Positions 1 through 64,000 of a DNA stretch of 64,000 nt are shown one piece after another. The notes below the pieces were generated by a model that worked only from the letters and a program-made list of their open reading frames with translations, did not search any database and had not been told where the DNA came from. The first letter of the stretch is position 1. Each line of letters opens with the position of its first letter. The DNA comes from Xanthomonas hortorum pv. cynarae. Its GTDB lineage: Bacteria; Pseudomonadota; Gammaproteobacteria; Xanthomonadales; Xanthomonadaceae. Location: positions 1-64,000 of the forward strand of contig NZ_MDFM01000029.1 in the NCBI RefSeq assembly GCF_002939985.1. Direction: 5' to 3'. The translations under genes and the position numbers were made by a program.

Positions 1-399
1 GTGAGATATGGCGCAGCGAAGGCCCATTCTTCGTCGGAGATATCGGTTGGATATGGCTTACGAGGCTTCATCCGTATACGTTATCGCGACAAGGGCAAAG
101 TTCATAACACGCTCTATACATTTGCCTGTACGTTGCTACTATCTAAGTGCGCAAATCTATCAGCTAATGCGAAGTAGGCCAATAATATCTGGTCTAGTGA
201 AATATCTATAAGATACACTTAGAGCAATATTCAAGGGGTTTTGTTAACGGTTCTTAGTTTGTAGCGCTGAACATTGAATTTCAAGTGTTTGACGCTGGCG
301 GTGGAGTCAGATGCATTGAGGCGGTACCCTTCGTTCGGAAGTTGGCCGCGCCCGCACTTGCGGCGGACGCGGCCATCATCATGTTTCCTTTAGCGGCTT
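1..399. other. Intergenic, no supported gene
   Basis: No coding region is convincing here. Positions 60-290 are clearly richer in A+T than the rest of the window, which fits horizontally acquired or eroded DNA at the edge of the virulence islet. A GC-rich inverted repeat lies at 344-374 (7-bp outer arms GGCCGCG/CGCGGCC with an inner CCGC/GCGG stem). It is placed where it could end transcription of the leftward protease gene, but no T-run follows it on that strand, so terminator function is doubtful. Confidence 0.5.
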
Positions 400-1215
400 C
401 TAATGAGCTACTACCGCTATGAGGACATCCTTGCCAACTACTTCCCAAGACAGCGTGCCAAAGCCCCGAGAGCCCCAGTTCTCGCCCCAACTGTTCTCGA
501 TAATCAGCCCGCTTTGATTGTAGCCAAGTGCTACGACGGCGTGCCCACCATTGATAGGACTGGTAGTGTCGTTGTCTACTTCGTTGGCGCCTAGGTCGTC
601 AAAGCCTTGTCTGGTGTTGAAGCCGATCACCACCGGTGTTGATGCAGCTAGCGCTCGTTTTATCTGTTCGATCAGCGGGGCCTTTCCGTTCCCGCTACCC
701 GAATAAATCACAGTGTATTTCTTGTACGGCGTTCGATGGTTTGCCGCACTGGCACGGTCGGCTGCGGTTGGTTTGTTCTTCCAGTTATAGTTGCCCCAGG
801 AATAATGCTGCTCCGTGTCGATTCCTTGTAGAAGCGCCGTATCCAGGTTCGTTTCGATGTAGCTACCTTCATCGACGCCATTATTTACTTGGCTATAAAG
901 ATACATGGGGGCAAATCGTTTAACAGCCTGCTTCCCTGCGTTGGCGTACCAGCCGCCCAATGTGTGAGCCGTGGACCAGGATGCGCAGGAATTGACTTGC
1001 CCCTGGTCACCGGGCTCAATGGCAAAGCCGCGCAGATCAACACTGGCGGGTAGGTCGCCGGCACCGGTGCTCGTGGTGCCAAAGATGGGGGTGACTGGCT
1101 GGACCATCAAAGACTGCTTGAAGCCTTTGCCATGGGTTGCAGCCTGCGCAAGGGACATGGTGGAGCACCCCATCAGTACAACGAGGCAAGTGGAAATCGA
1201 GCATAATTGTTTCAT
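400..1215 (-). CDS. Papain-type (C1) cysteine protease, exported
   Basis: A 271-residue peptidase of the papain clan. The papain residues are in order: oxyanion Gln71 six residues before catalytic Cys77 (GDQGQVNSCASW), catalytic His225 (GGHAVVALGY) and Asn241 (ENSWGENWG). The N-terminus is a signal sequence of about 25 residues; a possible lipobox (LMGC, Cys17) and an AQA signal-peptidase-I site both fit, so whether it is a lipoprotein or a secreted enzyme is open. The propeptide is short. The promoter carries an imperfect PIP box (see 1350-1411). From family knowledge, a HrpX-dependent cysteine protease called CysP2 is known in X. oryzae; identity with it is inferred and untested. It probably acts in the periplasm or is exported by type II secretion during infection. 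Confidence 0.85.
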   Translation of the reverse strand: MKQLCSISTCLVVLMGCSTMSLAQAATHGKGFKQSLMVQPVTPIFGTTSTGAGDLPASVDLRGFAIEPGDQGQVNSCASWSTAHTLGGWYANAGKQAVKRFAPMYLYSQVNNGVDEGSYIETNLDTALLQGIDTEQHYSWGNYNWKNKPTAADRASAANHRTPYKKYTVIYSGSGNGKAPLIEQIKRALAASTPVVIGFNTRQGFDDLGANEVDNDTTSPINGGHAVVALGYNQSGLIIENSWGENWGSRGFGTLSWEVVGKDVLIAVVAH

Positions 1216-1349
1216 TGGTTTCTAGTTCGCTTAAGGAGTGAGTCGCACAGAGCAGCCGCGTGGGCATGAACCACGCAGTGTGAGTGACGGCGGTTTGGTT
1301 TTTGAAGAGTGTAGAAAACTAGATCTTCGCGGCTCCCCAGCCGCAGCAC

Positions 1350-1411
1350 AATATGATGGCCGCACGGGAGCCATGCTCACCGCAATGCGAAGAAATCTTC
1401 GCAATAAAGAA
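1350..1411 (-). promoter_or_regulatory. Imperfect PIP box and -10 hexamer for the cysteine protease
   Basis: On the minus strand TTCTT (1407-1411), 15 bases, then TTCGC (1387-1391). This matches the HrpX PIP consensus TTCGB-N15-TTCGB except for one base in the first half. A CATATT hexamer (YANNNT) lies at 1355-1350, exactly 31 bases further on. The expected PIP to -10 distance is 30-32 bases. The predicted leader is about 130 nt. Confidence 0.55.
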
Positions 1412-1485
1412 CGTTTAGTCGAACTGGATTTTGCGAGACTTTCTCTCTATTTTCAGGGCGGTTAACAACACCCAGGAAGAAGCTG

Positions 1486-1884
1486 TCAACAGATGATGGA
1501 GCAAGCAAGCAAGAGCAACGTCAAGTGGAGATCGATGCAGCGTTCAAAGCGGATGCGCAGTTTGCCCATGCCTGCGAACCAGGCATGCGTGCGCTTGACG
1601 ACCCAGCGATGACGGCCCAACCGGTGGTTGCGCTCAATGCCTCTGCGTGCGATCCGCGCAATGATGCCGCGCTGCTTGAGGAAGGTGCGACAGCGGGCGA
1701 TGTCGTAGGCCTTGTCGGCGTGCAATCTGCCTAGCCAGCGTCGCGGGCGCCCTGGCTTGCCACCAATTGGCGGCAAGGCGTCGATCAGCTCCTCGAACAC
1801 GACCGAGTTGTGCCGATTGGCGCCGGTGAGGCACACCGCCAAGGGCACGCCGAGGCGGCCTTCGGCAATTTTTCCTAACGCGGA
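1486..1884 (-). mobile_element. Remnant of an IS5-family transposase (C-terminal end)
   Basis: An open frame on the minus strand reads as the last ~130 residues of an IS5-type DDE transposase: a GVPLAVCLTGANRH segment, then LHADKAYD (second-Asp region), then HRWVVKRTHAWF near the end. In active members the last motif is WVVERT with the catalytic Glu; here that position is Lys. The N-terminal half and first catalytic Asp are absent, and I could not find matching terminal inverted repeats. It is therefore dead DNA. It sits between the cysteine protease and xopQ, suggesting that the virulence genes were joined or moved by insertion-sequence activity. Confidence 0.8.
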
Positions 1885-1913
1885 CTCAACGTGTTACTGC
1901 AGTGATTTACCCT

Positions 1914-3293
1914 TCATTTTTCAGAAGCAAGCGCCACTTTTGCCAAGGCAGACATCAACAGCTTCGCCTTTTCTGGGTGCTTGACTTCCTGTTCGTCCAC
2001 CAGCTCCACAACGCTGAGTCCATCGGCCTGTATCTGCCTTGGCGTGAACAGCATGCCTGCCGCGCCGGGAACCGAGGCCAGCAGCGTCAACGGGTCGTAC
2101 AAGTTGAGTTTGGTGACCCTCGGCCAGATCTGGTCGAAGGCCATGGCTTGATTTGCGCCCTCTTGCGGGCTGCTTGCCTGCGGTAGTGCGTCTGCGGTGA
2201 ACGTGCGAAAGAACCACGCCTGATCCAGGCCCGGAAGCAGCCCTGCCTGAATTCCGTCCCACAAGCCGTTCAAGGCGTTTTTCTGCACGTCTTCGAGATA
2301 CCTGCCCACCGAATGCCCACTCTTCGCCAGGCCTTCGTAGAACGAGGGCGACACCTCTGTCTTGTAGGCAGCTTCCTTGGTAACGATGCGCAACGGGATC
2401 TGCAGTTGCTGTGCCTTGCGGTACAGGCCACGGGCCGCGTCCAGGTCTGTCGCATTGTTGTAGGCGCGTGCGTCGGGCTGCACATGGCCCTCAGCGTCCC
2501 TGGCCGGCTCGACGCCCCCCATGATGGTGATGCTCTTGACGCGCTCGCGCACAAGCGCCGGATGCGCATCGACCAGCGCATGGGCGTCGGTCATGCCGGC
2601 AATCACCACCATGCTCAGCCCCTGCGGTGCCTGCATCAGGCGCTCCTGCAGCGCTTGCAGGCTGTTGTCGCAAATTTCGGCCGATTCCGCACGCAACCCC
2701 TGGCCTTCCTGCAGGAATTTGGCATGGTCCTTGGCCTGTTTCGCACTCATCGGGTAATCCTGCCCGCGTGAGACACGCACATCGGGGAGTTGCAGGCGGT
2801 TGAACACGCCCTTTGCGAGCCGGGCGCGCTGCTCGCGCACGCTGGCATCGCCCAAGGTCACCGCAACGTCGGTGAGGCGTACAAAGCCCGTTACCTGCAG
2901 TTGCTTGCCGATGGTGTAGGCGACCACATCGTCGGGGTCCTTGTTGGGGTCGGTAAACAGCACCGTATCGCGCGGTGTCGCCGGGGTGTGGAAACTGAGC
3001 TCCCGCAGCACCGCTGCTTCGTCGGGCGTCAGGCACGTACCGCCTTCAGCCCCGAGTTCGGCAAGCATTCGGCGCTGTGTTGCCGTCAGCGCAGGCGCAC
3101 TGAGTGAGCGTTTGAGAATGGCAGCGCCTTGTGGTCTTTTCCGCGGCAATGCCTGCAGCGCCCCATCGCTGATCTGCGCGCAGGGCAGGTGTTGATCTGC
3201 CGACACGGTTGCAGTGCGCTCACCCGTAGACCCGGACGTTGCATGAGCGCCTGCAGGCACGTGCAGTGTGGGGCGATGCCTGATGGAATCCAT
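1914..3293 (-). CDS. xopQ: Type III effector XopQ (nucleoside hydrolase fold)
   Basis: A 459-residue effector of the HopQ1/XopQ family, close to the usual ~460. Residues 1-105 are a Ser/Ala/Pro-rich secretion and translocation region with no signal peptide. The inosine-uridine nucleoside hydrolase fold follows, starting at FTDPNKDPDDVV (113-124), an altered version of the DTDxGxDD calcium/ribose loop. KRSLSAP (61-67) matches the mode-1 14-3-3 binding motif RSxSxP with Ser65 as the phospho-site; family members bind host 14-3-3 proteins this way. XopQ-type effectors suppress plant immunity and are recognised by the Roq1 receptor in Nicotiana. A perfect PIP box with -10 lies upstream at 3332-3393. 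Identification is firm from sequence pattern; function is from family knowledge. Confidence 0.95.
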   Translation of the reverse strand: MDSIRHRPTLHVPAGAHATSGSTGERTATVSADQHLPCAQISDGALQALPRKRPQGAAILKRSLSAPALTATQRRMLAELGAEGGTCLTPDEAAVLRELSFHTPATPRDTVLFTDPNKDPDDVVAYTIGKQLQVTGFVRLTDVAVTLGDASVREQRARLAKGVFNRLQLPDVRVSRGQDYPMSAKQAKDHAKFLQEGQGLRAESAEICDNSLQALQERLMQAPQGLSMVVIAGMTDAHALVDAHPALVRERVKSITIMGGVEPARDAEGHVQPDARAYNNATDLDAARGLYRKAQQLQIPLRIVTKEAAYKTEVSPSFYEGLAKSGHSVGRYLEDVQKNALNGLWDGIQAGLLPGLDQAWFFRTFTADALPQASSPQEGANQAMAFDQIWPRVTKLNLYDPLTLLASVPGAAGMLFTPRQIQADGLSVVELVDEQEVKHPEKAKLLMSALAKVALASEK

Positions 3294-3331
3294 CTGCTGT
3301 CCTTGCGTCGATGCTGGCCAATGAGGCGATC

Positions 3332-3393
3332 AGGATGGAGGCGGCTCCATTCTCTGGGATATCGATCGGCGAAGGGCGTTGCAACGACACGAA
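3332..3393 (-). promoter_or_regulatory. Perfect PIP box and -10 hexamer for xopQ
   Basis: On the minus strand TTCGT (3393-3389), 15 bases, TTCGC (3373-3369): a full match to the HrpX-bound PIP consensus. The hexamer CATCCT (3337-3332, YANNNT) follows after 31 bases. The predicted start of transcription is about 30 nt before the xopQ ATG. The rest of the gap to 3731 holds only the inverted repeat at 3674-3700. Confidence 0.92.
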
Positions 3394-3673
3394 GCGGAGG
3401 TTGCCTGTTGCACTGCTTTGAGTGTGAAAGCGTGACCATCAGCATGGCGCGCGTTGCGATCTGCAGAGATCCTGCGCCCTCACGATGCCATTGCCGTCTG
3501 CCTGACGACTGCCTTCTACGCCGTTGTCAGATGGATTGGTCAGTCACTTCCTTGCGGCTGCGCGAAGCCGCGCATCTGCGGAAGCGTCTGCATCATCTGC
3601 TGGCTGAGCGCGCTGCGACGCATGCACGTCGCCAGACCGTCCATTTTTTCGGTCTTGCGCCAAGCGCAATGAC

Positions 3674-3700
3674 GCTTGCGTAGCAGAGTGGTACGCAAGC
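3674..3700. repeat. Perfect 9-bp inverted repeat upstream of the unknown gene
   Basis: GCTTGCGTA (3674-3682) and TACGCAAGC (3692-3700) are exact reverse complements separated by 9 bases. It ends 31 bases before the ATG at 3732. An extra half-site CTTGCG lies about 21 bases upstream. Position and symmetry suit an operator for a dimeric regulator or a hairpin in the leader. No PIP box was found for this gene. Confidence 0.6.
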
Positions 3701-3731
3701 ACTTTGGTGAATCTGTTCTAAGAGGTGAGAC

Positions 3732-4481
3732 ATGGGTTCCTTCCCAGTGAGTTCTGTGGCTCGTGAAGCGGTAAGACACGATCAACGCGAGGCGCAGGCC
3801 CCGCGTGAGGTGGGTTACTCCTCGCAACGCGGCGACCCGCAGGCCAATCCACAATTGAAGCAAGACCTGTCGCGTGCGCCCGTGCGTGCGGCGCGGCTCA
3901 AGGCCCCACGCGTGCCCATCGGTGTGCACATTGCGAACACCGGGCTGCAGGCAGCGCGGTTTGCCACCTCTGCGGTCGCAGGGCCAGCCGAAGCCGCAGT
4001 TCTGGACGTGGTTCATGCGCCCGCTGCGGCGGCATATGAATATGCAAAAGGGGAGGTGTCCTGGAAAAAGAATGCGGGTGTCACGCTTGCGCCGGCCTTG
4101 GCCTACGCCGTGGTGATGGGCACGCTGTCTGCCGTGCAGTATCTGGCGAACCGGTACCTGCAAGCGCAGTCGCAGACGAGTGTCAGCAAGGCCGACAGGG
4201 CGAAGGAGTTGGGCGTCACCGAAGCATGTCTGGACGCGGCCGTTGCCATGGTGAACAAGGGGGAGGTGGCCGGTCCCGGGGGTGAGATGACCGAAGAAGA
4301 GGCAGCTGCGCTGGCAGCAGATCTTCAGAACCTGGCAACCGCAGACCGTTCCCGGCTGCCGCCAGAGCTCTGGCGCGCTGCCAGCGGCGTTGGCGACGAC
4401 GCCTGCGCATTGGTCACTCGACTGCTCTTGGCCGCAAGAGCCCGCGCGTCTGCAGAGGCGTCTGCATCGTACGGCAGTTGA
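3732..4481 (+). CDS. Unknown protein beside xopQ; candidate secreted protein
   Basis: Function not recognised. The 249-residue product starts with an unstructured, Arg/Gln/Pro/Ser-rich stretch (1-65) without a signal peptide, then Ala-rich segments and one hydrophobic stretch of about 22 residues near 118-140 that could cross or bind a membrane. The last 100 residues are acidic and Ala-rich and predicted helical. The ATG follows AAGAGGTGAG, a good ribosome binding site. The gene is divergent from xopQ and ends 64 bases before a convergent TetR gene. A disordered polar N-terminus and the effector neighbour suggest a type III substrate, but no PIP box is visible upstream, so this is a guess. 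A structural membrane-associated protein is an alternative. Confidence 0.65.
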   Translation: MGSFPVSSVAREAVRHDQREAQAPREVGYSSQRGDPQANPQLKQDLSRAPVRAARLKAPRVPIGVHIANTGLQAARFATSAVAGPAEAAVLDVVHAPAAAAYEYAKGEVSWKKNAGVTLAPALAYAVVMGTLSAVQYLANRYLQAQSQTSVSKADRAKELGVTEACLDAAVAMVNKGEVAGPGGEMTEEEAAALAADLQNLATADRSRLPPELWRAASGVGDDACALVTRLLLAARARASAEASASYGS

Positions 4482-4545
4482 AAGGCGATCCCACGCGTTG
4501 CTGGTTGGAGTGGCGGGCCACGCATGCCCTGCCGGGTTTTCCGAA

Positions 4546-5175
4546 CTACACCGGCGCAGACTTCAAAATCCCCGACAAACTCTCGCGCAGGATCAACTGC
4601 AGATGCATGCGGTTGAGTTCCATGCCGCTGGTCATCACGTTGTGCAGGCCGCCGCACATGGCGGCCACGGCGAAGACGCGGGCCTGGAATTCCTGCTCGC
4701 TGCTGGCCGGGTCGGCGTGGCCGCGCAGCAGGCGCTTGAGCAGGGCGCTGAGGTGTTCGATCAGCGATGCGCTCTGCCTGCGCATGAAGGCGGCCAACAC
4801 CGGGTCGCGCAGGGTGGCCAGGTGCAGCTCCAGGTCGATGCGGGTGCGCTTGATGTTGATTTCCTGCAGCAGCCATTCTTCGAGCAGGCCGGCGATGAAA
4901 TCCACCACGTGCACGTTGGCCGGGCGTTCCACCAGCCACATCTGGCGGATGGCGCGCATGTAGTTGCGCTCCAGCAAGGCGCGTACCAGCGCGTCCTTGT
5001 CTTCGAATCGCTGCAGCAGGCAGCCGCAGCTGACCTTGGCGCGCTCGGCAATCAGTTCGAAGCTGGTGGCGCCCAGGCCGGCGGCGTCGATGCATTGCTC
5101 GGCGGCGTCCAGCACCTCTTCCAGCAGCAGTTCTTCGCGCTCTTTCGCCGTGCGCAACAGCAGAACGTTGGACAT
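4546..5175 (-). CDS. TetR/AcrR-family transcriptional regulator
   Basis: A 209-residue repressor-type protein. Residues ~15-62 form the TetR helix-turn-helix (LDAAEQCIDAAGLGATSFELIAERAKVS), and the rest is the helical ligand-binding and dimer domain. Unusually, the recognition helix region reads VSCGCLLQRFEDKDALVRALL, where many relatives have VSxGxLYxHFxxKxxL: LLQRF replaces the typical aromatic pair. No target operator was found in the short upstream stretch. The gene is divergent from the histidine phosphatase at 5347, so it may control that pair, which is a positional guess. Confidence 0.85.
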   Translation of the reverse strand: MSNVLLLRTAKEREELLLEEVLDAAEQCIDAAGLGATSFELIAERAKVSCGCLLQRFEDKDALVRALLERNYMRAIRQMWLVERPANVHVVDFIAGLLEEWLLQEINIKRTRIDLELHLATLRDPVLAAFMRRQSASLIEHLSALLKRLLRGHADPASSEQEFQARVFAVAAMCGGLHNVMTSGMELNRMHLQLILRESLSGILKSAPV

Positions 5176-5346
5176 GGGAAGCAGGGTGGCAGGGGGCTGC
5201 AGTATACCGGCGCGACGTTATCGCCCCGTTGTGCCTGCTTGTTGGTGTGCCGCGTTGCGCGCGGTGCTGAAACGCCTGCAGGCAACGGGTGATCGACCAC
5301 GTTTTCACGGGCGCTGTGCGACACGTGGGGCTGATTTGTGCAGGAG

Positions 5347-6126
5347 ATGGATGTGAGTGAGAAAAGTGCGATGGCTGGCGTGTCGACCCAGTGGCCCGAG
5401 CGGTTGTGGGTGGTGCGGCATGGGCAGAGTTCGGGCAATGTGGCGCGCGATGTGGCAGAGGCGCATGGCCATGCATTGATCGATCTGGAACATCGCGATG
5501 CGGATGTGCCGCTGTCGGCGTTGGGCGAGCGGCAGGCGCATGCGTTGGGCACATGGATGTCGGGTCTGCCGCAGCGGGAGCGGCCCACGGTGGTGCTGTG
5601 TTCGCCCTATGTGCGTGCGCGCCAGACCGCCACAGCGGTGGTGCGCGCGCTGGGCCACGGCGACGATATGCTCAGCATCGACGAGCGCCTGCGCGAGAAG
5701 GAGTTCGGCGTGCTCGACCGTTACACCACGGCCGGCATCCTCGCGACGTTTCCGGAGCTGGCCGAGCAACGCAAGTTGGTGGGCAAGTTCTACTTCCGCC
5801 CGCCCGGTGGCGAGAGTTGGTGCGATGTGATCTTCCGGCTGCGCGCGGTGGTTGGCGATCTGCAGCGAAATCATGTGGGTGCGCGGGTGTTGATCGTGGG
5901 GCATCAGGTGATCGTCAATTGTTTCCGTTACCTGGCCGAACGCATGGACGAGGCCACGATTCTGGGCATCGACCGCGAAGGCGAGGTGCCCAACTGCGGC
6001 GTCACCGAATACGTGGCCGGCCGCGGGGGGCAGGCGTTGCAACTGGTGCGGACCAACTTCGTCTCGCCCGAGCTTGCCGATGAGCCGGTGACCACTGAAT
6101 CCGACCGCCCGGCCGGAGCACGCTGA
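5347..6126 (+). CDS. Histidine phosphatase superfamily protein
   Basis: A phosphoglycerate-mutase-like phosphatase of about 260 residues. The phospho-accepting His is in LWVVRHGQSSGN; the second active-site arginine is in SPYVRARQTA, the acid Glu in DERLREKEFG, and the second His in VLIVGHQVIVN. The start is uncertain: AGGAG at 5342-5346 touches the ATG at 5347 but is ideally spaced for an in-frame GTG at 5353; an ATG at 5371 is also possible. The stop codon shares one base with the ATG of the next gene, so the two are translationally coupled. The substrate is unknown; coupling to a nicotinamide-nucleotide repair enzyme hints at a small phosphorylated metabolite. Confidence 0.88.
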   Translation: MDVSEKSAMAGVSTQWPERLWVVRHGQSSGNVARDVAEAHGHALIDLEHRDADVPLSALGERQAHALGTWMSGLPQRERPTVVLCSPYVRARQTATAVVRALGHGDDMLSIDERLREKEFGVLDRYTTAGILATFPELAEQRKLVGKFYFRPPGGESWCDVIFRLRAVVGDLQRNHVGARVLIVGHQVIVNCFRYLAERMDEATILGIDREGEVPNCGVTEYVAGRGGQALQLVRTNFVSPELADEPVTTESDRPAGAR

Positions 6127-6995
6127 TGGCCACCGCACGCGTCCGCACGCTCAGCGCTGCCGCATTGCGTGCGCTGCCGCTGCCATCGCCCGGTGGCGAC
6201 AAGGAACAGCGTGGGCGGGTGTTGATCGTGGGTGGGTCGATGCGTGTGCCGGGCGCGGCGCTGCTGGCCGGCGAGGCGGCACTGCGCGCAGGTGCGGGCA
6301 AGTTGCAGATCGCCACCGCTGCGAGCGTGGCGCCCGGCATGGCGCTGGCGGTGCCGGAGGCCCTGGTACTGGGATTGGCGCAAAACGGGCAGGGCGAAAT
6401 TACGCGTGGGCATCGTGCGCTGGATGCGGCACTGGAAGCCTGCGATGCGGCGGTGATCGGGCCGGGGATGGCGTCGTCGGCAACCACCGCTGCATTGGTG
6501 AAAAGCGCGGCTGAAAAAGCGGTTTGCACGTTGGTGCTGGATGCGGGAGCGTTGTCGCGCGGCTTGCGTGCGCCGGTTGGGCGGCCATTCGTGTTGACGC
6601 CGCATGCGGGCGAGATGGCGGCATTGGCTGGAGACGACAAGGCAGCGATAGAAGCGGCGCCGGGCGAGTACGCGCTGACCTATGCGAAGACACTGCGCAG
6701 CGTGGTGATTGTCAAAGGCGCGGACAGCTTTATTGCCGGGCCGGAGGGGGCGCTGTGGGTGCATCGCGGTGGTGCATCCGGGTTGGGGACGTCCGGATCG
6801 GGCGATGTGCTGGCGGGATTGATTGCCGGGTTTGCCGCGCGTGGGTGCGATGCGTTGACGGCTGCGTTATGGGGTGTGTTTGTGCATGCGGCGGCGGGGA
6901 AGCTGCTGTCGAAACGGATTGGGACGGTGGGATTTCTGGCGCGTGAGCTTGGGGTGGAAGTGCCGGGGATTTTGGATCGGTTGTCGCGCCGGTGA
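6126..6995 (+). CDS. nnrD: ADP/ATP-dependent NAD(P)H-hydrate dehydratase
   Basis: A 289-residue ribokinase-like enzyme that removes water from damaged NADHX/NADPHX using a nucleotide. Diagnostic motifs are present: RGRVLIVGGS near the start, GPGMASS, LDAGAL, VLTPHAGEMA, IVKGADSFI and GTSGSGDVLAGLIAG with the catalytic Asp. In many bacteria this domain is fused to the epimerase (NnrE) domain; here it stands alone, and no epimerase is in the window. It is coupled to the upstream phosphatase by a one-base overlap. Confidence 0.93.
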   Translation: MATARVRTLSAAALRALPLPSPGGDKEQRGRVLIVGGSMRVPGAALLAGEAALRAGAGKLQIATAASVAPGMALAVPEALVLGLAQNGQGEITRGHRALDAALEACDAAVIGPGMASSATTAALVKSAAEKAVCTLVLDAGALSRGLRAPVGRPFVLTPHAGEMAALAGDDKAAIEAAPGEYALTYAKTLRSVVIVKGADSFIAGPEGALWVHRGGASGLGTSGSGDVLAGLIAGFAARGCDALTAALWGVFVHAAAGKLLSKRIGTVGFLARELGVEVPGILDRLSRR

Positions 6996-7035
6996 TCGAA
7001 GCTCTTCATCTTTGATGCTGTACGCAGGCCAGAAG

Positions 7036-7205
7036 CCCCTCTCCAGCGGGAGAGGGGTTGGGGTGAGGGTACGTCTGCTGGAGCAGTGGGTCTGTCTTTC
7101 CAGATGGGGTTTATGTTGTTGCCTTGATTGCAGGGGCTCGATCGCACTCTCAGCAGACGTACCCTCATCCGCCCTTCGGGCACCTTCTCCCGGTGGGAGA
7201 AGGGA
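7036..7205. repeat. Pair of facing REP-like hairpins
   Basis: CCCCTCTCC/GGAGAGGGG (7036-7057, 4-base loop) starts the element. A block at 7061-7080 is repeated as its reverse complement at 7151-7170 (19 of 20 bases), followed by GCCC-TTC-GGGC and CTTCTCCC/GGGAGAAG hairpins up to 7205. The outcome is a ~170-bp inverted pair of intergenic repeats of the kind scattered in Xanthomonas genomes. It lies between nnrD and the GH30 gene and could stop or insulate nnrD transcription. Confidence 0.8.
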
Positions 7206-7429
7206 AGGTCTGGAGCGATATGAAGGAATGCGCGCTTGCGCTCGTTTGTTGCGCGATGTTGCGGCGCGTTGGTCGGTTAGGCTTGCACACCAACCTGGGA
7301 GGGTGCACGGTGAAGCGAACGATTGCGTGGTCGATGGTGGGGGTTTTGGGGGTTTGGGGCGTTGCGACTGAAATGGTGTTGGCATCTGCATCTGCATTAA
7401 CAGCAACAACAACTGCAGCAACAACAGCC

Positions 7430-7474
7430 GCAGCAAAAACAGCCGCAGCAAAAACAGCCGCAGCAAAAACAACC
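7430..7474 (+). repeat. 15-bp tandem repeat in GH30 linker (3 copies)
   Basis: GCAGCAAAAACAGCC is repeated at 7430-7444, 7445-7459 and 7460-7474 (last copy one base different), coding for Ala/Thr/Lys pentads. The 15-bp unit preserves frame, so copy-number change would vary linker length only. Confidence 0.9.
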
Positions 7475-7529
7475 GCAGCAACGCCGATTCCGATGCCGAC
7501 ATCGACGGCATCATCTGTCTCTACACCTG

Positions 7530-7561
7530 CATCGAAAGTGGCGGACATCGAAAGTGGCGGA
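7530..7561 (+). repeat. 16-bp perfect tandem duplication causing the frameshift
   Basis: CATCGAAAGTGGCGGA occurs at 7530-7545 and again, with no gap, at 7546-7561. Sixteen is not a multiple of three, and loss of one copy joins the signal/linker frame to the GH30 frame exactly (ASKVADAAVADAATQP). Confidence 0.95.
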
Positions 7562-9005
7562 TGCCGCAGTTGCGGATGCTGCTACTCAGCCAGCAGCACC
7601 CGCCGGCACGCTACGCGTCTACACCACCGCCCAAGGGGCGACGCAGCAGATGCGGGTCAGCACCGTCGAGGCACTCGAGACCGGGCATGCGTTGACGGAG
7701 AAAGAGAACAGCATCTTCGTCAATCCGCAGCACCGCTTTCAGGAAGTGTTGGGCATTGGCGGGGCGATCACCGATTCCAGTGCGGAGACCTTCGCCAAGC
7801 TGCCCAAGCGTGCGCAGCGCGAACTGCTCACTGCCTACTACGATCCGCAAAAAGGCATCGGCTACACGCTGGCGCGCACCACCATCCATAGCTCCGATTT
7901 CAGCAGCGCCAGCTACACCTACATCAAGGAGGGCGATGCGGCACTGAAGAGCTTTTCGGTCAAGCACGATCAGCGCTATCGCATCCCGATGCTACGCCAG
8001 GCCATTGCGGCGGCCGGCGGTAAGTTGACGACATTTGCCAGTCCCTGGAGCGCGCCGGCCTTCATGAAAGACAGCAACACCATGCTCAAGGGCGGCAAGT
8101 TATTGCCCGCGTATGCGCAGGCCTGGGCCACGTACTACACGCGCTTCATTGCGGCCTACGAAAAAGCCGGCATTCCGATCTGGGGCATCAGCGTGCAGAA
8201 CGAGCCGATGGCGGTGCAGACCTGGGAGTCGATGCAGTTTTCTGCGGAAGAAGAACGCGATTTCCTCAAAAACCACCTCGGGCCCACCATGGCAAAAGCC
8301 GGCTACGGCGATCGCAAGATCATCGTGTGGGACCACAACCGCGACATGATGGTGCACCGCGCGCATGTGATCTTCGACGATCCGGAAGCGGCCAAGTACG
8401 CGTGGGGCATGGGCTTCCACTGGTACGAGACCTGGGCCGGGTTTGCGCCGATGGTGGAGAACGTGGCGGCGGTGGCGCAGGCGTACCCGGACAAGCATCT
8501 GCTGCTCACCGAGGCGGCGGTGGAAAAGTTCGACCCCGCCAGGTTGCAGTACTGGCCCAATGGCGAGCGCTATGGCACGGCGATCATCAACGACCTCAAT
8601 CATGGGGCGGTGGGTTGGACCGACTGGAACATCCTGCTCGACCAGAACGGCGGGCCGAATCATGTAGGCAATTACTGCTTTGCACCGGTGCATGCCGACA
8701 CGCGCACAGGCGAGGTGACTTACACGCCGAGCTACTGGTATATCGGCCACTTTTCCAAATTCATCCGGCCGGGTGCGCAGCGGGTGAGTGCGGCCAGTAG
8801 CCGTAGCAATCTGATGACCACTGCATTTGCGAACCGCGATGGCTCACTGGCGACGGTGGTGATGAATGCCGGCGATGTGGCGATCCGCTACAACCTGTAT
8901 GTGGGCGAGGCGTCGCGCGCGTTGGAGATCCCGGCGCATGCGATCCAGACGGTGGTGATGACGCAGTAAGGGTGGATGGTGGTCGCAGTGTTGGTGGGAG
9001 ATTGC

Positions 9006-9050
9006 GTACCCTCATCCGCCCTTCGGGCACCTTCTCCCGGCGGGAGAAGG
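9006..9050. repeat. REP-like hairpin repeat, second site
   Basis: The stretch from GTACCCTCATCC through GCCCTTCGGGC to CTTCTCCCGGCGGGAGAAGG is nearly identical to 7159-7203 (one difference in the last loop). It follows the GH30 stop codon by about 37 bases, so the GH30 gene is bracketed by copies of the same element. Confidence 0.85.
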
Positions 9051-9260
9051 AGGGGCTTGCGTGATCGAAGCCATCTTTGCGTAGCCGGTCGAACTAACTT
9101 GCGTATCCGTCTTACTGATGCATCACCAGTCGATACTGTCGCCAGTACCAAAAACGCCACCGAAGAGACGCTTGCCGATCACTGCGCATGCAGCGATCGG
9201 CAAGGTTTTGGTGACGCTACGGCGGAAGCTCTTTCTGTTGGCTCAGGACAGCCGGTTGGC

Positions 9261-10163
9261 TCAGGACAGCAGCAGACCACCGGTGGCACCGAACACTTCG
9301 CCAGTGACGTAGCTGGATTCCTGCGAAGCCAGGATCACATACAGCGGCGCCATCTCCACCGGCTGGCCGGCACGCTTGAGCGGGGTTTCCGAGCCGAAAT
9401 CGGGAATCTTCTCCGGCGGTTGGCCACCGCTGGGTTGCAGCGGGGTCCACACCGGTCCGGGTGCGACCGCGTTGACGCGGATGCCCTTTTCGGCGACCTG
9501 CTGCGCCAGGCCCTTGGTGAAGTTGACGATGGCGGCCTTGGTGGAGGCGTAGTCGATCAGGGTTGCCGAGGGCTGGTAGGACTGGATCGAGCCGGTGTTG
9601 ATGATGGATGCGCCCGGCGGCAGATGCGGAATGGCCGCCTTGCATAGCCAGAACATCGCGTAGACGTTGGTCTTGTAGGTGGCGTCGAACTGCTCGGTGG
9701 TGATGTCGGCAATATCTTTCACCGCGGTCTGCTTGCCGGCGATGTTGACCAGCAGATCCAGCCCGCCGAGTTCCTTGACCGCGCGTGCGACCAGTTCATT
9801 GCAGAACGCTTCGTCCTTGAGGTCGCCCGGGATGCTGATGGCAGTGCGGCCTTCGGCCTGGATCAACTGCACCACCTCCGCCGCGTCCTGTTCTTCTTCC
9901 GGCAGGTAGTTCAGCACGATGTCGGCGCCTTCGCGTGCGTAGGCAATCGCGGTGGCGCGGCCGATGCCCGAATCTGCACCGGTGATCAGCGCCTTGCGGC
10001 CCTTCAGGCGGCCGAAGCCCCGGTAGCTCTGCTCGCCGTGGTCGGCCTTGGGTTGCAATGCATGGATGGTGCCTGGCGCTTCCTGGGTTTGCTCGGGGAA
10101 CTTGGGCTGCGGAAACTGGGTGAGCGGGTTCTGCATTGCGTACTGGTTCTTGGTGCTGGACAT
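9261..10163 (-). CDS. SDR-family NAD(P)-dependent oxidoreductase
   Basis: A 300-residue classical short-chain dehydrogenase. After a ~50-residue polar leader come the cofactor loop TGADSGIG (TGxxxGxG), NIAG, the catalytic Ser in [13 protein letters not shown] with catalytic Tyr and Lys, and the PGPVWTPL loop. The long N-terminal extension ([18 protein letters not shown]) is typical of the YhdG/YhxD/GSP39-like subgroup, often stress-induced. The substrate is not deducible. No operon partner; the upstream DUF429 gene is divergent. Confidence 0.9.
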
Positions 10164-10346
10164 GCACTGGCTCCTGCAGTGGGGGATGGCAGGCCGCAGG
10201 GTGCTGCGGCCCGATGCAGATCAGTCTGGAAAGCAACGCGATGCGTGCGGGTGAAAGAATGTTGTGCATGATGTGAACGCGTCAGGCAGATCGCATGCGA
10301 GCGATGGCGCAGCGCCGTGCACGCACGTCACGACCGGAGAACAGCA

Positions 10347-11054
10347 ATGCAGTGTGTGGGGATCGATGGCGCCGGCAGCGGTTGGTTGGCGGTGTGGGAG
10401 GAAGACAATGGGCTGCAATTTGCCTGTTACCCGACAGTTGACGCCTTGGCGAGCGCACTGCGCCACATCGATGTGCTCGGCGTGGATATTCCGATCGGCT
10501 TGAGCGAGCACGCGCCCCGCGCTGCGGATGCGCAGGCGCGGCGCTTTGTCGGCGGCAGACGCGCATGCAGCATCTTTTCCGCGCCGCTGCGCGGGATGTT
10601 GCATGCAAGCACGCAGGTGGAAGCCTCTGCATTGCATCGGGTGCTGGACCACGACGGGCAGCGTGGCTTTGGCGTGCAGTCGTTTGCGCTGCTGTCGAAG
10701 ATTCGCGCCTGGGACGACGCCTTGCGCGCTGACCCGGTGTGGGCGGAGCGCGTATTCGAGGTGCACCCGGAAGTGTCGTTCGCCGTGCTCGCTGGCGGGC
10801 AGGGCCTGACGGCGGGAAAGAAGAGCAGTGCGGGCCATCAACAGCGAGCCGCCTTGCTGGGCCAATGCTACGGCGACGGACAGGTCGCCGCATTGCTGGA
10901 GCGCGTGCCGCGTGCGCTGGCCAAGCCGGACGATGTGTTGGATGCCTTGGTGGCCTGCTGGAGTGCGCAGCGCATTGCCGCAGGCACCGCCGGCAGCTTG
11001 CCGGCGGTGGTGGAGCGGGATGCCTGCGGGTTGCGCATGGGCATCCACTACTGA
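10347..11054 (+). CDS. DUF429-family protein
   Basis: A 235-residue protein with the RNase H-like DUF429 fold: CVGIDGAGSGWLAV at the N-terminus, LGVDIPIGLSE (second acidic strand), HPEVSFAVLAGG in the middle and PDDVLDALVACWSAQ near the C-terminus. Predicted nuclease or nucleotide-binding activity; no member's role is settled to my knowledge. The ATG at 10347 is chosen because GGAGAA lies about 8 bases upstream. It ends one base before the stop codon of the convergent GH92 gene. Confidence 0.85.
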   Translation: MQCVGIDGAGSGWLAVWEEDNGLQFACYPTVDALASALRHIDVLGVDIPIGLSEHAPRAADAQARRFVGGRRACSIFSAPLRGMLHASTQVEASALHRVLDHDGQRGFGVQSFALLSKIRAWDDALRADPVWAERVFEVHPEVSFAVLAGGQGLTAGKKSSAGHQQRAALLGQCYGDGQVAALLERVPRALAKPDDVLDALVACWSAQRIAAGTAGSLPAVVERDACGLRMGIHY

Positions 11055-11055
11055 C

Positions 11056-13410
11056 TCAGTGCGTCTGCGTCGACATCGAATACGGTCGCTGCGCCGGGTC
11101 GGTGGCCCATTGCTGATTCGGCGTGGCCTGCATGTGGAAGCGCAGTTCGCCGCCGGCCTGAATCTGCTCGTGCGTGAGGTAGGCGCGGGTCAGTGGTTGG
11201 CCGTTGAGGGTAGCGCTGCCGATATAGGCGCGTGCAGTGCTCAATCCCTCGGCGATCACGCTGAAACGCTTGCCGTTGGGCAGGTTGAGCGTGGCGCGCG
11301 GCAGGAACGGGCGGCCGATGATGTATTGATTGCTGCCCGGTGCGACGGGATAAAAACCCAACGTGGTGAACACGTACCACGCCGACATCTGGCCGAGGTC
11401 GTCGTTGCCGGCCAGGCCTTCGGGGCCGGCGTGGTACTGGGTGTCCATGATCTGGGTCAGCCGCGCCTGGGTGCGCCAGGGCTGGCCGGCGTAGGCGTAC
11501 AGATAGGCGACATGGTGGCTGGGCTCGTTGCCGTGCGCGTACCAGCCGATCAGGCCGGTGATGTCTTCCATGTGCTCGAACACCTTGGGGTCGACTTTGG
11601 CATCGAACACCGCGTCCAGACGTGCCAGCAGTTTGTCGTCGCCGCCATGCGCGGCAGCCAGCCCGGCGACGTCCTGCGGCACATACCAGGAGTATTGCCA
11701 GGCATTGCCTTCGGTGTAGTCGCTGCCATAGCCGCTGGCGGATGGATCGAACGGCTCGCGGAAATTTCCAGCACGCGTGCGCGCGCGCATGTAGCCAGTA
11801 GCGGGATCGAAGGCGTGTTTCCAGTTGCTGGCGCGCTTGCTGAATTCTGCGGCGATGGCCGGCTTGCCGAGCTTGTCGGCCATGCGCGCGATGGTCCAGT
11901 CGTCGAAGGCATATTCCAGCGTCTTGGAGGCGGCTTCGCCTTCTTCGTCGATGGGCACATAGCCGAGTTCGCGGTATTGCGCGATGCCGTCGTAGTGGCC
12001 GTAATTGGCGCTGGCGACCATGGCCTCCAGCGCTTCGTTGGCATCGAAGCCGCCGATGCCTTTCATGTAGGCGTCGGCAATCACCGGCACGGCGTGGTAG
12101 CCGATCATGCACCAGGTTTCCAGGCCGTGGAACGCCCAGACGGGGAGGATGCCGTAGGCGCTTTCGCGGCGCGAGGCGAGCAGGGAATTGACCACGTCGC
12201 TGCTGCGTTGCGGCGGCTGCACCAGGGTCAGCAGCGGATGCAGGGCGCGGTAGGTGTCCCACAGCGAGAAAGTGGAGTAGTTGGTCCAGCCCTTGGCCTG
12301 ATGCACGGCATTGTCCGGCCCGCGATAGCGGCCATCGCTGTCCATGAACAACGTAGGCCCGAGCAGCGTGTGATACAGCGCGGTGTAGAGCTGGGTGCGT
12401 TGTTGCGGCGTGCCTTGCGCATCGATCGCCGACAGTGCCTGCGTCCACTGCGCACGCGCATCGGCGCGCACGCGGTCGAAATCGAAACCGGGCACCTCCG
12501 CATCCAGATTGGCGATGGCGCCAGCTTCGCTGACCGGCGACAGCGCGACCTTGACCACCAGCGGGGTACCGTCGTTGGCGACATCGAACACGCCCACCAA
12601 TTGGCGGCCTTCGATCTGCGCACGTTGCGCTGGGTTCTTCTCGCCCGGCGGCGGGAATCCCTTGTACGGGATGTCCTGCTCGGTGTCGTGCAATTGGGTG
12701 GCGGTGAGCGGGCGGGAGAAGCGCATGGCGAAGTACAGCTGGCGGCCGGGTGCCCAGCCGCGGGTTTCGCGAAAGCCGGTGACGGTGCCATCGCTGCGCA
12801 CGCGTAGCCGCGACCACTGCACCTTGCCGGGGTAGTCGTACAGGCTGGTGCGCAGGTCCACCAGCACGTGTGCCGGCTTGTCTTTGGGGAAGGTGTAGCG
12901 ATGCACACCCACGCGCGCACTGGCGGTGAGTTCGGCGCGGATAGCGCGGTCTTTCAATGTCACCGCGTAGTACCCGGGCTGGGCCTGCTCGCTGGCGTGG
13001 TCGAACTGCGCGGTGTAGCCGCTGCCGGGTGTGGCGATATCGCCGCGTTCGAGTTTGACCTCGCCGGTTTGCGGCATCAGCAGGATATCGCCCAGGTCCG
13101 AATGCCCGGAGCCGGAGAAGTGCGTATGCGAGAAACCGACAATCGTGCTGTCGCTTTGCCGATACCCGGCGGCCCAGCCGTAGGCCTCCTTGCGCGGTTT
13201 GATCTGCGTGTCCGGGCTCAGCTGCACCATGCCGAACGGCACCGTGGCGCCGGGATAGGTGTGGCCTTCGCCGCCGGTGCCGATAAACGGGTCCACCGCC
13301 TGGAAGCCAGCGTCTGCAACGCGTGGCGCAGCGATGCCGGCAGACGTGGCGAGGGCGGCAAACAGCGCCAGCCAGCGCAGAGGAGACAAGGCGATCGACC
13401 GATGCTGCAT
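11056..13410 (-). CDS. GH92 alpha-1,2-mannosidase-like glycosidase, exported
   Basis: The 784-residue product starts with a signal peptide (MQHRSIALSPLRWLALFAALATSAGIAA). The mature part begins VDPFIGTGGEGHTYPGATVPFGMVQLSPDT, the hallmark of GH92, with GFSHTHFSG and SGHSDLGDI next. The central EGNAWQYSWYVPQDV region and the C-terminal GNDDLGQMSAWYVF segment carry conserved acidic residues. GH92 enzymes are calcium-dependent exo-mannosidases acting on N-glycans. Earlier in-frame ATGs exist up to 13527, but the 13410 start gives a clean signal peptide. The likely role is trimming of plant glycoprotein mannose in the periplasm. Confidence 0.92.
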   Translation of the reverse strand: MQHRSIALSPLRWLALFAALATSAGIAAPRVADAGFQAVDPFIGTGGEGHTYPGATVPFGMVQLSPDTQIKPRKEAYGWAAGYRQSDSTIVGFSHTHFSGSGHSDLGDILLMPQTGEVKLERGDIATPGSGYTAQFDHASEQAQPGYYAVTLKDRAIRAELTASARVGVHRYTFPKDKPAHVLVDLRTSLYDYPGKVQWSRLRVRSDGTVTGFRETRGWAPGRQLYFAMRFSRPLTATQLHDTEQDIPYKGFPPPGEKNPAQRAQIEGRQLVGVFDVANDGTPLVVKVALSPVSEAGAIANLDAEVPGFDFDRVRADARAQWTQALSAIDAQGTPQQRTQLYTALYHTLLGPTLFMDSDGRYRGPDNAVHQAKGWTNYSTFSLWDTYRALHPLLTLVQPPQRSSDVVNSLLASRRESAYGILPVWAFHGLETWCMIGYHAVPVIADAYMKGIGGFDANEALEAMVASANYGHYDGIAQYRELGYVPIDEEGEAASKTLEYAFDDWTIARMADKLGKPAIAAEFSKRASNWKHAFDPATGYMRARTRAGNFREPFDPSASGYGSDYTEGNAWQYSWYVPQDVAGLAAAHGGDDKLLARLDAVFDAKVDPKVFEHMEDITGLIGWYAHGNEPSHHVAYLYAYAGQPWRTQARLTQIMDTQYHAGPEGLAGNDDLGQMSAWYVFTTLGFYPVAPGSNQYIIGRPFLPRATLNLPNGKRFSVIAEGLSTARAYIGSATLNGQPLTRAYLTHEQIQAGGELRFHMQATPNQQWATDPAQRPYSMSTQTH

Positions 13411-13583
13411 GCGGAAGGTTCCAGGCGGATGCAGCGCCGGACCGTAGCACAGCTGTCGGGCCTGATCGTGTGGCATCGTGCGCCTGCATCGTTGAGCTCG
13501 CTGGTCTGCACGCAACGCGGTTGCCAAAGAAAAACGCCAAGCCGTGCTGCTGAAATCGCGCAGACCGCCCGCATATCACGCAG

Positions 13584-14213
13584 ATGGATCTGTTCGACGC
13601 TCCTTCCATGCCCTTGCAGGTGCTGCACGATGCCGAGGGCGGTGTGCGCTATTGGCCGCAGCTCCTGACGCCTTCGCTGGCGCAGGAATGTTTCGCCGCA
13701 TTGCGTGAGGCAATCGACTGGCGCAGCCAACACCGCGAGATGTACGACCGCATCGTCGCGGTGCCGCGCATGCTCGCCTCGTATCGGCTGGATGCACCGC
13801 TGCCGCCGGGGTTGCCATTGCACGCGCTGCTCGCTGCAGTGCAGGCCGTGCTGCCCGCGCCGTACAACGCAGTGGGCTTGAATCTGTATCGCGATGGCCG
13901 CGACAGCGTGGCAATGCATCACGACAAACTACAGACGCTGCTGGCGCCGCACCCGATTGCCTTGATCTCGTTGGGCGCGCCGCGCCGGATGCAGTTGCGG
14001 GTAAAGGACGGCAGCACGCGTGCGATGGGTGTGGACCTGGCGCCCGGGAGCCTGCTGGCAATGAGCCATGCCTCGCAAGTCACCCACGAACACGGCATTC
14101 CCAAGACGGCCCGTGCGGTGGGCGAGCGCATCAGTGTGGTGTTTCGTGTGCGCCCGGCCGAGCGCATGGCTGCCGGGCAGCACGGCCCACATTGGGAGCC
14201 GGCGCAGACATAG
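13584..14213 (+). CDS. AlkB-like 2-oxoglutarate/Fe(II) dioxygenase
   Basis: A 209-residue dioxygenase of the AlkB family, which oxidatively removes methyl groups from damaged nucleic acid. Iron ligands are His112 and Asp114 (AMHHDK) and His170 (THEHGIPK); the 2-oxoglutarate arginines are R182 and R188 in RISVVFR. The substrate loop LNLYRDGRDSVAMHHD fits DNA-repair homologues such as human ALKBH2/3 better than E. coli AlkB. It is divergent from the GH92 gene, and no Ada gene or operon is nearby. Confidence 0.9.
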   Translation: MDLFDAPSMPLQVLHDAEGGVRYWPQLLTPSLAQECFAALREAIDWRSQHREMYDRIVAVPRMLASYRLDAPLPPGLPLHALLAAVQAVLPAPYNAVGLNLYRDGRDSVAMHHDKLQTLLAPHPIALISLGAPRRMQLRVKDGSTRAMGVDLAPGSLLAMSHASQVTHEHGIPKTARAVGERISVVFRVRPAERMAAGQHGPHWEPAQT

Positions 14214-14426
14214 TGCGCACGGTTGCGGTTGATTGCTGCGTTGAGTTCGGTAACGCGCCACTGGCCCGGTTCCTGCGCAAACGCTGCACATGTCCTTGCA
14301 CAGCAGCAGCTTTTGCTCGCGTGCGCGTGTGCTGCGTGTCATCGCCGGTCTTGCGCATTCGGGTGATTGCCATCGCCCTCACGGCTGGCCATGCTTGCAT
14401 GCAGTCCCCCTCAGCGTCGCCATCCC

Positions 14427-16136
14427 ATGTCCCTGGCCGATACCCGCCACCATCAGATGTTTCCCGAGCTGGACTCGGGCCAATTGGCGATCACGCGGCG
14501 TTTTGCCAGCGGGCCGGCACAGCGTTTCGATGCGGGCGAGACCGTGTTCGAGGTTGGCGATGCGCATGCGCCGGTGTGGGTGGTGCTGCAAGGCGCCATC
14601 GAGGTGGTGCGCCGCGACGGGTTGGGCAACGAAAAGCCCATCACCTTGCATACGCCCGGCCAGTTCACCGGTGAGGTGAGCCAACTGGCCGGGCGCGCGT
14701 CGCTGGCCGGCGGACGTGCCGGGCCGGAAGGTTGCCTGGCATTGCCCTTCGACACCGCACATTTGCGCGCCTTATTGATCAGCTCGGCGGAAGTGGGCGA
14801 GGTGGTGATGCGCGCGTTGATCCTGCGCCGCGTGGGTTTGATCGAAGGCGATGCCTCGGGGTCGGTGTTGATCGGCGAACCGGACGACCCGCACCTGACC
14901 CGTTTGCAGGGCTTTTTGACCCGCAATGGCTACCCCAACACGGTGATGGATGTCTCCGATGAGGAAGGCCGCGCGTTGGTCGAGCGGTTGGGCATCCAGG
15001 AACACGATTTGCCGGTGATGGTGTGCCCCAGCGGGCGCGTGTTGCGCCAGCCCAGCGATACCGAAGCCGCGCATTGCCTGGGCATGACCCCGGAGATCGA
15101 CCCGGACAAGCGCTACGACGTGGCGATTGTCGGCGCCGGGCCGGCCGGTCTGGCCACCGCGGTGTATGCCGCCTCCGAAGGCTTGTCGGTGATGGTGCTG
15201 GACCAGCGTGCCATCGGCGGGCAGGCGGGTGCATCGGCACGCATCGAAAATTATCTGGGTTTTCCGACCGGGATTTCCGGCCAGGCCCTGGCCGGGCGCG
15301 CCTATAACCAGGCGCTGAAATTCGGTGCCGAACTGGCGATCCCGATCGAGGCCGGCACGCTGGAATGCGGGCGCGAAGACGGTGCGCTGAAGCTGGATCT
15401 TGCCGATGGCAAGCAACTGCTGGCCAGCACCGTGGTGATCGCCTCGGGTGCGCGTTACCGGCGCCCGGAGATCGAAGGGCTGGACCGTTTCGAAGGCCAC
15501 GGGGTCTCGTACTGGGCCTCGCCGGTGGAAGCGCGGCTGTGCGAGGGCGGGGTGGTGGCGCTGGTGGGCGGTGGCAATTCGGCCGGCCAGGCGGTGGCGT
15601 TTCTGGCACCGCGGGTGAAGCAACTGCACCTGATCATTCGTGGCGAAGGCCTGGAATCGTCGATGTCGCAATACCTGATCGAACGCATCGCGGCGTTGCC
15701 GAATGTGCAACTGCATACCGGCACCGAAGTGTCCGCACTGGAAGGCGACCCGGAGCGCGGTCTGCAGGCGGCGGTGTTGCGCACGCGCGCGGATGGGCAG
15801 ACCACGCATGTGGAGCTGCGGCATCTGTTTCTGTTTGTCGGCGCCGACCCCAACACCGGTTGGTTGCAGCAGTGCGTGGAGACAGATACACGCGGATTCG
15901 TCATCACCGGCACCACGCGCGGCGATGGTGTGCCGGCGTGCCTGCCGCTGGAAACCAATCGGCCGGGCGTGTTCGCCATCGGCGATGTGCGCGCCGGCTC
16001 GGTCAAGCGCGTGGCGGCCGCAGTGGGCGAGGGCGCTGCAGTAGTGGCGCAGATTCACCAGTACCTTGCGCACCAGGCCAACCCGGTGCCCGAGTCCGAA
16101 CTTGCCACTGCCACCCAGGAGTCCGCCACATCATGA
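14427..16136 (+). CDS. cNMP-binding / thioredoxin-reductase-like FAD fusion protein
   Basis: A 569-residue fusion. Residues ~15-130 form a cyclic-nucleotide-binding barrel (PITLHTPGQFTGEVSQLAGRA). A ~90-residue thioredoxin-like linker follows, then a TrxR-like module with FAD loop VAIVGAGPAGLA (~residue 235), GGQAGASARIENYLGFP, NADPH loop LVGGGNSAG (~380) and a final FAIGDVRAGSVKR. The CxxC redox pair expected in true thioredoxin reductases before the NADPH loop is missing; the sequence there is VSYWASPVEARLC. It is therefore not a standard TrxR. It overlaps the next gene by ATGA. The ATG at 14427 is chosen as the first that keeps the barrel intact. Confidence 0.9.
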   Translation: MSLADTRHHQMFPELDSGQLAITRRFASGPAQRFDAGETVFEVGDAHAPVWVVLQGAIEVVRRDGLGNEKPITLHTPGQFTGEVSQLAGRASLAGGRAGPEGCLALPFDTAHLRALLISSAEVGEVVMRALILRRVGLIEGDASGSVLIGEPDDPHLTRLQGFLTRNGYPNTVMDVSDEEGRALVERLGIQEHDLPVMVCPSGRVLRQPSDTEAAHCLGMTPEIDPDKRYDVAIVGAGPAGLATAVYAASEGLSVMVLDQRAIGGQAGASARIENYLGFPTGISGQALAGRAYNQALKFGAELAIPIEAGTLECGREDGALKLDLADGKQLLASTVVIASGARYRRPEIEGLDRFEGHGVSYWASPVEARLCEGGVVALVGGGNSAGQAVAFLAPRVKQLHLIIRGEGLESSMSQYLIERIAALPNVQLHTGTEVSALEGDPERGLQAAVLRTRADGQTTHVELRHLFLFVGADPNTGWLQQCVETDTRGFVITGTTRGDGVPACLPLETNRPGVFAIGDVRAGSVKRVAAAVGEGAAVVAQIHQYLAHQANPVPESELATATQESATS

Positions 16137-16438
16137 GTGATCACTGCACGCATACCGGGCAGATTGCCGAGGTCACGCCGAGCGCGCGTGGTTGCGAAGA
16201 CTGCCTGGCCATCGACAGCACCTGGGTGCATCTGCGCCTGTGCCGCAGTTGCGGCCATGTGGGCTGCTGCGATGATTCGCCGCACAAACACGCCACTGCG
16301 CATTACCACGCCACACACCACCCCATCATCGAAGGCTACGACCCGCCCGAAGGGTGGGGCTGGTGCTATGTGGACGAGGTGGAAGTGGCGTTGCCGGATC
16401 AGACGCCGCAGCTGGGGCCGATTCCGCGGTATGTGTGA
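16133..16438 (+). CDS. UBP-type zinc finger protein
   Basis: A 101-residue protein that is almost entirely one ZnF-UBP domain: Cys/His ligands in CTHTG, CEDC, CRSCGHVGCCDDSPHKHATAHYHATHHP, then WGWCYVDE. In eukaryotes this domain binds the ubiquitin C-terminus; the bacterial partner is unknown. It starts within the stop codon of the fusion gene (ATGA), so the two are made together. The pairing suggests that the zinc protein serves the cNMP/FAD fusion. Confidence 0.9.
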   Translation: MSDHCTHTGQIAEVTPSARGCEDCLAIDSTWVHLRLCRSCGHVGCCDDSPHKHATAHYHATHHPIIEGYDPPEGWGWCYVDEVEVALPDQTPQLGPIPRYV

Positions 16439-16489
16439 TTGGCGGCGCGGGGTGTTTGCTGGGGCGGTGATGGGTTCTTGGGCGCCGCC

Positions 16490-16517
16490 GGGAATCGGGA
16501 TTGGGGAATCGGGAATC
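16490..16517. repeat. Four tandem GGGAATC-like heptamers
   Basis: GGGAATC, GGGATTG, GGGAATC, GGGAATC in a row, a simple intergenic repeat between the zinc finger gene and the EAL gene. The rest of the gap 16439-16639 shows nothing recognisable. Confidence 0.8.
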
Positions 16518-16639
16518 GTAACTGCGGTTTCGATGCGTTTAATTTCTTTCCTGCTGGGACGTTGTGCGTTGGTGATTGCTAGTGGCACCCGCTGATGAGG
16601 TGTGTGCTGGTTCGCTTGCTTCACTCGCACACATGCGAA

Positions 16640-17386
16640 TCACTCCGGCCAATGCACCTGCGGCAACACACCGATCTGCGGGCGGGCGAACAGATAGCCT
16701 TGTTGCAGGTGGATGCCCATATCGCGCAGGGCGCGGTATTCGTCGGGGTGTTCGATGCCTTCGGCAATCACGGCGATGCCGAGTTCTTCGCACATGCGGG
16801 TGGTGTGGCGCACGATTGACTGGCGGCTGCGGTCGGCGTCGATGCCGCGCACCAGCGCGATGTCCAGCTTGAGCAGGTCGGGCTGGAAGTCGGCGAGCAG
16901 GCCGAGCCCGGAATAACCGGCACCGAAGTCGTCGATGGCGGTCTTCAGGCCGCGCGCTTGATAGGTGCGCATGATGTCGAGCAGATGCGCCGGCTCGGCC
17001 AGGTGCTCCTGTTCGCTGACTTCGAAAATGATGGCGTCCAGCGGCCAGCCGTATTGCTCGGTGGCCGAGAGCGTGGCGCGCAGGCAGTGCTCGGGGTTGT
17101 AGACCGCATTGGGCATGAAGTTGATCGACAACAAGGCCGGCAGTGCGATCTGCGCGGCGCATTCGATCGCCTTGATGCGGCAGGCCTGATCGAAGGCGTA
17201 GCGGTTGCGCTCATCCACTGCGGCCAGGATGCTGCCGGCCGATTCGCCGTTGACGCCGCGCACCAACGCTTCGCCGGCGTAGACCGTGCGGGTGGACACA
17301 TCGACGATGGGCTGGAACGCCATGGTGATGGCGGTGGGGAAGTCCTGACCATCGCGGCAGGCATTGCAAACGGGAAGGGGCGGCAT
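16640..17386 (-). CDS. EAL-domain cyclic-di-GMP phosphodiesterase
   Basis: A 248-residue single-domain EAL protein. Catalytic features are complete: EAL at residues 39-41 (YAGEALVRG), SINFMPN, IIFEVSEQE, IDDFGAGYSG, DLLKLDI, AEGIEHPDE and QGYLFARP. It should hydrolyse c-di-GMP to pGpG. There is no sensor domain or membrane segment; the N-terminus has two cysteines (CNAC, residues 7-10) that could bind metal or respond to redox. c-di-GMP turnover controls motility and virulence factors in Xanthomonas. Confidence 0.92.
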   Translation of the reverse strand: MPPLPVCNACRDGQDFPTAITMAFQPIVDVSTRTVYAGEALVRGVNGESAGSILAAVDERNRYAFDQACRIKAIECAAQIALPALLSINFMPNAVYNPEHCLRATLSATEQYGWPLDAIIFEVSEQEHLAEPAHLLDIMRTYQARGLKTAIDDFGAGYSGLGLLADFQPDLLKLDIALVRGIDADRSRQSIVRHTTRMCEELGIAVIAEGIEHPDEYRALRDMGIHLQQGYLFARPQIGVLPQVHWPE

Positions 17387-17532
17387 GGCTGAGCAATCGT
17401 GCGGCGTGGGGAAACTCTAGCCTTATCGACTGCAACAGCGTGTCATTGAGCCTGCACACATCATCGCGGCGTCCTCACCCTGCGTCTGGGCACGCTCGGC
17501 GATAATGCGCCATCGCTCGCATCGGACGCCCC

Positions 17533-18171
17533 ATGACCGCTCTCACCGAACGTTACGCCCTGGCTGTGGATTACGCGCGCATCGCCCATGCCGGGCAGCT
17601 GCGCAAGGGCACGCAAATTCCGTATCTGAGCCATTTGCTGGGCGTGTCCACGCTGGTGCTGGAATGCGGCGGCGATGAGGAGCAGGCCATTGCCGGGCTG
17701 TTGCACGACGTGGTGGAAGACTGCGGCGGCGGCCATGAGGCCTCGATCCGCGCGCAGTTCGGCGATACCGTGGCCGATATCGTGATGGCGTGTACCGACG
17801 CCACTGCCGAAGACAAGGCCGAGGTGGACAACACCGAGCGCGCACGCAAACGCGACTGGCGCGAGCGCAAGTCGGCCTACCTGGACCACTTGCGCAAGAC
17901 GCCGGAGCGCGCGCTATTGGTATCGGGCTGCGACAAGCTCTATAACGCGCGCACCATCGTGCAGGACCTGGAAAACCCCGCCGTGGGGCAGGACATCTTC
18001 AACGTGTTTACTGCCGGGCGCGAGGGCACGCTTTGGTACTACGGCGAGCTGGAAGCCATCTTCCGTACGCGCGATGCCGCCACTGCGCGGTTGTTCAGTG
18101 GCGTGGTGACGCGCATGCAGGCGTTGGCCGATACCGGCGAGCAGCCGGTGCCGGCGCATGCGTTGGGGTGA
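17533..18171 (+). CDS. HD-domain phosphohydrolase, (p)ppGpp-hydrolase-like
   Basis: A 212-residue HD protein resembling the hydrolase half of RelA/SpoT or small alarmone hydrolases: AHAGQLRKGTQIPYLSHLLGVS near the start, LLHDVVEDCGG (HD and ED), and VSGCDKLYNARTIVQDL. No synthetase, TGS or ACT domain is present. Hydrolysis of ppGpp or a related nucleotide is inferred from the fold only. A single gene, upstream of the first palindromic repeat cluster. Confidence 0.85.
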   Translation: MTALTERYALAVDYARIAHAGQLRKGTQIPYLSHLLGVSTLVLECGGDEEQAIAGLLHDVVEDCGGGHEASIRAQFGDTVADIVMACTDATAEDKAEVDNTERARKRDWRERKSAYLDHLRKTPERALLVSGCDKLYNARTIVQDLENPAVGQDIFNVFTAGREGTLWYYGELEAIFRTRDAATARLFSGVVTRMQALADTGEQPVPAHALG

Positions 18172-18183
18172 TCGCATTGTAGA

Positions 18184-18260
18184 GCGGCTGATTTGCGGGT
18201 TTGCTGCAGGGCCCTTGCCCGCCCGCCGTCGCGGGACACGCCGCAAGTACGTCCTTGTAG
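18184..18260. repeat. Palindromic element, copy A (left half only)
   Basis: This 77-bp block matches the left part of copy B at 18281 with about five differences (GCGGCTGATYTGCGGG... to CAAGTACGTCCWTGTAG). The returning arm of the hairpin is missing, so it is a truncated copy. Confidence 0.85.
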
Positions 18261-18280
18261 TGTCATCGGCACGTTGGTTC

Positions 18281-18422
18281 GCGGCTGATCTGCGGGTTTG
18301 TTGCAGGGCCCTTGCCCGCCCACCATCGCGGGACACGCCGCAAGTACGTCCATGTAGGCTCTTACGCGGCATCCATGCCGCGTAAGGTCCCGCGACGGTG
18401 GGCGGGCAAGGACCAGTCGAGA
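18281..18422. repeat. Palindromic element, copy B (type I, + orientation)
   Basis: The outer 25-bp stem (18309-18333 against 18389-18413) pairs with two mismatches. A conserved asymmetric segment (ACACGCCGCAAGTACGTCC) is followed by a perfect 12-bp inner stem CTTACGCGGCAT/ATGCCGCGTAAG (18361-18386, 2-base loop). Copy E at 59631-59771 is its near-exact reverse complement. Confidence 0.9.
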
Positions 18423-18560
18423 TGGTCGGTGTGTATGGTTAAAAGCAATGCATGGCGTGCTTCTGACTCGATAGCTCATCTGTAGTTCTGCTACCCGCAC
18501 CAGCAAGCCGCAACTCGCGAGACCACCAGCTTTTACTCAGCTACCGACCAACTTTCTGGT

Positions 18561-18663
18561 GCGGTGTCCTCGCCGATTGCGGGACCGTGTGGCGGCATGG
18601 ATGCCGCCACCGAGCCTACATGGACGTACTTGCGGCGTGTCCCGCGAGCGGCGAGGGCACCGC
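18561..18663. repeat. Palindromic element, copy C (type II, - orientation)
   Basis: Same architecture as copy B but inverted and with different stem sequences: the outer arms start GCGGTGTCCTCGCCG and end CGGCGAGGGCACCGC, and the inner stem is TGGCGGCAT/ATGCCGCCA. The asymmetric core is the same on the opposite strand. Confidence 0.88.
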
Positions 18664-18792
18664 GCACTCGACCGACCAGGCTGTTGACTGTTGACCTAAA
18701 GCACTCGACTGCACCTAAACGATGCGACGACGACATCGGCTGCATGCGCGCCGCGCTAGGCTAGTGCGTTGTCGAACGTCGGTCTGGTAGTC

Positions 18793-21369
18793 ATGTCCAA
18801 CGCAATCTCGTCGTCCTCTGGCCTGGTGCGTGTGCGCGGTGCGCGCGAGCACAACCTCAAGAACGTGGACGTGGACATCCCGCGCGATGCGCTGGTGGTG
18901 TTCACCGGAGTGTCCGGCTCGGGCAAGTCGTCGCTGGCGTTCGGCACCATTTTTGCCGAGGCGCAACGCCGCTATCTGGATTCGATTTCGCCATATGCGC
19001 GGCGCCTGATCGACCAGGTCGGCGTGCCGGAAGTGGATTCCATCGAAGGCCTGCCGCCGGCAGTGGCCTTGCAGCAGGCGCGCGGCGCACCGAGTGCGCG
19101 CTCGTCGGTGGGCAGCGTCACCACCATCTCCAATTCCTTACGCATGCTGTATTCGCGTGCGGGCACGTATCCGCCAGGGCAGGAGATCATTTATGCCGAT
19201 GGTTTTTCGCCGAACACGCCGGCCGGTGCGTGCCCCACCTGTCACGGGTTGGGGCGCATCTACGATGCCACCGAAGCGACCATGGTGCTGGATCGCACAC
19301 TGAGCATCCGCGACCGTGCGGTGGCCGCGTGGCCTGGCGCCTGGCACGGGCAGAACCAGCGCGACATCCTCACCACGCTGGGCCACGACGTCGACGTGCC
19401 GTGGCACACGCTGCCGAAGAAAACCCGCGACTGGATTCTCTACACCGACGAACAGCCGGTGGTGCCGGTGTATGCCGGCTACAGCCTGGACGAGGTCAAG
19501 CGCGCGCTGCGCCGCAAGGAAGAACCCAGTTACATGGGCACCTTCACCAGTGCGCGGCGTTATGTGCTGCACACCTTTGCCACCACCCAAAGCGCGCAGA
19601 TGAAAAAGCGCGTGGCGCAGTATCTGATCAGCACCCAGTGCCCGCAGTGCGATGGCAAGCGGCTACGGCGCGAGGCGTTGTCGGTGACCTTTGCCGGGCT
19701 GGATATCGGCGAGCTGTCGCGCAGGCCACTGGATGACGTGGCCGAGTTGCTGCGCCCGGCTGCGGAGGGCAATGCTGGCAAGCGCAAGCGCAATAACGCG
19801 CGCACGCAGGCCGACACGCATCCCGAGCAAGCGATCGCCGCGCAACGCATCGCTGCCGATCTACGCGCGCGGATCGAGGTAGTGCAGGCACTGGGCCTGG
19901 GCTATCTCAGCCTGGAGCGCAGCACGCCCACGCTGTCGCCGGGCGAGCTGCAACGGCTGCGGCTGGCCACGCAGATCCGCTCGCAATTGTTCGGCGTGGT
20001 GTATGTCATGGACGAACCCTCGGCCGGCCTGCATCCGGCCGATGCGCAGGCATTGCTGGGCGCGCTGGATCAGCTCAAGGCTGCGGGTAATTCGGTGTTC
20101 GTGGTGGAACACGAGGTGGACGTGATCCGCCATGCGGACTGGATCGTGGACGTGGGCCCTGCGGCTGGCGTGCATGGCGGGCAGGTGCTCTACAGCGGCC
20201 CGCCTGCAGGATTGGAACAGGTGCACGCCTCATCCACGCGGCGCTATCTGTTCGGCACGCCGCCGCAGGTGCACAGCCATGCGCGCGATGCCACCGGGTG
20301 GCTGCAGCTGCGCGGCATCACCCGCAACAATGTGCGGGAGTTGGATGTCGACTTGCCGCTGGGCGTGTTCACCACCGTTACCGGCGTGTCCGGCTCGGGC
20401 AAGTCGTCGTTGGTGAGCCAGGCGCTGGTGGAATTGCTGGCCGCCCATCTTGGGCAAACGCAGGCAGAGGAAGACGAGGCGCTGGATCCGCTGGAGCGTG
20501 GCACGCAGGTGCCGCTGGGTGGCGCGATCGTCGGTGGGCTCGATCAGGTGCGCCGGCTGGTGCGCGTGGACCAGAAACCGATCGGCCGCACACCGCGTTC
20601 GAATCTGGCCACCTATACCGGCCTGTTCGATCCGGTACGCAAGCTATTCGCCGCCACCCCGGCCGCGCGTCGCCGACGTTACGACCCGGGGCAGTTTTCG
20701 TTCAATGTCGCCAAGGGCCGCTGCGCCACCTGCGAAGGCGAAGGCTCGGTGCACGTGGAATTGCTGTTCATGCCCAGCGTCTACGCACCGTGCCCAACCT
20801 GCCATGGCGCGCGCTACAACGCCAAGACCCTGGAGATCGAACTGCGTGGCCACAGCATCGCGCAGGTGTTGGAAATGACGGTGGACCAAGCCGCCACATT
20901 CTTTGCCGAAGACGCCAGCGTGCTGCGTCCGTTGCAGGTGTTGCGCGAAGTAGGGCTGGGCTATCTGCGGCTCGGCCAGCCGGCCACCGAACTCTCCGGT
21001 GGCGAGGCGCAGCGCATCAAGCTGGCCACCGAACTGCAACGCGCGCAGCGGCGCGACACCGTCTATGTGCTGGACGAGCCGACAACCGGCCTGCATCCGG
21101 CCGACGTGGATACCTTGATGCGCCAGCTGCAAGGCCTGGTGGCGGCGGGCAATACGGTGATCGTGGTCGAACACGATATGCGCGTGGCCGCCAGCAGCGA
21201 CTGGGTGCTGGACATGGGGCCGGGCGCCGGTGGTGCGGGCGGCCATGTTGTGGTGGCGGGTACACCTGATGTGGTTGCACGGCATCGCGGCAGCCTGACT
21301 GCTCCCTTTCTCGGGGCGCTGATCTGTTTGATGATAGATGTCGCAGTTGGACGACAACGCGCCGTCTAA
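18793..21369 (+). CDS. UvrA2-like excinuclease ATPase
   Basis: An 858-residue tandem ABC ATPase of the UvrA family. Two Walker A sites ([28 protein letters not shown]), two signatures ([24 protein letters not shown]) and two Walker B sites ([30 protein letters not shown]) are intact. Zinc-binding CxxC pairs are present in both halves. It is shorter than UvrA1 (~940-1000): after [25 protein letters not shown] the chain goes directly to [16 protein letters not shown], skipping the domain that contacts UvrB. UvrA2 proteins are linked to tolerance of DNA-binding drugs; the exact role here is inferred. The ATG at 18793 is preferred over one at 18769. Confidence 0.92.
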
Positions 21370-21381
21370 GTGTCAAGAAGG

Positions 21382-21442
21382 TTCGCTAGCTCGCGCAGAG
21401 TTTCGCATGTGCATTTCCGCACCGAAATAATCGAACTAAGGT
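21382..21442 (+). promoter_or_regulatory. Perfect PIP box and -10 hexamer for xopAM
   Basis: TTCGC (21382-21386), 15 bases, TTCGC (21402-21406), then TAAGGT (21437-21442, YANNNT) after 30 bases: a full HrpX-type promoter, starting only 13 bases after the uvrA2 stop codon. Confidence 0.92.
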
Positions 21443-21900
21443 AATCGGGACTAACCCAAGCTGGGTGTCTAGGGTTCTTAGGACACTATGTGCTCGCGCG
21501 ATGTGCCAACTCTTCTGGGAGGGAGACGGGCATGTGCTTGATTGTGGAAGATGCAACGGTACCGGCGTCGGTCTGTATTGATCACGATGCTTATGTTTCG
21601 GCCAGCAGTGCGCGTGCAAACACCGCGCGCGATGGTCTAGATGGACCGCGCTGCGTGACTGTGCGCTCGGCTTGCGCAGCTGGGGACGTAAGCACTGCTT
21701 CGCCTCAGCGGTCGGATGCCTTGTGCATCTCCGGTATCGCAGCGGTTCGAATGCATTTCCAGCCAGCGATCGGACCCATGCATTTTCTGGCGTCGTGGAT
21801 TCGCACGCCTGCTGCATAGCCGCGCGTGGGCGTTGCAGAGAATGCGAGATCGTCGTCAGTAGATGCCGATGTCTAGTATCCATATCTTTGGGCTATTCAA
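21443..21900 (+). other. Long leader between PIP promoter and xopAM
   Basis: About 450 nt separate the predicted transcription start from the xopAM ATG. I see no convincing gene: an open frame at 21490-21819 (109 codons) is Ser/Ala-rich, without features of a type III chaperone. The stretch is lower in GC than its neighbours. It may be a regulatory untranslated leader or the remains of a lost gene. Confidence 0.5.
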
Positions 21901-24900
21901 ATGACCTTACCGGATTCGATCACACGTTCGAGTCAGTCGCGACAAACGCCAACGCTGGAGCCTGCAGAACCAGCGACGGCTTCACCGCAGAGTAGGCCTG
22001 CACCCGAGACTGCGGCCGACATCCTGGGCGCCTTGCCTGCACGGGCGGGGCGCAGGGCATCCAGTAAGACCGCCAATGCTGCGCTCCACGTGCAGAACGT
22101 TTCATCGCATGGTGGACGGCGGGCTCGCATGCACCTCGAGGGCGCGGCTGCCGCAGACGGCGATGTCACGAGCTTGATGGAGGCGTGTCTGGCGCGTCGG
22201 CCCGTCGTTCACAGCGAATCCAGTCTGGGTGGCGGTGGACGTCTGTTGCGCTACATGCCGGATCGTGACGACTCGCGCATGCCACGCAACGAGGCGTTCT
22301 TCACCACCATCCCCGGCTTGCTGATCGCAGCTCTTACCGTGCATCCGGCGGTCGAGCGCCGCACCGGTACTACGCCGACGGCCGACCAGGTCGCCAGTCA
22401 GCTGGCCGATCCGCCGATCGGCCAGCTGACCGGCATCTGGCAGGCTGCCGACGGGCAATGTTTCGCCCTGCGTGCCAACCAACTGCATCGTGTCGAGGCG
22501 TCCGGGCACTGGGCAGCCGTACCGCTGCCACCGGCATGTGATGCGATTGCTCATCTCTGCATGCTTGGCCGGCAGGCCGATGGCGGTGTGTACGTCCGTG
22601 CAGGCGAGCTGTGCTGGCGTGCCGGCAACGAGCAGATGTCCATCGCGGTGGGCCCGACGCCCGAAGGCGCCTTGCTGCGGTTCGATGCGGACGGCAGGCC
22701 ATGCATGCTCCATGCTGGTGTACTGCGCCGCTGCGATGACGATCAGCCCGGCCGGGTCGTGGAACTGACGCGTCCGGTAGCTGGCGGCCCGGCCTTCGAG
22801 TCGACACCTGCGATGCCTGTGGATGTGTTGCCACTGGCGCATGCCGCTGCCTTGGTGCTTGATGACAAGGGACGTGTGTATGAAGCCGACATGCGCGGGA
22901 GCGGGCCAATTGTCGCGCGACGATTGACGTTGCCTCGCCCGATGGGCAGCGAGCAGGGCTGGGCGGTGACCTCCATGGGGTTGTCGACCGATCACAGCGT
23001 GCATCTTCTGCTCGAACACAGCGACGGCAGGCGCATCTCGCTGCAGCGGCCGGCAGGGCAAGCGCAGTTCCAGCCGGCGTTCATGCTGGATCGTCCGTTG
23101 TTGCTCATGCGCAGCGAGGGGCTGCAGATGCCTGCGGATGAGGCGATGCAGTCGCGGGTGGTGCTTGATGGGCACGCGCAACTGGGACATCTGGACGGCG
23201 TACTGCATTACTCGCCTTCTCCGAACCAGCCATGGGAGCGGCTGACGCTTCCCGGCGGCGCGCCGTTGACCGGCGTTGTCTCCCTGCATAGCGGTCCGCG
23301 CGGTTTTGTCGATCGTCGTCCGGTGTTCGCACTGCTGGCCGCACCGTCCCGATTGGTCGAGCTCAAGCTTCCCGGGCGCACCACCTGGCTGGCTGCTCAT
23401 GCGGCGCCCAGCACACCCTCGGGTGGGCCGCTCGCCGTGGTGCCGGACGTGGTGGAGGTGCGTTGCCTGCCGATCGCCCGCTTCGATGAAGACATCGCGC
23501 AGGCGGCGGTGCATGCAGACCGCAGCGCTGTGGTGATGGCCGCCTCGGGGCGATTGATCAAGGTCGATGCGGATCGAAACAGCGGGGACGTGCCCGCGCT
23601 GGAAGGCGTTGTCGCGATCGCGGTGGGATTGGATGATGCCTTGTACGCCTTGAGCCAACCCGGCGATGGATCTGCACACGTGCACCGTCTTTCGCACGAC
23701 CATGACCGGTGGGAGGCTTTTCCGGTTACGTTGCCGCAGACCTCTCCACTCCCGAGTGCGCTGCGAACCACGCGTACCGGACAGCTGCAGTTACGGCTCG
23801 GCGCGCAGTGGCACACGGTGCTGCCAGCGATGACCGGTCCCGACCGGGCCCGCTTGCCTGCACGCGTGGCTGCGCATGCGTCGCCTGATGACGTGGCCGT
23901 TTCCGGCACCCAGTCCGGCTCCAATGCACGGGTCAATCGGCAGCAGGCAAGCCGTCTCAGGACACCGGACCACGATGCGGCGGTCAGCACCACGTTGCTG
24001 GGGACCACCTCCACCGATCCACTGAGCCTGCGCTCGAATGCACGGGTGCTCGCACAGAGCGGCCGCGCGCAGGCCGCTGCGCTCGTAAAGGTGCTCACGG
24101 ACGTTGCCGGTGGCACTGCGCGTGCCGTGGCCGGGTGGACTGGCGTTGGATACGCCCCCACCACGCAGCAACGGCGGCTCGCCCGTTTCCGTTCCGAGGC
24201 AGAGCAGGTCCTGTCTTTGGCGCTTGAGATGTTCGACACCTTGCCGGTACTGGCAGAGGCGCGTATTGCCGGTGCCGCAGGTCCGCACCAGCCTGCCGCG
24301 CTGTCGCAGAGCCAGCACGAACGACTTACGACGCTGCGTAAAACAACCTTGGCTGGCTTGCTGCGCGATCTGCGCAAGATCGGGTTCCGTGAGGGCGTTC
24401 TGGCTGCCGATTTCTCCATGGCGGATGGCGGGTGCACCCAGCGCGCGAGTTCGACCGCAAGTTATCGCGCCGCCGAGCTTTGGCGGCGGGCGCGTTCGGC
24501 CGTGATGCGCACGACGGTACAGAACAGCGATGACATGTTGCCGCACTTGGATCGTTGCATCGCTGCGCTGGCCGGCGGTGCGTCGCTGCATCCGCAGGCG
24601 TTGACCGCTATGGAGCATGCACAACTGGCCGAATTGCGCGAGGTCAGTCATCGGCTCAAGGCTGCCGGGGTCAGATTGCCGATCCGAAATGGTCGCGCCA
24701 CCGATGCGTCGAGTGATCCGCATGCCCTGCGCAGTGCATGCCTGCTCGCAAGTCTGATGGAGTACAACGCGTTGCTGGATGTCGATGATGCGGCGGCGCT
24801 GGAGGCGGCCGACGCAAGGCAGCGGCAATCCGGGCTGCGAGCCCTGGCGAAGCTGGGTCTGTCGTCATGGCGTGAATTGGAGGCCTTCGACGACGTGGTG

Positions 24901-27900
24901 ACCACCTTCCGCGAGGAAGTCGCCACCCCGGGGAGCGCGCGTCAGCTGCAATTGCTCAAGAGCATCGGCCTGTCGCCAGGCGCGGCCCCGGACGAAATGG
25001 CTGCGCGCATGATCGATGTGTTGCAGGACCTGTTCAATCGCAGCACGTTCTTCACAAGCAGAGTGCGCTCTGCCGAGCTGCGCGGCTCGCTCGGTTCTAC
25101 GCAATGGATGGATCTCAATCCGGTCAGCGTCGGCATGGGCGGCGAAGCCATCCACGCGCTGGGTGTCGAACGCATCGGCGACTCGAAGGACGGCGATGCG
25201 GGACTGGTTGCCTTCTTCGTTCGGCATGCCAAAGCGACCGCGTCAGGGACGGCAGGCATACGCATTGATCTGCGGCCAGGCCCAGGAACCGGCGCACATG
25301 TCTACGATGCGGATCCTGCACGGACCTTGTCGGCGACGTGGGGCGGGGCGGCAAATCTCAGCGCAGGCGGTACCTACCAACATGGCGTGGGCGCAGCCGT
25401 CATCCTCTCGCCATCGACGATTCCTGAGTTCGCCAGGCTGTTGTTTGATCGTCATGATGACGACACCACCAAGCTATTGCGTGCAGGCGTGAACGAGGGG
25501 GCGATCGGGCTGGATCTGTTCGAAACCAATGCCAATGGATCGCTCAACGTCAACCTGACCTTACAGCCGCTCGCGGTGCGGCATTCTTACGGTCCAAGAC
25601 AGCCCGTCGCACCCAACGCCGCGCCAGACGCAGCCGGCACCGACAACCCGCGTAGCGCAGTCTCGGCCTCCTTGCCGTTCAGCATGACGGCGCAGGCCGG
25701 TGTGCAATGGAGCCAGATGGAGCTGCATCTGGACCATGCGTGGCAAGAGATCATCGGACTCGAGTTCCAGGGCCGCGTCGGCCTCACTGCCGAGGTCAGC
25801 AGCGGCATCAATCTCTCGGGCGCATTGACGTCGGTGCTTGGCCGAAATTTCGCACGGCTGGTCAACGCGGTTACCGGTGCCGGCAATCTGCAGTTGGCCG
25901 GTGTTCGAGTGGCCTCCAGCGACGTGCAACTGCCGACCGATGCGCCATTGGACGATACGCGCACCGGTCCTTTGCTGGGGACCGCCAGCTACAAGCGCAC
26001 GCTTGACACGCAAGCCGCCCAGCCGATTAGCCCGCAGGCATGGGACGCGATGCGCAAACGGCTCGAAGAGATCATCCCGGAGAGCATGGCCGAACTTGAT
26101 GGAATGCGATATCCGGCGACACCTGGCGAGCGACGGGACGTACTGCTGAAAGCAATCGAACGTATTCAGGGGGCGCAGGCGCGTGCGATCGAAGCTGGCG
26201 CCTTGCTGGAGGGTCCGGCGCTGGCACAACAACGTGCGTGCGCCGAACAAGCCACCCTTGCCGAGGCGTCCTCGCTATGGAAGGGCGGCTCGCCCTCCGA
26301 GCGCGCGGCCATGGTCGACCTGCTGCACCAGTTGCGGCAAGAGGACGCTGCCGCCATCCAGCAGCGTGCGCGCATCATTCCTGGCGCACGTGTGGAGATC
26401 AACATGTTCGGGCGCGAATCGCTCGACGCGGTGGTCAGCCATGCCATTGGTCATTACGCGCTTGGCGAGAAGATGCGCGACGTTGCGGAGCTGCGTCGCA
26501 AGATTCCCGGGCTGGGCGAGGTATTGCAGAGGTTCAAGGATGTTCCCAACGTGAATCAGGTTCGCTTCGTGTTCGAAATGCGGCCACAGGCAATTGTCGC
26601 GATCAACGACGCGCTGGAGGTCAAACAGCACGCGCAGGCTGCAGCCGCACTGGGATTGCGGGAGCCCGCAGGTGCAATGGCCTGGCGTGATGCGCTCGTT
26701 GCCGCGCAGCGGTCGCCGGATCTCTACCGTCTGGCGGCTATCGCTGTGCACAATACCGACGAAAACCCGGTGACCAGTCGCGTCGGCCTGCCGCTGCTGA
26801 ATGTGGCAGCTACGGCAGTGTCGTCGCACCAGCTGTTCGAGGCAGAGATCCAGTTCCGTTATGGGCTGTACGATCGTATCGAGGGCGCCGAAGTGCTCGA
26901 GGCAGGAGTACGTGCACTGCGACAGTCACTGGACCCTTTGCAGGTGGTGGGTGTGCAGGCGCTCGGGCAACGTCAGAGGGCGAACATTCCCTCATCCGTT
27001 CCGGCCTCGCCGCGCGGCGAACGGCCCAGGCTGAAGGAAGCGCGCGACCTGGAATTCGAACGCCATCTCCAGATGGGCGTCGTGCCGGTTGGCCCACACC
27101 TGCGCGCCTTGACGCGCGACCTGACACGGTTCGAGGAGCAGACCCAGCGCACCGTGGCACAGTATCTGGCACACGACGCTTTAGCAGATGCAGTGAGTGG
27201 CGCACAGGCCAATGTAGGCGAACGCATCAATCAATTGTTGGCCAGGCTTGCACCCGCAGACGACGGCGTGACCGAGGCAGCTATCACCGGATCAGGCCTG
27301 CATCGTAGGCTCGCTTCGCTGCAGGCCTGTCGCGATGCTGTGCATCAGGCAACCGATGCGCTGGACAAGGCATACGACGACTTCCGCACCCACATGGACG
27401 CCAGTCGCGCTGAGAACAGGGACATTGCGGCGGTTCAACATGCGTTCGAATTTCTACAGCGCGCTGCCGAGTGCGATCACACGCTGGTGTCTGCAGTCGA
27501 CGTTCTCTTGCGTCGGACCGCAGAAATATATGAGGTGCAGGACCGAGAGCTCCGGGATATGGACGACAGGCTGGACGACTTGCTGCCGCGTCTCGATGGA
27601 CTGGGCCAGGCCTCTGAGCTGGAGCGCAGGGCTTTTGAAGATGCCGAACAACGCCTTGTAGAGGTCCGGAACGAAGCGCTGCAGGTATTGGACAGGCATG
27701 CTGGGGGGACGGACGCTGCAAAAGCGATTGATGCGGAGGGCAAGGCAGAGGCCATCAAGACACTTGAAGATGCGATGAAGGACGCCTTGCAGCAGATGGC
27801 TGCGACCCGTGATCGCATCGCAGAGCTCGTGTCGTTGAAAGATAGTCTTTGCGCCCGGCTGGCAGACGATATCGGGGCGTTGCGCGACATCGACGAGCAT

Positions 27901-28050
27901 ACACTTGCCGCGCGATCGGTCGTGATGCAGGCGCGTGATCTGGGCGCCGGTGCGCATGCCGCAATAGTGGCCATGCTGAAGGAATTGTCGGATGACGATG
28001 CCCCGGGCCAGGACGTCGCCGGCAGCCAGATCACGTCGGGCCAGGAGTAA
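21901..28050 (+). CDS. xopAM: Type III effector XopAM (AvrE/HopR1 family)
   Basis: A 2049-residue protein. Residues 1-110 are Ser/Pro/Thr/Ala-rich with no signal peptide, as in type III substrates. Residues ~170-650 carry repeated LTGIWQAADGQCFALRANQLHRV-like blades that fit a beta-propeller. Residues ~1070-1400 are rich in alternating hydrophobic/polar stretches (WGGAANLSAGGTYQHGVGAAVIL; GLTAEVSSGINLSG), consistent with the amphipathic strands of the AvrE-type membrane pore. The last ~300 residues are coiled-coil-like. One WxxxE motif lies at residue 990. AvrE-family effectors form water/solute channels in plant membranes and cause apoplast water-soaking. The chosen ATG is the first after an in-frame TAG at 21874. 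The family assignment is from length, architecture, PIP box and position; no adjacent chaperone gene is seen. Confidence 0.88.
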   Translation: MTLPDSITRSSQSRQTPTLEPAEPATASPQSRPAPETAADILGALPARAGRRASSKTANAALHVQNVSSHGGRRARMHLEGAAAADGDVTSLMEACLARRPVVHSESSLGGGGRLLRYMPDRDDSRMPRNEAFFTTIPGLLIAALTVHPAVERRTGTTPTADQVASQLADPPIGQLTGIWQAADGQCFALRANQLHRVEASGHWAAVPLPPACDAIAHLCMLGRQADGGVYVRAGELCWRAGNEQMSIAVGPTPEGALLRFDADGRPCMLHAGVLRRCDDDQPGRVVELTRPVAGGPAFESTPAMPVDVLPLAHAAALVLDDKGRVYEADMRGSGPIVARRLTLPRPMGSEQGWAVTSMGLSTDHSVHLLLEHSDGRRISLQRPAGQAQFQPAFMLDRPLLLMRSEGLQMPADEAMQSRVVLDGHAQLGHLDGVLHYSPSPNQPWERLTLPGGAPLTGVVSLHSGPRGFVDRRPVFALLAAPSRLVELKLPGRTTWLAAHAAPSTPSGGPLAVVPDVVEVRCLPIARFDEDIAQAAVHADRSAVVMAASGRLIKVDADRNSGDVPALEGVVAIAVGLDDALYALSQPGDGSAHVHRLSHDHDRWEAFPVTLPQTSPLPSALRTTRTGQLQLRLGAQWHTVLPAMTGPDRARLPARVAAHASPDDVAVSGTQSGSNARVNRQQASRLRTPDHDAAVSTTLLGTTSTDPLSLRSNARVLAQSGRAQAAALVKVLTDVAGGTARAVAGWTGVGYAPTTQQRRLARFRSEAEQVLSLALEMFDTLPVLAEARIAGAAGPHQPAALSQSQHERLTTLRKTTLAGLLRDLRKIGFREGVLAADFSMADGGCTQRASSTASYRAAELWRRARSAVMRTTVQNSDDMLPHLDRCIAALAGGASLHPQALTAMEHAQLAELREVSHRLKAAGVRLPIRNGRATDASSDPHALRSACLLASLMEYNALLDVDDAAALEAADARQRQSGLRALAKLGLSSWRELEAFDDVVTTFREEVATPGSARQLQLLKSIGLSPGAAPDEMAARMIDVLQDLFNRSTFFTSRVRSAELRGSLGSTQWMDLNPVSVGMGGEAIHALGVERIGDSKDGDAGLVAFFVRHAKATASGTAGIRIDLRPGPGTGAHVYDADPARTLSATWGGAANLSAGGTYQHGVGAAVILSPSTIPEFARLLFDRHDDDTTKLLRAGVNEGAIGLDLFETNANGSLNVNLTLQPLAVRHSYGPRQPVAPNAAPDAAGTDNPRSAVSASLPFSMTAQAGVQWSQMELHLDHAWQEIIGLEFQGRVGLTAEVSSGINLSGALTSVLGRNFARLVNAVTGAGNLQLAGVRVASSDVQLPTDAPLDDTRTGPLLGTASYKRTLDTQAAQPISPQAWDAMRKRLEEIIPESMAELDGMRYPATPGERRDVLLKAIERIQGAQARAIEAGALLEGPALAQQRACAEQATLAEASSLWKGGSPSERAAMVDLLHQLRQEDAAAIQQRARIIPGARVEINMFGRESLDAVVSHAIGHYALGEKMRDVAELRRKIPGLGEVLQRFKDVPNVNQVRFVFEMRPQAIVAINDALEVKQHAQAAAALGLREPAGAMAWRDALVAAQRSPDLYRLAAIAVHNTDENPVTSRVGLPLLNVAATAVSSHQLFEAEIQFRYGLYDRIEGAEVLEAGVRALRQSLDPLQVVGVQALGQRQRANIPSSVPASPRGERPRLKEARDLEFERHLQMGVVPVGPHLRALTRDLTRFEEQTQRTVAQYLAHDALADAVSGAQANVGERINQLLARLAPADDGVTEAAITGSGLHRRLASLQACRDAVHQATDALDKAYDDFRTHMDASRAENRDIAAVQHAFEFLQRAAECDHTLVSAVDVLLRRTAEIYEVQDRELRDMDDRLDDLLPRLDGLGQASELERRAFEDAEQRLVEVRNEALQVLDRHAGGTDAAKAIDAEGKAEAIKTLEDAMKDALQQMAATRDRIAELVSLKDSLCARLADDIGALRDIDEHTLAARSVVMQARDLGAGAHAAIVAMLKELSDDDAPGQDVAGSQITSGQE

Positions 28051-28435
28051 CCGACCACCCAGGCATCGTGCAGTTTCAATCAGCTGTGTCGCTCCGCAGC
28101 GCAACGCTGCTTTCGCATCATCAGGCATGGGACTTCAGGCCGCTTGTCCTACGCTGGGGGAGCATGCCTTGGCCGGCGCCAATTGTCCGAGCCTCATTAT
28201 CCGATACATCTGGGATCGCGCGAGCGGTGCGCTTCGTCGAGCCGATGCGAAGTTGATCGCCGCATCAATACGTGTCACGGTGCGCAGCCTCTGTTCCGTG
28301 CGCGCCAGATGCGCGTTGAATGTCTCCCGCATCTGCGCGGCAGTTTCCCCTGTGTCAGGCAAACGCTGGAAGTCGAGAATCGTGGTGACGTAAGGGAGAG
28401 AGATCCAGGCCGCCAAACTGAGCGACGCAGAGCAC
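28051..28435. other. Intergenic between xopAM and GH3 gene
   Basis: No supported gene. A leftward frame of 93 codons (28416-28135) begins only 19 bases after the GH3 stop, but it needs a TTG start, lacks a ribosome binding site and has no recognisable motif. Confidence 0.5.
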
Positions 28436-30721
28436 TCACTCTAGCAGTTCAAATCTCGCAGAAACGCCTGCAGCTTCGGCCGATGGCGCCACCCACACAT
28501 CGAACACGCCGGGCTCCACGGTTGGCTGCAATGCCTGGCCGATAAACAACAGGTCCTCACGGCGCAGCACGAACTCCACCGCCACGCTGCCGCCTGCCGG
28601 CACTGCAAGCTTGCGAAAATCCTTCAGCTCGCGCACCGGGCGGGTGACGCTGGCGCTGCGGTCGCGGATGTAGAGCTGCGCCACTTCTTCCGTATCGCGC
28701 GTGCCGCGGTTGTGGATGCGCGCGCTTATACGCAGGCTGCCGGTCGCCGTCATCCGCGTATCGCTCAAGCGCAGCTCGCCGTATTCGATGCGGCCATAGG
28801 TCAACCCGTGGCCGAAGGGGAACAGTGCGGTGTTGGGCACCGTTCGGTAGTGCGTTTTATACGGCTCCAGCACATCCGGCTGCGGATTGGGGCGGCCGCT
28901 GGAGGTGTGTGCGTAGAAGTAGGGCACCTGGCCTGCCGCGTGCGGAAAACTCACCGGCAAGCGGCCCGATGGCGCACGCGTGCCAAACAGGATGTCGGCT
29001 ACCGCAGCGCTCGCCTCCGAACCCAGGAACCAGCTGACCAGGATCGACGCGCATGCGAGTACCGGCCCCTCCAGCGCGAGTGCACGGCCGGTGCTCAGCA
29101 GCACCACGACCGGCGTGCCGGTGGCGATCACGGCCGCCAGCAATTGCTGCTGTACCTCGGGAATGCTGATCTCGGTGCGCGACTGCGCCTCGCCCGAATA
29201 GCTCAAGGGTTCACCGATTGCCAGCAGCGCCACATCGGCATTGCCAGCGGCTGCCACTGCCGCCTGCACCCCGCCCGGCAGCGTTTGATCGAAGCCGCAA
29301 CCGTCCTCCACGCGCAGTGCAGTGGGGTCGTCCAGCGCGCCCGACAGTGCAGCGGCCAGCGTGTTGCGGTTGTCCTCTTCATCGAACAGGCTCCACGGCC
29401 CGGCGTGATTGAGCCAATCGCGCGCCATTGGCCCGATCAACGCAATGCGCTGGCCGCTGCGTCGCAATGGCAACAGCTCGCCGTCGTTCTTCAGCAACAC
29501 CACCGATTTGCATGCGGCTTCGCGCGCCAGTGCCAGGGTTTCGGCGCGGCGCTGACGCGACTGCGCGAGCCTGGGCCGGATGCGCCGGAACGGATCGTCG
29601 AACAGCCCCAACGCCGCCTTGAACGTCAGCACGCGGCGCACCGAGGCATCCAGCCGTGCCATCGGCACCTCGCCTGCGGCAACCAGGGCAGGCAGGTAGC
29701 GCAGATACAGGCCGCTTTCCATGCTGATGTCCACCCCGGCCATGAAGGCCAGCCTGGCCGCCTCGCGGTCGTCGGCTGCAACGCCGTGCGCAACCAGTTC
29801 CTGGTCGGCGCTGAAGTCGGACACGACCAAGCCCGGGTAGTTCCACTCCTGACGCAGCACGCCATCCAGCAACCACGCGTTGGCCGTTGCCGGAATGCCC
29901 GACAGTTCGTTGAATGCCGCCATGGTCGTGACCGCACCGGCAGCGAAGGCGGCCTGAAACGGCGGGAAATAGACCTCGCGCAGCGTCCGCTCGGAGACAT
30001 CCACACGGTTGTAATCCAGCCCTCCTTCGGCCGCGCCGTAGGCGGCGAAATGCTTGGGGCAGGCTGCCATCGCATCGGGATTTGCCAATCCTGCATCGCC
30101 CTGGAAGCCGCGCACCCGCGCCTGTGCGAACAGCCGCGCCAGCAGCACGTCTTCGCCAGCGCCCTCGACGCCACGGCCCCAGCGTGCATCGCGGGCGATG
30201 TCCACCATCGGCGCGAAGGTCCAGTCCAGACCCACCGCACTGGCCTCCATGGCCGCTGCGCGCGCCGTGCGCCGTGCCAGGTCTGGCTCGAAGCTGGCCG
30301 CTTCGGCCAATGGCACGGGGAAGACGGTGGTATAGCCATGGATCACATCGGCGGCGAACAGCAACGGAATGCGCAGCCGGCTTTGCAGCGCTGCCTTCTG
30401 CAGTTGCTGGTGCCAGCGCACGTTGGAGCCATTGAAGACCCCGGTCAGCCGCCCGGCGCGGGCCGCAGCCAGCTGATCGTCCCCATCGGCAGAGCGTGCA
30501 AGCGGGTTGGCGACGATCGCCTTGCCATCCTGCTGCGCCGAGCTGAACAGGCTGAGCTGGCCAGCTTTTTCTTCCACGCTCATGCGCGCGATCAGTGCGT
30601 CGATGAAAGCAGGCGTGCGCACCGCCCCGGACGGCAGCGCCCAGCCGGTGGGAATGCGCGCGAGCAGGCCTAGCGCGGCGGCGCCACCCAGCAGCTGGCG
30701 CCGCGTCGTGCGTGGAGACAT
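28436..30721 (-). CDS. GH3 beta-glucosidase, BglX type, exported
   Basis: A 761-residue GH3 enzyme. The N-terminus (RTTRRQLLGGAAALGLLARIPTGWA) resembles a twin-arginine signal, so export of the folded protein is likely. Domains in order: the TIM barrel with AADVIHGYTTVFPVPLAEAASFEP and MAACPKHFAAYG, nucleophile Asp near residue 302 in VVSDFSADQ (the usual Trp after Asp is Phe), the alpha/beta sandwich, and a C-terminal fibronectin-III-like domain (HNRGTRDTEEVAQLYI, FRKLAVPAGGS). Expected to release glucose from beta-glucosides such as cellobiose in the periplasm. Confidence 0.93.
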   Translation of the reverse strand: MSPRTTRRQLLGGAAALGLLARIPTGWALPSGAVRTPAFIDALIARMSVEEKAGQLSLFSSAQQDGKAIVANPLARSADGDDQLAAARAGRLTGVFNGSNVRWHQQLQKAALQSRLRIPLLFAADVIHGYTTVFPVPLAEAASFEPDLARRTARAAAMEASAVGLDWTFAPMVDIARDARWGRGVEGAGEDVLLARLFAQARVRGFQGDAGLANPDAMAACPKHFAAYGAAEGGLDYNRVDVSERTLREVYFPPFQAAFAAGAVTTMAAFNELSGIPATANAWLLDGVLRQEWNYPGLVVSDFSADQELVAHGVAADDREAARLAFMAGVDISMESGLYLRYLPALVAAGEVPMARLDASVRRVLTFKAALGLFDDPFRRIRPRLAQSRQRRAETLALAREAACKSVVLLKNDGELLPLRRSGQRIALIGPMARDWLNHAGPWSLFDEEDNRNTLAAALSGALDDPTALRVEDGCGFDQTLPGGVQAAVAAAGNADVALLAIGEPLSYSGEAQSRTEISIPEVQQQLLAAVIATGTPVVVLLSTGRALALEGPVLACASILVSWFLGSEASAAVADILFGTRAPSGRLPVSFPHAAGQVPYFYAHTSSGRPNPQPDVLEPYKTHYRTVPNTALFPFGHGLTYGRIEYGELRLSDTRMTATGSLRISARIHNRGTRDTEEVAQLYIRDRSASVTRPVRELKDFRKLAVPAGGSVAVEFVLRREDLLFIGQALQPTVEPGVFDVWVAPSAEAAGVSARFELLE

Positions 30722-31016
30722 GTGAGGATTCTTGGGTGGAGTGTGTGTGCACGCTACAGGATGGGCGACCCCGGTAACCAGACTGCTTTCGCTTTCCGCG
30801 CGGTGACAACGCAGAGGCCTGCAGATCGATCACGAACCGGTCATGCACGTCGGTGTCGTGCACGCGCGCTGGATGGACGTGCGGTAGCGCAATACGCCTA
30901 GATGTCTACCAGTGACGAAAATGAAACGGACCCAGTGCATTCGATGCACTGAGCCCTGTCGTACCCCATCAATTGTCGGTTGCGTTGTGCATTGCAGGCA
31001 CATCGCCCCGCGTTCG

Positions 31017-33314
31017 TCAGTCCGCCATCACCTTGTCTGGCGTCATCGGGGTACTGCGGATGCGCTTGCCGGTGGCATGGAAGATCGCATTGCAGATCGC
31101 TGCCGAGACACCGATCAGGCCGATTTCGCCAACGCCTTTTGCGCCCAGGCTGCTGACGATGCGGTCGTCCTCGTCGGCGAAGATCACATCGATGTCGTGG
31201 ATGTCGGCATTGGCCGAGACGTGGTACATCGCAAAATCGTGATTCATGAAGCGGCCGAAGCGGTGATCGGACTGGGTGTGCTCGTGCAGCGCCTGGCCGA
31301 TGCCCCAGACCACGCCGCCCACAATCTGGCTGCGCGCAGTGATCGGGTTGAGGATGCGACCGGCCGCAATCGCACTGACCACGCGGGTTACCCGCACCGT
31401 GCCCAGCTCTTCGTCAACGCGCACTTCCACGAACACCGCGCCATGGGTGGCACGGGTGTAGTTGCGCTGCTTGAACACATTGGGCAACAGCAGGAACTTG
31501 TCTTCGATCTGTTCCAGCTGAGCGGCACGCAACAGCTCGGGCAAGGCGATTGTGGTGCCGGCATCGGCGCGCAATGCCAGCGTGCCATCGGCGAAGACCA
31601 CCTCGTCCAGCTTGGCCTTGGTAAAGCGCGAATTCGGTAACGCCTGGGCCAGCCGCAGCAGCCGTGCGCGCAGTTTCCCGCATGCACCATCCACCGCCGA
31701 ACCTACCGTGGTCACATGCGACGAGCCGCCTTCGATCGGTGCGACCGGCAGTGTGGAATCGCCGAGCTGGAAGGTGACCTGTTCCAGCGGCAAGCCCAGC
31801 GCTTCGGCGGCGATCATCGCCATCACCGTGTAGGTGCCGGTGCCGATATCGCTGGCCGCACTGCTGACCACCAGCCGCCCATCGGCATGCAACACGGCGT
31901 GCGCGCGCGCAAACATCTGCATCGCATCCCATTGGCCGGTGGCCATGCCCCAGCCGACCCATTCATTGCCTTCCTTGCGCGCGCGCGGCTGCAACGGGCG
32001 TTGCGCCCAACCGAAGCGCTCGGCACCTTGCTGGTAGCACGCGCGCAGTGCCTTGCTGGAAAAAGGCTTGTCGTCGGCCGGATTGACCTCGGCGTAATTC
32101 TTCAGGCGCAGCGCCAGCGGATCCATGCCGAGCTCATAGGACAGCTCGTCCATCGCCACTTCCAGCGCATGCACGCCGTGCGCGGCGCCGGGTGCGCGCA
32201 TGTCCATCGGGCTGAACTGGTCCAGGCTCACCAGGTTGTAGCCCAGATGCACGTTGTCGCAGGCGTACAACTGCCCGCTCCAGTTGACCACCACCTCGAC
32301 GTAATCTTCGATGCGTGAGGTTTCGGCAATGGCTTCGTGCCAGATCGCACGCAAGGTGCCGTCGCGGTCTGCACCGAGCTTGAGCCGCTGCAATGTCTCT
32401 GGGCGATGGCCGAAGGTGAACATCTGCTGCCGCGTCAGCACCACGCGCACCGAGCGATCCAGCAGGATCGAGGCCATCACCGCCAGCGGCAATTGATACT
32501 GCGGGCGCAGCCCGGAGCCGAACGCACCGCCCACGTAGGGATTGCGCACGGTGACCTTGCGCTTGCTCAAACCGAACACATGCGAGACATACCAACGGCT
32601 GTTCTGCGAGCCCTGGGTCTTGTCGTAGATGGTGAAGTGTCCATCGTCCTCGCGGATCACGGTGGAGGCGAACAACTCCATCGGATTGTGGTGCTCCACG
32701 CCGCTGTAATAGTCGGCCTGGACCTGGACGGCGGCATCGGCGAACGCGGTGTCTGGTTTGCCCTTGTCCTTGGGCGGCGGCGAGAAACCCGCCTTCATGG
32801 CCTTGGGTTTGTGCGCACGGTCCAGATTGGTCATCAGGTTGGTTTCGTGCGGGTCCTGCAGCAGCTCCACTTCCACCAGATGCGCCGCGTGGCGCGCCGC
32901 TTCGAAGGTGTCGGCAACCACCAACGCGATCGGCTGGCCGCTGTACAGGATCTTGTTGTCGTACAAGGGGCGGAACGGCGAACCGGCAGGTGCGGTCATG
33001 TCCTTGTAGAACAGGTCCATGCCGCGCATATGCGGGCGGTTTTCATGGGTGACGATTTCCAGCACGCCGGGCACTGCACGCGCGGCGGCGAGATGGAAGG
33101 CGACGATCTCGCCCTTGGCAATGCTGCTGTTGACCACCACGCCATAGGCCAGATCCGGCACCGGCCATTCGGCGGCATAACGCGCCTGGCCGGTGACCTT
33201 TGCGCGTCCATCGATGCGGGTGACGCCGGTGCCGGTGGGGCGATAGCCGGTGCCGCTGTCGGCAACCGGTGGGGTCAGGTCGCTGTTGGATAGATCGGTG
33301 CTGCGTGCGTTCAT
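31017..33314 (-). CDS. Molybdopterin-binding subunit of aldehyde oxidase (PaoC-like)
   Basis: A 765-residue catalytic large subunit of a xanthine-oxidase-family enzyme. The N-terminal TGTGVTRIDGRAKVTGQARYAAEW and the GGAFGSGLRPQYQLPLAVMA motif bind the cofactor; the catalytic Glu is in AKGVGEIGLIGVSAAICNA near the C-terminus. Like E. coli PaoC it should use Moco with the partner FAD and iron-sulfur subunits to oxidise aldehydes. Its start overlaps the stop of the FAD-subunit gene by ATGA; the three genes are one coupled operon. Confidence 0.92.
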   Translation of the reverse strand: MNARSTDLSNSDLTPPVADSGTGYRPTGTGVTRIDGRAKVTGQARYAAEWPVPDLAYGVVVNSSIAKGEIVAFHLAAARAVPGVLEIVTHENRPHMRGMDLFYKDMTAPAGSPFRPLYDNKILYSGQPIALVVADTFEAARHAAHLVEVELLQDPHETNLMTNLDRAHKPKAMKAGFSPPPKDKGKPDTAFADAAVQVQADYYSGVEHHNPMELFASTVIREDDGHFTIYDKTQGSQNSRWYVSHVFGLSKRKVTVRNPYVGGAFGSGLRPQYQLPLAVMASILLDRSVRVVLTRQQMFTFGHRPETLQRLKLGADRDGTLRAIWHEAIAETSRIEDYVEVVVNWSGQLYACDNVHLGYNLVSLDQFSPMDMRAPGAAHGVHALEVAMDELSYELGMDPLALRLKNYAEVNPADDKPFSSKALRACYQQGAERFGWAQRPLQPRARKEGNEWVGWGMATGQWDAMQMFARAHAVLHADGRLVVSSAASDIGTGTYTVMAMIAAEALGLPLEQVTFQLGDSTLPVAPIEGGSSHVTTVGSAVDGACGKLRARLLRLAQALPNSRFTKAKLDEVVFADGTLALRADAGTTIALPELLRAAQLEQIEDKFLLLPNVFKQRNYTRATHGAVFVEVRVDEELGTVRVTRVVSAIAAGRILNPITARSQIVGGVVWGIGQALHEHTQSDHRFGRFMNHDFAMYHVSANADIHDIDVIFADEDDRIVSSLGAKGVGEIGLIGVSAAICNAIFHATGKRIRSTPMTPDKVMAD

Positions 33315-34372
33315 GGCGATTCCTCCAGCGCGCTGGTTCGCCCGCGGTTGTCGATGGTGCCCTCGCGGGCGACGTCCAATGCACGCACGATCGCGCGGCG
33401 GGCCAGCGGCAATTTGAAGGCGTTTTCGCCTTGCGATTGCGCGCCTTGCAGCAACGCATCGGCCAGGCTGCCGAAACTCTCTGCCGTGGCCGGCTTGCCC
33501 GCCAGCTGTGCTTCGGCCTCAGGATTGCGCCAGGGCTTGTGCGCCACGCCGCCCAGTGCAACGCGCACCTCGCGGATGCTGCCGTCTTCTGCCAACTCCA
33601 GCGCTGCGGCCACCGAGACCAGCGCGAAGGCATACGACAGACGCTCGCGAATTTTCAGATAGGCACTGTGCGCGGCGAAGCGCTGCGCATCGGGCAGATC
33701 GATATGCACGATCAGCTCATCCGGCGCCAGGGTGCTGTCCAGCTCCGGATGATCGCCCGGCAAACGATGGAACTGCGCAAAGGGAATATCGCGTTCGCCA
33801 TTGGGGCCTTGCACATGCACGACTGCATCCAGCGCCGCCAGTGCCGTGCACATATCCGAGGGATGCGTGGCGATGCAGTGCGCACTGGCGCCCAGGATGG
33901 CGTGATATTTGGTCAGCCCGCCGATGGCCGAGCATCCCGTGCCTGGCTCGCGCTTGTTGCACGGCGTGGCATGATCGTAGAAGTACACGCAGCGCGTGCG
34001 CTGCAACAGGTTGCCGCCATTGCTTGCCATATTGCGGATCTGCGGCGAGGCACCGGCCAGAATCGCAGCGCTCAGCAAGGGGTAGCGTGTTTCCACCTCC
34101 GGGTGATAAGCGGTGTCGGCATTGCGTGCAAGCGCGCCCAAGCGCAGTCCGCCATCGGGCTGCGTGCTGATGCTGTCCAGCGGCAGCCGGTTGATATCGA
34201 CCAGGCGGCTGGGCCGCATCACTTGCAGCTTCATCAGGTCGGTGAGATTGGTGCCGCCGGCGATCAGACGCACGGGGGCTTCGGCAGGCACCGGCTGTGG
34301 GTCGCCACGCACTGCAAGTGCAGTGAGCGCCGCATCGACGTTGTCCGGGCGCGTGTAGGTAAGCGGAATCAT
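33311..34372 (-). CDS. FAD-binding subunit of aldehyde oxidase (PaoB-like)
   Basis: A 353-residue FAD subunit. The FAD motif is RLIAGGTNLTDLMK. QRTRCVYFYDHATPCNKREPGTGC holds clustered cysteines that in PaoB-type subunits bind an extra [4Fe-4S] cluster, absent from classic xanthine oxidases. An upstream in-frame ATG at 34396 exists, but the ATG at 34372-34370 overlaps the previous gene's TGA in an ATGA and begins directly with IPLTYTRP, the usual start of the domain. Confidence 0.92.
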   Translation of the reverse strand: MIPLTYTRPDNVDAALTALAVRGDPQPVPAEAPVRLIAGGTNLTDLMKLQVMRPSRLVDINRLPLDSISTQPDGGLRLGALARNADTAYHPEVETRYPLLSAAILAGASPQIRNMASNGGNLLQRTRCVYFYDHATPCNKREPGTGCSAIGGLTKYHAILGASAHCIATHPSDMCTALAALDAVVHVQGPNGERDIPFAQFHRLPGDHPELDSTLAPDELIVHIDLPDAQRFAAHSAYLKIRERLSYAFALVSVAAALELAEDGSIREVRVALGGVAHKPWRNPEAEAQLAGKPATAESFGSLADALLQGAQSQGENAFKLPLARRAIVRALDVAREGTIDNRGRTSALEESP

Positions 34373-34947
34373 GCCGGCACCGTCCCTGGCGTCCACGGTG
34401 TGGTGGCGCTCTCGCTGCTGTCGCTAGGTTTGCCCAGCACTTCCATCACCGCATCGGTGATCTGCGGATAGGCACCGCAACGGCAGAGATTGCCGCTCAT
34501 CAATTCGCGCACCTGATCGCGGTCGTGCGCCTTGCCTTCGTTGATCAGGCCGAGAGCCGAACACAATTGCCCAGGCGTGCAATAGCCGCACTGGAAGGCA
34601 TCGTTCTCGATGAATGCGCGCTGCAACGGATGCAGTTGTTCGCCATCGGCCAGGCCTTCGACCGTGGTGATGTCGGCCCCGTCCTGCATGACCGCAAGCG
34701 TGAGGCAGCTATTGATGCGGCGACCATCCACCAGCACGGTGCACGCGCCGCACTGGCCGTGGTCGCAGCCTTTTTTGGTGCCGGTGAGATCGAGCCGGTC
34801 GCGTAACAGGTCGAGCAGGCTCACCCAGGCTTCGAGCTGTAATTGGTAGGGCTGACCGTTGATGCGCAGGTTGACCGGGTAGGTCGGCGCAGCGGGAGTG
34901 GCGGTGGCCGGCGCCAGATGAGTGGCAGTGGCGGGCGTGGCATTCAT
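34369..34947 (-). CDS. [2Fe-2S] subunit of aldehyde oxidase (PaoA-like)
   Basis: A 192-residue iron-sulfur subunit with two [2Fe-2S] sites: the plant-ferredoxin type (GCDHGQCGACTVLVDGRRINSC) and the alpha-helical type (FQCGYCTPGQ and NLCRCGAYPQI). The E. coli relative has a twin-arginine signal; here the leader (MNATPATATHLAPATATPAAP) is Ala/Thr/Pro-rich without twin arginine, so periplasmic export is not supported. First gene of the operon, divergent from the ECF sigma factor at 35239. Confidence 0.92.
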   Translation of the reverse strand: MNATPATATHLAPATATPAAPTYPVNLRINGQPYQLQLEAWVSLLDLLRDRLDLTGTKKGCDHGQCGACTVLVDGRRINSCLTLAVMQDGADITTVEGLADGEQLHPLQRAFIENDAFQCGYCTPGQLCSALGLINEGKAHDRDQVRELMSGNLCRCGAYPQITDAVMEVLGKPSDSSESATTPWTPGTVPA

Positions 34948-35238
34948 GCGAACCCCGTGGCGATGGCTGAGAGGAGAACGCTTACCTTGATGCCTGCCTG
35001 GTCAAGGTGTGGTGTAGGTGGGTGATGCATCTTTCACACGTGCGCGATGTCGAAACATGCTCACGCGTGCAGCGGGATGCGCTGGCTGCGCATGACGTCG
35101 CTTGTGTGGATAACCCGCGTGTTGGAGCGGCGCGGCACGACGCTGCATGCGCGGGCGCACGCCATGCAGCCGCGCGTCATCGTGGTGTCACCTGCATTGG
35201 CCAGGCTAGCCGGCCCAGCGCAAGGGGAGCGCCCACTC

Positions 35239-35763
35239 ATGAAAGCCAACGCCGCCCGCGCGTGGACGCAGGTGTTTACCCAGCATGGATCGGTGCTGCG
35301 TGGCTTTTTCGTGCGCCGTGGTGCCAAAGAAGAGGCGGAGGATCTGGTGCAGGAGACCTATCTACGCCTGTTGCGTGCGCATCAGGATCAGGGTGAGGCG
35401 ATCGCCAATCCCGAGGCCTATCTGTATACGGTGGCGCTGAACTTGGCGCGCGAGCAGGCCGTGCGACGTAAACAGGCGCCGCTGCGCATCGAAGAGATGG
35501 AGCAGTTTTCGCAGGTGTTGGCCGCAGGCGACGATGTGGAAGACGCCGCGCACCGGCAACAGCGGCAACAACGCTTGCAGGCCTTGCTGGCGACATTGCC
35601 GGAGCGCACCTGCGCGGTCCTTGTGATGCAGTACCGCGATGGGCTGAGCTACAAGCAGATCGCCGAGCGCATGGGGGTGTCTGCGCATATGGTCAAGAAA
35701 CATGTGGTACGTGGGTTATCAGCGTGCAGACGCGCAGTGGCCGACAGCGGAGAAAGCTGGTGA
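35239..35763 (+). CDS. ECF sigma factor, FecI-like
   Basis: A 174-residue extracytoplasmic-function sigma factor. Region 2 includes EEAEDLVQETYLRLLRA; region 4 is LPERTCAVLVMQYRDGLSYKQIAERMGVSAHMVKKHV. An upstream in-frame ATG at 35047 would add 64 residues unlike any sigma factor, so 35239 is chosen (GGGGAGCGC upstream). The stop overlaps the GTG of the next gene. Predicted to direct transcription of the downstream receptor and phosphatase genes when released by FecR. Confidence 0.9.
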   Translation: MKANAARAWTQVFTQHGSVLRGFFVRRGAKEEAEDLVQETYLRLLRAHQDQGEAIANPEAYLYTVALNLAREQAVRRKQAPLRIEEMEQFSQVLAAGDDVEDAAHRQQRQQRLQALLATLPERTCAVLVMQYRDGLSYKQIAERMGVSAHMVKKHVVRGLSACRRAVADSGESW

Positions 35764-36845
35764 GCAAGTCTGCAGTGCCAAGCCGCAGCGCTGTCGCTGA
35801 GGCCGCGCAATGGCATGCGCTGCAACGCATGCAGGCGCTGGATGCGGGGCAACAGGCCAGCTTTCTGCAATGGCTGACGGCATCGCCGCTGCATGTGCGC
35901 GAATACATGGCCGTGCTGCGCGTGTCTGGCGAACTGGGCGATGCGTTGCGCGGCATGGAGTTGGACGTGGATGCTCTGCTCGACGCCGACCGGCGCAAGA
36001 GCACTGATGCAGTGGCGCCGAACGTGATCGCGCTGCCGTTGCCGCCACGATTGACGTTGCAACATGCGGCCCAGCCGCGCCGCTCCGAAGCCCAACGCAG
36101 TGCGCGCGTGCGCCGCTGGAGCATGGGGCTTGCCGCAGCACTCTGCGGGGTGGCAGTGCTGACCGGCTGGGCCTGGCCGCGCACGCAAACCTACGCCACC
36201 GTGCACGGCGAGCAGCGCAGCGTGCAGTTGGCCGATCGCAGCGTGGTGCATCTGAATGCCCAGACCAGCGTGCGCGCGATCATGACGCCGTGGAGCCGTC
36301 ACCTGCAGCTGTTGCGCGGCCAGGCCAGCTTTGTGGTCGCACCGGACCGGCGCCCCTTGCAAGTGCACGCAGGCCATCTGCGTGTGGAGGATATCGGCAC
36401 CACGTTCGACATCGCGTTGTATCAGCGTCAGGCACGTATCGAGGTGGCCGAGGGCCGTGTACACGTGTGGCACGAACAGCGCGCTGGGCAACCGATGCTC
36501 GCCAATCTGGGGGCAGGGCAGAGCGCGCGTATCGACGATGCGACTGGCCGGGTCGAACTCGCCAGCGAAGAGGTGGCCACGATGCATGCCTGGCGGCAGC
36601 GCCGCATCGTGTTCCGCGACGCACCGCTAGCCACGGTGGCCGAAGACTTCAATCGGCTCAATCGTACGCGCTTGTTGATCGACGACGCTGCCGCCGGTGC
36701 GTTGCGGCTCACCGGCAATCTGCGCGGCGACGATATCGCCTCGCTGCGTGCCTTCCTCGACGGCCAGCCGAACCTGCGCGTGGTCAGTGCACCGGGAATT
36801 CTGCGCGTGAGCAGCCGGCCTGCGCAAGACACGCTTGCGCGATAG
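35760..36845 (+). CDS. FecR-like anti-sigma regulator
   Basis: A 361-residue regulator. The N-terminal ~100 residues are the cytoplasmic anti-sigma domain (AAQWHALQRMQALDAGQQASFLQWL). A single membrane segment follows near residues 115-137 (WSMGLAAALCGVAVLTGWAW). The periplasmic FecR domain starts TVHGEQRSVQLADRSVVHLNAQTSV, and a C-terminal STN-binding region follows. The GTG start overlaps the sigma stop (GTGA). It should transmit the receptor's signal across the inner membrane. Confidence 0.9.
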   Translation: MSKSAVPSRSAVAEAAQWHALQRMQALDAGQQASFLQWLTASPLHVREYMAVLRVSGELGDALRGMELDVDALLDADRRKSTDAVAPNVIALPLPPRLTLQHAAQPRRSEAQRSARVRRWSMGLAAALCGVAVLTGWAWPRTQTYATVHGEQRSVQLADRSVVHLNAQTSVRAIMTPWSRHLQLLRGQASFVVAPDRRPLQVHAGHLRVEDIGTTFDIALYQRQARIEVAEGRVHVWHEQRAGQPMLANLGAGQSARIDDATGRVELASEEVATMHAWRQRRIVFRDAPLATVAEDFNRLNRTRLLIDDAAAGALRLTGNLRGDDIASLRAFLDGQPNLRVVSAPGILRVSSRPAQDTLAR

Positions 36846-37042
36846 CCGTGGTGCCAGGTGACGTCTCGATGCGTGCATCGCCTGTGCGCGCCCAGCGCTC
36901 GCACCTCCCGTGCGTGTCACAGAAAATTCATCAAAAAACGGTGCCCGATCGTCGCTGTCGATCCTCGTAGTCCGGGTACAACGCAGCATTCCCGCCTCGC
37001 GTGAGGTGCTGCGCATTGCTTCCTCCCCTACTGGATTCCACG

Positions 37043-39949
37043 ATGCGCCGTACGTTGTTTCTTTCGATCGCTCTCGCCTTGCATGCAGGCACTGCCGGCG
37101 CCCAGGCGGCACCTGCCACCATCGCGGTCGATGCGATTCCTGCCCAGCCACTGGCACGCGCGCTCAATGCGCTCTCGCGTCAGACCGGGCTGCAGTTTGT
37201 CTATGCCGCAGGCGTGGCCGGCAACCCGCAGACCCGCGCCACCGCTGCCGGCGTTGCACCGGAGCAGGCCTTGCAGCAATTGCTCGATGGCACCGGCCTG
37301 CGTTACCGCTATCTCAATGCGACCACGGTGACGATCGAAACCGCCGAGCCAGCACCCGGCATGCCGCAGGCAGTTCCTGCAACAGCCGCAATCGCAACGA
37401 CCGCAACGGCGCCAATGCCGCGCGCAGACGCACCGGTGCAGGAGCTGGACAGCATCCAGGTACTCGGCAGTTACGCCGGCAGCCTCAGCGCCGCACTGCG
37501 GCAGAAGCGTTATGCCGACAGCGTGGTGGATGTGATCGCTGCCGAAGACATCGGCAAGCTGCCGGCGCAGAACGTGGCCGAAGCGCTGCAGCGCGTGCCC
37601 GGCGTGTCGATCGTGCGCGATCGCGGCGAAGGGGTGTACGTGCGCGTGCGCGGCCTGGGCCCGAACTTCCAGGTCACCACGCTCAACGGCCAGACCATGG
37701 CTGTCAACGAGAATGTGCGCACCTCCGGCCAGACCGGGCGGCAATTCCGTTACGACACGCTGCCGGCCGAACTGGTCTCCGGGCTGGATGTGATCAAGAG
37801 TCCCACCGCCGATCTGGACGAAGGTGCGATCGGCGGCATCATCAATGTACGCACGTTCCGCCCGTTGGAACTGGGCAAGACGCTGACCAACGTGTCGCTG
37901 GAATCGAGCCAGGCCCAGCGCACCCAGGCCAACGATCCGCGCGCCTCCGGCCTGTTCAATTGGGTCAATGCCGAAGGCACCTTCGGCATGTTGATTTCCG
38001 GCGCGTATGCGCAACGCACGCTGCGCCAGGACCGCGTCAACGAGGTGAGCTGGGACTATTACCGCAACGGCGTACCGGGTGTGCCCGGCGCCACTTACGT
38101 GCCCACCGGTCTGCGCCCGACGCTGGAGCTGGAAGAGCGCGAACGCACCGGTGTGGCCGCCTCGCTGCAGTGGAAGCCGAGCGCGCAATGGGAAACCAAC
38201 TTGGATCTGCTCTATGCCAAGCAGACCGTGCATTACGACGAGTACAGCATGGGCGTGGGCTTCGACAGCCTGGCCAAGCTGAGCAATCTGCGCGTGGAAA
38301 ACGGCGGCATTACCGGTTTCGATTATCGCAACGGCCAGGTGCAGATCTCGCGCGAAACCTCTGGCATCACCGACGACAATCGCAGTGCGCGCCTGTCCAG
38401 CACCTGGAGCGGCGACCAATGGACGCTGGGCGCGGTGGCATTCCACTCGCAGGCGCACAGCTACGATTCGGATCCGATCCGGCGCACCCGGCTGCGCAGC
38501 GGTGCCAACCTGTCGATGCGCGTGGACATGCCGCAAGCCGACGGCGACAACGTGCCCGATTGGAGCTTCACCAACGGTTTCGATCCAACCAACCCGGCCA
38601 CCGTGGCAGGGCGCCGGCTGGAATGGCGCGAGATCGACGCACGCGACAAGGAAGACGCACTGCAGTTCGATGCCAAGCGTGCGCTCGAGGGCGGCTTCTT
38701 CCGCGACTTCAAGGTGGGCGCCAAGTATCGCCAGCGCTCGCGCACTTACGACCGTGCCGACCTGCTGCTCAACAGCATCGCCGGCGTGCGTTTTCCGGGC
38801 AGCAATTTCACCGCATTGCCGGTGGGCGACATGCTGTCGGACGCTAACGGCAATCTGCCGCGGCAATGGTTGGCGCCGATTGAATCCACGTTCTGGGGCA
38901 ATTGGCCGACCAGCGCCGATCTGAGCAATACGCCCAATAGCGCCGACCTGCAGAATTCCTATGAGGTGCAGGAAAAGATCGCCTCGGCCTACGCGATGAC
39001 CAACTTCGGCACCGAACTGGCCGGCCGCGAGCTGCGCGGCAATCTCGGTGCGCGCGTGGTGCGCACCGAACAGGCCACCGATGGCCATGCCGATGTCAAC
39101 GGCAGTGCGCAACCGGTGCACTTCGAGCGCACCTACACCAATGTGCTGCCCTCGTTCAATGCAGCCTGGGACGTGCGCGAGGACATGGTGCTGCGTACCT
39201 CCGCTGCCAAGGTGATCACGCGCCCCGATCTCACCGACCTGTCGTCCAAGCTCACCTTCAATTCCAGCGGCGAACGCTTCACCGCCAGCGGTGGCAATCC
39301 TGCGCTGCAGCCGTTCGAGGCATGGCAGTACGACCTGACCTTCGAGTTGTACATCGACGGTACCTCCGCACTGACCGGCGGGTTGTTCTACAAGGATATC
39401 TCCAGCTTCATCCAGACCCAGATGTCCAACCTGGTGTACGAAGGCCAGACCTATCTGCTGTCGTCCAAGACCAACGGCAGCAAGGCGATGGTGCAGGGTG
39501 CGGAAGTGGCGTATCAGCAGGTGTTTAGCGGCTTGCCGTCGCCGCTGGATGGCCTGGGCATGCAGCTCAACTACACCTGGACCGACAGCAAGGCGACCTA
39601 TCACGACGGTAGCAACAGCTTCACCGACAGCCTGGAAGGCGTGGCCAAGAACACCTACAACGCCGTGCTGTTCTATGAGAAGGGGCCGTTGATGGCGCGC
39701 GTCAGCTATAGCTGGAGCGACGACATTCTCAACGCGGTCGGCACCGCCAATGTGGCAACGCTCAACAGCGACCAGTTCGGTAGCCTGGATGCCAATGTGG
39801 CCTACAAGGTCAACGACACGCTGTCGGTGTTCGTCAATGCGATCAACCTCACCGGCGAAGTGCAGCGCCAGTTCGTTGGCGATCACTTGTTCGGCGGCTA
39901 TACCGACTATGGCCGCACCTGGTCGGTGGGGATGCGCGCGCGTTTTTGA
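37043..39949 (+). CDS. TonB-dependent receptor with STN signalling domain
   Basis: A 968-residue outer-membrane receptor. After a signal peptide (MRRTLFLSIALALHAGTAGAQA) comes an STN domain (~25-100; IPAQPLARALNALSRQTGLQFVY) that contacts FecR. A TonB-box-like LDSIQVLGSY, the plug (DIGKLPAQNVAEALQRVPGVSI) and the beta-barrel ending in SVGMRARF follow. Sequence style matches the Caulobacter-type TonB receptors common in Xanthomonas for plant-derived compounds. Substrate unknown; the next genes encode phosphatases, so a phosphorylated or phosphate-containing ligand is plausible. Confidence 0.93.
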   Translation: MRRTLFLSIALALHAGTAGAQAAPATIAVDAIPAQPLARALNALSRQTGLQFVYAAGVAGNPQTRATAAGVAPEQALQQLLDGTGLRYRYLNATTVTIETAEPAPGMPQAVPATAAIATTATAPMPRADAPVQELDSIQVLGSYAGSLSAALRQKRYADSVVDVIAAEDIGKLPAQNVAEALQRVPGVSIVRDRGEGVYVRVRGLGPNFQVTTLNGQTMAVNENVRTSGQTGRQFRYDTLPAELVSGLDVIKSPTADLDEGAIGGIINVRTFRPLELGKTLTNVSLESSQAQRTQANDPRASGLFNWVNAEGTFGMLISGAYAQRTLRQDRVNEVSWDYYRNGVPGVPGATYVPTGLRPTLELEERERTGVAASLQWKPSAQWETNLDLLYAKQTVHYDEYSMGVGFDSLAKLSNLRVENGGITGFDYRNGQVQISRETSGITDDNRSARLSSTWSGDQWTLGAVAFHSQAHSYDSDPIRRTRLRSGANLSMRVDMPQADGDNVPDWSFTNGFDPTNPATVAGRRLEWREIDARDKEDALQFDAKRALEGGFFRDFKVGAKYRQRSRTYDRADLLLNSIAGVRFPGSNFTALPVGDMLSDANGNLPRQWLAPIESTFWGNWPTSADLSNTPNSADLQNSYEVQEKIASAYAMTNFGTELAGRELRGNLGARVVRTEQATDGHADVNGSAQPVHFERTYTNVLPSFNAAWDVREDMVLRTSAAKVITRPDLTDLSSKLTFNSSGERFTASGGNPALQPFEAWQYDLTFELYIDGTSALTGGLFYKDISSFIQTQMSNLVYEGQTYLLSSKTNGSKAMVQGAEVAYQQVFSGLPSPLDGLGMQLNYTWTDSKATYHDGSNSFTDSLEGVAKNTYNAVLFYEKGPLMARVSYSWSDDILNAVGTANVATLNSDQFGSLDANVAYKVNDTLSVFVNAINLTGEVQRQFVGDHLFGGYTDYGRTWSVGMRARF

Positions 39950-39964
39950 GATTGGCCGGGACCG

Positions 39965-40080
39965 GCTGACGAGCAGCCGTCAGCTGGCTGCGGACGGCGC
40001 GCTTGTGGTCCGAGCGTAGGAGCGGTGCATGCCGCTCCTGCATCGGCCGCGCCCACCTGACAGCTGTGCAGTTGCGTTGA
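39965..40080. repeat. Long imperfect palindrome, family III copy 1
   Basis: Outer arms GAGCAGCCGTCAGCTGG and CCACCTGACAGCTGTGC pair imperfectly; the centre is a clean hairpin AGGAGCGG/CCGCTCCT (40018-40039). A related element with a different centre lies at 62144-62256. It follows the receptor stop directly and may end its transcript. Confidence 0.75.
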
Positions 40081-40239
40081 TCGCCGTTCCACAGTTGTCG
40101 GCGGCAGCCACTGCCGCTACTCGGCGCCTACTGCAGGGCGCCGCATGCAAGGCAGCATCGCCCGCGTTGGCGCTGTTGCCAGCTGCATTGCGCGAGATCT
40201 CGCGCAATGCAGTGGGTGCAACACGTTTCGAGACCACTC

Positions 40240-41658
<1,419 letters not shown>

Positions 41659-41665
41659 CGCTGCG

Positions 41666-41687
41666 CGCGCCGGCCACGACCGGCGCG
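41666..41687 (+). terminator. GC-rich hairpin after the phytase-like gene
   Basis: CGCGCCGG/CCGGCGCG, perfect 8-bp arms with a 6-base loop, 8 bases after the stop codon. No T-run follows, so it may only slow polymerase or protect the mRNA end. Confidence 0.5.
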
Positions 41688-41767
41688 TGTAGTTGCATCG
41701 GCGCATGAGCGCCGTTTCTCTGGCCACCGTGCCAGCCGCTGTTTTTCACCACTGCAAGAGGCGATTT

Positions 41768-43072
41768 ATGCTCCACCAGCTACGTACTCTCGTCAGTCTC
41801 GGAATCACGCTCGGTCTTGCCTGTGCAAGCATTGCCCAGGCGCAAACAAACGTCGGCGTCCTCGACGTGCTGACCTACAATGTCGCCGGCCTGCCCGAAG
41901 GGCTGTCCAGCGGAACGCCGGCCACCAACACCGCATTGCTGGCGCCGAAACTGGCACCTTACGGCCTGGTCAATGTGCAGGAAGACTTCAACTACCACGC
42001 CACGCTGTACGCCGGCGATGCGCATCCGTACCGCACCGCCACCAGTGGCGGCGCTGCCTTCGGCGACGGGCTCAATACGCTCAGCAACTATCCCTTCAGC
42101 GACTTCACCAGGATCAAGTGGAATCAGTGCAACGGCACCGACTGCCTGACGCCGAAGGGTTTCAGTTACATGCGCGTACGCCTGGCCGATGGCGTGTTGC
42201 TGGACGTCTACAACGCGCATCCCAATGCCGGTGTCGAAGCGGGCGATTTGTCCGCACGCCGTGCCAATATCGGCCAGCTGGCGCAGTTCATCCAGACTTG
42301 ATCGGCTGGCAACGCGGTGCTGGTGATGATGGATTCCAACACGCGCTACACCCGCAGCGACGACAACGTCCGCGAGCTGATCGCCTCCAACGGTTTGAGC
42401 GATCCATGGCTGGAATTGATCAAGGGCAGCGCACCGGCGGCCGGCGCTGAGCCGCTGCTCTGCGGCACGCCACCCACCAATGCCTGCGAGGTGGTCGACA
42501 AGATCCTGTACCGCGATGCGCCGCAACTGACCCTGGTGGCCAACCGTTACCAGCTCGATGGCGGCGGCTTCTACGACAGCGCCGGCAAGCCCCTGTCCGA
42601 CCATTACCCACTGCATGCGCAGTTCGGTTGGGCCGTGGGCGACCAATTGCGCACCAGCGACCAGTTCGGTGGTCCGCATGGCATTCCGTTCAACGATCTG
42701 GCCGGTAATGCCAGTGGGCGTCCGCTCAGCGGCGTGACCCTGCGCGGCGGCGCGCGCCTGGATGGCCTGGGTGTGATCCTGGACAGTGGCAAACTGCTTG
42801 CGCATGGCGGCAGCGGCGGGCAGGCGACCACGTTGTCGCTGGGTGCCAACGAAACGCTGTCCTCGGCCACCTTCAGAGTGGGCAAGTACAACGACCGCAC
42901 CCGCGTGTTCTCACTGAGCCTGCGCACCAACAAAGGCCGCAGCGTGCAGGTGGGCACACCGAGCAGCGAGACCTACACGCTGCCCGCGCCGAGCGGCTGG
43001 CATATCGCCGGTTTCACCGGTCGCGCCGGCGAGGAGATCTATAAGTTGGGTGTGGTGTATGCGAAGGACTGA
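41768..43072 (+). pseudogene. EEP-family phosphatase/sphingomyelinase-like protein with jacalin-like tail, interrupted by TGA
   Basis: Reading from ATG 41768 gives a signal peptide (QLRTLVSLGITLGLACASIAQAQ), then an endonuclease/exonuclease/phosphatase fold: DVLTYNVAGLP, the metal-binding Glu in VQEDFNY, and YNAHPN. Codon 178 is TGA (42299-42301). The same frame continues without shift as SAGNAVLVMMDSNTRYTR, then the catalytic SDHYPL. A jacalin-like lectin domain follows (~residue 288 to the end; QFGGPHGIPFND, GWHIAGFTGRAGEEIYKLGVVY). The stop divides the active site, so neither half should be active alone; the relic GDTN loop reads MDSN. Likely a recent nonsense mutation, with readthrough or sequencing error as alternatives. 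The downstream half could start at 42317. Confidence 0.85.
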
Positions 43073-43093
43073 GCGTAGCTGACGCAACAGACT

Positions 43094-43120
43094 GCGTAAC
43101 GAGCGTAACGAGCGTAACGC
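43094..43120. repeat. Three tandem 9-bp repeats (GCGTAACGA)
   Basis: GCGTAACGA, GCGTAACGA, GCGTAACGC in tandem, just after the jacalin-like gene. The rest of the gap up to 43321 shows nothing further. Confidence 0.8.
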
Positions 43121-43321
43121 GTTGCGTAGCAGCGGCACGGCCAGGGATGGCCAGTGTTGCGTGAGCGGCTGCACGCCCAGGCTTCAGCGATATTGACGCC
43201 GTGCTTGCTTGGATTCTTCACTGTGCACAGTGCAACGAGACCGCTGATGACGGAAGTAGAAACGCGCTGCACGGCTGCAAGGCTCAAGCGCAAAGCAGAG
43301 TGCTATCAGCCGGAGGGATGC

Positions 43322-43759
43322 TCAGCCATAGGTGGGTCGTGTCTCGTGGATATGCCGGTCGTCACGCAAACGCACCCTTGCCCGTAGCCACTGCCCAAAC
43401 TGCTTCTCGCTCCAGGCGCCATCGGCCAATTGCATCATGGCGACGTACTTGTCTTCTTGCGACGCAATGAGCTCAGCACCATTGAGTCCAAGAAAGACGC
43501 GATAGCAGACATGGGCGGTGCGCTTGTTGCCATCCACAAACGGGTGATTGCGTGCCAGCCCATAGGCCAGGCTCGCAGTCAGTTCCACCAGGTCGGGCGG
43601 GGGATCGCCGTAGGAGAACAACTGTTGCGGGCGTGCCAGCGCCGAATCCAGCAAGGCTTCATCACGCACGCCAGCTGCGCCACCGTGCTCGCTCAACTGA
43701 CGTTCGTGTATTGCCAAGGCAAGCGCGCGCTGGATCCAGACGACCATGCGCGTGTTCAT
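43322..43759 (-). CDS. Doc-type (Fic-fold) toxin
   Basis: A 145-residue death-on-curing toxin. The signature HPFVDGNKRTA is intact, as is the DPPPDLVELTASLAYGLARN helix. Doc phosphorylates EF-Tu and halts translation. It starts within the antitoxin stop codon (ATGA). The Fic/Doc active-site Lys variant (DGNKR) is the kinase type, not the AMP-transferring DGNGR type. Confidence 0.93.
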   Translation of the reverse strand: MNTRMVVWIQRALALAIHERQLSEHGGAAGVRDEALLDSALARPQQLFSYGDPPPDLVELTASLAYGLARNHPFVDGNKRTAHVCYRVFLGLNGAELIASQEDKYVAMMQLADGAWSEKQFGQWLRARVRLRDDRHIHETRPTYG

Positions 43760-43977
43760 TTGGCCAACTTGTGCAGCACCTGCCGATCCTCGCGCATCAC
43801 CTGCTCGGCCACCTCCATCTGCGCGGCCAGGGTCGGGTCGAACGCGGTCAGCTTGATGCCGTCGGGCGTTTCCAGCGCATACAGTTCGTCGCCCTTGCCC
43901 AGGCGCAGGCGGGCCAGCAGTTCCTTGGGCAGGATGACGCCGGCGGAATTGCCGATGGAGGTGATCTTGAGTTTCAT
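43756..43977 (-). CDS. AbrB/MazE-type antitoxin partner of Doc
   Basis: A 73-residue SpoVT-AbrB protein: KITSIGNSAGVILPKELLARLRLGKGDELYALETPDG is the swapped-hairpin DNA-binding fold, and the C-terminal ~25 residues are helical and charged, suited to wrap the toxin. Classic Doc is paired with a Phd-type antitoxin; the AbrB pairing is the alternative type found in many Proteobacteria. It should also repress its own promoter. Confidence 0.92.
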   Translation of the reverse strand: MKLKITSIGNSAGVILPKELLARLRLGKGDELYALETPDGIKLTAFDPTLAAQMEVAEQVMREDRQVLHKLAK

Positions 43978-43991
43978 GGCAGCATCCTTTG

Positions 43992-44010
43992 TTATTACGT
44001 AAGTTATAAC
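43992..44010 (-). promoter_or_regulatory. Likely autoregulatory operator of the toxin-antitoxin pair
   Basis: An AT-rich block 14 bases before the antitoxin start contains the palindromes TTACGTAA (43995-44002) and GTTATAAC (44003-44010) and a direct repeat of GTTAT. Such symmetry suits AbrB-type binding. Confidence 0.55.
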
Positions 44011-44092
44011 TCGGTGCCCGGTTTGTCACAAGCTCGCCCGCTGAATCGGCTCAGCAAGCTGAGTCGGCCAATCTCGCCTGCTGCGACCGAGG

Positions 44093-44110
44093 GGTGTACA
44101 AATGTACACC
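44093..44110 (+). promoter_or_regulatory. LexA2 SOS operator of the mutagenesis operon
   Basis: GGTGTACA-AA-TGTACACC: two perfect 8-bp arms centred 34 bases before the lexA2 ATG. TGTACA-N2-TGTACA is the motif I recall for the second LexA of xanthomonads. It implies autorepression of the whole lexA2-imuA-imuB-dnaE2 operon until DNA damage. Confidence 0.88.
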
Positions 44111-44135
44111 TAGTCCCGGCTGGCCGTTTTCTTCC

Positions 44136-44753
44136 ATGGAACCTCTCTCTCCCAAACGTGCGGCGGTGCTGATCTTCCTGCAGGAACAGGCCCGCGCAGG
44201 GGTGTCGCCCAGCCTGGCCGAGATTGCGCAGGCATTCGGCTTCGCCTCGCGCAATGCCGCGCAGAAGCACGTGCAGGCACTGGCCGAGGCCGGGTTGATC
44301 GAGCTGCTGCCCAATCAAAAGCGCGGCATCCGCGTGCCAGGCCGGATGAGGCCTGATCCGGCGCGCGATGCAGTGCTGGCCTTGCCGGTGCTGGGGCGGG
44401 TGGCGGCCGGTGTGCCGATCGGGGCGGATATCGGGCTGGATCGTCAGCTGTGGCTGGACCGCGCGCTGTTCTCGCTGCGCCCGGATTATCTGTTGCAGGT
44501 GCAAGGCGACTCGATGATCGACGACGGCATTCTGGACGGCGATCTGGTCGGTGTGCATCGCAGCAACGATGCGCGCGATGGGCAGATCGTGGTGGCGCGG
44601 GTGGATGGCGAGATCACCATCAAACGACTGGAGCGCGGCGACGAGCGCATCCGCCTGTTGCCACGCAACCGCGCGCATGCGCCGATCGTGGTGGCGGCCG
44701 ATGCCGACTTCGCGATCGAAGGGCTGTACTGCGGTCTGATCCGGCAGGGTTGA
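44136..44753 (+). CDS. lexA2: LexA2 SOS repressor
   Basis: A 205-residue LexA. The winged-helix N-terminal domain (SPSLAEIAQAFGFASRNAAQKHVQALAEAGL) is followed by the self-cleavage site Ala91-Gly92 (RVAAGVP), catalytic Ser126 (QGDSMIDDG) and Lys163 (EITIKRL). The longer frame from 44094 is rejected because its first codons fall inside the operator; ATG 44136 matches the usual LexA start (MEPLSPKRAAVL). It heads the damage-inducible mutagenesis operon; the next gene starts one base after its stop. Confidence 0.93.
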   Translation: MEPLSPKRAAVLIFLQEQARAGVSPSLAEIAQAFGFASRNAAQKHVQALAEAGLIELLPNQKRGIRVPGRMRPDPARDAVLALPVLGRVAAGVPIGADIGLDRQLWLDRALFSLRPDYLLQVQGDSMIDDGILDGDLVGVHRSNDARDGQIVVARVDGEITIKRLERGDERIRLLPRNRAHAPIVVAADADFAIEGLYCGLIRQG

Positions 44754-44754
44754 G

Positions 44755-45408
44755 ATGAGCCAGGAGCCCGCGCGCATCAGGCAGGACGGCAACGCGGCAG
44801 TCGCACTGCCGCTGGACGCCCTGCTGGCCGCGCGTACGGTGTGGCGCGCAGGTCACGGCACGGCCATTGCCCATGGCGGCGAATCCACCGGGCATGCCGC
44901 ACTGGATGCGCTGCTGCCCGATGGTGGCTGGCCGCGGCGGGCACTGACCGAATTGCTGTTGCCCGCGCACGGCGTAGGCGAGATCGCATTGTTGTTGCCC
45001 ACGCTGGCGCGCATGACTGGCGCCAGCAGTCGCGTAGTGCTCGTGGCGCCGCCGTTCATTCCCTACGCACCGGCCTGGCAGGCGGGCGGGGTGGTGCTGG
45101 AACATCTGGAAGTGGTACAGGCCTACCCGCGCGACGCCTTGTGGGCATTCGAACAATGCCTGCGCAGCGGTGCCTGCGCGGCGGTGTTGGGCTGGCCGCA
45201 GACCGGCGATGCACGCGCGTTGCGGCGGCTGCAGGTCGCCGCCGACAGCGGCAATTGCTGCGCCTTCGCATTGCGCGACCGCAAGCATGCGGTCAATGCA
45301 TCGCCGGCCGCCTTGCGGCTGGAATTTCTGCCCGAGCGCGATGCCTGGCAGGTGCGCAAATGCCGCGGTGGGCAGGTCCCCTCGCAGCCGTTGCGGCTGG
45401 CGCATTGA
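44755..45408 (+). CDS. imuA: ImuA, translesion mutagenesis accessory protein
   Basis: A 217-residue RecA-fold-related protein without a working Walker A. Matches ImuA by order and by segments WPRRALTELLLPAHGVGEIALLLPTLARM and ALRRLQVAADSGNCCAFALRD. ImuA helps ImuB and DnaE2 copy damaged DNA after SOS induction. Confidence 0.9.
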   Translation: MSQEPARIRQDGNAAVALPLDALLAARTVWRAGHGTAIAHGGESTGHAALDALLPDGGWPRRALTELLLPAHGVGEIALLLPTLARMTGASSRVVLVAPPFIPYAPAWQAGGVVLEHLEVVQAYPRDALWAFEQCLRSGACAAVLGWPQTGDARALRRLQVAADSGNCCAFALRDRKHAVNASPAALRLEFLPERDAWQVRKCRGGQVPSQPLRLAH

Positions 45409-45417
45409 GGCGCGCGC

Positions 45418-46836
45418 ATGTTGTGGGCCTGCATACTGCTGCCGCAGCTGGCGCTGGACGCCGTCCTTCGGCGTCTGGAAGAGCCGCACGCGCCGCTGGT
45501 GCTGGTCGAAGGGCCGGCGCAGTTGCGCAGCCTGCATTCGGTCAACGCAGCGGCGTCTGCCGCCGGTCTGAAAGCCGGCATGCGGCTGTCGGCGGCGCAT
45601 GCGCTGATGGCCAATGTGCGCACCATCGATTACGAGGCGCAGGCTGAGGCGCGCACGCAGCGGTTTCTTGCGGCCTGGGCGTATCGGCATAGTTCGCTGG
45701 TGAGCCAGCAATGGTCGCGCGCCATCGTGCTGGAAGCCGGCGCCAGTTTTCGGCTGTTCGGTCCGTGGCCACGTTTCGAGCGCCGCCTGCGCGATGAACT
45801 GCAGGCGTTGGGGTTCCAGCACCGGCTTGCACTGGCACCTACACCGCGCGCCGCGCGCGTGCTGGCCGGCTTGCGCGATGGCATGGTGGTGACGCAGTTG
45901 CCGGCTTTGCACAGCACGCTCGACAAGGTGCCGGTACGTCGTGCCGCCTTGCCCGGCGATGTCGGCGAGCGCCTGCAGCACATGGGCGTGCGTACGCTGG
46001 CTGCGGTGCGTGCATTGCCGCGCGATGGGCTGCGCCGGCGTTTCGGTGCGGGTTTGCTCGATCACCTGGACCGCCTCTACGGCCAGGTCGACGACCCCTT
46101 GGAGTGTTACGCACCGCCAGATCATTTCGACCAGCGTGTGGAACTGGGCTACGAGGTGGAAATGCATCCGGCGCTGTTGTTCCCGCTGCGGCGTTTGATC
46201 GGCGATCTGTGCACGTATCTATCCATTCGCGATGGTGGCGTGCAACGGTTCTTGCTGCGACTGGAGCACGAACAAGGCGCCACCGATGTCGAGATCGGCC
46301 TGCTGACGCCGGAGCGTGCGCCCACGCTGTTGTTCGAGCTTGCACGCAACCGGCTGGAGCGGGTGGAAATTCCGCGGCCGGTAGTGGCGATGCGCTTGCT
46401 GGCGCGGCAATTGCCGCCGTTCGTGCCGGCCATGCGCGATCTGTTCGATCAACGTGCGCAGCAATCGGTGGAGTGGCCGCAGCTGCGCGAGCGCCTGCGT
46501 GCGCGGCTCGGCGATGAGGCGGTGTATCGCGTGCTGCCGGCCGACGACCCGCGCCCGGAACGCGCCTGGCGGCGCGCCATCGGCGATACGCTGCGCGAAA
46601 CCGATGCGCCACCGCGCCCGCCGCGCCCCACCTGGTTGTTGCCACAGCCGGTGCCCTTGCACGATGCGCAGTTACGCATCGTCTCCGGTCCTGAGCGATT
46701 GGAAAGCGGCTGGTGGGACGACGACGAAGCACGTCGCGACTATTACGTCGTAGAAACCGCGCGCGGCCGTCGCGGCTGGGCATTCGCCGCACCCGGCCGT
46801 GTGGATGGCTGGATGTTGCATGGGTGGTTTGCATGA
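45418..46836 (+). CDS. imuB: ImuB, inactive Y-family polymerase-like protein
   Basis: A 472-residue Y-family homologue. The palm (SLHSVNAAASAAGLKAGMRLSAAHALM) lacks the acidic residues needed for catalysis, as expected for ImuB, which acts as a scaffold linking DnaE2 to the sliding clamp. The thumb HhH and little-finger parts follow. It overlaps the 57-codon ORF at its 3' end by ATGA. Confidence 0.92.
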   Translation: MLWACILLPQLALDAVLRRLEEPHAPLVLVEGPAQLRSLHSVNAAASAAGLKAGMRLSAAHALMANVRTIDYEAQAEARTQRFLAAWAYRHSSLVSQQWSRAIVLEAGASFRLFGPWPRFERRLRDELQALGFQHRLALAPTPRAARVLAGLRDGMVVTQLPALHSTLDKVPVRRAALPGDVGERLQHMGVRTLAAVRALPRDGLRRRFGAGLLDHLDRLYGQVDDPLECYAPPDHFDQRVELGYEVEMHPALLFPLRRLIGDLCTYLSIRDGGVQRFLLRLEHEQGATDVEIGLLTPERAPTLLFELARNRLERVEIPRPVVAMRLLARQLPPFVPAMRDLFDQRAQQSVEWPQLRERLRARLGDEAVYRVLPADDPRPERAWRRAIGDTLRETDAPPRPPRPTWLLPQPVPLHDAQLRIVSGPERLESGWWDDDEARRDYYVVETARGRRGWAFAAPGRVDGWMLHGWFA

Positions 46837-47006
46837 TCCGACCCATCCCACTGCGGCAACGCATCACTGCTTGCCGGGCTGGTCATCGCAGAGGTACCGC
46901 AAACATCCGGTGCCACGGAGCGAAGGAGTACCTGCAACGAGGCGATCTGCGGTGTACTGGAAAGACGGTGTGGTGGCAGCGCGATGTTGAAGAGGTGCAC
47001 CCATGA
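46833..47006 (+). CDS. 57-residue coupled ORF between imuB and dnaE2
   Basis: An ATG at 46833 overlaps the imuB TGA as ATGA, and its own TGA overlaps the dnaE2 ATG at 47003 as ATGA. It therefore fills the gap exactly and lets ribosomes pass from imuB to dnaE2. The product ([20 protein letters not shown]...) is basic with two Cys pairs spread out and a Trp-Trp near the C-terminus; no family recognised. It could be a genuine small SOS protein or merely a coupling device. The double overlap is the main support. Confidence 0.5.
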
Positions 47007-50000
47007 GCTGGGACGACGCCGTCGACGGTGTTGACCGCGACACGCCCGGCGGGCGCATGCCACGCGCCTGGAACGTGGCTGCACGTTTGCGTGCGGCCAA
47101 TGACGACATCAGTCATGCGGCGGTGGCCGATGGCCTGCCCGCGTATGCCGAACTGCATTGCCTGTCGGATTTCTCGTTCCTGCGCGGCGCCTCCAGTGCC
47201 GAGCAGTTGTTCGCACGCGCGCAGCACTGCGGTTACAGCGCGCTGGCCATCACCGACGAATGCTCGCTGGCCGGCATCGTGCGCGGCCTGGAAGCCTCGC
47301 GCGCCACCGGCGTGCGCCTGATCGTCGGTAGCGAATTCACCCTGGTCGATGGCACCCGCTTCGTACTGTTGGTGGAAAACGCGCACGGCTATCCGCAGTT
47401 GTGCGCGCTGATCACCACCGCGCGGCGTGCGGCGAGCAAGGGCACGTATCGGCTGGGGCGTGCCGAGGTGGAGGCGCAGTTTCGCGATGTCGCACCCGGC
47501 GTGTTCGCAGTGTGGATGCCCGGCGCGCAGCCGCAGGCCGAGCAGGGTGCCTGGTTGCAACAGGTTTTCGGAGAGCGTGCATTCCTGGCGGTGGAACTGC
47601 ATCGCGAACAGGACGATGCAGTGCGGTTGCTTGCCTTGCAGCTGCTGGCCCAGCAACTGGGCATGACCGCACTGGCCAGCGGCGATGTGCATATGGCGCA
47701 GCGCCGCGAGCGCATCGTGCAGGACACCTTGACCGCCATCCGCCACAGCTTGCCGCTGGCCGAGTGCGGCGCGCACCTGTTCCGCAACGGCGAGCGCCAT
47801 CTGCGCACGCGCCGGGCCCTGGGCAACATCTATCCGGATGCGCTGTTGCAGGCCAGCGTTGGGTTAGCGCAGCGCTGTACCTTCGACATTTCCAAGCTCG
47901 AATACACCTATCCCAAAGAGCTGGTGCCGGAAGGCCATACGCCGGCCAGCTATCTGCGACTGCTCACCGAAACAGGCATGCGTGAGCGGTGGCCGAATGG
48001 AACGCCGGCAAAGGTACGCGCCGACATCGAAAAGGAATTGGCGCTGATCGCCCACAAAAATTACGAAGCATTCTTTCTCACCGTGCAAGATGTGGTGCGC
48101 TTCGCACGTGATCAGCACATCCTGTGCCAGGGCCGTGGGTCTTCGGCCAATTCGGCGGTGTGTTATGCGCTGGGTATCACCGCAGTCAATCCGGATGAAA
48201 CCCGTTTGCTGATGGCAAGGTTTCTCTCCGAAAAACGCGACGAGCCACCGGATATCGACGTCGATTTCGAACACGAGCGCCGTGAGGAAGTGCTGCAATA
48301 CGTCTACAGCAAATACGGCCGCGAACGCGCGGCACTGGCGGCGACGGTGATCTGCTATCGCGGCAAGAGCGCCGTGCGCGATGTGGCCAAGGCGTTCGGC
48401 CTGCCGCCGGACCAGATCGCGTTGCTGGCCAATTGCTACGGCTGGGGCAATGGCGACACCCCGATGGAGCAACGCATCGAAGAAGCCGGATTCGATCTGG
48501 CCAATCCGCTGATCAACAAGATTCTTGCGGTGACCGAACACCTGCGCGATCACCCGCGTCATCTGTCGCAGCATGTCGGCGGCTTCGTGATTTCGGATGA
48601 ACCGCTGTCGATGCTGGTGCCGGTGGAAAACGCGGCGATGGCCAACCGCACCATCATCCAGTGGGACAAGGACGATCTGGAAACCATGAAGCTGCTCAAG
48701 GTCGATTGCCTGGCGCTGGGCATGCTCACCTGCATCCGCAAGACATTGGAGTTGGTGAGCGGCCATCGCGGGCGCGATTACACCATCGCCACGCTGCCGG
48801 GCGAGGATGCGCCCACCTACAAGATGATCCAGCGCGCCGACACGGTGGGCGTATTCCAGATCGAATCGCGCGCGCAGATGGCGATGCTGCCGCGGCTCAA
48901 GCCTGTGGTGTTCTACGACCTGGTGATCGAAGTGGCGATCGTGCGACCTGGCCCGATCCAGGGCGACATGGTGCATCCGTATCTGCGCAGGCGCCAGGGC
49001 CGCGAAGAAGTGAACTATCCATCGCCGGAGGTGGAAGAGATCCTCAAGCCAACACTGGGTGTGCCGTTGTTTCAGGAGCAGGTGATGGAGCTGCTGATGC
49101 ATGCCGCCGAATACACAGAGAGCGAAGCGGACAATCTGCGTCGTTCAATGGCAGCGTGGCGCCGTGGCGGTGACATGGAGCAGCACCGCACGCGCGTGCG
49201 CGAACGCATGCAGAACAGAGGCTACGCCTCCACCTTCATCGACCAGATCTTCGAACAGATCAAAGGCTTCGGTTCCTACGGCTTCCCGCAAAGCCACGCC
49301 GCCTCGTTCGCCAAGCTCGTCTACGCCAGCTGCTGGCTCAAACGTCACGAACCTGCAGCCTTCGCCTGCGGCTTGCTCAATGCGCAGCCGATGGGCTTCT
49401 ATTCGGCCAGCCAGATTGTGCAGGACGCGCGCCGCGGCAGTCCTGAGCGTGCGCGCGTGGAGGTGTTGCCGGTGGATGTGCTGCATAGCGTCTGGAACAA
49501 CACGCTGGTCGGTGGCCGGCCATGGTGTAGCGACGAAGACCCTGGCGAACAACCGGCGATCCGTCTGGGCATGCGCCAGGTCGCTGGATTATCGGAAGGG
49601 GTGGCAACGCGCATTGTCGCCGCACGCGCGCAACGGGGCTTCGCCGATATCGGCGATCTGTGCCTGCGCGCCGCACTCGACGAAAAAGCGCGCCTCGCCC
49701 TGGCCGAGGCCGGCGCCTTGCAAGGCATGGTGGGCAATCGCAATGCCGCGCGTTGGGCCATGGCCGGCGTGGAAGCGCGGCGGCCGCTGCTGCCTGGTAG
49801 CCCCGAAGAGCGCCCGGTGGAATTTGAGGCGCCGCGCGCAGGCGAAGACATCCTGGCCGATTACCGTTCGGTCGGCCTGAGCCTGCGCCAGCACCCGATG
49901 GCGCTGCTGCGCCCGCAGATGCGTCAGCGACGCATCCTGGGCCTGCGCGAGCTGCAAGGCCGCAGCCACGGCAGCGGTGTGCATGTCGCCGGCCTGGTCA

Positions 50001-50254
50001 CCCAGCGCCAGCGCCCGGCCACTGCCAAGGGCACCATCTTCGTCACCCTGGAAGACGAACACGGCATGATCAACGTCATCGTCTGGTCGCACCTGGCGCT
50101 ACGCCGCCGCCGCGCACTGCTGGAATCGCGCCTGATGGCGGTGCGCGGCCGCTGGGAACGCGTGGACGGCGTGGAGCATCTCATCGCCGGCGATCTGTAC
50201 GACCTCAGCGAGCTGCTCGGCGAAATGCAACTGCCCTCGCGCGATTTTCATTGA
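47003..50254 (+). CDS. dnaE2: Error-prone DNA polymerase DnaE2
   Basis: A 1083-residue C-family polymerase of the DnaE2 (ImuC) group. N-terminal PHP domain ([22 protein letters not shown]), catalytic acidic residues in [14 protein letters not shown] and [13 protein letters not shown], the fingers segment [27 protein letters not shown], and a C-terminal OB fold ([29 protein letters not shown]). Shorter than DnaE1 (~1160-1190), lacking the clamp and tau-binding end. It makes mutations during bypass of lesions under SOS. Confidence 0.96.
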
Positions 50255-50601
50255 GTATTTGCCGGCAAAATCGACCAACACCAGCATCGCGTTACGGTCA
50301 CGATTCCAGACCAGGTCTATCGGCATCCATCATCCGCAGTTGTGGCCGTCCTCGACCACATTGCCCTGCTGCCAGCATCGCCGCATGGCGCTGTGTTCGC
50401 TGTGGCGTTGCAGTGTTCCATGCGCGACGCGCAGCGCTCTGCGCAGGCGCGCAAAATCCAATGGCGCTGCGGCTTGGCGCCCAGTGATGGCGATGGCGTG
50501 GTCACGCCAGGGCATGCATCGGGCTAGTGACTTTCAAGCGGCCTGTACTACACCATGGCGGGCGCAGTTGCGCTGACCTATTCCTTTCCCACGAGGCGAT
50601 C
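50255..50601. other. Intergenic after dnaE2
   Basis: No gene, repeat or clear terminator seen. The HDOD gene's ribosome binding site (CACGAGGCG) is at its right end. Confidence 0.5.
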
Positions 50602-51420
50602 ATGAAGTTGGAGGTTTTGTTTGACCAGTTGCATACCTTGCCCACGGTGCCCAAGGTGGCGCAGGACCTGATCCGTCAGTTCGATGATCCGACCACCAAC
50701 ATCGATGTGTTGGCGCACACCATCGAGCGCGATCCGGTGATCGCCGCCAAGGTGTTGCGGCTGGCCAATTCGGCACGCTTTCATGGCCTGCGCGATTCCA
50801 CCAGCGTCGAAGACGCGGCCATGCGGCTGGGCTTCAATACGCTGCGCACGCTGGTGCTGGCCTCGGCGATGACCGGGGCGTTTCGTGCCGGCCCGGGCTT
50901 CGATCTGAATACATTCTGGCGGTACAGCTTTGGCGTGGCCGGCATCTGCCGGCTGCTGGCACGCCAGCACGGTCTCGATCCGGAAACCGCATTTACCTGC
51001 GGCATGATGCACAACATCGGCGAGCTACTGATCCAGTCAGGCGCGCCGGAATACGCCAGCCGCATCAATCACGAGGCCTCATCGGCCGGCCACGCTGCCG
51101 AGGAAACGCTGCAGCTGGGCTTCGGCTACCCGGAAGTGGGCGCCGAACTGGCAAGGCGCTGGCACTTGCCGGTGGTGATCCAGCAAGCCATCGCCTACCA
51201 GGTCCGCCCGGCCGCCGCACCGGAAGGCGCGCTGATGCCGTTGCTGCTTGCCCAGGCAGTCCAGGTGTCCGACGCATTACGCATCCATGACGGCGCCATC
51301 CCGGCGGCTCTGGAAGCCGTACGCGGGCCATTGATGGATAGCGTGGATCTGGACGCCTTGTTCGCGGCGCTGCCGGACGTGATCGAGGCCGACCGCGCGT
51401 TTGCCGAATTGCTGCATTGA
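50602..51420 (+). CDS. HDOD-domain signalling protein
   Basis: A 272-residue protein that is essentially a single HDOD domain: TLPTVPKVAQDLIRQFDD, IERDPVIAAKVLRLANSARF, VEDAAMRLGFNTLRTLVLA and GMMHNIGELLI. HDOD domains lack full phosphohydrolase sites and act as signalling platforms, in Xanthomonas often near c-di-GMP and chemotaxis circuits. A frame from 50527 would add a 25-residue tail with no features; ATG 50602 is preferred. Confidence 0.9.
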   Translation: MKLEVLFDQLHTLPTVPKVAQDLIRQFDDPTTNIDVLAHTIERDPVIAAKVLRLANSARFHGLRDSTSVEDAAMRLGFNTLRTLVLASAMTGAFRAGPGFDLNTFWRYSFGVAGICRLLARQHGLDPETAFTCGMMHNIGELLIQSGAPEYASRINHEASSAGHAAEETLQLGFGYPEVGAELARRWHLPVVIQQAIAYQVRPAAAPEGALMPLLLAQAVQVSDALRIHDGAIPAALEAVRGPLMDSVDLDALFAALPDVIEADRAFAELLH

Positions 51421-51789
51421 CGAAGCGGTTGCACAGATGCGACTGGAGCGCTGGCAACCCGTTGCGAGCGCTCATCACGGTGCATGTTGACGGCATGCAG
51501 AAACCGCTGGGTCAAAAAGCTGCATGCCGGTTCCGGGCACCGCGCATGCCTGTCTGAGCGCTGCGCGGTCGTTTAGGCATCCGCGCCCAATCGCTGCGCC
51601 ATGCGCCATGCGCCGTGCAGGGCGGCGCCGTGGCGTAACCGATACGACGCTGCGCGGCACTCCTGTCGCGCTGGCTCGCGTCGGCCCGCTGCACTCTCAT
51701 CCGCCACACTGTCACGCCGCGCCGCAGCTGGACGGAACTTCAGCTAGGCGCTAGCGTGGTCCGGATTTTTTGCCACAGGGGAACTGCCC
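51421..51789. other. Intergenic before the OPT transporter
   Basis: Nothing recognised except AGGGGAAC, a ribosome binding site just before 51790. Confidence 0.5.
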
Positions 51790-53760
51790 ATGAGCCATGA
51801 CGCGCAACCGCGCCAGCTCACCTTCCGTGCCGTCGTGCTGTCCATCGTGCTGGCGGTGGTGCTTTCGGCCGCCAATGCCTATCTGGGCCTGTTTGCCGGC
51901 CTGACCATCGCCACCGCCATTCCGGCCGCGGTCGTCTCGATGGGCGTGCTGCGCCTGCTCGGCGGCGGCACCATCCTGGAAAACAACATCGTCCAGACCG
52001 GTGCCTCGGCGGGGTCGTCGATCGCGGCGGGGGTGATCTTCACCATTCCCGCGCTGGTGATCATGGGCTATTGGCCGGACTTCAAATACTGGTGGGTGCT
52101 CGGCATCGCCGGCATGGGCGGGTTGCTCGGGGTGCTGTTCTCGGTGCCGCTGCGGCGCTCGATGATCGTCGAAGACCCGCTGCCATTCCCCGAAGGCAAG
52201 GCCGCGGCCGAAGTGCTCAAGGCCGGTGCAAACCCCGGTCCGGGTCTGAAGATCCTGGCCATCTCCGGTGCCATCGGCGCGCTGGTCAAGCTGGCGGCGG
52301 CCAGCGGCCTGCGGGTGATCCCGGACACCTGGGCGCAGGCCACGTATCTGGGCAGCAGCCGGCTGGTGGGGTATCTGGGCACCAACCTGTCGCCGGCGCT
52401 GCTGGGCGTGGGCTACATTGTCGGCTTGAATGTCGGCATCGTGGTGTTGTCCGGCGCGATCCTGTCCTGGCATATCGCAATCCCGCTGTATCAGCAGTTC
52501 TTCATGGGCTCGGATCCGGCATTGGCGCAGAGCCTGATCAATGCACCGGCGGCGGACGCGGCATTCGCCATCTGGGGCGCGAAGATCCGTTATCTCGGCG
52601 TCGGCGCGATGTTGATCGGTGGCGTGTGGACGCTGTTCTCGCTGCGCAAGTCGCTGCTGTCCGGGGTCAAGAGCGGCTTCGCCGCCGCGCGCAAGAGCGG
52701 TGGCGGTGTGGTCGCCGAGACCGAGCGCGACCTGCCGATGAAGTGGATGCTGGTGGCGCTGGTGCTGTGCACCTTGCCGCTGCTGGGCCTGTATCAGGCG
52801 ATCGTGCAGCAATGGCACGTGTCGATCCCGATGACCATCATCATGATCGTGGCCGGCTTTCTGTTCGTGTCGGTGTCCGGGTATCTGGCCGGGTTGATCG
52901 GCTCGTCCAACAACCCTGTTTCGGGCATCACCATCTCCACGATCCTGTTCGCCTCGGCGGTGCTGGTATTGCTGCTCGGCAAGGACGGTCTGGTGCCGGC
53001 CGGCATCGGTGGCGCGCCGTTGGGCGCGGTGGCGGCGATCATGATCGGTGCGGTGGTGTGCTGCGCGGCGGCGGTGGGCGGCGACAATTTGCAGGATCTC
53101 AAGGCGGGTTATCTGGTCGGCGCCACGCCCTGGAAGCAGCAGCTGATGCTGGGCATCGGTGCGTTCTCCTGCGCGCTGATCATGGCGCCGGTGCTGAACC
53201 TGTTGGCGCAGGCGTACGGCATCGGCCCGGCCACTCCGCAGCATCCCAATTCGCTGGCTGCACCGCAGGCCACGCTGATGGCTTCGGTCGCCAAGGGCTT
53301 GTTCGGCGGCGAGCTGCCGTGGGCGATGATCGCCATCGGTGCCGGCGTGGGCGCGGCGATCATCGCGCTGGACGAATGGCTGAAGAAAACCGGCAAGCGC
53401 TTCCGCGTGCCGGTGCTGGCCGCGGCAATCGGTATCTATCTGCCGTTGGAACTGATGGTGCCGATCTTCATCGGTGGCCTGATCGCGCACCTGGTGGAAC
53501 GCTTCCACAAGATCCGCGCCGACGACGAAGACGGCCGCGACCGCGTGCATCGCCCGGGCGTGCTGTTCGCCGCCGGCCTGATCACCGGCGAGGCGCTGAT
53601 GGGGATCGCCATCGCGGTGCCGATCGTGCTGTCCAGCCGCGCCGATGTGCTGGCATTGCCGGCTGGCTTGCAGCTCAACCAGTGGTTCGGCCTGGCGATC
53701 CTGGCCCTGGTCGGCTGGCTGCTGTATCGCGTCGGCAAGGGCGGCGAACAGACCGCCTGA
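51790..53760 (+). CDS. OPT-family oligopeptide transporter
   Basis: A 656-residue multi-pass inner-membrane protein with about 15-16 hydrophobic segments beginning at LTFRAVVLSIVLAVVLSAANAYLGLFAGLTIA. Conserved OPT motifs include NIVQTGASAGSSIAAGVIF, NPVSGITIST and the C-terminal HRPGVLFAAGLITGEALMGI. OPT proteins move peptides or metal chelates by proton symport. Followed by a strong terminator at 53804-53837, so it is a single-gene unit. Confidence 0.93.
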   Translation: MSHDAQPRQLTFRAVVLSIVLAVVLSAANAYLGLFAGLTIATAIPAAVVSMGVLRLLGGGTILENNIVQTGASAGSSIAAGVIFTIPALVIMGYWPDFKYWWVLGIAGMGGLLGVLFSVPLRRSMIVEDPLPFPEGKAAAEVLKAGANPGPGLKILAISGAIGALVKLAAASGLRVIPDTWAQATYLGSSRLVGYLGTNLSPALLGVGYIVGLNVGIVVLSGAILSWHIAIPLYQQFFMGSDPALAQSLINAPAADAAFAIWGAKIRYLGVGAMLIGGVWTLFSLRKSLLSGVKSGFAAARKSGGGVVAETERDLPMKWMLVALVLCTLPLLGLYQAIVQQWHVSIPMTIIMIVAGFLFVSVSGYLAGLIGSSNNPVSGITISTILFASAVLVLLLGKDGLVPAGIGGAPLGAVAAIMIGAVVCCAAAVGGDNLQDLKAGYLVGATPWKQQLMLGIGAFSCALIMAPVLNLLAQAYGIGPATPQHPNSLAAPQATLMASVAKGLFGGELPWAMIAIGAGVGAAIIALDEWLKKTGKRFRVPVLAAAIGIYLPLELMVPIFIGGLIAHLVERFHKIRADDEDGRDRVHRPGVLFAAGLITGEALMGIAIAVPIVLSSRADVLALPAGLQLNQWFGLAILALVGWLLYRVGKGGEQTA

Positions 53761-53803
53761 GCGTGATGCAGCATTGAGGCATGCGCTTGCACGCCTCATC
53801 CCG

Positions 53804-53837
53804 ACGGACACGCATCGCTGGATGCGTGTCCGTTTTT
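53804..53837 (+). terminator. Rho-independent terminator of the OPT gene
   Basis: A perfect 12-bp stem CGGACACGCATC/GATGCGTGTCCG with a GCTG loop, directly followed by TTTTT. The clearest terminator in the window. Confidence 0.93.
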
Positions 53838-54305
53838 CGTTGTGGCGTTGCGATCCAGTGCCGCTGCGCCGCACGCGCAGCGAGATGCGCCGCTTCGGTC
53901 TTCCGTCGTCTTTGCGTTGGCTTTACGCGCTACACAGGCGCCATGCATAGCGACTTTATGCCGCTGCTCCGTATCGTGCCGTCTCCCGCACGGATGGTGC
54001 GCCACGGCTACTGCATGCCTCGATCGATCCCGATGACACCCCGCGACGCAGGTTCTCGCACCGCGTAACGCTGCGATGGATGTCAGTGAAAGTGCTACTC
54101 ACATCACGCTGTGCAACATCGGCTTGCGGTTGCGGTCGCTTTTGTCATGGTTGGCCCCTACGGGCCTGCAGACGCCTATAAGATCGATTGGCAGGACGTC
54201 GCCCGTCGGCGGCCATGCAGTCGTTCTACCTCCACGTGCATTTCCCCCTCACTAACGCTGACCGTTCACACGATCTGTCCAGCGTCTTGCCATGGAACCA
54301 CTGCA
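53838..54305. other. Intergenic
   Basis: No gene or structure recognised between the OPT terminator and the outer-membrane protein gene; a promoter is presumably within the last 150 bases. Confidence 0.5.
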
Positions 54306-55151
54306 ATGCTGACTGCTATCTCCAAGCGCTCCACCCGCGCACAACGCGCACCGTTGTTGGCCATCGCACTGACCGGCGCGCTGTGCAGCCTGGCGCTGCA
54401 GGCGCAGGCACAAGACGCCACCGAGGCGGCGTTGTGTACCGATCGCCCGACCAAGGCCAATTCCACCTGTACCGTGCCCACGGGCGCCTGGCAGCTGGAA
54501 ACCGACATCGGCAGCTATACCCGCGACAGCCAGCCTGGCACGCGTATCGAAACCTCCTACTTCACCAATCCCACGCTCAAGTACGGCGTCAGCGACCGCA
54601 TCGATCTGCAGCTCAACTGGGCGCCGCAGCTGCAGGTCAAAACCACCGATCGCGCTACCGGTGCACGCAGCAGCCTGAGCGGCGGCGGCGATATCTTTCT
54701 ACGGATGAAGGCGCGTTTCTACGAAAGCGACACCGCCAGCGTGGCGCTGCTGCCGTTCGTCAAGGCACCGACTGCACGTACTGGCCTGGGCAACGACGAG
54801 TGGGAAGGCGGCGTCGCATTGCCGATCAATTTCGTGTTGCCCAATAGCTTCTCGCTGACCCTTGGGCCGGAGGTGGATTGGCTGGCCGACAGCGATGGCA
54901 GCGGCAACCATGTCGCCATCGTCAATGCGATCAACCTGGCGCATCCGCTCACCTCGAAGTTGTCGATGGCGGTGGAAGTGTGGTCCTCGATCAATCGCGA
55001 CCCCGCCGAAACCATCGAACAGTATTCGGCCGACATCGCTGCTGCGTATCTGATCAATCCGCTGTTGCAACTGGATGTGGGCGCCAACTTCGGCCTCAAC
55101 GACCGCACCCCGGACGCGCAGGTGTATGTGGGGATGTCTCACCGCTTCTGA
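54306..55151 (+). CDS. Outer-membrane transporter-like protein (phenol MetA-like)
   Basis: A 281-residue protein. After a signal peptide (LLAIALTGALCSLALQAQAQ) it has amphipathic beta strands (WQLETDIGSYTRD, RIDLQLNWAPQLQV, LLQLDVGANFGLND) and ends YVGMSHRF with a C-terminal Phe, as outer-membrane barrels do. It resembles the MetA-pathway-of-phenol family annotation; ligand unknown. ATG 54306 is chosen over 54111, which lacks a signal peptide. Confidence 0.8.
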   Translation: MLTAISKRSTRAQRAPLLAIALTGALCSLALQAQAQDATEAALCTDRPTKANSTCTVPTGAWQLETDIGSYTRDSQPGTRIETSYFTNPTLKYGVSDRIDLQLNWAPQLQVKTTDRATGARSSLSGGGDIFLRMKARFYESDTASVALLPFVKAPTARTGLGNDEWEGGVALPINFVLPNSFSLTLGPEVDWLADSDGSGNHVAIVNAINLAHPLTSKLSMAVEVWSSINRDPAETIEQYSADIAAAYLINPLLQLDVGANFGLNDRTPDAQVYVGMSHRF

Positions 55152-55217
55152 TGTGTTGAAGCGGGGCATCACTGCGACATAAAAACCGCGTGGGTAGCAG
55201 CGGTGCGATAAGACTTT

Positions 55218-55245
55218 ATGTGGTGCCGGTTGACCGGCACCACAT
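55218..55245. repeat. Perfect 13-bp palindrome
   Basis: ATGTGGTGCCGGT and ACCGGCACCACAT are exact complements separated by TG. It lies 66 bases after the preceding stop and could be a terminator without T-run or an operator for the peptidase gene. Nothing else is seen up to 55506. Confidence 0.75.
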
Positions 55246-55506
55246 CAGCTGCGCGCTGCACGCGCAGGGCGATCGACGACCGACCGCCTGCATCTGCTGC
55301 GCAGTTTGCAACCTGCGCCCATGTCGATGCCGCTGCAAGATTTGCTTCAATGCAGCACGGTCCACGTTGCACGTATCGCCAGCTGCGCATTTTTCCAGCT
55401 GCCCCGGCATGCGCACGCGGCCATAAAGGCAGACCCAACCGCAAGCCTTTGCGCGCTCGCCACGGCAACGCCTACCATCGACGTTTTGCCGTTGCGGGAA
55501 CTGCCG

Positions 55507-57642
55507 ATGAAGCTTCGTTACGCCGTGTTGCCCCTGTGTCTGTTGGCCGCCTTGCCAAGCCTTGCCGCCGCGCGCGGTTTCGATGTGCGCGACATAGTTG
55601 CGTTGGACCGGGTGTCCTCGCCCGCGCTCAGCCCCGATGGCAGCGTGCTGGTATTTGCCAAGCGGCAGGCCAAGAGCAGCAACGGCAAGCCGGCCACCGG
55701 CCTGTGGATGCGCAACCTGCGTACCCGCGATGCAGCGCCGCCCAAACGGCTGACTCCGGAAGGCTGGAACGTCAACAGCCCGGCGCTGTCGCCGGATGGC
55801 AAGACGGTGTATTTCCTCAGCAGCAGATCCGGCACCCAGCAGCTGTACGCGCAACCGCTGACCGGCGGTACCCCGCAGCAACTCACCGCGTTTGCGGTGG
55901 ATGTGGACAGCTACAAGCTCTCGCCCGATGGCAAGCGCATTGCCTTCAGTGCCGGCGTGTTCCAGGACTGCGGCTCGGATCTGGGTTGCACCAAGACCAA
56001 GCTCGCCAGCGTCAAGAACGCCAAGGCCAGCGGCGTGGTGTACGACCAGTTGTTCGTGCGGCATTGGGACACCTGGAACGACGGCCGCCGCAACACGCTG
56101 TTCGTCGCAGACCTGCCTGCCGCCGGCGCCAAGGCGGTGATCGGTGCCTCGGCGATCAGCGCCACGCTGGCCGGCGATGCGCCGTCCAAGCCGTTCGGCG
56201 GCAATGACGATTACACCTGGTCGCCCGATGGCAGCAGCGTGGTGGCCAGCGTGCGCGTGCCGCAGCCGCATGGTCCTGAGGCAGGCAAGAATGCAAAGGC
56301 CGGCAGCAAGCCCACCGGCAACGACGAGCCGTGGCAGACCAACTTCGATCTGTATCGGCTGGATGCGGCCGGCAAGTCCGCACCGGTCAATCTGACCGCA
56401 TCCAACCCGGCCTGGGATGCCGGCCCGGTGTTCAGCAGCGATGGCAAGACGCTGTACTACCGCGCAATGAAACGCCCCGGTTTCGAGGCCGACCGCTTCG
56501 GCCTGATCGCGATGGATGTCGCCAGTGGCAAGACCCGCGAAATCGCGCCCAAATGGGACCGCTCGGCCGGCGAGATCGTGTTGAGCGATGACGGCGCCAG
56601 CCTCTACACCAGCGCCGACGACCTCGGCGAGCACCCATTGTTCAAGATCGATATTGCCAGCGGCGAGGCGACCAAGCTGGTGGGCGAGGGCAGCGTGCAT
56701 GCGCCGACGCTGGCCGGCAACACGTTGGCGTTTACACGCAATTCGTTGAAGAGCGGCGATCAGGTGTTTGTCAGCGACGTGCAAGGCCAGGGCCTGCGTG
56801 CGATTACCCAAAGCGCCGGCGAGCTGCTGCCCGACGTGCAGTTCGGCGACTACGAACAGTTCCAGTTCAAGGGCTGGAACAATGACACCGTGCATGGCTA
56901 CGTGGTCAAGCCCTACAACTATCAGGAAGGCAAGACCTATCCGGTGGCGTTCCTGATCCACGGCGGCCCGCAGGGCAGCTTCGGCAATGGCTGGAGCAAC
57001 CGCTGGAATCCGCAGACCTACGCCGGGCAGGGCTACGCGGTGGTGATGATCGACTTCCACGGCTCCACCGGTTACGGCCAGGACTTCACCGATGCGATCA
57101 GCCAGCATTGGGGCGACCGCCCACTGGAAGACCTGCAGAAGGGTTGGGCCGCTGCGCAGAAGCAGTACGGCTTCCTCAACGGCGACAAGGCCTGCGCGCT
57201 GGGTGCCAGCTACGGCGGCTACATGGTCTATTGGATGGCCGGGACGTGGCTTGACAAAGACGGGAACCACCCCTGGAAGTGCCTGGTCGATCACGATGGC
57301 GTGTTCGACAACCGCACCATGGGCTACGCCACCGAGGAACTGTGGTTCAGCGAATGGGAAAACGGCGGCACGCCGTGGCAGAACCCGGCCGGCTACGAGA
57401 AGTTCAACCCGGTGCTGCACGTGGACAAGTGGAAGGTGCCGATGCTGGTGATCCACGGCCAGCAGGATTTCCGCATCCCGGTCGAGCAGGGCCTGGCCGC
57501 GTTCACCGCGCTGCAGCGCAAGGGCATCGACTCCAAGTTCCTGTATTTCCCGGACGAGAACCACTGGGTGCTCAAGCCGGACAACAGCGTGCTGTGGCAC
57601 GACACCGTCAACAGCTGGCTGAAGCAGCATATCGGCCAGTGA
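55507..57642 (+). CDS. S9-family prolyl oligopeptidase/aminopeptidase, exported
   Basis: A 711-residue serine peptidase. Signal peptide MKLRYAVLPLCLLAALPSLAAA, a seven-bladed propeller (SPALSPDGSVLVFAKRQ, DDYTWSPDGSSVV), then the alpha/beta hydrolase domain with Ser568 (GASYGGYM), Asp654 (GQQDFRIP) and His686 (DENHWV). It matches the dipeptidyl-peptidase/acylaminoacyl-peptidase branch of S9 and should release dipeptides in the periplasm. ATG 55507 is chosen for the signal peptide. Confidence 0.94.
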   Translation: MKLRYAVLPLCLLAALPSLAAARGFDVRDIVALDRVSSPALSPDGSVLVFAKRQAKSSNGKPATGLWMRNLRTRDAAPPKRLTPEGWNVNSPALSPDGKTVYFLSSRSGTQQLYAQPLTGGTPQQLTAFAVDVDSYKLSPDGKRIAFSAGVFQDCGSDLGCTKTKLASVKNAKASGVVYDQLFVRHWDTWNDGRRNTLFVADLPAAGAKAVIGASAISATLAGDAPSKPFGGNDDYTWSPDGSSVVASVRVPQPHGPEAGKNAKAGSKPTGNDEPWQTNFDLYRLDAAGKSAPVNLTASNPAWDAGPVFSSDGKTLYYRAMKRPGFEADRFGLIAMDVASGKTREIAPKWDRSAGEIVLSDDGASLYTSADDLGEHPLFKIDIASGEATKLVGEGSVHAPTLAGNTLAFTRNSLKSGDQVFVSDVQGQGLRAITQSAGELLPDVQFGDYEQFQFKGWNNDTVHGYVVKPYNYQEGKTYPVAFLIHGGPQGSFGNGWSNRWNPQTYAGQGYAVVMIDFHGSTGYGQDFTDAISQHWGDRPLEDLQKGWAAAQKQYGFLNGDKACALGASYGGYMVYWMAGTWLDKDGNHPWKCLVDHDGVFDNRTMGYATEELWFSEWENGGTPWQNPAGYEKFNPVLHVDKWKVPMLVIHGQQDFRIPVEQGLAAFTALQRKGIDSKFLYFPDENHWVLKPDNSVLWHDTVNSWLKQHIGQ

Positions 57643-57649
57643 TGCTTTA

Positions 57650-57680
57650 CCCGGCACGCCGCCTGGTGCGGGGTGCCGGG
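57650..57680 (+). terminator. Terminator-like hairpin after the S9 peptidase
   Basis: A 13-bp stem CCCGGCACGCCGC/GCGGGGTGCCGGG (one mismatch) with a 5-base loop, 7 bases after the stop codon, without a T-run. The remainder of the gap to 57963 is unremarkable. Confidence 0.6.
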
Positions 57681-57963
57681 CAATCACTGCCTGGCTCCTG
57701 TGGTCGGTCGGCGCAATCGATCCTGCAGCGGCAATGTCTGCAGCCATTCGCAGGTGCAGCTGGCCTTCCCCAAGCTGCGGATCGGCCATGTCGATGAACC
57801 CGTCGGGTCAAGGGGGCTGCTTGGCCTGGGTCGGCAGCCCATTCGGGGCCGAAGGCCGGTTAACTGTCGGCAGGCCACGGCTGCCGCAGCGCATCCAAGC
57901 CATGTCAAAATAGCGATTCTTTAACTTCTTCAGTTCCCTGCCAGGATCGCAAGGACCGTTTGC

Positions 57964-58446
57964 ATGCGCACGTTATTCCGCCCCTCGTTGTTGGCACTCG
58001 TCCTACTCTGTAGTCCTGCCTTGCATGCCGCATCGCGGCCTGCGGCTGTGCGTGCGCCTGTTTCGGCGCCTGCGCCTGCGAATGGTGCTGTCGCCGTCGG
58101 TGGCGATACTGTCGCCAGCGACCCGAGCGTGCCGTTGCCGGCCACGCTGAAGTCCGGCATGGGCTACCGCGCGTTCGCGCAGACGGTGATGGAGCAGGGC
58201 TGGCAGCCGGTGGACCCGCTGGCCGCCGACAGCTGCATGGCCGCAGGCGATTGCGTTGTCGAATTCGTTGCGCCCGGCGGGAGTGCGCAGCTGCGCGTGC
58301 AGGTCGGGTCGCAGGCCGGCGCGGCGGTGGCGAGCAGCTGGCAAGCGCGGCAGGTGCCGTTGAATCGCATCGGCAACCCCACGGCATCGGCCGTGGATGC
58401 CAAGGCCGCACCGGCCGCGGCAAACGTGGCCGACACGCCGCGCTGA
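57964..58446 (+). CDS. Small periplasmic protein of unknown function
   Basis: Not recognised. 160 residues with a signal peptide (RTLFRPSLLALVLLCSPALHAAS), an Ala/Pro/Val-rich linker, and a compact central part with one Cys pair (DSCMAAGDCVVEF) that could form a disulfide. The C-terminus is again Ala-rich. Confidence 0.75.
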   Translation: MRTLFRPSLLALVLLCSPALHAASRPAAVRAPVSAPAPANGAVAVGGDTVASDPSVPLPATLKSGMGYRAFAQTVMEQGWQPVDPLAADSCMAAGDCVVEFVAPGGSAQLRVQVGSQAGAAVASSWQARQVPLNRIGNPTASAVDAKAAPAAANVADTPR

Positions 58447-58578
58447 GCGTGGTTCCGTAGAGCCCAGGTGCGCGGCGTATCATGGCGCTGCGTGCGTTGC
58501 GTTGTGCACTGATGGTGCGCGTAGCACAGTCGCGTCTTTCCTGATCCCGAGTCCATTGGCCTGCATGAATCCTCCTGC

Positions 58579-59313
58579 ATGAAGAGCATCGATCCTGCCG
58601 ATCTGGAAGCGCTGTTCGATGCCGTGCCGGACGTGCTGTTCTTCGTCAAGGATCGCGAGGGCCGCTACACCCACGTCAACCAGACCATGCTGCGGCGGCT
58701 GGGGCTGAAGTCGCGCAAGGAGTTGATCGGCAAGCGCGTTGCCGAGGTCTATCCCAGCGGCTTGGGCGCCAATTACGCCAATCAGGACGAGCAAGTGCTG
58801 GCCGGTGCGGTGATCGACAACCTGCTGGAGCTGCATCTGTTCGCCAACCGCGAACCGGGTTGGTGCCTGACCTGCAAACGTCCGCTGCTGGTGGACGGCA
58901 AGGTACAGGGCATCATCGGCATCTCGCGCGATCTGGGGCCGCAGGATGGGCATGAATCGCAGTACGAAAAGCTGCGGCTTGCGCTGGCGTATCTCAACGC
59001 CAACTACGCACAGAACGTCCGTATGCAGGCACTGGTGGAAATCACCGGATTTTCGATGTCCAAACTGCAACGCTCGTTTCGCAAGGTATTCCAGCTCACG
59101 CCGCAACAGGTGCTGGCCAAGCTACGCCTGCAGATGGCGCTGCATCTGCTGCACGGAAACAAGAGTCTCACCGAAATCGGGCATGCCTGCGGTTTCAGTG
59201 ATCAAAGCGCCTTTGCACGGCAGTTCAAGCTGGCGGTCGGCATGACGCCACGCGAGTACCGCGCGCTGGCTAACGCTGCGCAGTTTCCTACCGGAACGTC
59301 TGAGAGCACCTAA
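58579..59313 (+). CDS. PAS-AraC transcriptional regulator
   Basis: A 244-residue regulator. Residues ~5-115 are a PAS sensor (LFDAVPDVLFFVKDREGRYTHVNQTMLRRLG); residues ~140-235 are an AraC DNA-binding domain with two helix-turn-helix motifs (MQALVEITGFSMSKLQRSFRKV and LTEIGHACGFSDQSAFARQFKLAVGMTPREYR). Signal and target unknown. Confidence 0.92.
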   Translation: MKSIDPADLEALFDAVPDVLFFVKDREGRYTHVNQTMLRRLGLKSRKELIGKRVAEVYPSGLGANYANQDEQVLAGAVIDNLLELHLFANREPGWCLTCKRPLLVDGKVQGIIGISRDLGPQDGHESQYEKLRLALAYLNANYAQNVRMQALVEITGFSMSKLQRSFRKVFQLTPQQVLAKLRLQMALHLLHGNKSLTEIGHACGFSDQSAFARQFKLAVGMTPREYRALANAAQFPTGTSEST

Positions 59314-59402
59314 ACGAGACGACTGCGCGGCAGCGGAGTTAGTCGGATGTGTGGTGCCCTCACTGCAGCAGAGAATTGAGGCAAAAGCGGAGTTGGTCGA
59401 GT

Positions 59403-59510
59403 GCGCGGTGCCCTCACCGCTCGCGGGACACGCCGCAAGTACGTCCATGTAGGCTCGGTGGCGGCATCCATGCCGCCACACGGTCCCGCAAGCGGTGAGG
59501 ACACCGCACC
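59403..59510. repeat. Palindromic element, copy D (type II, + orientation)
   Basis: Outer stem GCGGTGCCCTCACCGCTCGC... pairs with GCAAGCGGTGAGGACACCGC (22 of 24 when including the GGGA/TCCC ends). The same asymmetric core as copy B is present, and the inner stem is TGGCGGCAT/ATGCCGCCA. It is copy C in reverse complement with about 10 differences. Confidence 0.88.
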
Positions 59511-59630
59511 AGAGAGTGAGTCGGTTGCTTTGTTGAAAGCCCGCTTGTTTCTCGGCTTGTCTTTGGAAGCTGATTGAGCGCGCCGTTACCCAAACGACGC
59601 AAATCATGCACTGCTTGCACCATGCACCCC

Positions 59631-59771
59631 GACCATCTCGACTGGTCCTTGCCCGCCCACCGTCGCGGGACCTTACGCGGCATGGATGCCGCGTAAGAGC
59701 CTACAAGGACGTACTTGCGGCGTGTCCCGCGATGGTGGGCGGGCAAGGGCCCTGCAGCCAAGCCGCAGATC
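59631..59771. repeat. Palindromic element, copy E (type I, - orientation)
   Basis: Nearly exact reverse complement of copy B at 18281, including the inner stem CTTACGCGGCAT/ATGCCGCGTAAG. Together with copy D it forms a mirrored pair of the 18-kb cluster. Confidence 0.9.
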
Positions 59772-59994
59772 ATCCGCCCTACAACTGATCTCTCCGTGCT
59801 AGCCAACCAATCACTCCTAGACAACCAAGATTTCGAGTCCTAGCGGCATCTCACCGCGCTTAGAGGCTGAGTGAGTTGCGCGCGCGGTGTCCTCGCCAAA
59901 GCACAATAGTGGTAGGTAGCGGATGAAATGCATTGGGCGCGAAACGACATGAAAGTCGCTCGCGCCCAAGTTTGCACGGCCTGTGCGGATGCGG

Positions 59995-62103
59995 TTACGC
60001 CAGCATGCGCACCTTTGGTTCACGTGCCCATTGGCGGGTCTTGGCGGCAGTAATGAATGCCTTGGTATCTGCGGCTGCAATCACGCCCGCGTCCTTGCCG
60101 ACATTGCCAGCCTTGAGCAGCAGCTGCGCGCCATCGTCGTAGGCGATTGCCTTCAGATGCGCCCACGCGTTGCTGACGAAATCCAGTGCAGCCGATTCGC
60201 GCGTCAGCAGCTTGGCTGCTTCCGAGGACAACAGCACTGCCACCGCATCGAACACCACTGATGGTGTGCCTGCCAATTGGCCGTCGGCGGCCAGTTGCTT
60301 GCCGTCGCTGAGCTTGGCGCCGCCCACTTTCGGCGCGACGATTTTGACTGTGGCACCCGCGGCTTCGGCAGCCTTGCGCACCGCCTTGATCGCAGCGGCA
60401 TCCGAGCCATCGTGAATGAGGATGCCCACAGTGCGGCCCTGCAAGGTGTCCTTCATCTTGCCGATCAGCTGCAAGGCCGGCGACAACGGCATGTCGGTTG
60501 GCGCAACCGCAGCCGGTGGTGCCGGCGGCAACGTGGTCATGCCCATGCCATCGGCCACACGCTGTGCCAGCGCTGGGTCGATGTGACGCAGATGGCCCAC
60601 GATGGCTTCGCGCACGTGCGCGGTTTCTACCTTGGATAATTCGAACACCAGTGCCGACGCCATATGCGCCTGCTCCGGCGCGGTCTGGCTGCGAAAGAAC
60701 ATCCGCGCCTGGCTGTAATGATCGGCAAAACTTTCTGCACGCACGCGGCCCTTGGCGCCGTCTTCGGCCGGTGTCGCATGGCTCGGGAATCCGCGCAGCG
60801 CCTCACGCGGTGCATCGGCTTGCAGCGAGCTGGGCTCGTATGCGACACGCCCCTTCGGCACGCCCATCTGCATATGGCCGTCGCGCTGATTGTTGGCGAA
60901 CGGGCACTTGGGCGCGTTGACCGGGATCTGATGGAAGTTGGGTCCACCCAGACGGCTCAACTGCGTATCCAGATACGAGAACAGGCGGCCCTGCAGCAGC
61001 GGGTCGTTGCTGAAGTCGATACCCGGAACGATATTGGCCGGGCAATACGCCACTTGCTCGGTCTCGGCGAAGAAGTTGTCCGGCCAGCGGTCCAGCACCA
61101 TGCGGCCGACGATCTGCAGCGGCACCAGCTCTTCCGGGATCACCTTGGTCGAATCCAGATGATCGAACGGGAATGCATCGGCTTCCGCCTCGGTAAACAA
61201 CTGCACGCCCAGTTCCCACTCTGGGAAATCGCCGCTCTGGATCGATTCGAACAGATCGCGACGATGGAAGTCCTGATCGGCACCGGCGATCTTGACCGCT
61301 TCGTCCCAGATGGTGGACTGCAGGCCGAGCTTGGGACGCCAATGGAATTTTACGAAGGTGCTGTCGCCGTTTTCGTTGAGGAAACGGAAACTGTGGATGC
61401 CGAAGCCTTCGATCATGCGTAGCGAGCGCGGAATCGTGCGGTCGCTCATCGCCCACATGATCATGTGCATCGATTCAGGCGTCAGCGAGATGAAATCCCA
61501 GAACGTGTCGTGCGCGCTGGCGGCCTGCGGAAAACCGCGATCGGGCTCCATCTTCACCGCATGGATCAGGTCCGGGAACTTCATCGAATCCTGGATGAAG
61601 AACACCGGGATGTTGTTGCCCACCAGATCCCAGTTGCCTTCCTTGGTGTAGAACTTCACCGCAAACCCGCGCACATCGCGCGGCGTATCCACCGAGCCGG
61701 CGCCGCCGGCGACGGTGGAAAAACGCGTGAACAATGGGGTCTTTTCGCCGACCTCGGTGAAGATCGTGGCCGTGGTGTACTGGCTCAACGACTTGGTCAG
61801 CTCGAAATAGCCGTGCGCCGCGCTACCGCGCGCATGCACGATGCGCTCGGGAATGCGCTCATGATCGAAGTGGGTGATCTTCTCGCGCAGAATGAAGTCT
61901 TCCAGCAACGTCGGGCCGCGCGGCGTTGCGCGTAGCGAGTTCTGGTTGTCGCCAACCGGGATGCCCTGGTTGGTGGTCAGTTGCGGATGCGTGCCACCGG
62001 CTTTTTGATGCAACTCATCGCCCGTACCGCGCAATGTTTCGGGTGTTGCGCTGACGGGAGCAATCGAAGGAACTTGCGCGGGCTTGCTGGGGGACTTAGG
62101 CAT
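59995..62103 (-). CDS. katE: Large-subunit catalase HPII type with DJ-1-like C-terminal domain
   Basis: A 702-residue catalase. Active-site His in [15 protein letters not shown], Asn in [13 protein letters not shown], and proximal heme Tyr in [13 protein letters not shown] are all present. The C-terminal ~170 residues form a flavodoxin/DJ-1-like domain ([20 protein letters not shown]), characteristic of large-subunit catalases. Slightly shorter than E. coli HPII (753). A stationary-phase and host-oxidative-burst defence enzyme in plant pathogens. It is not in an operon. Confidence 0.95.
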
Positions 62104-62143
62104 GGGACTCCACTCTGGCGGGCTAGAGCGGCCAACAACAGGT

Positions 62144-62256
62144 AGCGAGCAGTCGTCAGGTGATGCGGACGGCCCTGAGAACCGGAGTGTACGTCTGGTA
62201 CACGCCGATTCGGAGCACCGGCCGCGCCCGCCTGACGGCTGCGCAGTAGCTTGTTA
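62144..62256. repeat. Long imperfect palindrome, family III copy 2
   Basis: Outer arms GAGCAGTCGTCAGGTG and CGCCTGACGGCTGCGC resemble those at 39965-40080. The centre here is GTGTAC-GTCTG-GTACAC, a perfect 6-bp hairpin. It lies upstream of katE. Nothing else was recognised up to 62448. Confidence 0.7.
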
Positions 62257-62448
62257 GTCGCTCTTGGGATGCGGACTGATCAACGAGCTTGGGAGCGGCG
62301 CTGTTAATTGCACGTGTCTACATGCGAACGAATACTCACATGCAGCCAGAAGTTTGCGATGCATCGCAGCGAGATGTTGCGTGTGTCACGCAACGTGCCG
62401 ATGCAGTGCACGTGCTCACATCTAACGAGCCCGACTGTTGTGACTTGG

Positions 62449-63303
62449 CTACAGCAGATCCAGCGGCTGTTTGCGCGTTGGCGGTGGAAATGCATGGTCC
62501 AGTTCGGCAAGATCCTGGGCATCCAGTTGCAACGTGCACGCTGCTGCGTTGGCACGCACGTGTGCAGGTGTTCCCGATTCGGGAATGGCGATGACCTTGC
62601 CGCTGCGAATCGCCCACGCCAACGCCACCGCAGTTGCGGCCACGCCACGTCGTTCGCCAATGGCGTGCAGCACCGGGTGATCCAGCAATGCGCGGCTTCC
62701 CAACGGCGAATACGCCATTACCGTGACCTCGTGCTGTGCACACCACGGCAGCAGATCGAATTCGATACCGCGGCTGCCGGCGTGATACAGCACCTGATTG
62801 ACCAGGCAATGCTGTCCGCCCTCAATGTCCCACAGCTCCTGCATATCCTCGACATCGAAATTCGACACGCCCCAGTCGCGGATCTTGCCGGCATCGCGCA
62901 AGGCCTCGAATGCATCGACCACTTCGCGCAGATCGCTGCCGCCACGCCAATGCAGCAGATACAGATCCAGCGTGCGGACGCCAAGCCGTTGCAGGCTGGC
63001 TTCGCAGGCACGCGCAATGCCGCGCGCGCTGGCGTTGCTTGGCAATACTTTCGACACCAGATACGGCGGCTGCGCGCTGCCGATGGCCTGGCTGATCAGT
63101 TGCTCGGAGCGCCCGTTGCCATACATCTCGGCGGTATCGATCAAGCGCATGCCCAGCTGTTGGCCGGTCTGCAGCGCATCGATTTCCTGCTGCGGCGCAT
63201 GTCGACCCTGGCCCAGGTTCCACGAGCCCAGGCCGAGCGCGGGCACGTTGCGCCCATTTCGCAGGCGCACCTCCGGGCAGTGCTGCAAGGTGGATTCGGA
63301 CAT
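62449..63303 (-). CDS. Aldo/keto reductase
   Basis: A 284-residue (alpha/beta)8 NADPH reductase. Catalytic Asp and Tyr in DTAEMYGNGRSEQL, Lys in VSKVLP, His in LLHWRG; the cofactor end motif IAIPESGTPAHVRANAAA is intact. Substrate not deducible; the group is often annotated as 2,5-diketo-gluconate or general carbonyl reductase. Separated from the downstream esterase by 60 bases in the same direction, so they may be co-transcribed. Confidence 0.9.
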   Translation of the reverse strand: MSESTLQHCPEVRLRNGRNVPALGLGSWNLGQGRHAPQQEIDALQTGQQLGMRLIDTAEMYGNGRSEQLISQAIGSAQPPYLVSKVLPSNASARGIARACEASLQRLGVRTLDLYLLHWRGGSDLREVVDAFEALRDAGKIRDWGVSNFDVEDMQELWDIEGGQHCLVNQVLYHAGSRGIEFDLLPWCAQHEVTVMAYSPLGSRALLDHPVLHAIGERRGVAATAVALAWAIRSGKVIAIPESGTPAHVRANAAACTLQLDAQDLAELDHAFPPPTRKQPLDLL

Positions 63304-63363
63304 GTGTGACTCCTATAACGCTGGATTGGGTGTGACGGCCATTTGCCATCTGTGCGGGTCGCT

Positions 63364-64000
63364 CTAATGCAACGGTGGCTGCACGGATGTGGACGCGGCG
63401 TGCGCTTGCGCATCCCAGAACGGACAGCGATGACGTTGCACGAAGTCGGGCGTTGCCCCGATCCTGCCCGGCGACAACATCAACGGCGTGTCGCCATCGA
63501 AGCGCGGCCACGGCGGCCGTCCGCCACCATTCGGATCGCCGGTGCGCGCAAACGCACCCCAGTAATCCTGCAAGGTATCGGCAAGCGCCTGCTGCGCCGG
63601 GCTGAACTGCGGCTCGCCACTGAGCACCCACGGGCGCTGGAACAGATACACCAGTTCGGAGGCGTGATAGGCGCCCAGTGGCTGCGAAAACGGCAAGCGC
63701 AACAAACCGTACGGCGCCTGCGGGTCGTCGAACTCGTATGCATAGACCGCTGCGTGATCGCGCAACGCCCGGCCTAGCCGACGCGTGGGGCAGGCGAAGC
63801 CACCATCGGTGACGATGTCGGCATAGGCGTGCCAGCGCGATTGGGCAGCGACATCTGCGTACTGCGTCATGATCGCTGTTGGATCGGTATGCATGCGTTG
63901 CATGCGCGCCTCATAGCCGCTGCGCAACGTGAGTGCGCCGAAATAGGACAGCAGTTGCGCGAACAGGCGCCCTTCGTCGCGATTGTTGCCGATCAGCACC
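63364..64000 (-). CDS. Carboxylesterase type B, C-terminal part (cut by window edge)
   Basis: About 212 residues of a type-B carboxylesterase are visible; the N-terminus with the catalytic Ser lies beyond base 64000. Visible parts are IGNNRDEG (the acidic member is nearby), catalytic His in GAYHASELVYLFQRPW, and WGAFARTGDPNG, the usual end of the fold. Confidence 0.85.
   Translation of the reverse strand, partial: VLIGNNRDEGRLFAQLLSYFGALTLRSGYEARMQRMHTDPTAIMTQYADVAAQSRWHAYADIVTDGGFACPTRRLGRALRDHAAVYAYEFDDPQAPYGLLRLPFSQPLGAYHASELVYLFQRPWVLSGEPQFSPAQQALADTLQDYWGAFARTGDPNGGGRPPWPRFDGDTPLMLSPGRIGATPDFVQRHRCPFWDAQAHAASTSVQPPLH

What the first reader, a model, noticed from the sequence alone, without database searches (positions are those of the whole stretch)
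7530..7561. 16-bp tandem duplication switches off export of a GH30 glycosidase
The signal peptide and linker are in one frame, the intact catalytic domain in another, and a perfect 16-bp tandem duplication lies precisely at the junction. Deleting one copy gives one continuous 547-codon protein. Tandem duplications of this length can revert by slippage, so this could be an on/off switch for a secreted plant-glycan enzyme. Sequence facts are direct; phase variation is inferred.
Basis: partly seen in the sequence, partly recalled or inferred. Interest (0 to 1): 0.78.

Follow-up and report, generated by a model that had tools for sequence, protein, structure and literature searches.

The report
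Recent frameshift in secreted glycosidase gene
A perfect 16-base tandem duplication really does split a secreted sugar-cutting enzyme gene of a plant-associated Xanthomonas into two reading frames, but it looks like a recent one-off loss found in this genome only rather than an evolved on/off switch.

Summary
Observation confirmed. A perfect 2 x 16 bp tandem duplication (7530-7561) lies in a Xanthomonas GH30 gene, after a start with a strong Shine-Dalgarno, a signal-peptide-like segment and an Ala/Thr linker. The intact catalytic domain follows in another frame. Translation from GTG 7310 gives 193 codons ending out of frame at 7891.

The duplication was seen in this genome only: 0 of 24 aligned relatives have it, and in 26 of 26 relatives with a recognised start, start and domain share a frame. 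The catalytic piece shows 16 silent and 2 replacement changes on this lineage, so any loss is recent.

Switching is not supported, though not excluded: two units, no microhomology at the ends, no second state seen, no reads. The gene is damaged or partial in 4 and not found in 6 of 34 congeneric genomes, so sporadic loss is simpler.

"Plant-glycan enzyme" is unsupported: the nearest solved relatives are SrfJ and glucosylceramidase, and the xylanase model score is far below cut-off. Papers list SrfJ-like genes of Xanthomonas as putative type III effectors; signal-peptide-like N-termini and no PIP box favour Sec export. Assembly error cannot be ruled out.

The parts
7297..7303 (+). Shine-Dalgarno-like GGGAGGG before GTG 7310
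   Evidence: anti-SD duplex -10.7 kcal/mol versus 5th percentile -6.7 for 1000 random windows; the 20 bp before the start are identical in 16 of 26 relatives and similar in the other 10
7310..7396 (+). Signal-peptide-like N-terminus (VKR..., hydrophobic core, Ala-Ser-Ala)
   Evidence: VKR plus a hydrophobic stretch in 26 of 26 relatives with a recognised start; no signal-peptide predictor was available
7401..7481 (+). 15-bp repeat array in the Ala/Thr-rich linker
   Evidence: TRF 5.4 copies, 93% match; start-to-domain distance differs between relatives by whole codons
7530..7545 (+). First copy of the 16-bp unit
7546..7561 (+). Second copy of the 16-bp unit, seen in this genome only
   Evidence: not in any of 24 aligned relatives; private insertion versus two sisters
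7546..7891 (+). Out-of-frame tail of the product started at GTG 7310 (193 codons in all), ending in a stop
   Evidence: translation of the window as it stands
7554..8969 (+). GH30 catalytic frame (TIM barrel plus beta-sandwich); predicted acid/base Glu codon 8202-8204 and nucleophile Glu codon 8511-8513
   Evidence: PF02055 E 1.4e-71 and PF17189 E 4.8e-14; Glu placed by the alignment with SrfJ and human glucosylceramidase and residue positions

Best explanation
A recent, lineage-private frameshift mutation. A 16-bp segment in the linker of a Sec-exported, SrfJ/glucosylceramidase-like GH30 enzyme was duplicated in tandem. Ribosomes start at GTG 7310, make the signal peptide and linker, enter the wrong frame at the duplication and stop at 7891, so no exported enzyme is made. 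Shown: the sequence, the frames, absence of the duplication from the aligned relatives, and low replacement change in the catalytic piece. Inferred: loss of the enzyme, Sec export, and that this is loss of a dispensable gene rather than a regulated switch.
For: Perfect duplication and frame break. Seen in own genome and in 0 of 24 aligned relatives; start and domain in one frame in 26 of 26 relatives with a recognised start. Own branch 16 silent and 2 replacement changes (sisters 16 and 5, 22 and 6): P = 3.7e-9 with no constraint, and P falls below 0.05 if 6% or more of the branch was unconstrained. Repeated damage in the genus: of 34 relatives, 24 open throughout, 4 damaged or partial (L016 frame change near codon 249, L025 in-frame stop at codon 169 of the catalytic piece, L036 frame change and contig end, L037 remnant), 6 without a catalytic-domain locus. 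Strong start signal at 7310 and a weak one at 7554. One PF02055 match in this genome.
Against: No reads, no second strain and no protein data, so an assembly error or a mixed population is not excluded. The undamaged upstream frame and identical copies are also what a young reversible allele would show. The constraint estimate rests on 18 changes at codons where the two sisters agree, and on a constraint level (0.062) taken from three pairwise values.
Confidence: 0.72

Rival explanations
1. Reversible phase variation: the two-copy state is OFF and slippage returns cells to ON, as reported for spontaneous duplications in pneumococcal capsule genes.
For: Perfect copies, unit not a multiple of 3, undamaged sequence on both sides. 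Precedent: reversible sequence duplications in capsule genes, as cited in PMC4243769 (passages seen).
Against: Two units only; no base of microhomology at either end that would help the duplication recur; not in 24 aligned relatives. SSR switches described in PMC11475388 are tracts that typically mutate at about 1e-3 per division (passages seen). Two-copy 16-bp repeats would at best lose a copy rarely (general knowledge).
Confidence: 0.08
2. Assembly or sequencing error: the isolate has an unbroken gene.
For: Draft of 102 contigs; no reads available; not in 24 aligned relatives.
Against: A 32-bp perfect repeat about 7.5 kb inside a 65-kb contig is shorter than an ordinary short read and not a usual assembler error (general knowledge; the sequencing technology of this record is unknown to me).
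Confidence: 0.12
3. Relocalised enzyme: a start at GTG 7554 (inside the second copy) or ATG 7650 makes an active cytoplasmic GH30.
For: The catalytic frame is open and has been under purifying selection; GTG 7554 is its first start codon.
Against: Weak ribosome binding before GTG 7554: -4.8 kcal/mol against -10.7 before GTG 7310. ATG 7650 was not properly tested: the scored window was set 3 bp off and gave -6.3, close to the random 5th percentile of -6.7.
Confidence: 0.05
4. Ribosomal frameshifting joins the two frames at a useful rate.
For: The two frames overlap without a stop from 7401 to 7888.
Against: None of 24 aligned relatives has the arrangement. By eye no homopolymer longer than 5 between 7400 and 7600. 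No dedicated slippery-site scan was run.
Confidence: 0.03

Closest known systems
Spontaneous reversible tandem duplications in pneumococcal capsule genes (Waite et al. 2001, 2003; seen only as citations and titles in PMC4243769)
   Same: Short sequence duplication inside an ORF, with loss of function
   Different: Reversibility is reported there; here one allele in one genome, no microhomology, reversion untested
Simple-sequence-repeat phase variation (PMC11475388, passages seen)
   Same: Copy number of a unit that is not a multiple of 3 sets the frame
   Different: Two units, not a hypermutable tract; no copy-number series in relatives
SrfJ / SfrJ-type GH30 (PDB 2wnw; SrfJ/SfrJ listed as putative effector in PMC4686621, PMC8579042, PMC10275491; passages seen)
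   Same: Best solved relative of the catalytic piece, E 1.7e-77
   Different: Xanthomonas orthologues have a signal-peptide-like N-terminus and a low-complexity linker, and no PIP box in the 500 bp before the start
GH30 glucuronoxylanase xyn30 of Xanthomonas (PMC3071791, passages seen)
   Same: GH30 family
   Different: XynC model score 48.9 bits against a cut-off of 650: inferred to be another GH30 branch; the two genes were not compared directly

Membership tests
SSR/contingency-locus phase variation | Repeat unit that is not a multiple of 3 inside the ORF | tested here: met
   16-bp unit x 2.0
SSR/contingency-locus phase variation | Multi-unit hypermutable tract | tested here: not met
   exactly 2.0 copies, no shared base beyond the ends
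SSR/contingency-locus phase variation | Copy number differs between strains, with both states found | tested here: inconclusive
   between species only: 0 of 24 aligned relatives have the duplication; no strains of the same species held
SSR/contingency-locus phase variation | Reversible switching in a population | not testable with these tools
   needs reads or cultures
Lineage-private frameshift (recent pseudogene) | Derived disruption absent from relatives | tested here: met
   0 of 24 aligned relatives; private versus two sisters
Lineage-private frameshift (recent pseudogene) | Loss of function of the product | not testable with these tools
   inferred from frames and start signals
GH30 family | Pfam PF02055 above the curated cut-off | tested here: met
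   241.8 bits, cut-off 23
GH30 family | Acid/base and nucleophile Glu pair | tested here: met
   Glu in the NEP and LTEA segments aligned with SrfJ and human glucosylceramidase
GH30_3 endo-1,6-beta-glucanase (NF053856) | Curated NCBIfam cut-off | tested here: not met
   250.3 bits against 700; still the better of the two NCBIfam matches
GH30_8 glucuronoxylanase XynC (NF052681) | Curated NCBIfam cut-off | tested here: not met
   48.9 bits against 650
SrfJ-like type III effector | Sequence similarity to SrfJ | tested here: met
   2wnw_A E 1.7e-77, best of 29 PDB sequences
SrfJ-like type III effector | HrpX PIP box upstream (consensus recalled from memory) | tested here: not met
   0 of 27 regions (own and 26 relatives), 500 bp before the start, gene strand, strict or relaxed spacing
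SrfJ-like type III effector | Translocation into host cells | not testable with these tools
   no assay

The most novel reading that the evidence does not exclude
A short tandem duplication arising without repeat-tract machinery acts as a natural, reversible OFF allele of export for a secreted SrfJ-like GH30, so that part of the population stops displaying the enzyme to the plant or to competing microbes.
Probability: 0.06. Interest if true: 0.5.

Novelty: new member of a known kind. Interest (0 to 1): 0.2.

Why it matters
As a recent frameshift it matters modestly. It adds one more damaged copy to a gene already damaged or partial in 4 of 34 congeneric genomes and not found in 6. It also bears on how genome papers list SrfJ-like genes of Xanthomonas as putative type III effectors, since the orthologues seen here look Sec-exported. 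If reversible switching were ever shown, it would be a case of a two-unit duplication acting as an OFF allele in a plant-associated bacterium.

Tried and rejected
The promoter scan of 6900-9300 gave 0 sites, with 0.6 expected; terminator-like sites were 8 against 1.9 expected, 7 of them on the minus strand inside the 15-bp repeats and probably compositional. Rfam on 6900-9300: 0 matches. Papers with Xanthomonas + GH30 + hortorum: 0. Xanthomonas + GH30 + frameshift: 3 listed; I saw passages of one, which concerns the xylanase xyn30, and only the listing of the other two. The fuzzy search for the 16-mer read loci on the plus strand only, so it misses reversed loci; the alignment replaces it. L029 and L035 were left out of that junction alignment because their match starts inside the catalytic piece; L036 and L037 have no recognised start. 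The genus search scored 9 first-look candidates per genome and worked on DNA, so a diverged copy could be missed in the 6 genomes counted as 'not found'. The score meant for ATG 7650 used a position 3 bp off. No structure prediction was run.

Full report
What is there. The window is from a draft genome of 5,057,880 bases in 102 contigs. The species itself is not named by any search. The finding's sequence facts are right: two identical 16-bp copies at 7530-7545 and 7546-7561. Twenty simulated Markov-1 windows gave no perfect tandem duplication with a unit of 16 or more, so chance is a poor explanation; it is a real duplication or an error of the record.

Frames. GTG 7310 has a strong ribosome-binding site (duplex energy -10.7 kcal/mol; 5th percentile of 1000 random windows -6.7). 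The 20 bases before the start are identical in 16 of 26 relatives and similar in the other 10. Read as it stands, this frame gives a hydrophobic N-terminus ending Ala-Ser-Ala, an Ala/Thr/Pro linker with a 15-bp repeat array, then a wrong-frame tail and a stop at 7889-7891: 193 codons. The catalytic frame runs to 8969 and matches the GH30 barrel and C-terminal domain above Pfam's cut-offs. The two predicted catalytic glutamates lie at 8202-8204 and 8511-8513. The genome gave one PF02055 match, this gene.

Relatives. One search covered 35 genomes of the genus, own included. Of the 34 others, 28 gave a locus with catalytic-domain sequence and 6 did not (G007, G013, G014, G019, G020, G025); this was a DNA search with a limited number of scored candidates, so a diverged copy could be missed. 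A start was recognised in 26 of the 28, and in 26 of 26 the start and the catalytic piece share a frame, although their distance varies (52 to 125 codons in the 24 whose match begins at residue 1). In 24 of the 34 the catalytic piece is open to its usual end. Two more have a start but are broken further down: L016 changes frame near codon 249, and L025 has an in-frame stop at codon 169 of the catalytic piece. L036 has a frame change and lies at a contig end, and L037 is a remnant. In the junction alignment of 24 relatives none has the duplication. Intact copies therefore exist widely, this break was seen in this genome only, and the gene is damaged repeatedly in the genus.

Age. Against the two sister genomes, the catalytic piece has 16 silent and 2 replacement changes on this lineage; the sisters' own branches have 16 and 5, and 22 and 6 (codons where the other two agree). 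With no constraint, 2 or fewer replacements among 18 has probability 3.7e-9. If 6% or more of the branch had been unconstrained, 2 or fewer would be expected less than 5% of the time (constraint level 0.062 taken from the pairwise values). The break is therefore young relative to the split from the sisters. This does not separate a young dead gene from a young reversible allele.

Switch or accident. A switch needs ON to OFF as well as OFF to ON. The base before the first copy differs from the last base of the unit, and the base after the second copy differs from its first base, so there was no microhomology at the ends to help the duplication recur. There are two units only. In 14.5 kb aligned with the two sisters this is the one private tandem insertion of 3 bp or more in this genome. 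G021 has a private 6-bp tandem insertion in the linker of the same gene, which keeps the frame, and G022 has private tandem insertions of 15 bp near 9111 and 7 bp near 16503. Small tandem duplications are thus ordinary events here. Reversible duplication of this kind has precedent in pneumococcal capsule genes (as cited in PMC4243769; passages seen), so reversion is possible, but nothing seen here shows it. Reads would decide.

What the enzyme is. Among solved structures the catalytic piece is nearest to Salmonella SrfJ (2wnw, E 1.7e-77) and human glucosylceramidase (E 2.6e-76), then 5ngk (E 1.2e-51), with xylanases at E 1.7e-27 or worse. [quoted passage not shown] PMC5481569 (passages seen) describes the BT3312 structure and says its subfamily acts on 1,6-beta-glucan. 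Neither the 1,6-beta-glucanase nor the XynC curated cut-off is reached; the first is much the better match (250.3 against 48.9 bits). The Xanthomonas xylanase xyn30 discussed in PMC3071791 (passages seen) is inferred to be another GH30. The substrate is open: glucosylceramide-like lipid or a beta-glucan is more likely than xylan. SrfJ's own function in the host is called unknown in PMC5723671 (passages seen). PMC4686621, PMC8579042 and PMC10275491 (passages seen) list SrfJ/SfrJ among putative type III effectors of xanthomonads; I infer, without having matched locus tags, that these are this family. The signal-peptide-like N-terminus in 26 of 26 relatives with a start, and the absence of a PIP box in 27 of 27 upstream regions (consensus recalled), argue for Sec export. 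[quoted passage not shown]

Verdict. The proposed switch is possible but unsupported, and the 'plant-glycan' label is not supported.

Noticed in passing
window 7158-7203 and 9005-9050: A dispersed 46-bp repeat flanks the GH30 gene on both sides; the own-genome search listed 48 places besides the gene's own full match, one of them the upstream copy, and scored only 40 of 184 first-look candidates, so the count may be low.
   Followed up: partly
window 41183-41273: Fifteen perfect ACAGCA units in frame inside a histidine phosphatase (branch 2) gene, coding a Ser-Asn run; possibly a hypervariable in-frame microsatellite.
   Followed up: no
window 16489-16518: GGGAATC-type heptamer repeats, the quadruplex-forming repeat described for Xanthomonas in PMC4692102 (passages seen; its authors think a role in phase variation unlikely); sister G022 has a private 7-bp tandem insertion there.
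   Followed up: partly
window 18184-18357 and 59701-59785: A repeat unit of about 77 bp occurs twice close together and again near 59.7 kb, with further matches in the sister stretches.
   Followed up: no
L016, L025, L036, L037: Damage of different kinds to the same GH30 gene in four other Xanthomonas genomes (L036 also ends at a contig edge).
   Followed up: partly
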